Shown: positions 1 to 35,589 of the stretch, piece by piece
How positions within the stretch are numbered: the stretch's first letter is position 1
Layout of the letters: each line of letters starts with the position of its first letter
Source of the DNA: Verrucomicrobiota bacterium
GTDB lineage: Bacteria > Verrucomicrobiota > Verrucomicrobiia > Chthoniobacterales > UBA10450
Direction: 5' to 3'
Length of the DNA: 35,589 nucleotides
Assembly (NCBI GenBank): GCA_003218755.1
Contig: QHOK01000104.1
Span: forward strand, 1-35,589
Notes under the pieces: generated by a model
Databases searched by the model: none
Seen by the model: the letters and a program-made list of their open reading frames with translations, nothing else
Told to the model about the DNA's origin: nothing
Made by a program: the position numbers and the translations under genes

Positions 1-1
1 G

Positions 2-187
2 ATCTTGGAACGCGATGCACGCTGCGTGATGATCACACTCGATCCCGACACCGGCGAAAAAACACCAGCGATACTGAAGAAAGTGGCGCAAGCTCACGAG
101 GGGATAGCCGGTGTTTACGGTGCGGTCATCGTGGAAGGCATGCTGCACAAAGGCGATTCCGTCGAAGTGTTGGAAGCTATCTCATGA
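2..187 (+). CDS. MOSC-domain protein, C-terminal fragment (5' end outside window)
   Basis: The reading frame is open from the left edge, so the TTG at base 5 in the ORF track is not a real start. The visible ~61 residues run RCVMITLDPDTGE, then ILKKVAQAHEGIAGVYGAVI, then GMLHKGDSVEVLE. This pattern matches the end of MOSC domains: a conserved Arg-Cys-x-x-x-Thr strand, then a final barrel strand with a Gly-Asp pair. MOSC domains act in molybdenum-cofactor sulfuration or Moco-dependent reductases, and many stand-alone members have no known substrate. The domain ends almost at the stop, so this is probably a short or C-terminal MOSC protein. The family call rests on pattern recognition over a short fragment. 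A REP-like hairpin starts four bases after the TGA. Confidence 0.6.
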   Translation: MLERDARCVMITLDPDTGEKTPAILKKVAQAHEGIAGVYGAVIVEGMLHKGDSVEVLEAIS

Positions 188-190
188 ATT

Positions 191-220
191 CTGTAGCCAC
201 GCCCCTGCGGGGCGTCTGAG
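191..220 (+). repeat. REP-like single hairpin with CTGTAG tag
   Basis: CTGTAG is followed by a perfect 7-bp stem (ACGCCCC / GGGGCGT) with a 3-base loop. It lies four bases after the stop of the MOSC gene. The tag and the triloop stem match the other REP-like units in this window (1863-2202, 6864-6928, 15632-15682, 26271-26347). It could act as a transcript 3' end, but there is no T-run. The rest of the spacer up to the transporter holds no convincing gene. Confidence 0.55.
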
Positions 221-419
221 CTTCACCCACCCGTTGGGAGTTCCGCATTCATGCGGTCTGCTGCCACGTCCAAGCGCAAGCCGCCTAAAGACAGAACTCC
301 AAACCTTATGCCGGCATGAGGACTGCGCATAGCGCCGTGGCGACACGCGCAGCTTCTTGATTCATTCGGCAACATCGTATTTTGCGTCGCGCGCTTCTCT
401 GCGCGAAAAGACTGGCAGC

Positions 420-1868
420 ATGGCAACTGGCGAAACGATTGAATCCTATGTGCCGGCGCGGTTGGACCGGATGCCTTGGAGCTCGTGGCACTGGCTCATC
501 GTCGTCTCGCTCGGCGCGACGTGGATTCTCGACGGACTCGAAGTGACGTTGGCTGGAGCAGTTGGCGGAATCTTAACGCGACATGAGACGCTTGGTTTAA
601 GCGCTACGCAGGTCGGCGCGAGCGCGACGTGTTACCTCGCAGGCGCAGTGCTCGGCGCGCTGCTTTTCGGCTACGGGACCGATCGGTTTGGCCGCAAGAA
701 ATTCTTCTTCATTACGGTTGCGGTTTATCTCATCGGAACGGCGCTATCCGCTTTCTCCTGGAATTTCTGCAGCTACGCATTGTTTCGCGCGATAACGGGC
801 GCGGGCATTGGCGGCGAATACGCGGCTATCAATTCGGCAATCGATGAACTGATTCCGGCGCGCGTGCGCGGCCGAGTTGATTTAATTATCAATGGATCAT
901 ACTGGATCGGCGCGGCCATGGGCGCGGCGGGCACTCTTCTGCTGCTGAATCCGCGCTATGTCCCGACGTGGCTCGGTTGGCGATGCGCATTTGGAATCGG
1001 CGCGACGCTTGGGCTCATCGTGATTTTCTTTCGCCGCTGGATTCCGGAGAGTCCGCGCTGGCTCATGATCCATGGACGTAATCTCGAGGCGGAAGAAATC
1101 GTTGCCGAAGTGGAGCGAAAGATTATGGGAACGAAACGTTCGGCGGTCATAGACCGCCGCTATAGCGAGATCCTGCCGACGCGCATTCGAACGCGCACGC
1201 ATACGCCCTGGCGGGAAATCTGGGACGCGATCGTGCACGAACATCGTCGCCGTTCGTTTCTCGGTTTCGTGCTGATGTCTACTCAGGCCTTTTTTTACAA
1301 CGCGATCTTTTTCACTTACGCGCTGGTCCTGATGCGGTTTTACAACGTGCCCGAGCAAAATGTGGGTGGTTATCTCTTGCCATTCGCGTTGGGGAATGTG
1401 CTCGGCCCGGTACTGCTCGGGCATCTGTTCGACACAATCGGACGCAAACAAATGATTACTCTTACGTATGGGCTCGCAGGAATTTTACTCGCGCTGACCG
1501 GGTGGCTTTTTCACGCGGGCGTGCTTACCGCACAAACGCAGACTCTTGCGTGGACGATTATTTTCTTCATCGCGTCGGCGGCGGCGAGCTCGGCATACCT
1601 TACGGTGAGCGAAATTTTTCCGCTGGAAATTCGTGCGGTGGCAATCGCAATTTTTTACGCGATCGGAACGCTGGCAGGCGGCGTCGGCGCGCCAGTCCTG
1701 TTCGGATGGATCATCGGCACCGGATCCATTACGGCATTGTTCATCGGATATTTGGTGGCTGCGGCATTGATGATTTTCGGCGCGGCGATTGAAGCATGGA
1801 TTGGGGTGCCGGCCGAGCGGCGTTCGCTCGAGCATGTGGCCGCGCCGCTCTCAAGCAAAGGATTATAG
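420..1868 (+). CDS. MFS transporter, sugar-porter-like
   Basis: A 482-residue polytopic inner-membrane protein with about 12 hydrophobic segments, predicted to move a small solute by proton symport. The N-half loop 2-3 carries the MFS motif (GYGTDRFGRKK), the C-half repeats it as GHLFDTIGRKQ, and PESPRWL sits before the central loop, as in the sugar porter / metabolite:H+ symporter groups. GAGIGGEYAAINSAIDEL is the usual helix 4-5 region. The ORF track begins at a TTG (357), but the ATG at 420 gives a normal short N-terminus (MATGETIESY), and the extra 21 residues look like translated spacer. No adjacent catabolic gene hints at the substrate, so it is left open. The stop TAG lies in the first bases of a palindromic element. 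Confidence 0.85.
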   Translation: MATGETIESYVPARLDRMPWSSWHWLIVVSLGATWILDGLEVTLAGAVGGILTRHETLGLSATQVGASATCYLAGAVLGALLFGYGTDRFGRKKFFFITVAVYLIGTALSAFSWNFCSYALFRAITGAGIGGEYAAINSAIDELIPARVRGRVDLIINGSYWIGAAMGAAGTLLLLNPRYVPTWLGWRCAFGIGATLGLIVIFFRRWIPESPRWLMIHGRNLEAEEIVAEVERKIMGTKRSAVIDRRYSEILPTRIRTRTHTPWREIWDAIVHEHRRRSFLGFVLMSTQAFFYNAIFFTYALVLMRFYNVPEQNVGGYLLPFALGNVLGPVLLGHLFDTIGRKQMITLTYGLAGILLALTGWLFHAGVLTAQTQTLAWTIIFFIASAAASSAYLTVSEIFPLEIRAVAIAIFYAIGTLAGGVGAPVLFGWIIGTGSITALFIGYLVAAALMIFGAAIEAWIGVPAERRSLEHVAAPLSSKGL

Positions 1869-2202
1869 GGCGTCTGCGTCAGACGCCGCCCTTGCCGTAC
1901 GTGTTTAGCGCCAAAGGCGCTGTGCAAGCGTTAGCCTGGGCATCGCCCCAGGGAAACCAATCATCCGGGTAACCAAGCGCTGAAAGCGCGATTTAGTTCA
2001 GTGATGGTTCTCAATCCAAAAAAATACCCTCGCGAAATGATTATTGTGCCAATGATGTAACGAATGATGTCACCTGTGAACCGCGCTTTCAGCGCTAGCG
2101 CCTGTTTGCGTGCCACGAATCCTGGGACGCTGCCCCAGGCTTCGACATGAGTGCCGCACCTTTGGCGCTAAACACATGCCGTCTCACAGAGACGGCCTAC
2201 AA
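1863..2202. repeat. Composite nested palindromic (foldback) element filling a convergent spacer
   Basis: The whole spacer between the transporter and thpR is one nested inverted structure. The outermost parts are two REP-like hairpins facing each other: GGCGTCTG-cgt-CAGACGCC at 1869-1887 and GCCGTCTC-aca-GAGACGGC at 2178-2196. Their outer tags are TTATAG and CTACAA. Inside is a perfect 17-bp inverted repeat (1901-1917 / 2159-2175, GTGTTTAGCGCCAAAGG), then a CCTGGG...CCCAGG hairpin on each side (1935-1952, 2121-2139), then a perfect 15-bp inverted repeat (1976-1990 / 2083-2097, AGCGCTGAAAGCGCG). Spacing is almost the same on both arms (23 and 23 bases; 17 and 19). The ~92-base centre is AT-richer and has no gene. 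It looks like a non-autonomous MITE-like element. Confidence 0.8.
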
Positions 2203-2751
2203 TTTTTCATCGCGGCAATGCACGCTCATCTCGCGTGTGTGAATTGGCCCGGCCGGTGTTAGTTTGCTCGAATAAAGATGGAAAGCTTCCACGCGGATTA
2301 TTCCTACATCGAAATTGGCATTCGCCTTTAAGAAATTTCGGAGCGATCGCGGCCCGACGTCGCGGCAGCGCGCAATCGTAATGTGCGGATGCCAGGGGCG
2401 CAGTTCCGGCTCCAACCCAGCGGCCAGCGCGGCTTCCTGCACGCGTTTGTGGATTTGAAACAGATGAGGGTGCGCCTTACCGACGCCGATCCAGACAATT
2501 TTCGGAACGCCTTTTGCGGAAAATGCGCCGACACCGCGAACAGGTAGAAAGAACGCGCCAAAGTCGATCGCGCTGAGTTTTTCGCGCAGGGCAGAATCGA
2601 CATCGTCTGGAATATCATCGAAAAAACCGAGCGTCAGGTGCATCTGAGCCGGGTCAGTCCAGCGCACACCGCGAATATCCGGATCAAGGTCTGCAAGCAA
2701 CTGCCGCGTTGAGTCCGGCAAATCGATTGCAACGAAGAGACGCTTTGGCAT
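2197..2751 (-). CDS. thpR: RNA 2',3'-cyclic phosphodiesterase (LigT/ThpR, 2H family)
   Basis: A 184-residue cytoplasmic protein of the 2H phosphoesterase superfamily, which opens 2',3'-cyclic phosphates (and in vitro joins 2'-5' tRNA halves). Both catalytic HxTx motifs are present: HLTL near residue 38 and HITI near residue 123. The N-terminus MPKRLFVAIDLP and the segment WHPHITIARC are typical of the family, and the length is normal. The ORF track starts at an upstream TTG (2769). I prefer the ATG at 2751, which has GAGG just upstream and gives the family N-terminus. The stop TAG is contributed by the edge of the palindromic element (AAATTGTAGGCCGTC). A 7-base tandem repeat sits just upstream of the start. 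Confidence 0.93.
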   Translation of the reverse strand: MPKRLFVAIDLPDSTRQLLADLDPDIRGVRWTDPAQMHLTLGFFDDIPDDVDSALREKLSAIDFGAFFLPVRGVGAFSAKGVPKIVWIGVGKAHPHLFQIHKRVQEAALAAGLEPELRPWHPHITIARCRDVGPRSLRNFLKANANFDVGIIRVEAFHLYSSKLTPAGPIHTREMSVHCRDEKL

Positions 2752-2760
2752 CTGCCTCAA

Positions 2761-2795
2761 AACGTCCAACGCTCAACGCCCAACGTCCAACGTCC
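2761..2795. repeat. Heptanucleotide tandem repeat, 5 copies
   Basis: Five exact-length units of AACGYYC (AACGTCC, AACGCTC, AACGCCC, AACGTCC, AACGTCC) sit ten bases upstream of the thpR ATG. Related arrays elsewhere in the window have an 8-base period (10313, 27852, 27909, 28575, 33158). This one has period 7, and its AACG core points away from the gene. Confidence 0.8.
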
Positions 2796-2826
2796 AATTG
2801 AATCCGGGCGGGAATAAGAGCGATCG

Positions 2827-3849
2827 CTACGGCTTGCTTCTGACTTCGTTATTTTTCTTCGTCGCGCGATCGGCCAGACGCGTCATCCATTCTGGCGTTG
2901 ATCGGCGGAGCTGCGAGCCGGCCCGCGATTGATTCCCCTCTTCATTCGCTGCTTCGGGCAAAAACCGATTTACGATCTTCATTGCGTACCCTGTGAGATT
3001 TGGGAAAAGCGCATTCCCAGCGATCGCCGCGCGCGCAGCAAAAGTGAGCGTGAGCGACGGCTGACCACGACGGCAGGCTGCAAGAATTTTTCTCGCGGCG
3101 CGGTCGGCGTTCATAGAGATCAGCGGCGCTCCGGCGGAAGCAGCGAACCAGGCAAACTCGTTGTCATGCTTGCCTTTAAATTTGGCATTCACATGCGAGC
3201 CGGTGCGCATCATTCCTGGCGCGACGGTCGTCACATGAATGTTGTCGCGGGCCAGCTCCGCACGCACCGCATCGGACAAACCGGTGAGCGCAAATTTGCT
3301 TGCGCTGTAGGACGCCATATGCGGCACCGCAACTTTGCCGCCAATGGAAGAAATATTGACAATGCGGCCACCGCCCCAGGTACGCATTTCCGGAACGACC
3401 TGTGAAATCAATTCCAAAGGCGCCCAAAAATGCAATCGCATGGCGCGCTCGAAATCATCCGGCGTTATATGCTCAAGTGGACCGACTTCGATAATACCCG
3501 CGTTGTTGATCAAGATGTCGATCTTGTCAAAGCGATCGATGATTCTACGAACAGCGGACCGAATTTGTTCCACATCCAGCAAATCGCATTCAATCGTCAA
3601 CACGACACCACCGTGCGGCGCGAGATCGGCTTTTGCGCGCCCCAGTTCCTCAGGATCGCGGGCAATGAGAGCGACGTTGCCGCCTCGCGCGCAAATGTGT
3701 CGCGCGAGCACGAGGCCAAGCCCGCGCGAGCCACCGGTGATGAGGACAACTTTTCCGCGCAGAGGATAGAGTGCGGCGCGAATGAACCGAACGATTAGCC
3801 AGGCCACCAGTAGGGAGGCGACTGCTACCAACACAAAACGAAAATTCAT
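2827..3849 (-). CDS. Membrane-anchored short-chain dehydrogenase/reductase
   Basis: A ~340-residue classical SDR with an N-terminal membrane helix (FVLVAVASLLVAWLIVRFI). The Rossmann nucleotide site is ITGGSRGLG (TGxxxGxG), followed by CDLLD, NNAG, the catalytic Ser in NISS, and the YSASK active-site Tyr/Lys. After the catalytic core comes a ~100-residue C-terminal region with a basic tail. It should be an NAD(P)-dependent oxidoreductase on a lipid or hydrophobic substrate, but the substrate cannot be read from sequence. The ORF track start (TTG, 3915) adds 22 unlikely residues, and the ATG at 3849 starts right before the anchor helix. It lies on the same strand as smpB, 121 bases downstream of it. 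Confidence 0.88.
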   Translation of the reverse strand: MNFRFVLVAVASLLVAWLIVRFIRAALYPLRGKVVLITGGSRGLGLVLARHICARGGNVALIARDPEELGRAKADLAPHGGVVLTIECDLLDVEQIRSAVRRIIDRFDKIDILINNAGIIEVGPLEHITPDDFERAMRLHFWAPLELISQVVPEMRTWGGGRIVNISSIGGKVAVPHMASYSASKFALTGLSDAVRAELARDNIHVTTVAPGMMRTGSHVNAKFKGKHDNEFAWFAASAGAPLISMNADRAARKILAACRRGQPSLTLTFAARAAIAGNALFPNLTGYAMKIVNRFLPEAANEEGNQSRAGSQLRRSTPEWMTRLADRATKKNNEVRSKP

Positions 3850-3935
3850 CTCGGGGTTTATAATGAAATACGAAAGTTTCGCAGCAGGCGGTTGTGCATA
3901 AGGAACGATCCCCAAAGGCTTCGGGGTCGAGCGAA

Positions 3936-3959
3936 AGTGACGGTTGGGAGGCCGTCACT
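3936..3959 (-). terminator. Possible terminator or REP hairpin downstream of smpB
   Basis: AGTGACGG and CCGTCACT form a perfect 8-bp stem with an 8-base loop, 11 bases past the smpB stop. On the minus strand only a short TTTC follows, so intrinsic termination is uncertain. Confidence 0.35.
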
Positions 3960-3970
3960 CCTTGAGACGA

Positions 3971-4432
3971 TCAACCGTGCTTCCGGTTGAACCGCGCGAT
4001 TTCACGCGCCGTCTCGCGATCGACAGCGCGCTTCTTCAAATCAGCCCGCTTATCACCGGCGACTTTGCCCTGCCCGACGCCGAGCTCGGCTTTTACTTTT
4101 CCATTTTTCCAGTAGAGCTTGAGAACGACAAGCGCCCGGCCTTTCACCTGTGTTTCGCCATAGAGCTTATCGATCTCCTGCCGATGCAACAGCAATTTGC
4201 GGACGCGTTTTGCGGGAGGGATCTCGTGGCTGGCGCGTTCGTAGGGTTGAATGTCAGCGTTGTAAAGGAAAGCTTCGCCGTTTTCGATTCGCGCGAAAGC
4301 GTCGCTGATGTTTGCTTTGCCTCCGCGGATGGATTTGACTTCACTGCCTTTTAACTCGATGCCCGCTTCGTAGCGGTCCAGAATGCGATAGTCGCGAAGC
4401 GCTTTGCGATTGGTGATCGATTCGCTCGCCAT
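3971..4432 (-). CDS. smpB: SsrA (tmRNA)-binding protein SmpB
   Basis: A 153-residue, basic, cytoplasmic protein that binds tmRNA and delivers it to stalled ribosomes for trans-translation. Family landmarks are NRKALRDYRILDRYEAGIEL at the N-terminus, GSEVKSIR, the IENGEAFLYN strand, the IQPYERASHE loop, RKLLLHR, and a C-terminal tail DRETAREIARFNRKHG. That tail takes the place of the missing anticodon stem of tmRNA in the decoding centre. Length is normal and the ATG start gives the usual short N-terminus. It lies 58 bases downstream of rpoZ on the same strand, suggesting co-transcription. The ssrA gene itself is not in this window. Confidence 0.97.
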   Translation of the reverse strand: MASESITNRKALRDYRILDRYEAGIELKGSEVKSIRGGKANISDAFARIENGEAFLYNADIQPYERASHEIPPAKRVRKLLLHRQEIDKLYGETQVKGRALVVLKLYWKNGKVKAELGVGQGKVAGDKRADLKKRAVDRETAREIARFNRKHG

Positions 4433-4490
4433 ATTGCGTACGGGCCCCAGCTCGCAAAACGCGAGCTCCCGCGCCGAACCGTGTTAGGGA

Positions 4491-4706
4491 TTAAGCGCCG
4501 TCCGAGGAATCCTCGAGCGACTCGTAAGCCAGCTTGCCAGCAATAATTTCCTTCAGCGCAATATCGGTCAACGACATCCGCGGCGTCGTCTCTACCAGCG
4601 GTCGATGCCCCAAGCCAAGCTGACGCACCCGTTTGGAAACAACATTAATCAATAGTTGCTGATTGGGGATCACCTGGGCTGCTTCAGTAAGAAGTTGAGT
4701 CGTCAT
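4491..4706 (-). CDS. rpoZ: DNA-directed RNA polymerase omega subunit
   Basis: A 71-residue acidic-tailed protein. The segment LLINVVSKRVRQLGLGHRP, followed by LVETTPRMSLTDIALKEIIAGKL, matches the omega fold: helix 1 with the KRVRQL box, then a helix with IALKEI. Omega assists folding and assembly of beta-prime. The ORF track extends it to 4808, but those 34 residues look like translated leader. The ATG at 4706 gives the normal short N-terminus ahead of the first helix. It lies upstream of smpB on the same strand, so polymerase assembly and ribosome rescue appear to share a transcript. The 243 bases upstream to the next gene hold no supported feature. Confidence 0.88.
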   Translation of the reverse strand: MTTQLLTEAAQVIPNQQLLINVVSKRVRQLGLGHRPLVETTPRMSLTDIALKEIIAGKLAYESLEDSSDGA

Positions 4707-4949
4707 ATGGCGCAAGGATCGAACGGGGCGTAATGCTTCCGTCGGGAATTGAAGAATGACCGGCACGCTGCTTGTAAGGGCGGACGGGACAAGTTGCGGG
4801 GCGAGCATGGTAAAAATGAGTGCTGACTTTCCGAGCGAAGCGCCTCGTTGTCAACCCCCAAAACGCCTGCTCGCCAAAGTCTTCGAAGTTCGGGCGAACT
4901 GATTTGCTAGTAACTTGCGCCTGCATCGGACCTGCCGACGCCAGTTACG

Positions 4950-6584
4950 TCAAGCGTTGCGCGCCTTTATAGAACTGCGCATTTCAAGGGCCAATTCGAG
5001 GATAAACCATAGGGCAAGAAATTGCGCGAGAATCGTAAAGAACAATTGCACCGTGACATAACGACCAAGTTCCAGCGAATGAACGACCGCTACTTCCAGG
5101 CAACTCGCCATATTATATGAATATGCGAACACGACCAAAGCCGCGAGCCAGCCTAAGTGTCTCCGCCACTTTTCCCGCAGTAACACTGCCACGCTGGACG
5201 GCACCGCGATCAGAAGCAATGGCAGGTACGTTCTTGCCAAAACGTGGAGTGGCTTACGGACATAAGCCGGCTGTTGCACAACCGGCGCGCTTTGAGCCAG
5301 CGCTTTTGTCCGATTGATAAACTCCGTGGCGGGTCGGTAAGCCGTCAAAGTCGCTCCATAAAGCTCCGTACTGAGGGAAGTCACACCGCGTTGATATTCA
5401 TCGCCGAGCGACCGAGACCTTGTTTGCCGGTAGGCGGGGCACGTCGGTGCATAGAAAATCCGCATTTGCCGCGTGATCTTTCTAACGAGCAGCAACGGTC
5501 GCTGCCGCCAGATTCGCCAGTAGTAGAACCGGTAAAATGCGCAGAGGCTAGATACATTCTTGCCGAAGTCCCTGCGTAATTGTGCTGCGATCGAAGTCTT
5601 TTCATATTTTAGGTAATCAGGATCAAAACCGAGTGTTGAACAAACTCGCGAGCCAGTCGCGGCAGACTTCGCGATTTCGGTACTGAGCGCAACACGGACG
5701 CGCCCGAGCCACTCTCGCGAATAGGGAACCGTCGCGTTGTGTTTAAGATCGTCGGCGATTTGATCGCGAATCAGATCGGCGTGAATCACGAACAGCGTGG
5801 CCGGCAAAAAGATTTGGCTCGCCTCATCGTTGCGGGCAAGAAAGTGCTCGGGCAACAACAACAATGCCGCGCTCGCTGCCGCCCCGCCAGCGAGCAAAAT
5901 CTTTTCCCGGAACCAGCCCTGGCGGAAGAACATGATCCCGATGGGTAGCAGCGCGACGATCGAGGCGAGCCAGAAGCTTGGCTTTGCCGAGGCTAGTAGA
6001 ATCGAGCTGAACACCGCCGCGATCCCATACACAACCGAGGCGGCTCGTCGCCGCTCTATGAAACAGCAGGCGCTAAACTGGATCACGAAATAAAGATTGA
6101 TGCTGAACAGAAACGCACACACCCCTTCAGGTCGAAGCTGCTTCTCAAAGAGAATGGGGTCGCTCGCCAAAAGAAAAACGCCAGCGGCAAGTAGTCCCAG
6201 TGCGTAGTAAACGCGGCGAGCAATTAGTGGATGCGCCACGAAAACACGGACCCGCTGCCACGTGAGCAATAAAATTCCCCCAGCTAACAGCCCAAAGAAA
6301 TGTTGTGCGACAGTAATCGCACGAAAATCACCAAAAACGCGCAGCAACAGAAAAACGAATCCCGGATAAATAAAGTTGCGTGCGTGCGGATGACCAAACT
6401 CGCCGCCCGTTAGCTTTCTTAGCGCTGGTGACAGATATCCCCATGTATCAGGATCAGCGATCAGATCGAGCGGAAGCTTAAATCTTTGCCAGGCAGCCCA
6501 CACGAAGAGAATACCAACTCCGCCCCAGTAAAAGAATCGCCAAGGCAAGTGTTCGATCGTCTGCCGGCATGGGTTGTTTAGCAT
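4950..6584 (-). CDS. Large polytopic membrane protein, possibly GT-C-fold glycosyltransferase
   Basis: 544 residues with about ten hydrophobic segments and a long extramembrane region in the second half (roughly residues 270-430). The first external loop carries IADPDTWGYLSPALRKL, an acidic Asp-x-Asp-type site right after the first helix, as in GT-C enzymes of the ArnT/PMT type. A later loop has KQLRPEGV, resembling the RPE signature seen in related enzymes. These are hints only; I do not recognise a named family. Such proteins usually transfer sugar from polyprenyl-phosphate donors to cell-surface acceptors. It stands alone, with no cluster of other sugar genes. The start ATG has no obvious Shine-Dalgarno. 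Confidence 0.7.
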   Translation of the reverse strand: MLNNPCRQTIEHLPWRFFYWGGVGILFVWAAWQRFKLPLDLIADPDTWGYLSPALRKLTGGEFGHPHARNFIYPGFVFLLLRVFGDFRAITVAQHFFGLLAGGILLLTWQRVRVFVAHPLIARRVYYALGLLAAGVFLLASDPILFEKQLRPEGVCAFLFSINLYFVIQFSACCFIERRRAASVVYGIAAVFSSILLASAKPSFWLASIVALLPIGIMFFRQGWFREKILLAGGAAASAALLLLPEHFLARNDEASQIFLPATLFVIHADLIRDQIADDLKHNATVPYSREWLGRVRVALSTEIAKSAATGSRVCSTLGFDPDYLKYEKTSIAAQLRRDFGKNVSSLCAFYRFYYWRIWRQRPLLLVRKITRQMRIFYAPTCPAYRQTRSRSLGDEYQRGVTSLSTELYGATLTAYRPATEFINRTKALAQSAPVVQQPAYVRKPLHVLARTYLPLLLIAVPSSVAVLLREKWRRHLGWLAALVVFAYSYNMASCLEVAVVHSLELGRYVTVQLFFTILAQFLALWFILELALEMRSSIKARNA

Positions 6585-6761
6585 TTGGTGGAATGATTCG
6601 CTGCGTGAGGTGCTTGTTCGTTTTTGAAATGCCCGTTACCCCAGTCGCCGGTATGGTCAACTCATTCTGCGCCGACGACTTTGGATTGCTTGCCATCTAC
6701 CGTAAGATACGCGATGTAAGGGACGCTTCGGCTTGGACATTCCAGATTGACTAATCCACTT

Positions 6762-6835
6762 CGGGCTGTGGCTCAGCTTGGTAGAGCGCCTGGTTCGGGA
6801 CCAGGAGGCCGTGGGTTCAAATCCCACCAGCCCGA
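6762..6835 (+). tRNA. tRNA-Pro (anticodon CGG)
   Basis: A complete cloverleaf can be folded by eye. The acceptor stem CGGGCTG pairs with CAGCCCG. The D arm contains GCTCAGCTTGGTAGAGC. The anticodon stem CCTGG/CCAGG encloses the loop TTCGGGA, giving anticodon CGG (reads CCG, proline). The T arm contains GTGGGTTCAAATCCCAC. The discriminator is A, and CCA is not encoded. No intron is seen. Confidence 0.97.
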
Positions 6836-6863
6836 TGAACCATCCGCAACGAGGCGCGAACGG

Positions 6864-6928
6864 TGTGGCGGTGCTTGTGTCAAGCACCGAGATCAAATAG
6901 AACGGCGTTTGATACAAACGCCTCCACA
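6864..6928. repeat. REP-like double hairpin (TGTGG...CCACA)
   Basis: Two perfect 8-bp stems with 3-base loops: GGTGCTTG-tgt-CAAGCACC and GGCGTTTG-ata-CAAACGCC. They are separated by a short AT-rich spacer and bounded by inverted TGTGG / CCACA. It has the same architecture as 15632-15682 and 26271-26347. It ends three bases before the ATG of the next gene, leaving no room for a normal ribosome binding site there. Confidence 0.8.
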
Positions 6929-6931
6929 AGC

Positions 6932-7465
6932 ATGGCCATTCAAACTTATTCGATGCACTTCACTGTTCCGCTTGTCGGCGCGCTGATCGGCATCGTGATT
7001 TTGTTATTCGGGCGAAAACTCTTCTGGCTGTGCGTCGCAGCTGTGGGCTTCCTGGCGGGCGTAGAGCTGACGCCACATCTGGTTAATGAGCCATCGGCGC
7101 TCCTCCAACTTACCGTCGCCATCGTTCTTGGCTTGATTGGAGCGTTGCTCGCCCTGTTCCTACAAAAGATTGCGATCGCGGTCGTTGGCTTTCTCGCAGG
7201 CGGCAAGCTAGCCGGGGCGATCGCCGCTGCATTCTTTGTTCACCATGCGGAGTACTCTACAATCGTTTTTGTAGTAGGCGGAATTCTCGGGGCCGTTCTC
7301 ATACTCGTTGTATTTGATTGGGCTCTCATCGTCGTCTCTTCGCTCATCGGCGCGCATTTAATTGAAAACGCGATCGTTCTTCCGCCATCAGGATCGACTA
7401 TCGTGTTTTTGGGTCTTGCAGTCATTGGGGTCCTGGTGCAGGCCGCATCACTCAGGAGAGGTTAA
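6932..7465 (+). CDS. Small multi-pass membrane protein (DUF4203/TMEM198-like)
   Basis: A ~177-residue, very hydrophobic protein with about six or seven membrane segments and almost no soluble part. It appears to be built from an internal repeat: FWLCVAAVGFLAGVEL, then IAVVGFLAGGKLAGAIAA, then LIVVSSLIGAHLIENAI, each a Gly-rich helix followed by a short polar turn. The style of LIGIVILLFGRKLFWL recalls DUF4203/TMEM198-type proteins, whose role is unknown in bacteria. That family call is tentative. The ORF track start (6863) runs through a REP-like hairpin and is unlikely. I use the ATG at 6932, though the ATG at 6953 is equally possible since neither has a clear Shine-Dalgarno. Confidence 0.7.
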   Translation: MAIQTYSMHFTVPLVGALIGIVILLFGRKLFWLCVAAVGFLAGVELTPHLVNEPSALLQLTVAIVLGLIGALLALFLQKIAIAVVGFLAGGKLAGAIAAAFFVHHAEYSTIVFVVGGILGAVLILVVFDWALIVVSSLIGAHLIENAIVLPPSGSTIVFLGLAVIGVLVQAASLRRG

Positions 7466-7524
7466 TTTCGAATCGTCTTGAGTTTTTTGCTGGCAAATCT
7501 TTGAGCAACCGCAACAATGCGCCC

Positions 7525-7731
7525 ATGAACTCACCAACAACCGGGTTACGCGTCGCGAGCGTCATTTTCGGTATTTTTGCCATTGGTCACCTCCTGCGAT
7601 TGATCAATCACGCCCCAGTCACGGTGGGAACCCATAGCATTCCAATGGGCGTAAGCTGGGTTGCGCTCATCGTTGCCGCCATCCTTTGTATTTGGATGTG
7701 GCGACTTTCGAACCTGAGGGGGATCGCGTGA
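7525..7731 (+). CDS. Small two-helix membrane protein, unknown function
   Basis: A 68-residue protein (MNSPTTGLRVASVIFGIFA...). It has two hydrophobic helices, VASVIFGIFAIGHLLRLI and VSWVALIVAAILCIWMW, joined by a short loop HAPVTVGTHSIPMG and ending in a short basic tail. I do not recognise a named family. The ATG at 7525 is preferred over the upstream TTG (7501). It lies 59 bases after the preceding membrane protein and may share its transcript. Its stop codon directly abuts the stop of the convergent dehydrogenase remnant (TGATCA). Confidence 0.55.
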   Translation: MNSPTTGLRVASVIFGIFAIGHLLRLINHAPVTVGTHSIPMGVSWVALIVAAILCIWMWRLSNLRGIA

Positions 7732-8861
7732 TCAATTTCTGAGCCAACCCGGCGGGACATCTACAAAAGATCGATCCAATTTTGCGATTGATGCGCAGCC
7801 GAGGAGCTTGAGAGTGCGAATGAGATCGGTGCGCAAAATCTCGATTGCGCGTGCAACACCTACGTCGCCTGCTGCTCCAAAATATCGCTGCCACGACGAA
7901 TACCACCATCCAGCAGGACCTCGATGCGGTCGCCGACGGCTGCCACAACTTCAGGTAGAATTTGCAAAGTCGGCGCGACGCCGTCGAGCTGGCGACCGCC
8001 GTGATTCGAAACGACCAGCGCGTTCGCTCCCTCGTCCACTGCGCGGCGGGCGTCCTCTCGCGCGTGGATGCCTTTTATCACGATGGGCCCGTTCCACGCC
8101 TGGCGAATCCATGGGAGATCACTCCAAGTCACCACGGACTGCTCGAGCGCAGCGGTGACATCGGCGTACGGCATCGGTCCTTTTCCCGGGATCACGACAT
8201 TCTCGAATTTCATCAGTCCGCCGTCCGCGAGAAAAGCCGCGAGCCAGCGAGGCTTTGTAAAAAGCTGATTCACAAATGGCAGCATCGCTGGGAGTTTGCC
8301 GCTAAGAAGTTCCTTAACGCCATTGCGGAGGTCGCGTTCCCTGAAACCCGCCACCGGCGTATCGATCGTGACAACAAGAGCCGAAAAGCCTGCCTGGCGC
8401 GCGCGTTCGATAGCTGCTATGGCACAATCACGCCCGCCGACCAGATACAGTTGATACCAAACCGGCCCTTCGGATGCGGCTGCAACATCCTCAAGGCGGC
8501 AACCCGAGAGCGTCGACAGCGTGCAGGTGATACCGGCACTGCCGGCTGTGCGCGCGGCCGCTTCTTCGCCGCGAGGATACATGAGCCGACAGCTTCCAAC
8601 AGGCGCGAGGATCAGCGGCATGGGGAGCGAAATGCCAAGCACGGTGGTGCGCAGATCGCACACTGGTGTTGCGACCGCACAACGCGGCCGCAATGTTACC
8701 GCCTCGAACGCGCGGCAGTTCGCGCGCAACGTCCATTCGCCCTCTGCGCCGCCGTCGATGTAGTCAAACACGACGCGCGGAAGTCGGCGCTTCGCCGCCC
8801 GTCGCAAATCTTCGATGTTCAGAACGCGTGGCGGCTGAACCGATCGAGACATCCGTCTCAT
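7732..8861 (-). pseudogene. FMN-dependent alpha-hydroxy-acid dehydrogenase, broken by an internal deletion with frameshift
   Basis: The main ORF resembles the L-lactate dehydrogenase / glycolate oxidase family. It has VFDYIDGGAEGEWTLR near the N-terminus, APVG, WYQLYL, TIDTPVAGFRERDLRNG, IVIKGI with the catalytic Lys, SNHGGRQLDG with the active-site His and Arg, and DGGIRRGSDI. It then stops early (ILEQQAT, stop at 7860). The missing C-terminus follows in the next frame: GAAGDVGVARAIEILR, then TDLIRTLKLLGCASI, ending at a TGA at 7732-7734. In the family, about 20 residues (KALxLGARAVLIGRPY-like) normally join the two parts. That segment supplies a Gly-Arg contact to the FMN phosphate. So roughly 60 bases, not a multiple of three, appear lost. 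It lies 12 bases downstream of purH and is probably co-transcribed. The start could be 8861, 8864 (TTG) or 8852. Confidence 0.85.
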
Positions 8862-8873
8862 CAACGAGGTCGC

Positions 8874-10307
8874 CTAGTGGCGAAAGTGACGGATGCCGGT
8901 GAATATCATCGCCATGTTGCGCTCGTTAGCGGCGGCAATCACTTCTTTGTCCCGAACTGAACCGCCCGGTTGAATTGCGCACGTCGCACCGGCGTCCGCC
9001 GCGGCGATCAAGCCATCGGGAAATGGAAAAAAAGCATCGCTCGCGATCGCACTGCCTTTGAGTGAAAGCCCGGCTTCTTTTGCTTTCCAAACTGCAATGC
9101 GCGACGCGTCGATGCGCGACATCTGCCCGGCGCCAACACCAAGCGTCCGGTCCGCTTTGGCGTAAACAATCGCATTTGATTTCACGTGTTTGACTACGCG
9201 CCACCCGAACAACATCGCGTTCAGTTCCGTCTTAGTCGGTCGCCTCTTTGTGACGATCCGGCCACCGCCGGACTTTATTTCTTCGGCAACGTCCGCGTCC
9301 TGAACCAGCACGCCGCCGCAGACGGAGCGCACATCCATCTTGGGCCTTGCTTGCGTCGCTGGTGTTAACAATCGAATCAGCCGCAGGTTCTTTTTCTTCT
9401 GCAGGATGGCGCGCGCTTCGCCGTCGAAATCCGGCGCAATGATCACTTCACTGAAAATTTCGCTAATGACTTTTGCCAGCGGCTCGCTCAACGGGCGATT
9501 GCAGACGATGATCCCGCCGAAGGGAGCCTGTTTGTCCGTGACAAACGCCTTGTCCCACGCCTTGCGAAGATCGGCATCCGAGCCGACACCGCAGGGATTG
9601 GTATGTTTCAAGATCCCGACGGTTGGCTCCTCGAATTCGGCAATCAAATTCGTGGCGGCGCTGATGTCGAGAATGTTGTTAAAGGAGAGTTCCTTGCCGT
9701 GTAGTTTTTCGAAATATTTGTCGAAATCGCCATAAAGCGCGCTGATCGCGCGATCGTATTCAGCGGTCCTGCTAAAGGCTTTTATAGCGAGGCGCTCGCG
9801 CAGTTTGAGCGTCGTTTCTCCATCGTTATCCCGGATATTTTCGAGCACCGCGTCGTAATCTGCAGAATCAACAACTACGGTGACCGATTCATAGTTCTTC
9901 GCCGCGCTGCGAATCATCGATGGTCCTCCGATATCGATGTTTTCAATTGCTTCAGCCAGTTTGACGCCTGGCTTCGCAATAGTCGCTTCGAAAGGATAAA
10001 GGTTCACCACGACGAGATCGATCGGCTCGAAGCCGCATTCGCGCGCTTCGGCTTCGTGCTTCCGATTGCCGCGCTTGAAGAGAAGACCGCCATGCACACG
10101 GGGATGCAATGTCTTGACCCGACCATCTAGAACCTCCGGAAAAGCAGTGAATTTGGAAATCTCGCGCACCGGAATTTTTTCCTTCCTCAAAAGGTCAGCT
10201 GTTCCCCCGGTGGAAATGATGTCCACGCCCTGGCGCTCAAGCGCGCGAGCAAACGAGGCGATGCCGGTCTTATCCGAAACGGAAATAAGCGCGCGGGTGA
10301 TTTTCAT
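8874..10307 (-). CDS. purH: Bifunctional AICAR transformylase / IMP cyclohydrolase PurH, lacking an internal segment
   Basis: PurH performs the last two steps of IMP synthesis. The N-terminal cyclohydrolase domain is intact: [47 protein letters not shown] and [17 protein letters not shown]. The transformylase domain has [13 protein letters not shown], the catalytic [44 protein letters not shown] and IQPGGSVRD, and ends FTGIRHFRH. At 477 residues it is about 45 shorter than usual. EYDRAIS runs directly into [10 protein letters not shown], and the segment that normally lies between them, including the near-invariant LRYGENPHQ motif, is absent. That motif contributes Arg and Tyr contacts to AICAR. 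The gap keeps the frame. The start ATG sits six bases from an 8-base repeat array. Confidence 0.95.
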
Positions 10308-10312
10308 CTGAT

Positions 10313-10336
10313 CGTTAAAGCGTTGGAGCGTTAAAG
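10313..10336 (-). repeat. Octamer array upstream of purH (3 units)
   Basis: CGTTAAAG, CGTTGGAG, CGTTAAAG in exact 8-base register; on the purH strand this is CTTTAACG repeated. A further CACTTAAAGCGTC lies just beyond. The array ends six bases upstream of the purH ATG, where a ribosome binding site would be expected. It belongs to the same family as 27852, 27909, 28575 and 33158. Confidence 0.75.
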
Positions 10337-10367
10337 CGACAGGTCACTTAAAGCGTCAAGCTTCATT

Positions 10368-10459
10368 GTCATTCTGAGCAAAGCGAAGAATCTCTGGACC
10401 AATTCCTTCTCCCGGCGCTGAAATGGCAATCAGAGATGTTTCGCTTCGCTCAACATGAC
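10368..10459. repeat. Imperfect inverted repeat element (GTCATTCTGAGC type)
   Basis: The left arm begins GTCATTCTGAGCAAAGCGAA and the right arm reads, in reverse complement, GTCATGTTGAGCGAAGCGAA. Both continue into a matching CTCTG, giving ~29-bp arms with a few mismatches and a ~34-base centre. Elements of this sequence type are widespread in environmental bacterial genomes and are often mis-translated as ...FRFAQHDE.... It lies between purH and the AraC gene. Confidence 0.75.
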
Positions 10460-10486
10460 GAGCAGAGCGTTGGACATTTCACTGCT

Positions 10487-11425
10487 TCAGCGATCCAGAA
10501 TCACATTCTTCGCCGCCGGATACAACACGGGACAACAACCGATAGTCTCGCAAAAGGCTTTGCTGAAATGGCTCAGGCTCGAATATCCGACTTCTGTTGC
10601 TGCCTCGGTGACGTTGTACCGTCCTGTGCGCAACAGCTCCGCTGCGCGTTCCATCCTCAGATTGCGCAAATACTGCGGAATAGTCAGACCGACTTCGCGG
10701 GAAAAAATCCTGCTTAGATAAAACGGGCTACAGCCCACCTCCTGACCGATCATTTCCAGTGTCGGCGGATTTGCCAGGTCACGCGCCAGAACTTCTTTAA
10801 CACGTTCGACCCGCTCACGCGCTACGCGTTTTTGCCGCATGCAAAAAAATTCCGGATTTTTCGGCGCAAAAAGAAAATGCGCCATAAGTTCGAGCGCTTT
10901 GGCTTGATACCAGAGAATCTGCGCGGCTTTCGCCACTGGCGGGTCCGCCAGCGTCGCAACTACGCCGCGTTGTTCGATCGACATCGGCCTCACGGGCGCA
11001 ACCACGTTTTCATCCTTATCCCCGAAAATGACGCGCCGAATTTCCGGTTCCAGATCGGATTCGTTTTGGACGAACTGTTTTTGCAGATGATTTCTCGAGA
11101 ATTCGAGCGTGACGAACTGATGATGATCGTTCGCGCGGCGCGATGCAGGCAGCGGCTCGTCCCCTATCGCGTAGTAGCCGCAATTTCCCGGCGTGTAATC
11201 GCTGCTTGTTTTGCCAGCTGCCCCAACCTGCCCGTGGCCTTCAAGATTCAAACAAAACTCAAGACTGCGCGGATGAAAACTTTTTCCCCAATCGAACGCA
11301 CGCGCCGTCCGAAAGTCGTGCCACTCCACAGCCACGCCGAATTGATCAACATCACCGTAAAGCGGCCGCCAGCCATCTTTGACTTCGCGCCAGGCGTTCA
11401 GCTCGGCCGCGCATTGAGAAATCAT
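10487..11425 (-). CDS. AraC-family transcriptional regulator
   Basis: 312 residues. The C-terminal third is a clear AraC/XylS DNA-binding domain with two helix-turn-helix units. The first is TLEMIGQEVGCSPFYLSRIF with SREVGLTIPQYLRNLRMERA. The second is NVTEAATEVGYSSLSHFSKA with FCETIGCCPVLYP. The N-terminal ~190 residues include RSLEFCLNLEGHGQV and GNCGYYAIGDE, resembling the cupin-like sensor half of the family; the ligand is unknown. It begins 18 bases after the DUF5996 gene on the same strand, so the two are probably co-transcribed and may be functionally linked. No operator can be identified by eye. Confidence 0.92.
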   Translation of the reverse strand: MISQCAAELNAWREVKDGWRPLYGDVDQFGVAVEWHDFRTARAFDWGKSFHPRSLEFCLNLEGHGQVGAAGKTSSDYTPGNCGYYAIGDEPLPASRRANDHHQFVTLEFSRNHLQKQFVQNESDLEPEIRRVIFGDKDENVVAPVRPMSIEQRGVVATLADPPVAKAAQILWYQAKALELMAHFLFAPKNPEFFCMRQKRVARERVERVKEVLARDLANPPTLEMIGQEVGCSPFYLSRIFSREVGLTIPQYLRNLRMERAAELLRTGRYNVTEAATEVGYSSLSHFSKAFCETIGCCPVLYPAAKNVILDR

Positions 11426-11443
11426 TGCGTTTAATTACGAATG

Positions 11444-12382
11444 TTACCGCGGAGAATGCAAGGCTGGCTTCTTTTCCTCCAGCGAAGCGCGGTCCCATTT
11501 GCCCAGCTTTGAGGCGGCATCGTAGGCGCTCTGGGCGAACTCGAGCAAGACTTCATCCGGGTTTTCAGCGGTGCGCACGGCGTCGTACGGCAAGATAAAT
11601 TCGCGCAGCTTGGGCTCATAGAAAGCAGCGCGTGGCTGCATTTTTGCTTCTGCGAATCCCGGCGGTTCCGGATATGCGTAGGAGTAGAAGACGGGTGTCG
11701 GCATGGCGGCATTGCCAGGCCAGAAACCGAGGCTGCTCACCTCCTGCGAGTAAGCCTCGCGCGTAATCTCATCCGGCAAATGTGGAACTCCGCCAGGATG
11801 AGGCGGCGCGGGCCGGCCAGAGAAACGCGTCACGGCGAGATCAAAGCTACCCCAGAAAAAATGCACCGGACTGCATTTGCCACAAAAACGCGAGCGGAAT
11901 TCCTTAAACACGCGATCGCTCTGCACGAGCACGCGCCAGAACCGATTCGCGTATTCGCGATCATAGGAACGGTGCTCTTCATCTTGGTCGAGCGGGATTG
12001 GATTCTCAATCTCGTTAGGCATGGTGTTGATCGTCACGGGCAACTCAAGATCGCTCAATGTCTTCATCACTATCCGATAAAACTCTGCAACCGACTGCGG
12101 TTTGAGTGCGAGTCGTCGCCGAGCGCCGTCACTTTTATCGATGAGCAGTTGGTGATCGATAAAATCAAACTGTATCTCGAACGTGGAAAGACCGTGCGGG
12201 ATCGGTGAAGTCGTTAGCCCGCGAGAAGTCACGTAAAGCGTGACGTGCCAGGAGTGGTTGGTCCACGGGCTCAGCGTCAAGCGAATCTTGCCAACGATCT
12301 GTGTCCACATGTGCAGAGTGATGGCGGTATCTTTCCACTCTGCAAAAGGCAGAGACGGCCAAAAATCGGATGTCCCGTTCAC
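11444..12382 (-). CDS. DUF5996 family protein
   Basis: 312 residues, no signal peptide or membrane segment. It begins with FWPSLPFAEWKDTAITLHMW, then QIVGKIRL and the central CSPVHFFWGSFDLAVTRFSG. Further on come PPHPGG and EVSSLGFWPGN, then PVFYSYAYPEPPGF. This motif order matches the family known as DUF5996, for which no biochemical function is established. The conserved His and Trp residues suggest an enzyme or ligand-binding fold, but that is inference. It starts with GTG. The downstream AraC regulator starts 18 bases after it. Confidence 0.85.
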   Translation of the reverse strand: MNGTSDFWPSLPFAEWKDTAITLHMWTQIVGKIRLTLSPWTNHSWHVTLYVTSRGLTTSPIPHGLSTFEIQFDFIDHQLLIDKSDGARRRLALKPQSVAEFYRIVMKTLSDLELPVTINTMPNEIENPIPLDQDEEHRSYDREYANRFWRVLVQSDRVFKEFRSRFCGKCSPVHFFWGSFDLAVTRFSGRPAPPHPGGVPHLPDEITREAYSQEVSSLGFWPGNAAMPTPVFYSYAYPEPPGFAEAKMQPRAAFYEPKLREFILPYDAVRTAENPDEVLLEFAQSAYDAASKLGKWDRASLEEKKPALHSPR

Positions 12383-12391
12383 TTACTGTTA

Positions 12392-13084
12392 TTATTCGCG
12401 GTTAATGAAATCGGAAAATGAGCGTCTTACTCTTTCGAACATGCCTCGCGCTTCATCCTGTGTCCTGTGAAACGCGTGCTTAATTCTTTTTTTCACGTCG
12501 CTGATGACGCCGCTTCCTTGTCCCTGGTCGTAATCGTTCTCGACGTCCTCCATGGTCGCGCCGGCAAACATTCCCTCGGTTCTCTTCACGGTGCCGCGAG
12601 TCGCGCCGATGTATATCGTGCCGACTGGGCGCGACGATCTGTTCAAAAGAGTAACGATCCAGATCGGTTCGCCGCGCTCATCCGTGCGCAAGGCGTAATC
12701 CGCTGTCGCAAAACGGGTATGCGAGGCTTCCGCTGTGTGACTGGCCACTGCGAACGCGCCACTGGAATCCAGGTTCAACCGTGAAACATTGATCGTTGCG
12801 CCTTCGGTAGAACCGGCCGTCGAGCGATCGGGTCTATCAGTGGAATCAATCTTTCCCTCAGCAACCTGCAATTCGCGCACACCGCGGCCCTCGGGGTCTT
12901 CCAAAATAATTTTCCACTTCTCGGGCTGCGGATCGCCTTTCACCCCGGTCATCGTCACGATATGATCCAGAGCGCCGCGCCCGAGTTCCGTGCCAACGAC
13001 GCGCAGAGCTTCGTATGCAGTGGCGTTCTCCTGCGCCCACGCCGGCGTAGCCAATAGCAAAAGTACAATAAGAGAGCGCCACAT
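12392..13084 (-). CDS. Exported protein of unknown function
   Basis: A ~230-residue protein with a clear Sec signal peptide: MWRSLIVLLLLATPAWAQ, probably cleaved after AWA. The mature part contains an N-terminal helix EALRVVGTELGRGALDHIV and a region rich in small and polar residues. Beyond these lie a two-strand segment (WIVTLLNRSS, VGTIYIGATRG) and a basic amphipathic C-terminal helix (DVKKRIKHAFHRTQDEARGM). I recognise no named family. The ORF track start (13180) runs through spacer; the ATG at 13084 places the signal peptide at the N-terminus. It lies nine bases upstream of the DUF5996 gene on the same strand and could share its transcript. Confidence 0.75.
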   Translation of the reverse strand: MWRSLIVLLLLATPAWAQENATAYEALRVVGTELGRGALDHIVTMTGVKGDPQPEKWKIILEDPEGRGVRELQVAEGKIDSTDRPDRSTAGSTEGATINVSRLNLDSSGAFAVASHTAEASHTRFATADYALRTDERGEPIWIVTLLNRSSRPVGTIYIGATRGTVKRTEGMFAGATMEDVENDYDQGQGSGVISDVKKRIKHAFHRTQDEARGMFERVRRSFSDFINRE

Positions 13085-13238
13085 ACCGCAAAATTGAACA
13101 ACGGTTTCAGCGAGTGTCCAATCACGTTTTGAAATGCTGGCACATGTCGCCGCTTTCAAAGCGCGGACATGTCCGCTCACTTCAAAGCGCTCTACGCTTG
13201 AATGAACATTGGAATCTGCTCACCTTTTGCGGGTTGCG

Positions 13239-13640
13239 ATGAATAGGAGGAAAGTCGAGTTCAGCAGTCATACTGCAAATCTTGCCTTGCTGCGCAACTG
13301 CGTGCGCGATTTCCTCAATGGTTACCCATTCTCCGAAAAAGAGCGGCTGCTAATGGTGCTCGGCGTCGACGAAGCATGCACAAACGTTATCCGATACGCT
13401 TACCGTTTGCGCGACGACCAACTGATCTCATTGCGAATGGAGGGGCTGCGCAGATGCGTGCGCATGCGGCTGCGCGACTATGGCGAACAGGTCCTTCCCC
13501 ACGAAATGAAGGGCCGCTCTCATGATATGATCAAACCAGGTGGCCTTGGTTTGTATCTCATTCGCAACGCGTTTGATGGAGTCGATTATATACACAAACG
13601 CCGCGGCACCGAACTGGTGCTAACGAAAAAGTTGGACTAA
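13239..13640 (+). CDS. RsbW/SpoIIAB-like ATP-binding protein (HATPase_c_2)
   Basis: A ~133-residue stand-alone GHKL ATPase domain. The N-box is LGVDEACTNVIRYAY, the G1 box is RDYGEQ, and the G2/lid region is PGGLGLYLIRNAFDGVDY. Proteins of this type are anti-sigma factor serine kinases, or phosphorylate an anti-sigma antagonist (STAS) protein in partner-switching control. No sigma factor, STAS protein or PP2C phosphatase is nearby, so its partner lies elsewhere. The ATG at 13239 gives the usual short leading strand (KVEFSSHTANLALLRN). It is transcribed divergently from the exported protein. Confidence 0.88.
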   Translation: MNRRKVEFSSHTANLALLRNCVRDFLNGYPFSEKERLLMVLGVDEACTNVIRYAYRLRDDQLISLRMEGLRRCVRMRLRDYGEQVLPHEMKGRSHDMIKPGGLGLYLIRNAFDGVDYIHKRRGTELVLTKKLD

Positions 13641-13666
13641 ATGACGCGCGAGATCACGTGCCTTCG

Positions 13667-13813
13667 GGGTAGCGCACGCGTCCCGCGTGTTGGTTTCGCG
13701 TCGCGTCGAAACAATCTTTTCTATAGATGCATAACGCGAGAGAGACTGCACGTTTGAGAAAAGTTCGCGATCGCGGGACGCAATCGCCAGCACGCGAGAC
13801 GCGTGCGCTACCC
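13667..13813. repeat. MITE-like inverted repeat element upstream of ruvB
   Basis: A 23-bp terminal inverted repeat with one mismatch: GGGTAGCGCACGCGT... at 13667-13689 and its complement at 13791-13813. Partly matching subterminal sequence follows (TGG...GCGTC on both sides), and the interior is ~100 bases. It has no coding capacity of its own. Its minus-strand translation gives strings such as NTRDACAT, which I recall as recurring spurious peptides in Verrucomicrobiota annotations. It ends 44 bases before the ruvB ATG, in the likely promoter region. Confidence 0.8.
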
Positions 13814-13857
13814 AAACGCTTTGAATTCGCGTGGTGCATGATCCGCGCGGCAATGTT

Positions 13858-14886
<1,029 letters not shown>

Positions 14887-14890
14887 TTGT

Positions 14891-14907
14891 AATCGGTTAT
14901 ACCGATT
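14891..14907. terminator. Possible bidirectional hairpin between ruvB and the methyltransferase
   Basis: AATCGGT-tat-ACCGATT is a perfect 7-bp stem with a triloop, filling the 20-base gap between two convergent genes. No T-run follows on either strand, so its strength as a terminator is doubtful. Confidence 0.35.
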
Positions 14908-15599
14908 CAGTTGCGCCTCACGCGGAGGAAGGAGTTGGAATTCACCAGAAACTCAAAATCGGTTTTTATTTCTGTGAATGCAAAGCGTTGAAGCGCCGGA
15001 TCGGATTGCAGCCTTGGAATGTAATCACTTGGCTGTGCTTCAAACGTCACGGTCGGATAAACGCGTGCTTCTCCTCGCGTCGCACGCATGATTTCAAGGA
15101 TCGATTCGCGGTGGAACTTGTAGCCTAACCGGTCCTGGTATGCGAAAAGAAAATAGGACACGAGAGTCAGATCAAACTCACCGTCCGCGAACGATAGTCT
15201 TGGCAGCTCTCCCGCTACGTAACGCTCCGGATGAGTCTTGTAATCCACGAGAAACATGGTGGACGCGCGTTTGCGCAATTCGCGCATGTATTCGGGATTT
15301 TTGTAATAGCCCCAACGATAGGTCGGCACAGATCCAATGGCCCGGTAAACCGATTCAAGGTCCGGCTCGGAACGCTCCATGATTTTTTCCGGCGGCAGGA
15401 AATAGATTGGATCGAACGAAGTCACATTTATAGCGAGCTTGTTGGCCTCGGCGCAAAAAGAACTGACCCCGCCCGCGACATCCAGGACTCTTTTTCCTAC
15501 TAAATCATCCGGCTTAAGCAGGAAGTAGCGGCAATATTCTTCGAATGTGCGACCGAGCAACACGACGCGATCAAGCTGAAGACCACGTTTGGTTTGCAT
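14907..15599 (-). CDS. SAM-dependent methyltransferase, class I
   Basis: A ~230-residue soluble protein. Motif I is RVLDVAGGVSSFCAEAN, followed by the acidic SAM-ribose strand VTSFDPIYF. A post-core strand reads FDLTLVSYFLFAYQDRLG, just ahead of helix HRESILEIMRATRGEARVYP. This is the Rossmann layout of class I methyltransferases. The substrate cannot be told from sequence, and there are no obvious partner genes. The ATG at 15599 is preferred because the upstream ORF extension passes through a REP-like double hairpin. It is convergent with ruvB. Confidence 0.82.
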   Translation of the reverse strand: MQTKRGLQLDRVVLLGRTFEEYCRYFLLKPDDLVGKRVLDVAGGVSSFCAEANKLAINVTSFDPIYFLPPEKIMERSEPDLESVYRAIGSVPTYRWGYYKNPEYMRELRKRASTMFLVDYKTHPERYVAGELPRLSFADGEFDLTLVSYFLFAYQDRLGYKFHRESILEIMRATRGEARVYPTVTFEAQPSDYIPRLQSDPALQRFAFTEIKTDFEFLVNSNSFLRVRRN

Positions 15600-15631
15600 T
15601 AGGGTGGACTGCTCATCCTCTTGCTCGACAG

Positions 15632-15682
15632 TGTAGCGCGTTTGTGTCAAACGCCGAGGCGCTTGGCACAAGCGCCTCTACA
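15632..15682. repeat. REP-like double hairpin (TGTAG...CTACA)
   Basis: Bounded by inverted TGTAG / CTACA. It contains a 7-bp stem GCGTTTG-tgt-CAAACGC and a 9-bp stem AGGCGCTTG-gca-CAAGCGCCT. It sits upstream of the methyltransferase gene and is closely similar to the copy at 6864-6928. Confidence 0.85.
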
Positions 15683-15717
15683 ACGGCCGCGAGCTAGAAA
15701 CGTAATTTGGATGGTCC

Positions 15718-16959
15718 TCAGAATAGCGTGAGGACGCCGTTGTTATAAGTTCCGATGCGCACCCAGCCGTAGCCGCCCCCTTGTGGTCGCACGGCCCAAA
15801 AATCGAAATCACCACTCAGTCGGTCTCCTGCGGCGTCGAGTGCCGTCGATCCAGTCACGCCCTCGTACGTATTGGCCTCATCAACAAATGCCGCCTTGAA
15901 ATTGACGAAATTTCTCAAGTCCCCCACGTCTTCCAACGCGCGCTGCACAACGAACAGCGCGTCGTAAGCAGAGAGTGCAAACGCATCAGGTGTGATGCCC
16001 GTGCGCGCCTGAATCGCATCGGCGATCGGCTGCCATTCATTTTGCAGCGTGTCATCGAGTCCAAAGATTGGATTGGGATAATCGGCGTTCACTGCAAAGG
16101 CAGCCGCAGCCGAATCGGCAGGCAAAACGGCGGAAAGGGCGACTCCATCGCTGCCGTACCATGCGGTGTTTGAGAGTGTAGTGTTTCCTTGTGCGCTATG
16201 AAAGACGCCCACGACCTCATCGAACGCAGCCAGATACACGCCAATCGTGGAAGGGTCTGTCCCGCCTTCGATCAGATTTTCAATCTGTGACGCCACCGAG
16301 GCGGTAGCCACGGAGAAGTCATTAGTTGTTGACGCGTATTGATAACCGGATTCGACAGTGCCGCCCTGCAACTCGAAAGCTGCCTGAACGGAGTCGTGCA
16401 AACCGTTGTTGCCGGCGTCATTGCGCCAAAGGGGAACGATCGCGCGGATTCCGTCGTGCCACATCAACGCCACGATGGCCTCCGCTTCGCGCGTATCGTT
16501 AGGACACAACCGAAAGATGTTGTCACCCGGGATTGCGAGGGAAGACGCGGTGCTGCCCTGGCTGATTACGAGGATATTGTGCGCGTCCGCATAGGGCTTG
16601 ATCATGGCGACTTCGGCGCTCGATTGCGGACCTATGACAATTTTTACGCCGCGCCGGTCGAGGTCCGTGATGGCGTCGAGCGCCCGTGACGGATCGAGTT
16701 GCGTATCGCGAACAAAAAATTGGAACCGATATCCGCCGTGCTGGCTAATCGCTTCTGCTTCAAGTTGCTCTTCGGCAATCTGCACCGCTGCAACCGTGTT
16801 TTGCCCAAGCGACGACCACGATCCTGTTAACGACACCAGCACGCCGACCTTGAATACCCGCTGGGAATGCTGTTGGCCAGGTGGATCCCCCCCTGCCCGA
16901 CCAACAAAAGCGAGGACCAGTCCACACACGATGACACGGAAGACGAAGCGAATTTTCAT
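15718..16959 (-). CDS. Periplasmic binding protein of branched-chain amino-acid / amide ABC type
   Basis: 413 residues, exported, with a cleavable signal peptide (MKIRFVFRVIVCGLVLAFVG). The mature protein is a type I periplasmic binding fold like LivJ/LivK and AmiC: KVGVLVSLTGSWSSLGQ at the first strand, IAEEQLEAEAISQHGG, VRDTQLDPSRALDAITDL, GVKIVIGPQSSAEV, ILVISQGSTASSLA, NIFRLCPNDTREAEAIV, and later PDAFALSAYDALFVVQRAL. Such proteins capture a small ligand for an ABC permease or for a sensor. No permease or ATPase gene is adjacent, so it may serve a distant transporter or act as a stand-alone receptor. The ligand is unknown. Confidence 0.88.
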   Translation of the reverse strand: MKIRFVFRVIVCGLVLAFVGRAGGDPPGQQHSQRVFKVGVLVSLTGSWSSLGQNTVAAVQIAEEQLEAEAISQHGGYRFQFFVRDTQLDPSRALDAITDLDRRGVKIVIGPQSSAEVAMIKPYADAHNILVISQGSTASSLAIPGDNIFRLCPNDTREAEAIVALMWHDGIRAIVPLWRNDAGNNGLHDSVQAAFELQGGTVESGYQYASTTNDFSVATASVASQIENLIEGGTDPSTIGVYLAAFDEVVGVFHSAQGNTTLSNTAWYGSDGVALSAVLPADSAAAAFAVNADYPNPIFGLDDTLQNEWQPIADAIQARTGITPDAFALSAYDALFVVQRALEDVGDLRNFVNFKAAFVDEANTYEGVTGSTALDAAGDRLSGDFDFWAVRPQGGGYGWVRIGTYNNGVLTLF

Positions 16960-17031
16960 AAGCGCGCGACCATCCTCGTATCCGCGACACTGTCAAGGAC
17001 GATCAAATGTCTCATTTTCAATGATCCTGTT

Positions 17032-17096
17032 ACCACAGAGGGCACAGAGGCCGCAGAGCAAAAATAAATCTCTGCGCTCTCCGCGATCTCTGTGGT
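17032..17096. repeat. ACCACAGAG inverted repeat element in the xseA leader
   Basis: ACCACAGAGGGCACAGAGG at the left and its imperfect complement ending CTCTGTGGT at the right form a ~65-base foldback with an AT-rich centre. It ends six bases before the xseA ATG. The type is common in environmental bacterial genomes. Confidence 0.7.
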
Positions 17097-17102
17097 TAAT
17101 TT

Positions 17103-18395
17103 ATGACCCGAATGCAGCTTACGACCGATTTCTTCCAGCAGACGTCGAAAATTTTCACTGTCTCCGAGCTCACGCGGAGCATTCGCGGCACGCTCGAGAC
17201 GAAATTCGGCGCTGTGTGGGTGCATGGTGAAATTTCAAACTACAAGCTGCATCCGAGCGGCCATCAGTACTTCACGCTCAAAGATCAGCGCGCCCAGATC
17301 TCATGTGTGGTTTGGCGCGACACTATGTTGCCCCCACGACAACCCCTTCTCGATGGAGCCCAAGTGCAGGTTTACGGCACCGTGACGGTTTTCGAAGCGC
17401 GCGGACAATACCAGCTCAACGTGCAGATTCTTCAGCCGCGCGGAGTCGGCGTGCTCCAGGCAAAATTCGAAGCGCTCAAGCGCAAGCTCGAAGCGGAAGG
17501 ATTGTTCGCGCCTGAACGCAAACGGCCGTTGCCGAAATTTCCGCGGCGAATCGGGATAATAACGTCGCCAACTGGCGCAGCGATTCGCGACATGCTGAAC
17601 GTGCTGCGCCGTCGCGCACCCTGGTTACAGATTTTGATCAACCCGGTTCGCGTTCAGGGAACGGGCGCGGCGCAGGAGATCGCCGTCGCGATTCGCGAGC
17701 TCGCTAACGAAGCATTTGCGCCTCTGGATCTCATCGTCGTCACGCGTGGCGGCGGTAGTATCGAAGATTTGTGGGAGTTCAACGAAGAGATTGTCGCACG
17801 AGCGATATTTCATTCCGCAGTCCCAATCGTCGTGGCAGTTGGCCACGAAATCGATTTCACCATCTCCGATTTCGTCGCCGATCTGCGGGCGCCCACCCCC
17901 AGCGCCGCCGCGGAATTGATTGTGCCCGATATCATCGATCTTCAGCGGCGCATCGACGGCTGCTCCCGCGTGCTCGCGCGCCAGTTGCTCAACCGCGTCC
18001 GCGACGCGCAACAACGACTGGACCACGCGCGCGAGATTCTGCAGCGCTGCCTCGCGCACAAGATCGACAGTTACAAGCGCGGACTTCTCCACATCTCGCG
18101 CGCGTTACAAGCACGCAGTCCCGCGCGGGAGCTGACGATGCGCCGCAACCGTTTTGCTGATTTGCATCGGCGATTGGTTGCGTCACCCGGGCGCCTGCTC
18201 GAAAACGCAAGGCACCGTTTCCGCCACATGGAAGGAATTCTGCGAGTGCTCGGGCCCGACGCCACGTTGCGCCGCGGCTACAGCATCACCATGAACGAGC
18301 GCGGAAAAATTATCTGCAGAGTCGCAGCAGTCCGCCCTCAGATGAAAATTCGCACGCGTGTGAGCGACGGCGAATTCGGCTCGGAGGTCTTGTAG
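17103..18395 (+). CDS. xseA: Exodeoxyribonuclease VII large subunit
   Basis: A 430-residue catalytic subunit of exonuclease VII, which degrades single-stranded DNA to oligonucleotides in repair. The N-terminal OB-fold domain has FTVSELTRSIRGTLE, VWVHGEISNYK and GHQYFTLKD. The catalytic domain has PRRIGIITSPTGAAIRDML, then DLIVVTRGGGSIEDLWEFNE, VVAVGHEIDFTISDFVADLR and APTPSAAAEL. A long helical region (residues ~275-370) follows, then the C-terminal LRRGYSITMNERGK segment. Length is typical. The start is ATG 17103 or 17112. The small subunit gene xseB is not visible next to it. The TAG stop lies in a TTGTAGG tag like those of the REP-like units. Confidence 0.96.
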   Translation: MTRMQLTTDFFQQTSKIFTVSELTRSIRGTLETKFGAVWVHGEISNYKLHPSGHQYFTLKDQRAQISCVVWRDTMLPPRQPLLDGAQVQVYGTVTVFEARGQYQLNVQILQPRGVGVLQAKFEALKRKLEAEGLFAPERKRPLPKFPRRIGIITSPTGAAIRDMLNVLRRRAPWLQILINPVRVQGTGAAQEIAVAIRELANEAFAPLDLIVVTRGGGSIEDLWEFNEEIVARAIFHSAVPIVVAVGHEIDFTISDFVADLRAPTPSAAAELIVPDIIDLQRRIDGCSRVLARQLLNRVRDAQQRLDHAREILQRCLAHKIDSYKRGLLHISRALQARSPARELTMRRNRFADLHRRLVASPGRLLENARHRFRHMEGILRVLGPDATLRRGYSITMNERGKIICRVAAVRPQMKIRTRVSDGEFGSEVL

Positions 18396-18664
18396 GTAGA
18401 CGCGACCAAGGTTGCCTTGCGCCAGGCCGAATGGAGGCCCGCCGCTCGGCGATTGCAAACAAAAGACGTGATGAGGCTAGAGATTGCGCGGAGCCGCCAA
18501 TCAATTCACGAAGTCCTATAGTCGCTGACACAATGCTGTCGTCCGCGCCTACGATAAGGCGCCAATGTGATTAGAGGGCGCGAAGAAGCGCACTCAAGCC
18601 GGTTATTCATGCTCGACAGTGAAAATTGGCTTTGAGAAGATAAGGTCACGAATTCCGTGCGAGC
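18396..18664. other. Spacer between xseA and the cyclase gene
   Basis: About 270 bases with no supported gene. A perfect 6-bp hairpin GCGCCT-acgata-AGGCGC lies at 18545-18562. A weak GCGACC/GGTTGC hairpin follows the xseA stop. No xseB-like frame is present. Confidence 0.5.
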
Positions 18665-18670
18665 GGGAGG
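18665..18670 (+). promoter_or_regulatory. Shine-Dalgarno fixing the cyclase start
   Basis: GGGAGG four bases before the ATG at 18675 supports that start (MSSVEEPH...) rather than the GTG at 18657. Confidence 0.7.
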
Positions 18671-18674
18671 CAAC

Positions 18675-19430
18675 ATGTCGAGTGTTGAAGAGCCGCATCT
18701 CCACCTTGAGGTCGGGCATATTTTGTTCCTGGACAGTGTCGGATACTCAAAGCTGCTCAGCGATGAACAAAAAGAGTTGGTTCAGAAGCTCAATCAGATT
18801 GTTCGAGAGACCGAGCAATTCCGTGCCGCCGAAGCTGAGGGAAAGTTGACACGTTTACCGACGGGCGATGGGATGGTGCTCGTCTTTACAAACAATCCTG
18901 AAGCGCCGGTGGAGTGCGCGCTAGAAATCAGCAAGGCGCTGCAAAGTCACCCGAAACTTAAAGTACGCATGGGCATTCACAGTGGCCCGGTCAATCCAGT
19001 CGCGGATGTGAACGATCAGTCCAATCTCCTCGGGGCTGGGATTAACGTGGCGCAGCGCGTCATGTATTGTGGCGATGCCGGACATATTCTCCTCTCGAAG
19101 CATTTCGCCGAAGACTTGGAGCAATATGCTCACTGGCGATCGCATTTGCACGACGTCGGAGAAGTCACAGGCAAGCATGGCCTGAGGGTGCCGCTTGTTA
19201 ATCTCTATACGGATGAACTCGGGAATTCAGCTCTGCCAGTGAAGTTGAGCCGAGCGAGAGCCGCTTTTCGAGTTAAATCTGCTGTTGTCGCAGCGTTGCT
19301 CCTGATTACGGCCCTCGGTGTTGCATTTTTGGATGTTTCGGCGCTCACAAGAGAAACTCATGAACGCGGCCGCGGCGATTCCTTACAAGAGCATCGCGGT
19401 CCTCCCTTTCGAGAATCTGAGCGAAGATAA
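18675..19430 (+). CDS. Class III nucleotidyl cyclase domain plus membrane helix (5' half of a frameshifted sensor)
   Basis: Residues 1-185 form a class III adenylate/guanylate cyclase homology domain. It has a metal-binding Asp in FLDSVGYSKLL, RLPTGDGMVLVF with the second Asp, VRMGIHSGPV, and AGINVAQRVM carrying the Asn/Arg pair (NVAQR) that stabilises the transition state. The catalytic set therefore looks complete. A membrane helix follows (VVAALLLITALGVAFL). After this helix the frame runs into nonsense (THERGRGDSLQEH...), while the +1 frame continues sensibly into a TolB-like domain. Removing one T from the T5 run at 19326-19330 joins them as ...GVAFWMFRRSQEKL.... In similar Verrucomicrobiota proteins I recall, cyclase, helix, TolB-like domain and TPRs form one chain. 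Confidence 0.85.
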   Translation: MSSVEEPHLHLEVGHILFLDSVGYSKLLSDEQKELVQKLNQIVRETEQFRAAEAEGKLTRLPTGDGMVLVFTNNPEAPVECALEISKALQSHPKLKVRMGIHSGPVNPVADVNDQSNLLGAGINVAQRVMYCGDAGHILLSKHFAEDLEQYAHWRSHLHDVGEVTGKHGLRVPLVNLYTDELGNSALPVKLSRARAAFRVKSAVVAALLLITALGVAFLDVSALTRETHERGRGDSLQEHRGPPFRESERR

Positions 19431-21066
19431 AGCGAACGCCTATTTCGCGGACGGCACCCAGAATGAAATTCTAACCAAGCTCGCTGGTATCGGCGACCTG
19501 AAAGTTATCTCGCGGACTTCCTCCGCCAAATATAAAAGCAAGCCAGAAGACTTGAAGACAGTGGCTCGCGAACTCGGCGTGGCCACCGTACTTGAAGGCA
19601 CCGTGCAAAAGGCTGGCGACAAAGTGCGGGTAAATGTGCAACTCCTCGATGCGCGCAGCGACACGCATCTCTGGGCGAAGAGTTATGATCGTAACCTGAG
19701 CGATATTTTTACAGTCGAGAGCGACGTGGCGCAGGAGATTGCCGATGCGCTACAGGCGAAGCTTTCGCCGAGCCAGGCGAAGGCCTTGGCCGAAGCGCCC
19801 ACGCGTGACACGGAAGCTTATGATCTGTTTTTGAAAGGTGAATACCAGCAACGCCAGGCCGAAAACACAGAAAACGTAGATTTTTTCGATCATGCCGAAG
19901 CTTTCTATCGGCAAGCGCTGGCGCGGGATCCGAGTTTTGCCCTTGCGTATGCGCGACTCGCTTACAGCCGATTGAATCGGCACTGGTTTAGCACCCGTCT
20001 GACTTCGGCACAATTGGAGGAGGTAAAGTCTAATATCGACCGGGCACTAGCGATTGCTCCAGATTTGCCGGAGGCACACCTGGCGATGGGAGTATTTCAT
20101 TACTGGGGCCATCGTGACTATGATTCTGCCTTGAGAGCACTGGACCGGGCTATCGAACTCCAGCCAAGTAGCTCCGATAGTCGTACGTTCCGGGCGGCCA
20201 TTTATCGTCGCCGCGGTGAACGGCGCCGCTCGCTTGCCGAATTCGAGCGCGCGTTGGAGCTCGATCCGCGCGAGAGTTCGATTCCTACTGAGATCGGCAA
20301 TTCGTATCTTGACCTTCGTCGTTGGAGCGATGCTGAACAAGCGCTTAGCCGCGCTTTAGCGCTCGACCCGCATAATATAAATGCATCTTACCACCTTGGA
20401 GTTACCTATATCAATGGCAGCGGCGATATTGAGCGCGCCAGGCGAAGGTGGAAGGAAGGACCGGAGGACCCCAAAGGGCAAGTTAGCCAGTACGGCGTTT
20501 TGATTTCTCAGATGATTCGGGAGGATGTGTATCTCGACGTGCTAGAGAGACATTTCGCTGATGCTCTTAAGGCGTCGGACGTTGCACGGACCGACACAGC
20601 CGACGGGCGCCTAAGGAAGCTAAAGGCGCGAATTGGGATTCAGGTGCTTGCCGGCCAAAATGCGGCAACAAGACCGCAGTGCGAGCAAGCACGCGTCTTA
20701 CTCGAATCTCAGCGAGCCGAGCGGCCAGAAGACCGCACATCGGTAACAGAGTTAGCCTGGGTTTACGTTTGCCTCGGACGTTACGCCGATGCGCTCCGCG
20801 TCGCGCGAGAAGCGGCAGAGGCATTGCCAATGGAAAAAGATGCGATTGTCGGCGCAAATTTTCTTTTAGGACTAGCCCAAATCGAAGCGCACACTGGACA
20901 GTCCGAAGAGGCGATAAAAATACTCGGGCAGCTACTGAAAGTCCCTGCCGGAGAATACGTTTCTGTTACGCGTCTGAAGATCGATCCCGTCTGGGACCCG
21001 ATCCGTAACGATGCAGGTTTTCAAAAACTCCTTTCCGAACCAGAGCCAGAAACTGTCTACAAGTAG
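19360..21066 (+). CDS. TolB/FlgO-like domain with TPRs (3' half of the frameshifted sensor)
   Basis: The N-terminus carries the TolB/FlgO-like domain common in cyclase-TPR sensors: YKSIAVLPFENLSEDK, then YFADGTQNEILTKLAGI. It continues with LKVISRTSSAKYK, GVATVLEGTVQKAGDKVRV and DTHLWAKSYDRNL. About ten TPR-like helix pairs follow, for example FYRQALARDPSFALAYARLA, IDRALAIAPDLPEAHLAMG and AEQALSRALALDPHNINASY. The C-terminus RLKIDPVWDPIRNDAGFQKLL is typical of the group. The region should bind a protein or ligand and control the upstream cyclase. The frame is open from about 19318. If translated separately, the ATG at 19360 is the likeliest start, but a single fused protein is more plausible. 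A decayed repeat begins three bases after the stop. Confidence 0.85.
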   Translation: MNAAAAIPYKSIAVLPFENLSEDKANAYFADGTQNEILTKLAGIGDLKVISRTSSAKYKSKPEDLKTVARELGVATVLEGTVQKAGDKVRVNVQLLDARSDTHLWAKSYDRNLSDIFTVESDVAQEIADALQAKLSPSQAKALAEAPTRDTEAYDLFLKGEYQQRQAENTENVDFFDHAEAFYRQALARDPSFALAYARLAYSRLNRHWFSTRLTSAQLEEVKSNIDRALAIAPDLPEAHLAMGVFHYWGHRDYDSALRALDRAIELQPSSSDSRTFRAAIYRRRGERRRSLAEFERALELDPRESSIPTEIGNSYLDLRRWSDAEQALSRALALDPHNINASYHLGVTYINGSGDIERARRRWKEGPEDPKGQVSQYGVLISQMIREDVYLDVLERHFADALKASDVARTDTADGRLRKLKARIGIQVLAGQNAATRPQCEQARVLLESQRAERPEDRTSVTELAWVYVCLGRYADALRVAREAAEALPMEKDAIVGANFLLGLAQIEAHTGQSEEAIKILGQLLKVPAGEYVSVTRLKIDPVWDPIRNDAGFQKLLSEPEPETVYK

Positions 21067-21068
21067 CG

Positions 21069-21195
21069 AATTGCAAAAGTAGTACCGCTTCCAGCGCAGT
21101 GATTCGCATTTACGATGACACCGATATCGTGATCGAGACGCACGAGCAGGCGGCGATTTCAAAAAGCCGGTGAGCTTTTTGATCGCGCTCGGCAC
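21069..21195 (+). pseudogene. Decayed gene tail, copy 1 (VIETHE-type)
   Basis: A relic reading frame at 21099-21173 gives VIRIYDDTDIVIETHEQ and ends at TGA. The DNA matches 22740-22855 along its whole length: an AATTG...GTAGT start, the GAGACGCA/T core, GGCGAYTTCAA, then a T-rich run and ATCGC...GGCA. I recall short Verrucomicrobiota proteins ending in a VIETHE...GDFKEW-like motif, so this looks like the 3' end of such a gene. There is no start or full-length frame. Confidence 0.6.
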
Positions 21196-21255
21196 AAACC
21201 TATTTTAACATCGCGGATAAGACGGAATTATTCGATAGCATGTTATAGAAGTAGT

Positions 21256-21858
21256 ATGGCCAGAAAGAGCTTCGTACCACTTACACTAGTCTCGCTATGC
21301 CTCCTGGTGTCGATTGATACGAGCCAAGTGATGGCTGCTAACATGCGCACCTTTATAGAAGCTGTTCGGAGAAAGGCGACTGTCGTCTACGTTGGCTCTG
21401 TTAAGGAAGTGCACCTGCTGACACGAACAAAGTTCGACATCAAAGCACGGGCAGTTGTGGACGTCTTAGCGGTTGTGCGAGGTCCTGGCATGAACCCGCG
21501 TGAGGCTACTATCGAATATTCGAGTTTTGACGACAAAACGCCAATGTTAGAGGGTGGCCCACAGTATCAACTACGGCCTGGCGTCAAGGTTGTGGTCTTT
21601 GCAAACTCCTTCGCAAGCCCCATTCCGCCTGGATATCTTTTGCAGGGTAGCCGCGACGAGTTGCTGCAACGTGTTGTAACACTCCGCGATGCCCTGAGGT
21701 ATTCAGGTCGAATTGTACGACAAGCTTTGCGCGTACCTCCGTGCATCCAAATAACGGATCTATTGCAGAGGAGGATGGATACAAGTTTGCGCGCTTGTTC
21801 CGATAGGCCAAATCGCCTCGAAATGGGTATCGTCACGCTACGATATTGGCACCTGTGA
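21256..21858 (+). CDS. Exported protein of unknown function
   Basis: 200 residues with an N-terminal signal peptide (FVPLTLVSLCLLVSIDTSQVMA, probable cleavage after VMA). The mature N-terminal half looks like a compact beta-rich domain: ATVVYVGSVKEVHLL, KARAVVDVLAVVRGPG, ATIEYSSFDDKTP, PGVKVVVFANSF. This is followed by LLQGSRDELLQRVVTLRDAL. The last ~50 residues (Arg-, Cys- and Leu-rich) look less protein-like. An alternative frame from about 21695 could encode a different tail, so a frameshift near the C-terminus is possible. I recognise no named family. It is the first of two genes lying between the decayed direct repeats. Its stop overlaps the start of the next gene. Confidence 0.65.
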   Translation: MARKSFVPLTLVSLCLLVSIDTSQVMAANMRTFIEAVRRKATVVYVGSVKEVHLLTRTKFDIKARAVVDVLAVVRGPGMNPREATIEYSSFDDKTPMLEGGPQYQLRPGVKVVVFANSFASPIPPGYLLQGSRDELLQRVVTLRDALRYSGRIVRQALRVPPCIQITDLLQRRMDTSLRACSDRPNRLEMGIVTLRYWHL

Positions 21859-22649
21859 ACTGGTTGGCGCGCCTATCACTGCTTCTTGGCCTAAACGCTG
21901 TGCCCGTTGTTGGAGTAGCGGGCGCAGGTTGGACAAATGCCACCGCTCTCGTTCTCTACTGGTGCGAGACGGTGATTCTCGTACTTTTGGTCGCGCTCAG
22001 GATTCGCTTACATCGGCGGTGGACGAACAAACGCTGTCACTACTGCGAGACGCTCGTCAAAATCACTCGAAATGGTTTGAGTAGAACTGAAAGATCGACC
22101 GGCTACTTCGGTACAAGTTTCATCGCAGTGGCCCTGACGTTCGCTACGGCTCAAGCTGTCTTTCTGAGTTTCGTTCTATATAAAACTCATCTCCTGGATA
22201 ACGTAAGTTTTACGCAGCTGATACAGGGATTGGCAGCAACCGCGATGTTTCTGTGTGTTGAATTTCTCATCGACCTGAGAGGGCTTCGTGAACGCCCATT
22301 CGCATGGATTCGAGACATGAGTAACGCGGTGCTTTGGCGAGTGTTTCTTGTGCAGATCGTCATCATTTGCGGTGTTGTTGGAATCGCGTGGCTCGGACTT
22401 CCCCGGATCACACTCATCACGTTTGTCGCTTTAAAGCTCTACACGGATGCGACATCTCAATTACCTCAATATGACCCGGCGGAAGCGCCGGCCTGGGTGG
22501 TTTGCGTGTTCGGAAATGGTTTCGCCCGATATTGGCGCGCCGCGAAACGCGTCGAGAAAGCCCGTGCAGCGGCCGAAGAGGAAATCTTCTACGGCCGACC
22601 GATGCCTTTGGAGAAGACGCCAAATCAAAGGACGGACATTTTGGCTTGA
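21855..22649 (+). CDS. Polytopic membrane protein, DUF6498-like
   Basis: A ~264-residue membrane protein with about six hydrophobic segments. The opening WLARLSLLLGLNAVPVVGVA, then GWTNATALVLYWCETVILVL, resembles DUF6498 proteins (a P-x-x-G-V turn followed by a YWxE helix). That assignment is tentative and the family has no known function. Later features are a Cys pair (CHYCETL) in the first cytoplasmic loop, two helices around LTFATAQAVFLSFVLYK, FLVQIVIICGVVGIAWLGL, and a basic C-terminal tail. I prefer GTG 21855, which overlaps the upstream TGA as GTGA and suggests translational coupling. The TTG at 21846 is the alternative. Confidence 0.7.
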   Translation: MNWLARLSLLLGLNAVPVVGVAGAGWTNATALVLYWCETVILVLLVALRIRLHRRWTNKRCHYCETLVKITRNGLSRTERSTGYFGTSFIAVALTFATAQAVFLSFVLYKTHLLDNVSFTQLIQGLAATAMFLCVEFLIDLRGLRERPFAWIRDMSNAVLWRVFLVQIVIICGVVGIAWLGLPRITLITFVALKLYTDATSQLPQYDPAEAPAWVVCVFGNGFARYWRAAKRVEKARAAAEEEIFYGRPMPLEKTPNQRTDILA

Positions 22650-22739
22650 CGGCCTGCAAGTGAAGCGCTGTGTTTGCGCTCTTTTCCGTGAACTGATCCT
22701 GACGCGATCGGCAATACCGTGAATTGCGCGAAGTTGCAC

Positions 22740-22855
22740 AATTGTTCACGTAGTGCTGCGATTCACTTTACGGTGAAGCTGGCGACCGGTGACCGAGACG
22801 CATCAGCAAGTTGGCGACTTCAAGGAGTGGTAAATTTTTTTCATCGCACCGGGCA
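22740..22855 (+). pseudogene. Decayed gene tail, copy 2 (VIETHE-type)
   Basis: The end of the relic frame, 22789-22833, reads VTETHQQVGDFKEW then TAA. The bases just before it (TTTACGGTGAAGCTGGC) fit the preceding part of the same motif in another frame, so it is frameshifted. It is a direct repeat of 21069-21195. Confidence 0.6.
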
Positions 22856-22936
22856 TCTGTTCCTTGGTAACTTTCGTCGCGGGTCCAAGAGAACGAAGAA
22901 AGCCGGATGACATCTCGCGCCGCGCAATGAAATGGT

Positions 22937-23149
22937 ATGGAAACGATCCGAGATAACGACCACAGCGACCGAGTAATTAAAAAATGCCAGCGCATTGCCG
23001 GACTGAAAGCCCTGCTCAAAGAATGGGAGCTATCCGATAATCTTGATCTTGATTATATTCGAGGACTGAAGGCGCGACTGCTATCTGTCAAAAATCAACT
23101 GAAGAACATGTGCGGTCATGACGGGTCAGAGGGAATGGACGATTGGTAG
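22937..23149 (+). CDS. Small helical protein, hypothetical
   Basis: A 70-residue frame (METIRDNDHSDRVIKKCQ...). It is charged and strongly helical: VIKKCQRIAGLKALLKEWEL, then LDYIRGLKARLLSVKNQL, ending in an acidic tail GMDDW. Heptad-like leucines suggest a short coiled coil. No family is recognised and there is no good Shine-Dalgarno. Its amino-acid make-up is less Arg- and Ser-rich than typical shadow ORFs, and no longer frame opposes it. Confidence 0.4.
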   Translation: METIRDNDHSDRVIKKCQRIAGLKALLKEWELSDNLDLDYIRGLKARLLSVKNQLKNMCGHDGSEGMDDW

Positions 23150-23229
23150 TTAGTGAGCAAAGCAGAAAGCGCCCCGCGGCGAAGCGTGACGGCTGATTGC
23201 CAAATACTGCTAGTTTGGCCCGCGCAGTT

Positions 23230-23340
23230 TTACTGATTATTGAGAATCGTTTGCGGTGCAGGTTTACTCACTTCAGCAGTTAAGGCTATAAAACCTGCTG
23301 CTATAGCAGTGGCCACTTTCGTTTCGACAGATAATTTCAT
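23230..23340 (-). CDS. 36-residue peptide with hydrophobic stretch
   Basis: Below the ORF-track cutoff. The frame reads MKLSVETKVATAIAAGFIAL, then TAEVSKPAPQTILNNQ, then TAA. A strong Shine-Dalgarno (AAGGGG) sits five bases upstream of the ATG. The basic-polar N-terminus and the hydrophobic stretch VATAIAAGFIALTA look like a signal peptide or single-pass micro-protein, followed by a short polar tail. I recall similar peptides beginning MKLSxxTKVATAxAAGFIALT in soil Verrucomicrobiota, but cannot confirm this here. It lies downstream of glgB on the same strand, about 380 bases away. The function is unknown. Confidence 0.6.
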   Translation of the reverse strand: MKLSVETKVATAIAAGFIALTAEVSKPAPQTILNNQ

Positions 23341-23352
23341 ATCTTCCCCTTG

Positions 23353-23721
23353 TTGATGGTTTCATCTCGCCCTCGCCGATCGACGACTCTTTGCCGCACA
23401 GCTCCCTTTTCGCCTTCTTTGATCAGCGAGAAAACTGCTCGTTCGCAAGGACGAGTCACTTCAATCTCCTGAAACGAGGGCTTCCTTTGTTGGTACCGTT
23501 CGAATTCCACCGCGCCGATGGATGTCCGCCTGGTCGCGCAGATGCCTAGACTTCAAAAAACATCGAACGTCGCGGCATTGGTAACGTTCTGCGAGAGATG
23601 AAGCTCTGATTTTAGTCTCTCAATGCCTACCGCCACGTCGTCACGAAGAATTTTTATGCTTAATATGTTAGTAGCACTTCGTTGCGACGACATCACCACC
23701 CACGGACACTAGTTCAAAAAA
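23353..23721. other. Spacer between glgB and the small peptide gene
   Basis: About 370 bases. I see no gene, clear hairpin or repeat family member here. It presumably holds the 3' end of glgB and the promoter of the peptide gene. Confidence 0.4.
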
Positions 23722-25929
23722 TCACCGTTCCAACTTAAACGCCAGGGTCGCCAGGGGCGGTAAGTGAACGAGGATCGAATGTTCGCGACCCATCCAGGGA
23801 ACATCCTCGCTTTGGACGCCGCCGAGATTTCCGACGTTGCTGCCGCCATATGTTTCAGCATCGGTGTTGATGAGCTCACGATAGAAGCCGGATTCGGGGA
23901 CGCCTAGCCGGTAGTTGTAGCGCACCACTGGCGTAGCGTTCACTACGAAGGCGACCACGTCGCCCTCGCGCGATTTTCTCAGGAATGACACAACGCTGTT
24001 ATCGGCGTCATGAAAATCGATCCAATCGAATCCTTCGTAACTATCGTCGAGCTGCCAAAGCGCCGGTTCGCTTTTGTAAACGTAATTCAAATGTTGCACC
24101 AGCCGGCGCACGCCATCGTGTCGGGGGAGATTGAGCAGTTGCCAGTCGAGACTCGTGTCGTGGTTCCATTCGTTCCGCTGGCCGAATTCGCCGCCCATGA
24201 ACAGCAGTTTTTTCCCGGGATGACCGTACATCCACGCCAGAAACATCCGGAGATTGGCAAACTTCTGCCATTCGTCGCCCGGCATCTTGGATAACAACGA
24301 GCGCTTCCCGTACACCACTTCATCGTGGCTGAGCACAAGGATGAAGTTCTCCTGGAAAGCGTAGAGCAGCGAGAAGGTGATGTTACCGTGATGATAGCGC
24401 CGGTAAATCGGGTCGATGCTCATGTATTGCAGGAAATCGTGCATCCAGCCCATGTTCCATTTGAAACCGAACCCGAGCCCGCCCAGATAAGTCGGACGCG
24501 ATACCCCCGGCCAGTCGGTTGATTCCTCGGCGATGGTCATGATCCCAGGGAACCGCTCGTAGCAAACTTCGTTGAAGCGTTTCAGAAAATAGATGGCGTC
24601 GAGATTCTCGCGGCCGCCGTGAACGTTCGGGATCCATTGGCCGGGTTTTCGTGAATAGTCGAGGTAAAGCATCGAAGCTACGGCGTCCACGCGCAGACCG
24701 TCGATGTGATATTTGTCGAACCAGAAGAGCGCGTTGCCGATAAGAAAATTGCGCACCTCGCTGCGGCCGAAATTGAAAATGAGCGTGCCCCAATCCTGAT
24801 GCTCGCCCTGGCGCGGGTCCATGTGTTCGTAGAGATCGGTGCCATCAAATTCGGCCAGCGCGTGAGCGTCCTTTGGAAAATGCGCAGGCACCCAGTCCAT
24901 GATCACGCCAATGCCGGCTTGATGACATTTGTCGATGAAATGGCGGAGGTCGTCAGGCGGACCGAACCGACTGGTGGGCGCATAATAATTTGTGACCTGA
25001 TAACCCCACGAACCTTCGAAGGGATGCTCGGCAACCGGCAACAACTCGATGTGCGTGTAACCCATTTCGAGCGCGTACGGCAGCAACTCCTCGGCAAGTT
25101 CGAGATAACTGAGCTGGCGATTTCCTTCTTCAGTTTTGCGACGCCATGAGCCGAGGTGCACTTCGTAAATGCTGATGGCGCTCCTCGGCCAATCCCGCGT
25201 TCGGCGCGATTCCATCCACGCGCTATCGTTCCATGTGTAACGTTCCAGATCGTACACCAGCGATGCGGTCGATTTGCCATGCTGATTGAAAAATGCGAAC
25301 GGATCGCTCTTAAGCAGCAGTGCGCCGGTCTGACCGCGGATTTCGAATTTGTAGTGCACGCCTTGCTTGAGCCCGGGCAAAAATAATTCCCACACACCGC
25401 TGCCGATAAGTTTGCGCATGGGATTGACCCGGCCATCCCAGTTATTGAAATCGCCGACGACGCTCACGCGTTGCGCATTGGGCGCCCATACAGCGAAATA
25501 AACGCCTGCCGCGTCGCCGATCGTGCGCAAATGCGCGCCAAATTTCTCGTAAATTTTCCAGTGTTGCCCTTCGGCGAATAGATGCAGATCGACCTCGCCC
25601 ATGATTGGCCCGTACTGATAAGGATCGCGCGTGCGCTGCTGCGATCCATCCCAGCTAATGATCTGGAGATGATATGGGACATCGCGCGGCGCGCCGGCGA
25701 TAGTCGCACAAAAGAATCCGTCCTGATGAATTCGCTCAGCCGCTATCGGCTTCTCCGGTTCTCGATCCAACACTATATCAATCACGCGCGCGTCCGGGCG
25801 AAAGATCCGGACCTCCAAATCATCGCCAACTCGATGCGGACCCAGCAGGCGGAACGGATCGGAGTGAGTTCCGCGCACGAAGCGGCTCACCTCGTCACGC
25901 GGCAGTCCCGCGATGTCGAAAGCTTTCAT
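23722..25929 (-). CDS. glgB: 1,4-alpha-glucan branching enzyme GlgB
   Basis: A 735-residue cytoplasmic GH13 enzyme that cuts alpha-1,4 chains and rejoins them as alpha-1,6 branches in glycogen. An N-terminal CBM48-like module ([20 protein letters not shown]) is followed by a second one ([20 protein letters not shown]). The catalytic barrel has [30 protein letters not shown] and [13 protein letters not shown]. The nucleophile Asp lies in [18 protein letters not shown], the acid Glu in [11 protein letters not shown], and the third acid in [11 protein letters not shown]. The C-terminal beta domain follows. Length is complete. The ATG at 25929 (MKAFDIAGL) has AAGAGAA upstream and replaces the longer ORF-track start. 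No other glg gene is adjacent. It is transcribed divergently from dodecin. Confidence 0.97.
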
Positions 25930-26050
25930 ACGTTCTCTTACACCTTTGAAGCGGTAAAACGGATTGCTTCGCGCTGCAACGTTACAACGCGCGCAGACGC
26001 GCAACGCGCCAGCGGTCTGCGATAACTACAGAAAGGAGAATAACACTGCC

Positions 26051-26263
26051 ATGGCTAAAGTCGTTAAAGTTATTGAACTGATGTCACAATCGCCGAAGAG
26101 CTGGGAAGACGCCGCGCAAGGCGCAGCAAAGGAAGCCTCGAAAACCCTGCGGAACATTCGCTCGATTTACATCAAGGAATTCACCGCTGAAGTGCAAGAC
26201 GGCAAAATCACAAACTATCGCATCAACGCAAAGGTCAGTTTCGATTTGGAGACGGAAGGCTGA
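26051..26263 (+). CDS. Dodecin (flavin-binding dodecamer)
   Basis: A 70-residue protein (MAKVVKVIELMSQSPKSWED...) with the full dodecin pattern: strand VVKVIELMSQS, then helix SWEDAAQGAAKEASKTLRNI, and two strands IYIKEFTAEVQDGKITNYRI and NAKVSFDLE. Dodecins form hollow dodecamers that bind flavins and buffer free FMN or lumichrome. In some dodecins a Trp in the SWEDA segment stacks on the isoalloxazine ring; the usual Trp position looks partly changed here (YIKEF instead of WVKE), so binding may differ. AAGGAG lies 12 bases upstream of the ATG. The gene is divergent from glgB and convergent with lysS. Confidence 0.93.
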   Translation: MAKVVKVIELMSQSPKSWEDAAQGAAKEASKTLRNIRSIYIKEFTAEVQDGKITNYRINAKVSFDLETEG

Positions 26264-26270
26264 GGCAGGC

Positions 26271-26347
26271 CTGTAGACGCTTCGCTGTGCGAAGTGCGGC
26301 GTTCGCGTGGCAATCGGATCACGTCGCTCGCAGAGCGACGGCTACAG
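26271..26347. repeat. REP-like double hairpin with perfect CTGTAG/CTACAG ends
   Basis: Perfect 6-bp inverted ends CTGTAG (26271-26276) and CTACAG (26342-26347). They enclose a 6-bp stem CTTCGC-tgt-GCGAAG and an 8-bp stem CGTCGCTC-gca-GAGCGACG. It fills the gap between convergent dodecin and lysS, and its right end supplies the lysS stop codon (CTA = TAG on the minus strand). Confidence 0.88.
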
Positions 26348-27799
26348 TTTTCTCGGCCTTAATAAAGGAAACAGGATCACGTCTCGGATGGACTCTGCGC
26401 CGGTGAGCAACATCGTGAGCCTATCCATGCCGATGCCGATGCCGCCGGCCGGCGGCATGCCGTGCTCAAGCGCGAGTAAAAATTCCTCGTCAACGCTTTG
26501 CTTCTCTTCCCCGGCCTGTTCGAGCAGACGCTGACGTTGTACAAGTGGATCGTTTAATTCGCTGTAACCAGGAGCGATTTCCACACCGTTAATGATCAGT
26601 TCAAAAACATCCACGAGCGAGTTGTCAGCTGCATTTTGTTTTGCCAGCGGCACCAGCTCTTTCGGGCAGTGCGTCACAAACAGAGGATCGATCGTCTTCT
26701 CCTCAACGAGTTTTTCCAACACGTGCTGCGTCACCTCGAAATCGGCCAGTTGCGGCAGGATTTCCAATTTGAATTTATTGGTCGCGCGTTCCCGCCGCTG
26801 CTCGCTGGAGAGCTCGAACCAATCTTTGCCGGCAACTACCCGCACCACATCGTGGTAGCGCGTCCGGCGCCAGGGCCGTTGCAAATTGACGGTGCGGACG
26901 ATCTTCCCGTCAGCGTCTCGATGCTCAATTGTTAGTGACCCGCAGATTTTCTCGGCGAGATAACAAATCAGTTCTTCAACGAGATTCGCCATCTTCTCGA
27001 AATCAGCATACGCCCAGTAGGCTTCGAGCATCGTGAATTCGGGATTGTGTTTTCTAGAAATGCCTTCGTTTCGAAAGTTACGGTTGATTTCGAATACCTT
27101 ATTGAACCCGCCCACGAGCAAACGTTTCAGATAAAGTTCGAGCGCAATGCGCAGGTAAAGATCGAGGCCGAGCGCCTTGTGATGCGTTCTGAATGGTTCG
27201 GCGGCCGCGCCTCCAGCGATCGTTTGCAAAATTGGCGTCTCGACTTCGACGAAGCCGCGCTCCTCTAGAAAGCGCCTGGTTTCGCGCACAATGGCGATGC
27301 GCTTTTCGAAAACTGCGCGGGACCACTCGTTGGTGATAAGATCGAGATAGCGTTGGCGGTACCGCGCTTCAATGTCCTGTAATCCATGCCATTTCTCCGG
27401 GAGCGGCCGCAAAGCCTTCGTAAGCAACCGGAACGTGCGCGCCTTCAACGTCGGTTCGCCGCTTTTCGTAACAAAACATGGTCCTTCAACTCCGATAAGA
27501 TCGCCAATATCTAACAGGCGAAAAAGATCGATTAGCTCCGGTCCAACTTCCTTTGCGTGAATATAGATTTGAATCCGCCCGGTTGCATCGCGCAGGTCGA
27601 AGAAGTGGCTTTTGCCCATATCGCGATGTGCGGTGATGCGGCCCGCCGCACGAAGGGTCTCGCCTTCTTTAAATCGCTCGCGTACCTCCGCAATGGAGCC
27701 GCTTACCTCAAAACCAGAACTGAACGGCTCGATGCCTTTTGCGCGGAGGGCATCGAGCTTTTTGCGCCGCAGCGCGATCAGCTCGTTTTTTTCTTCCAT
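26342..27799 (-). CDS. lysS: Lysyl-tRNA synthetase, class II
   Basis: A 485-residue class II synthetase that charges tRNA-Lys. The N-terminal OB-fold anticodon domain has AGRITAHRDMGKSHFFDLRD and GRIQIYIHAKEVG. Motif 1 is GFVEVETPILQTIAGGAAAEPF, motif 2 is NRNFRNEGISRKHNPEFTMLE, and motif 3 is GMPPAGGIGIGMDRLTMLL. The sequence ends ILFPLLRPRKL, which is typical. I use the ATG at 27799 (MEEKNELIALRRKKL); the ORF-track start adds ten residues of leader. The stop TAG belongs to the adjacent REP-like element. An octamer array pointing toward the gene lies about 53 bases upstream. Confidence 0.97.
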   Translation of the reverse strand: MEEKNELIALRRKKLDALRAKGIEPFSSGFEVSGSIAEVRERFKEGETLRAAGRITAHRDMGKSHFFDLRDATGRIQIYIHAKEVGPELIDLFRLLDIGDLIGVEGPCFVTKSGEPTLKARTFRLLTKALRPLPEKWHGLQDIEARYRQRYLDLITNEWSRAVFEKRIAIVRETRRFLEERGFVEVETPILQTIAGGAAAEPFRTHHKALGLDLYLRIALELYLKRLLVGGFNKVFEINRNFRNEGISRKHNPEFTMLEAYWAYADFEKMANLVEELICYLAEKICGSLTIEHRDADGKIVRTVNLQRPWRRTRYHDVVRVVAGKDWFELSSEQRRERATNKFKLEILPQLADFEVTQHVLEKLVEEKTIDPLFVTHCPKELVPLAKQNAADNSLVDVFELIINGVEIAPGYSELNDPLVQRQRLLEQAGEEKQSVDEEFLLALEHGMPPAGGIGIGMDRLTMLLTGAESIRDVILFPLLRPRKL

Positions 27800-27851
27800 G
27801 TTCGGATAGCGAATGTAAAGCGCCGCCAAAAAATGAACAGTCAGAATGCGG

Positions 27852-27882
27852 CGCTAAGCGTTGAAGCGTTAAACATTGAAGC
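27852..27882 (-). repeat. Octamer array facing lysS
   Basis: CGTTGAAG and CGTTAAAC are followed by ATTGAAGC in 8-base register, preceded by CGCTAAG. Read on the lysS strand this is the TTnAACG word. It is in opposite orientation to the next array at 27909. Confidence 0.65.
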
Positions 27883-27908
27883 GGAGCGGGAAAGCGCAAA
27901 GCGTCTTT

Positions 27909-27948
27909 TCAACGCTTTAACCGTTCAACGCGTCAATCGATCAACGAA
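27909..27948 (+). repeat. Octamer array facing the ACT gene (5 units)
   Basis: TCAACGCT, TTAACCGT, TCAACGCG, TCAATCGA, TCAACGAA: five units in strict 8-base register, oriented toward the downstream ACT-domain gene. Together with 27852-27882 it forms a mirror-image pair in a divergent spacer. Confidence 0.75.
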
Positions 27949-28031
27949 TATATTGGTTTGCCAACAAAACACCAAGAATGAGATAGTTTGTCCAGCGCGC
28001 CCAGGAGTTCGGTCATGGCGTCATTACCCAA

Positions 28032-28502
28032 ATGACTGTTAATCTGCCGGAAACAACTTCAAAAATGGAAGGACCGCTGGTGAAGCAGTTCTCCGTGTTC
28101 CTGCCGAACAAGGTTGGGGCGATGTTAGAAATTGTGAAGCTGCTGAACATGCAGGACACCCATGTTGTGGCCCTGAGCGTATCGGAATCTACCGACTCGG
28201 CCATTGCGCGGATAATCGCGAGCGATCCGGCGCGCGTGGAGAAATTGTTCCGGGAAAAAAATGTTCCTTTCGGCGTTAGCCAGGTGGTGGTGGTGGAGAT
28301 GCGAGAAGTCGCTACTCAACTGGTGAAACTGCTCGCAGCATTGGTGATGGCGGAGGTCAACGTCCATTTCGCTTATCCGTTGCTGATCCGGCCGCGCGGC
28401 TTCGCCGCGATCGCGTTGCACGTTGACGATACGGAATGCGCATCCTCGGTGCTGATAGGCGAAGGATTCAAAATGCTGAGCCAAGACGACATTACGCGAT
28501 AG
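28032..28502 (+). CDS. Tandem ACT-domain regulatory protein
   Basis: 156 residues with two ACT domains. The first is KQFSVFLPNKVGAMLEIVKL with VVALSVSESTDSAIARII. The second begins at about residue 85 (VVVVEMREVATQLVKLLAAL) and continues VNVHFAYPLLIRPRGFAAIA and LHVDDTECASSVL. ACT pairs bind amino acids and regulate enzymes. Stand-alone double-ACT proteins of this style are often labelled acetolactate-synthase-like in databases without proof, and no ilv genes are near. The ATG at 28032 is the natural start. It is divergent from lysS. Confidence 0.85.
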   Translation: MTVNLPETTSKMEGPLVKQFSVFLPNKVGAMLEIVKLLNMQDTHVVALSVSESTDSAIARIIASDPARVEKLFREKNVPFGVSQVVVVEMREVATQLVKLLAALVMAEVNVHFAYPLLIRPRGFAAIALHVDDTECASSVLIGEGFKMLSQDDITR

Positions 28503-28574
28503 AAATCGGACAGGCCCAAGTGATTCGTTAAAACAGTTACCTCGTAACATTGCAGGATTTCGCCTCTTGTAACC

Positions 28575-28606
28575 GTTGGAACTTTTTAACTTTCTAACGA
28601 TTTAAC
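28575..28606 (+). repeat. Octamer array (4 units) upstream of the TPR gene
   Basis: GTTGGAAC, TTTTTAAC, TTTCTAAC, GATTTAAC: four units at exact 8-base spacing, each ending in AAC and oriented toward the gene that starts at 28668. Confidence 0.65.
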
Positions 28607-28667
28607 GTGGCGCGGCCTGTTGACAGGCTGGCAAAGGCGCGCTTACAGAACTGGGTTTATTGCCGCT

Positions 28668-29762
28668 ATGCGGACTCTTCTCTCACGCGCGATCCAAGTC
28701 GATCCAACTTTCCACATCGGCCTCAGTCTGATCGTGATTGTGGCCGTAGCAGAGATCTTCGCCGCCACCTCCTATTATGTCGGCCGGGCTCGCGCTGCCC
28801 GAGTCTCGGCACAGTCAGTCGCCGCGGCTGTGGCACACCCTTCGCCTCCCTCTGTTTCCACGCGAACACCTGTGCCAGCGACGCAGCCGGCGGTTTCGCC
28901 ACCGGCGGCGATCCCCAGCGCTTCTCCGTCGCTTGTTGATCAGTTGCTGCGAGAAGGCGTCGAGTTGCGCGACCGGGGCGACACGACGACGGCATTGAAA
29001 CGGTTTGACGAGGCATTGGACAGCGAACCGAATAACGCCGAGGTGCTCGCCGAAACAGCGAAGACTTACGATTTGATGCAGCTTTACGACCGCGCGAACG
29101 AAATGTGGCGTAAGCTTCAGGAAATGGGTCCCTCCGCTGGTGCGGCATACGAGCTGGCCGATCGACGGTTGAAACTCGGAGTTCCCACCCCGGGGACGGC
29201 GGTGTCAGGTGACGCAAGTTCATTAACCGGCGCGGCGCCACAGAGGGATATCGGCGGCAACCGGGAAGGCTCGGTGATGGGAATCAGTGAGGTCAAAACC
29301 GCGGAAACACCCGATCCCGATGCCGAGAAGAATCTGACACTGCAGATCGGCATTAAAAAACAGCCCGGCGCGACCATTGATCACATGAAAGTGAAAATTT
29401 TGGTAGAGTTCTACGACACGGTGGGTGACAAAGATATCAAGCTCACGAACGCGGACGTGAATTACGAATGGCTGACCCCAAAACACGATTGGACGGAGAC
29501 GAATCCAGAGGTGCTCTCAGTAAGGTACGTGCGGGCAAAGACGGCCGGCGCTTCGCCCGAGTCGTCGGTTTCTGAGGCGGCGGCAACAGTCCGGCCCGGT
29601 CATAAAACTCGAGGTAAAAGTTCTGTGGCGGATAGCGGAGAGCGAAAATACCTGGGTTACATTATCCGGGTTTATTACGACGATGAGTTGCAAGCGGTCC
29701 AGGCGGAACCGTCGCGGCTCTTACAGCATTTTCCTCCTTCGAAGAGTACGTTGGCACAATGA
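28668..29762 (+). CDS. Membrane-anchored TPR protein, unknown function
   Basis: A ~364-residue protein with one N-terminal membrane helix (IGLSLIVIVAVAEIFAATSYYV). A long Pro/Ala/Ser-rich linker follows (residues ~55-105). Two TPR-like units come next: LLREGVELRDRGDTTTALKRF with DEALDSEPNNAEVLAETAKTY, then LYDRANEMWRKLQEMGPSAG. The C-terminal ~170 residues form a beta-rich domain (LTLQIGIKKQPGATIDHMKV, ILVEFYDTVGDKDIKL, YLGYIIRVYYDDELQ). I recognise no named family for that domain. The ATG at 28668 is chosen. It heads a run of four closely packed plus-strand genes ending with the cell-wall amidase and Nnr, so a cell-envelope role is possible. Confidence 0.78.
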   Translation: MRTLLSRAIQVDPTFHIGLSLIVIVAVAEIFAATSYYVGRARAARVSAQSVAAAVAHPSPPSVSTRTPVPATQPAVSPPAAIPSASPSLVDQLLREGVELRDRGDTTTALKRFDEALDSEPNNAEVLAETAKTYDLMQLYDRANEMWRKLQEMGPSAGAAYELADRRLKLGVPTPGTAVSGDASSLTGAAPQRDIGGNREGSVMGISEVKTAETPDPDAEKNLTLQIGIKKQPGATIDHMKVKILVEFYDTVGDKDIKLTNADVNYEWLTPKHDWTETNPEVLSVRYVRAKTAGASPESSVSEAAATVRPGHKTRGKSSVADSGERKYLGYIIRVYYDDELQAVQAEPSRLLQHFPPSKSTLAQ

Positions 29763-29797
29763 TACCATTGGTCATTATCGACCGCGAGGCGGCATGA
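29759..29797 (+). other. Possible 12-codon bridging ORF with ATGA overlaps at both ends
   Basis: The frame MIPLVIIDREAA overlaps the stop of the TPR gene (ATGA at 29759-29762). It ends in a TGA that overlaps the ATG of the next gene (ATGA at 29794-29797). Such a short frame could pass terminating ribosomes on to the next start, or may be chance. Confidence 0.25.
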
Positions 29798-30702
29798 GCG
29801 TCGCCGCAATCTGCATGCGCCGGCGAAAGCTAAGGCGCGTTCTGTCGTGTGCCTGTGTTCTGTTTTTTGCCGCCGCAGCGAACGGGCAAATTCAGGTGGA
29901 ACTGAAATTCAAGCGACTGCAGTACATCGCTTACGAACCAGTAGTAGCGACACTTGGAATTACTAATCTGGCGGGACGCGATATTGAGCTTCACGACAGC
30001 GACAGCCAATCATGGCTTGGATTCGAGGTAACTGGAAACGAGGGTCAGCCGATAGCGCCGCTCAACAGTGAAAATGCGCAGCCGACTTTGAAAATCCAAG
30101 CCGGACAGAGAGTGACGCGACAGATTGATCTCGCTCCGCTCTATCCCGTGCACGATTTCGGCGCCTATCATGTGCGGACGCATGTTTATTTCGCGGACTT
30201 GGGCAAATTCTTTTACTCTGGAACGCGAGTTTTCGAAGTGACCGACGCGCGGCCGATCTGGCAAGAGACGGTGGGAATTCCAACTGGCGTTGCCGCGCCC
30301 GGGGAAGTACGCACGTACTCGCTGCTCACCAACCGATTCCCAGACCATACCTCCTTGTACGTACGCGTGCAGGACAAGGACACAGGAATTGTGTATGCGA
30401 CTTATTCGTTAGGCCGAAGCCTCGCGTTCGAACAACCGCAGGCGGAGATCGATCGCGCCAATCAATTGCATGTTTTGCATTGCGCGGCACCACGTGCCTG
30501 GTCCTATTCGCGAATCGGCTTGAATGGCCAACTGCTGGAGCACTCGTTGTTCATGGAAACCAAAACCCGGCCTCGCCTCGTCCATTCCGGAAATGGCAAA
30601 GTAGCAGTCCGCGGCGGCATGATCGAGACGCCATCGCAGAGCTCGCGTAGTACGGCGCCGAAACTTTCCGCCCGCCCGCCCGACGTGCCTAAAGAGGATT
30701 AG
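29794..30702 (+). CDS. Exported beta-rich protein of unknown function
   Basis: A ~302-residue protein with a basic N-terminus and signal peptide (LRRVLSCACVLFFAAAANGQ). The mature part begins IQVELKFKRLQYIAYEPVVA. It has Ig-like strand patterns: ATLGITNLAGRDIELHD, LKIQAGQRVTRQIDLAPLYP, YHVRTHVYFADLGKFFYSG, EVRTYSLLTNRF and TSLYVRVQDKDTGIVYAT. The tail is rich in Ser, Pro and Arg. No named family is recognised. The ATG at 29794 follows GAGGCGGC. It is packed between the TPR protein and the amidase, and its TAG stop touches the amidase start region, so it probably belongs to one envelope-related operon. Confidence 0.78.
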   Translation: MSVAAICMRRRKLRRVLSCACVLFFAAAANGQIQVELKFKRLQYIAYEPVVATLGITNLAGRDIELHDSDSQSWLGFEVTGNEGQPIAPLNSENAQPTLKIQAGQRVTRQIDLAPLYPVHDFGAYHVRTHVYFADLGKFFYSGTRVFEVTDARPIWQETVGIPTGVAAPGEVRTYSLLTNRFPDHTSLYVRVQDKDTGIVYATYSLGRSLAFEQPQAEIDRANQLHVLHCAAPRAWSYSRIGLNGQLLEHSLFMETKTRPRLVHSGNGKVAVRGGMIETPSQSSRSTAPKLSARPPDVPKED

Positions 30703-30704
30703 TG

Positions 30705-31547
30705 ATGGGAACAGGGTTTTGCCGACACCGTTTATTAGTCGCAAGTTTGCTCGTCGCACTTCTGGCATCCGGCAATTCCCCTGCAGCGCAGAGGAGCCGC
30801 ACCTCTGGAAGCAGCAGCTCGCCCATCACTGTAGTGATCGATGCGGGACATGGGGGCCATGATCGTGGCGGGATTCCCGGCCAAAGAATCGCCGAAAAAG
30901 ACATGACACTCGACGTGGCGCAGCGCCTCAGAAATGTTCTGGCAGCTAGCGGCTATCGCGTAGTGATGACGCGGGACAGCGACGTTTTTGTTTCGTTGCC
31001 AGGGCGAGTTGCAATCGCCAACTCGTATCGCAACGCGGTCTTCGTATGTATTCATTTCAACGCGACAAAGCGGATGGGCGCAGGTGGAATAGAAACTTAC
31101 TTTTACAGCCGCGACAGCTTGTCGCTCGCTTCAGCCGTCCATTACTACGTCGTTGGGGGCGCGCCTTCGGCTAATCGCGGAGTGCGCCGCAGGGGTTTCT
31201 ACGTCTTGCGAAAAACGAATGTTCCGGCAGTGCTGGTGGAATGCGGCTTTCTCACTAACCCAACCGAAGGTGCGTACGCGCAAACTGCTTCTTACCGCCA
31301 AAAATTGGCAGAAGAAATTGCGGCTGGGGTCCGCGGACGCAATTCCGTTACCGGTGCCCTGTCGACGACGCGAGTGGCGACGAGCGAAACAGTCCCGCTG
31401 CAACCGTACATCGATCAAACGAAGGTAGCCAGCTCTGAACACCGCAAGTCGAAGCGTTCACACAAAAAAAGCGCGCGCAAAAAGAAAAGCTCATCGAAAC
31501 CAGCGGGCTCGGAAGCACGCTCGTCCTCACGCGACCGGGAGGGCTGA
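30705..31547 (+). CDS. N-acetylmuramoyl-L-alanine amidase (Amidase_3)
   Basis: A 280-residue exported zinc amidase that cleaves the lactyl-amide bond between MurNAc and the stem peptide. A signal peptide (LLVASLLVALLASGNSPAAQ) leads into the catalytic domain. Zinc and active-site residues are in VVIDAGHGGHDRG (His), AEKDMTLDVA (Glu), VCIHFNAT (His) and VLVECGFLTNPTEG (Glu). The C-terminus carries a strongly basic Lys/Ser-rich tail (KSKRSHKKSARKKKSSSK), which may bind the wall or nucleic acid. AGAGGA lies nine bases before the ATG at 30705; a GTG at 30702 overlaps the previous stop. The next gene begins two bases after the stop. Confidence 0.93.
   Translation: MGTGFCRHRLLVASLLVALLASGNSPAAQRSRTSGSSSSPITVVIDAGHGGHDRGGIPGQRIAEKDMTLDVAQRLRNVLAASGYRVVMTRDSDVFVSLPGRVAIANSYRNAVFVCIHFNATKRMGAGGIETYFYSRDSLSLASAVHYYVVGGAPSANRGVRRRGFYVLRKTNVPAVLVECGFLTNPTEGAYAQTASYRQKLAEEIAAGVRGRNSVTGALSTTRVATSETVPLQPYIDQTKVASSEHRKSKRSHKKSARKKKSSSKPAGSEARSSSRDREG
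31537..31542 (+). promoter_or_regulatory. Shine-Dalgarno that fixes the TTG start of nnr
   Basis: GGGAGG with a six-base spacer before the TTG at 31549. It lies inside the last codons of the amidase gene, so translation of the two is probably coupled. It makes the TTG credible as a real start. Confidence 0.75.
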
Positions 31548-31548
31548 T

Positions 31549-33138
31549 TTGGACCTGCCGATTTTGACTTCGGCGCAAATGCGAGCCGCGGAAGAGGCTG
31601 CTTTCGCCAGAGGAGTGCAAGTCGAAGCGCTGATGGACCAGGCCGGCGCAGGCGTCGCGCAGACGGTCGCGAAGTTTTTCGCGAAGCCCGGCAAGTGCAT
31701 CGTGTTCGCGGGAAAAGGACATAACGCGGGTGATGCCCTGGTTGCCGCAGATTGCTTGCGACGCCTCGGATGGAAAATCGAAGTCCGGCTTGCTTTCAAA
31801 GAGAACGATTGCAGCGAACTCATGCGCAAGAAGCTCGAAAATCTGCGCCGCAGACCACCTCAGATTTTGGGGGCGACGACATCCCTCAGTGGCACCACCG
31901 ATATCGGCATTACTCTTGTCGAGCTTTGGGCGGACGTCGCAGACGATTTGTCCGCTGCGCAGCAAATAATTGCGGCAGAGGCGTACCTGGGAACGGCCGC
32001 TCCATTGGTCATTCTCGATGGCCTGCTTGGAGTGGGCGCGAGACCGCCTTTACGCGAACCGGTACGCGCAGCGTGCCGTTCCATCAATCAGTTGCGGAGA
32101 AATAAGGACGCCTATGTGTTTGCCGTCGATCTTCCAACGGGTCTCGATGGCGACTCAGGTAAGGTAGATCGTGACTGTGTGATCGCGGATTTTACAGTCA
32201 CGATTGGATTTGCAAAGACCGGTCTGGTCGCGGATGGCGCGCTGAACTTTGTCGGGAGGCTCGAAGTTGTGCCGCTACATGAGCTGCATGGCCCGGACAA
32301 AAAGACGAAAGAAATCATCTCCAGTCCGCCGGCTTTTCACGGGTTGCTCCCCAGACGGCAATACAGCGCGTACAAAAATCAATTTGGTCGCATTGGCGTC
32401 GTAGCCGGCTCGAAGGGATTTATCGGCGCTGCTTTGATGACGTCGCAGGGCGCGTTGCGGGCAGGCGCAGGTCTGGTGGAAGTTTTTGTTCCCGAAGAAA
32501 TCTACGAGATAGTTGCCAGCACCGCACCGATGGAAGCGATGGTGAAGCCGGTCCAGTCTTACCGCGACCTGCTCAAACAAAAAACTGATGTCTGGGCCTT
32601 GGGACCCGGCCTTGGAAAATCACGCGCGGGTGAGGTTCTCGAGCTGATTGAAAAAGCGAAGCAACCGATGGTGACCGATGCCGATGGGCTCAACATCCTG
32701 TCAGAAAAAAACTCAGTGCTCAGGCGTTGCAAAGGCGAACGACTGCTCACGCCGCATCCGGGCGAGATGAAACGCCTCTTTCCAGACCATAAAGAGCCAC
32801 GCGCTGAAACGGCTACGAAGTTCTGTAATCGTTTTCCAGTGACACTTTTGTTCAAAGGCAGTCGCACCATCGTGGCTGAACGTGATCGCCCATTAACCTA
32901 TAACACGACCGGCAATCCGGGAATGGCCACCGGCGGAATGGGCGACATTCTCACCGGTGTCTGCGCAGGTTTGATCGGACAGGGCCTGTCTCTTTACGAT
33001 GCGGCGCGAGTCGGTGCGTGGACGTGCGGGCGCGCCGCAGAAATCGCAATTTTCAACGATGGCCAAAGCGAGCAATCGTTATTGCCTCGCGATGTTCTCG
33101 ATCATCTGGGCGATGCATTTAATGAACTCAGGAGTTAA
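31549..33138 (+). CDS. nnr: Bifunctional NAD(P)H-hydrate epimerase / ADP-dependent dehydratase
   Basis: A 529-residue metabolite-repair enzyme that epimerises and dehydrates damaged NAD(P)HX. The N-terminal YjeF_N epimerase domain has ILTSAQMRAAEEAAF, FAGKGHNAGDALVAADCL (the usual GxGNNGGDG loop, here altered), ILDGLLGVGARPPL and AVDLPTGLDGDSG. The C-terminal YjeF_C dehydratase domain has GRIGVVAGSKGFIGAALMTS, GALRAGAGLVEVF, WALGPGLGK, TDADGLNIL, LLTPHPGEMKRLF and TTGNPGMATGGMGDILTG. A ~35-residue acidic stretch near residues 105-145 looks longer than usual. The start is TTG with a strong Shine-Dalgarno. It directly follows the amidase gene. Confidence 0.93.
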   Translation: MDLPILTSAQMRAAEEAAFARGVQVEALMDQAGAGVAQTVAKFFAKPGKCIVFAGKGHNAGDALVAADCLRRLGWKIEVRLAFKENDCSELMRKKLENLRRRPPQILGATTSLSGTTDIGITLVELWADVADDLSAAQQIIAAEAYLGTAAPLVILDGLLGVGARPPLREPVRAACRSINQLRRNKDAYVFAVDLPTGLDGDSGKVDRDCVIADFTVTIGFAKTGLVADGALNFVGRLEVVPLHELHGPDKKTKEIISSPPAFHGLLPRRQYSAYKNQFGRIGVVAGSKGFIGAALMTSQGALRAGAGLVEVFVPEEIYEIVASTAPMEAMVKPVQSYRDLLKQKTDVWALGPGLGKSRAGEVLELIEKAKQPMVTDADGLNILSEKNSVLRRCKGERLLTPHPGEMKRLFPDHKEPRAETATKFCNRFPVTLLFKGSRTIVAERDRPLTYNTTGNPGMATGGMGDILTGVCAGLIGQGLSLYDAARVGAWTCGRAAEIAIFNDGQSEQSLLPRDVLDHLGDAFNELRS

Positions 33139-33157
33139 ACGCGTTAATACGGCGCCG

Positions 33158-33197
33158 CTTAAACGCTTGAACGATTTAACGTTTCAACGATTCAACA
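33158..33197 (+). repeat. Octamer array (5 units) just upstream of the M50 protease
   Basis: CTTAAACG, CTTGAACG, ATTTAACG, TTTCAACG, ATTCAACA: five units in strict 8-base register, sense to the protease gene. The array ends ten bases before the ATG at 33208, and no other ribosome binding site is visible. It is the clearest example of the family. Confidence 0.85.
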
Positions 33198-33207
33198 TTA
33201 CGCAGCG

Positions 33208-34077
33208 ATGAATCTTCAAACCGAGCAAACAGAGTACGAGGCTCCAAAGACTGAGACGGCTTGGAGCCGGGTGAAGAAGGCGCTTGGCCCAATCGCGGTG
33301 GTAGGCGTCGTGATCGCAAAGTTTTTCGCGAAGCTCAAGTTCGTTCTTTTGCCGCTCCTGAAATTTCTTCCGATCCTGCTGAAGTCTGGCGGCACAATGC
33401 TGCTGATGATCTGGGTTTACACCCAGATATGGGGATGGCAATTCGCGCTCGGTTTTGTTCTTCTTTTACTCGTCCATGAAAGCGGCCATTTGCTAGTCGC
33501 TAAAAAATTTGGGCTAAAGGTCGGCGCGCCTGTATTCATTCCATTCATGGGCGCGTTCATCGCGCTCAAGGATGCGCCGCGCAATGCCTGGATGGAAGCA
33601 TGCGTCGGTATCGGTGGTCCAATGCTGGGGAGCTTGGGCGCATTGGTCTGCAACGTCCTGGGTGAAATGTTCAGCGCACCGATATTTATCGCGCTCGCGT
33701 GGTTTGGATATTTTCTGAATCTGTTCAACCTGACGCCGGTAGGAATGCTCGATGGCGGGAGGATTGTGACCGCGTTGTCTCGCTGGCTTTGGTTGCCTGG
33801 GTTCGCTCTGCTTCTTTGGTTCGGATGGAAGTATCCAAATTTTATTATCTGGTTGATCGTGCTCTTGTCGCTGCCGCGGATTTATTCGCTATTCGGCAAA
33901 CGAACCGAAGAAGAACAGCGTTACTTCGAAGTTACGCCGTCCCAGCGCTGGACGATGTCGATTTTGTATTTCGGTCTGATTGCGATCCTGCTGTTTGGAA
34001 TGCACGTGGCGCAGCAGGACCTCAACAAACACGGTGTGCGCTCTCACGGCCACGGCCGGGACGCGATTGTGCAGTAA
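33208..34077 (+). CDS. Site-2 protease family (M50) membrane metalloprotease
   Basis: A 289-residue polytopic membrane protein. The zinc site is LLLVHESGHLLVAKKFG (HExxH), with the third ligand in NLTPVGMLDGGRIV (the NxxPxxxLDGG motif of site-2 proteases). A middle segment reads PVFIPFMGAFIALKDAPRNA. About six helices are visible, with a ~35-residue basic cytoplasmic N-terminal stretch and an RTEEEQRYFEVTPSQRW loop before the last helix. M50 enzymes cut membrane-embedded substrates, often anti-sigma factors; the substrate is unknown here. The gene starts 69 bases after nnr. Its stop directly abuts the stop of the convergent TPR gene. Confidence 0.9.
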   Translation: MNLQTEQTEYEAPKTETAWSRVKKALGPIAVVGVVIAKFFAKLKFVLLPLLKFLPILLKSGGTMLLMIWVYTQIWGWQFALGFVLLLLVHESGHLLVAKKFGLKVGAPVFIPFMGAFIALKDAPRNAWMEACVGIGGPMLGSLGALVCNVLGEMFSAPIFIALAWFGYFLNLFNLTPVGMLDGGRIVTALSRWLWLPGFALLLWFGWKYPNFIIWLIVLLSLPRIYSLFGKRTEEEQRYFEVTPSQRWTMSILYFGLIAILLFGMHVAQQDLNKHGVRSHGHGRDAIVQ

Positions 34078-35589
34078 TCAAGGCGCTGCTGCCGCGAACA
34101 CTTTCTCCGGTTCGAGGCCGATTTTTTTTAGGATCGACAGGAAACGTTTGTCCGAACGCAAAGGCGCGAATTCAGGCGCAATACCAACGCCGTGCAACGA
34201 TGACGACCGCTGCTCGCACGCGCGCTCAAGTTCGCGGATCGCGTCATCGTGCGCTCCAAGCACTACATGCACGTGCGCAATGCCATCGCCCGGGCGATAA
34301 CCCCAGCCCGCAATAGCTGCCTCCAATGTTTGCAGCGCTTTCTTGCGCTGGTTCATACGGGCGTACGTGATCGCCAGGCCAAACCCTGGTCTACCGGTGA
34401 AATCCTGTGTCTTTTTGTAAAGTGCAATCGCGTCATCGAAGCGTCCCATCTCGCGATACAGCGCTGCCAGTTGCGGCTCGCCATAATGAGCAAATGTCGG
34501 ATCAAGTTGCAATGCGCGTTCGCCGGCTGCCATCGCTTCGTCGTAAAGACCAAAGTAACGATAGAGCTCGCAGGCAAAGTTGTTCACCCAAAGTGATGCC
34601 GGGTCGATTCTCGATGTACGTTGCAAATAAGTCAGGGCTTTGTCGCGATCGCCGCGCGCAGCATAGAACGCAGCAATGAAGTAATTCGACGGCGTCGAAT
34701 TTGGTTCGATCTCGACCGCGCGATTGAATTCCACTTCTGCGCCGTCGAGGTCCCAGTCGAGTATGCGTTTGCTCTCGGCCAGATAGACGTGTGCTTCGCC
34801 CTCTTGATCGTTCAGTTGTAACGCACGCGCCGCAGCATCGCGAACTTTCGGGTAGGCTTCGAGCGGAGGCACAAAGGCATCAGCCAGCCATAACCACGCC
34901 TTTGCGATCCCCGTCCACGCGCGACTAAACTTCGGGTCCTGCTCCAGCGCCCGCTGAAAAAATTCGAGGCTCTTGCGCAACTCGGGCTCGGTGCTTTTGT
35001 CGGAATAAAAGAGGCCCTCCAAGTAAGCATCGTAGGCATCTGTGCTGCGAGGTGGAGGCGACGGCGAGATCGCGAGCTTGAGTTTGAGAGTATCGACGAT
35101 GGACCGCGTGATCTCATCCTGTAGCGCGAAAATTCCATGCATTTCGCGCTCATACGTTTCCGACCAGATAGTGAATCCATCGCCCGCATCGATCAGTTCC
35201 GCCGTAATGCGCACCCGATTGCCATCACGGCGAACGCTACCCTCGAGCACGTGGTCGACGTTTAACTTCGTGGCAATTTCCCTCAGCTCGGCTTCCTTGT
35301 CCTTGAACCAAAACGAGGAACGCCGCGCTGCGACCCGCAAGCCATCCACCTTAGCCAGCGCTCCGAGAAGCTCCTCCGCGATACCTTCACCGAAGTAGGC
35401 GTGGTCCTTTGCCAGGCTCAAATCGCTAAAAGGCAAAACGGCGATCGATTTCTCGGTCGAATCCGGTGACGGTGATGTTTCGATCCGGGCCGCGGAAGAT
35501 AGATCCGCTGTTCGAACAATTCCGTGTCGCGTGAAATCGAACAGCCATCCCAGGATAAGCGCGACTGGAAAACCGATGATAATTGCAAG
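34078..35589 (-). CDS. Membrane TolB/FlgO-like + TPR protein, N-terminus beyond right edge
   Basis: The frame is open to the last base, so the ORF-track start at 35436 is artificial. The visible 503 residues begin inside a membrane helix (LAIIIGFPVALILGWLFDFT). A linker leads to the TolB/FlgO-like domain: KSIAVLPFSDLSLAKDHAYF, then GEGIAEELLGAL, LRVAARRSSFWFK, VDHVLEGSVRRDGNRVRI and GFTIWSETYERE. About eight TPR units follow (for example LEFFQRALEQDPKFSRAWTG, EVEFNRAVEIEPNSTPSNYF), and the end is LRSDKRFLSILKKIGL. It shares its domain plan with the 18675-21066 sensor, but the helix motif GFPVALxLxWLFD suggests the other common N-terminal type, where an effector domain may precede the helix. 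Likely a membrane-bound sensor or scaffold. Confidence 0.85.
   Translation of the reverse strand, partial: LAIIIGFPVALILGWLFDFTRHGIVRTADLSSAARIETSPSPDSTEKSIAVLPFSDLSLAKDHAYFGEGIAEELLGALAKVDGLRVAARRSSFWFKDKEAELREIATKLNVDHVLEGSVRRDGNRVRITAELIDAGDGFTIWSETYEREMHGIFALQDEITRSIVDTLKLKLAISPSPPPRSTDAYDAYLEGLFYSDKSTEPELRKSLEFFQRALEQDPKFSRAWTGIAKAWLWLADAFVPPLEAYPKVRDAAARALQLNDQEGEAHVYLAESKRILDWDLDGAEVEFNRAVEIEPNSTPSNYFIAAFYAARGDRDKALTYLQRTSRIDPASLWVNNFACELYRYFGLYDEAMAAGERALQLDPTFAHYGEPQLAALYREMGRFDDAIALYKKTQDFTGRPGFGLAITYARMNQRKKALQTLEAAIAGWGYRPGDGIAHVHVVLGAHDDAIRELERACEQRSSSLHGVGIAPEFAPLRSDKRFLSILKKIGLEPEKVFAAAAP

Follow-up and report, generated by a model that had tools for sequence, protein, structure and literature searches.

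Several genes in the analysed stretch of DNA (35,589 nucleotides, hereafter the window) are preceded by tandem arrays of a degenerate octamer containing TTNAACG, and the question is whether these arrays are signals belonging to the gene that follows or parts of some other structure. The earlier note had listed five of them, before purH, lysS and the genes encoding an ACT protein, a TPR protein and an M50 protease. All five are present at these places in the 8-base register, and in each case the TTNAACG sense points toward the nearest downstream gene. The two-unit pattern TTNAACGNTTNAACG, allowing for at most two mismatches, has 17 matches in the window versus 3.4 ± 1.8 in shuffled sequences. 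The search of the source genome for units at 8-base spacing, suggested in the same note, demonstrated that the enrichment is real: over all 2.63 Mb of the genome, which is a MAG of 293 contigs with 87% completeness, exact two-unit pairs occur 49 times versus none for the reversed control pattern, and pairs with one mismatch, 136 times versus 22. The unit-to-unit spacing is 8 bases in 122 cases, 7 bases in seven and 9 bases in two.

The host is a Candidatus Udaeobacter-like member of the Verrucomicrobiota. Proteins from Verrucomicrobia soil MAGs share up to 94% identity with its M50 protein, the value for one named Candidatus Udaeobacter being 93%. Few soil bacteria are as abundant as Candidatus Udaeobacter, whose genetics has barely been studied. 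The octamer element is lineage-specific, being restricted to the family level. The pattern is present in all 35 genomes of the host genus and in 72 of 83 genomes, from 13 of 14 genera, of the host family, where the arrays are plentiful in some genera and almost absent in others; the 194 other genomes sampled from the phylum all lack the three-unit pattern. In the samples of G250 and G266, genera poor in TTNAACG arrays, there is no lag-8 excess from octamers of other sequence. The scan of the window with Rfam 15 yielded only a tRNA above the gathering threshold, which rules out a known RNA family as the identity of the arrays, and a literature search produced no paper on these octamer repeats. 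As described below, they form an undescribed family of hairpin-forming repeats with octamer arms that fills intergenic gaps in a very common soil lineage.

Hairpin elements in the window and in related genomes

The five arrays sit in four spacers, and each of these spacers also has an opposite-facing arm, intact or decayed. The arrays are arms of hairpins, which the earlier note had overlooked. The features of the window are:

33134..33150, minus strand: left arm of the M50 element, GTTAAACG-CGTTAATACG, read from the sequence
33159..33197, plus strand: right arm of the M50 element, built of five octamer units, with its end 10 bp upstream of the ATG (33208)
28520..28542, minus strand: left arm of the ACT-TPR element, GTGATTCGTTAAAACAGTTAC, soon after the ACT stop codon
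28585..28607, plus strand: right arm of the ACT-TPR element, after which come TGGCGCGGCC and a conserved TTGACA (28620-28625)
27851..27883, minus strand: left arm of the lysS/ACT element, facing lysS (array match 27859-27873)
27908..27930, plus strand: right arm of the lysS/ACT element, facing the ACT gene, whose ATG is 101 bp away
10313..10335, minus strand: arm of the purH element, facing the purH start at 5 bp
10364..10465, no strand assigned: nested palindromic element, TGTCATTCTGAGC..AAGCGAAGAATCTCTG .. CAGAGATGTTTCGCTTCGCT, lying in the loop between both arms of the purH element
10477..10503, plus strand: decayed opposite arm of the purH element, TTTCACTGCTTCAGCGATCCAGAATCAC, from the flank sequence and the ORF list
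25944..25989, no strand assigned: weak sixth element, an outward pair of TTTACCGCTTCAAAG (minus) and TGCAACGTTACAACG (plus)

In the M50 element, the TAA stop codon (33136-33138) of the upstream gene called at 31579-33138 lies inside the left arm, and the layout of this arm is the same in relatives L033, L049, L039 and L046. Upstream of the M50 start in L038, L041, L043 and L047 there is another intergenic inverted repeat, TGTAGGGCGTCT..AGACGCC..GGCGTTTC..CGCCCTACA, which replaces or accompanies the octamer element at this site.

The left arm of the ACT-TPR element terminates in GTGATTCGTT, which recurs in orthologs. The distance from the array to the TPR gene is 60 bp, and since the conserved TTGACA comes after the right arm, the latter is situated upstream of a putative promoter and outside the leader. 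In most of the genus, TTGACA and a downstream TTACAG (28620-28650 in the window) are conserved before the TPR gene, and this is likely a promoter. Everything between the ACT stop codon and TTGACA is replaced in these genomes.

The two arms of the lysS/ACT element pair with a fold z of -2.1; a search for plasmid carriage of this spacer gave no match. The decayed arm of the purH element contains the TGA stop codon (complement of 10487-10489) of the gene at 10487-11425. The sixth element is located between the genes 23722-25929 (minus strand) and 26051-26263 (plus strand); its fold z is -0.1, and it may be a decayed copy or a chance occurrence.

The arrays are outward-facing arms of inverted repeats. 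Among neighbouring TTNAACG arrays within 400 bp, 29 pairs face outward, three inward, and one is same-facing. For the generalised units T[GT][CT]AAC at 8-base steps the respective numbers are 42, zero and six, and genus g111 replicates this arrangement with ten outward pairs and no inward ones. An opposite array is found within 170 bp on the inner side of 56% of arrays, versus 6% for a same-facing array and 0% in shuffles, and on the outer side of about 1%.

Each arm mostly consists of two to six quasi-repeated octamers with the unit consensus TTYAACGC. The inner edge is CCGC; the outer edge is weakly conserved and ATTC-like, and no GTAG or CGTC tag was noticed in its base composition. The consensus of the entire element is (GATTC)(GTTRAAGC)n GCGG - loop - CCGC(TTYAACGC)n TTYAACG(AATC or TGGCGAAGCCA), and related flavours have GTTACA/TGTAAC. 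Shared ends, GTGATTCGTT on the left and AACG-TGGCGAAGCC on the right, are seen in the ACT-TPR orthologs and a few other loci.

The end of an arm is mostly at most 25 bp from a gene end, and the inner distances are broad. The element fills the spacer, and therefore its arms adjoin the neighbouring gene ends, be these starts or stops. Stop-side arms hold the stop codon of the neighbouring gene in 26 of 57 cases, with the stop positions 8 bp apart. When arms are read inward, all three frames are closed within 27 nt in 47% of cases, compared to 4% in shuffled sequences and 11% outward. Selection for in-frame stops was rejected as a cause: start- and stop-facing arms are alike both in all-frame closure (49% and 45%, respectively) and in the preference for Y at position 3 (94% and 93%), hence closure is a property of the repeat and not of stop-side selection.

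A dispersed palindromic repeat of about 100 bp, TGTCATTCTGAGCGAAGCGAAGAATCTCTGA..TCAGAGATGTTTCGCTTCGCTCAACATGACA, is often nested within the octamer arms, the purH spacer of the window being such a case (copies at 10364-10465 in the window, 3592-3713 in L080, 4793-4909 in L093 and 5804-5929 in L108). Outward arrays are present on at least one side of 16 out of 21 copies of this TGTCATTCTGAGC/TGTCATTCTGAGCGAAGCGAAGAATCTCTGA repeat (on both sides in nine and on one side in seven), a share that is biased upward, as the copies were mostly chosen from array-bearing contigs. A third palindrome, AAGGAACGACGGCTTGGGCAGCCGTCG..GACGGCTTCCCAAGCCGTC (GACGGCTTGGGCAGCCGTC), lies between the arms in the ACT-TPR spacer of L206 and L208, and occurs also in L216 and L217. 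The same genomes contain perfect tandem heptamers of varied sequence, AATGACG being the commonest, that produce a lag-7 excess in spacers, separate from the octamers (L086 at 15468, L089 at 6879, L107 at 52, L142 at 9862, L233 at 8492). Upstream of purH in L325, L327 and L328, tandem CGTGAAT heptamers adjoin an arm with TGTAACGATTTAACG, a further flavour of spacer repeat.

Position relative to gene starts and stops

The arrays had been described as lying just upstream of start codons, two of them in the place of a missing Shine-Dalgarno sequence, and had been tentatively linked to the 5' leader or to translation. The position is correct for some arrays of the window, but not for those of the ACT and TPR genes with their distances of 101 and 60 bp from the ATG, and it does not extend to a rule. 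To obtain gene calls, we applied a simple home-made codon-usage caller, in which start distances depend on the choice of start and stop positions do not, to 521 kb of sequence from the window's genome and another 582 kb from relatives. In the pooled sample, 66 arrays face a start and 53 a stop (30/26 in the window's genome and 36/27 in the relatives; 20/14 in another genus). In tandem spacers, the ratio of arrays oriented with the genes to those oriented against them is 44:39 (binomial p 0.66), composed of 21/17 in the window's genome and 23/22 in the relatives, with 17/13 in the second genus.

Arrays in tandem, divergent and convergent spacers number 83, 22 and 14, in proportion to the spacer length of 106, 39 and 22 kb. 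Thus, in the pooled gene-called sample, convergent or tandem spacers are not enriched over divergent ones, and there is no preference for gene 3' ends, a trait of intrinsic terminators, as arrays track the spacer length in every class. No U-run following the arms was noticed by eye in the inspected spacer sequences. Since the arrays are balanced in orientation and occur about equally at gene 3' ends, which the earlier note itself had named as evidence against its suggestion, a leader or translation role is unlikely, and on the orientation and spacer-class counts we rejected it.

The absence of Shine-Dalgarno sequences at the arrays is true, but not special. An SD-like motif precedes 8.7% of 715 ATG genes (window and relatives), compared to 10.9% after shuffling. 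The absence being genome-wide, it is ruled out as an array-specific trait, and initiation in this lineage seems to be SD-independent as a rule.

Arm pairing, turnover and origin of the element

Of 27 short-loop elements, 63% have a fold z below -2, with the best value of -7.7; the best-folding ones are nearly perfect stems of about 20 bp. Orthologous spacers carry flavours of one architecture: GTTGAA/TTCAAC, GTTAAA/TTTAAC and GTTACA/TGTAAC. When arms were swapped among orthologs of the same spacer (32 elements, all flavours), the energy was -15.9 ± 0.9 kcal/mol versus -19.8 kcal/mol for own arms, a value reached in 0 of 10,000 permutations. In a set of 112 spacers, GTTACA and TGTAAC tend to be found together (odds ratio 67, p 2.7e-6), and arms of different flavours are not associated. 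The permutations ignore the kinship of rows. Among pairs of TTNAACG-only arms taken at different loci, the pairing of own arms does not exceed that of swapped ones (p 0.36 and 0.41), which speaks against the reading that we prefer below. The hairpin is real as an inverted repeat whose arms are kept matched, either through a mutation mechanism or by selection.

The gain and loss of arrays at orthologous spacers is fast. With presence scored by a one-mismatch rule, under which decayed elements count as absent, the number of changes on gene trees is six for M50 (33 orthologs, 7 with the array), seven each for ACT-TPR and lysS-ACT (30 orthologs each, 17 and 9 with the array), eight for sdhA (22 orthologs, 13) and twelve for purH (29 orthologs, 13). 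Such quick loss at orthologs of the same genes, the comparison that the earlier note had recommended, again contradicts a leader role. L032 has the M50 element, and its sister L035, at a gene divergence of about 3%, has a plain spacer. The last codons of the upstream gene differ as well; the whole spacer is replaced, and no duplication is visible. Sisters also differ by single 8-bp units, at M50 (L033/L049), ACT-TPR (L213/L215) and sdhA (L088/L134), which supports replication slippage, the alternative raised in the earlier note, as one component.

Y1/RAYT genes are present in 33 of 35 genomes of the genus. Arrays were found at only three of 30 RAYT (Y1_Tnp) loci, a single array at each, which also counts against the preferred reading, and the search for a parent element, which covered Y1_Tnp, revealed no transposase for the octamer element. 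Near-identical copies at different loci of one genome were not found: all long high-identity matches trace to the nested TGTCATTCTGAGC element or to a stretch of coding sequence present in duplicate, and recent paralogous copies of the octamer element were rejected. No target-site duplication was seen at the elements. On both counts the elements give no sign of recent transposition, which weighs against the preferred reading as well.

We consider it fairly probable that the arrays are arms of a lineage-specific, non-autonomous intergenic inverted-repeat (hairpin) element with slipping arms, selfish or neutral, although the hairpin may have a conserved function. Rather than acting as translation signals, the octamer repeats are probably spacer sequences that move or regenerate themselves. 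Such a palindromic repeat, essentially selfish or neutral, would disperse either by transposition in trans or through recombination between alleles of a spacer, and its arms would grow and shrink by replication slippage; their complementarity may be kept or made by template switching, a hairpin-templated form of repair, or through selection acting on the hairpin. An insertion at the 3' end of a gene might be tolerated, because GTTGAA/GTTAAA, recurring every 8 bp in the inward reading of an arm, often provides a stop codon quickly. More tentatively, slipping octamer arms might be restored to complementarity, the hairpin persisting and its sequence being replaced, with the loop serving as a preferred landing site for palindromes. 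The co-varying arms of slipping units make template-switch maintenance of the hairpin directly testable by comparison of strains.

An alternative, which seems unlikely, is that the elements are functional RNA hairpins at transcript borders, stabilising mRNA 3' ends, helping termination or separating units, with the pairing under selection. It agrees with the stronger pairing of own than of swapped arms, the low folding energies, the arms flush with stop codons, and the location of the ACT-TPR element between a stop codon and the conserved TTGACA, but not with the lack of enrichment in convergent and tandem spacers over divergent ones, the rapid gain and loss, and the tRNA as the only Rfam match in the window. 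A purely mutational origin, with spacers growing tandem 7-9-mers by slippage and template switching converting them to quasi-palindromes with no dispersal, is rather improbable. While the 8-bp unit indels between sisters, the failure to find near-identical copies, and the common unrelated heptamer arrays speak for it, a single octamer family, whose members have common ends (GTGATTCGTT, TGGCGAAGCC, GCGG..CCGC), is spread over loci and genera, and independent slippage would not generate it. Finally, a 5'-leader or translation element whose arrays, recognised by an RNA-binding protein, stand in for the Shine-Dalgarno sequence, as proposed for the Beggiatoaceae TAACTGA repeats, has hardly any probability left: all five window arrays face the next gene, and in about 1.1 Mb there are 25 ATG genes whose array ends at most 14 bp from the start codon, none of them with an SD, but the start/stop and strand balance, the genome-wide absence of SD and the quick loss at orthologs contradict it.

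Comparison with known repeats

The octamer element decorates Udaeobacter spacers, shifts gene ends and turns over between sister species. Hence it bears on gene calling, MAG assembly and the origin of intergenic repeats without an obvious transposase.

Like the octamer element, MITEs, ERIC, Correia and RUP are inverted repeats of about 60-200 bp that can carry or host other sequence. Unlike these, the octamer element has ends formed by repeated octamers; no target duplication was seen for it, and the search for a parent transposon, which covered Y1_Tnp, gave none. The STRR heptamers of filamentous cyanobacteria are, like the octamers, intergenic short tandem units that slip; unlike the octamer element, they have a 7-bp unit and do not form two complementary arms.

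Beggiatoaceae, Cyanobacteria and Bacteroidetes have intergenic TAACTGA direct repeats, of which 147 sets point toward a start and 12 toward a stop, with one inverted repeat among 170 (PMC4679880). The octamer arrays resemble them in the two to six copies of a short AT-rich unit with an exact period, in the intergenic location, often beside an ATG, and in the scarcity of SDs. They differ in facing starts and stops evenly, in the paired inverted arms and in the degenerate 8-base unit. A TAACTGA-type start-codon repeat is ruled out by the counts of 66 starts versus 53 stops and of 44:39 in tandem spacers.

The nearest kind is REP/BIME/REPIN with RAYT (PMC3733652; for REPINs, PMC3116915); the REP repeats with RAYT comprise the GTAG and CGTC super-families (PMC3733652). 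Unlike these, the octamer element has tandem-octamer arms varying by 8-bp units, its arrays are not enriched at RAYT genes, and no GTAG/CGTC tag was noticed. On the other hand, it is, as a REP-type repeat should be, an intergenic palindrome in many genomic copies, and shares with REP and REPIN the short length, the inverted arrangement, the lineage specificity and the non-autonomous character, in a genus that has Y1 transposases.
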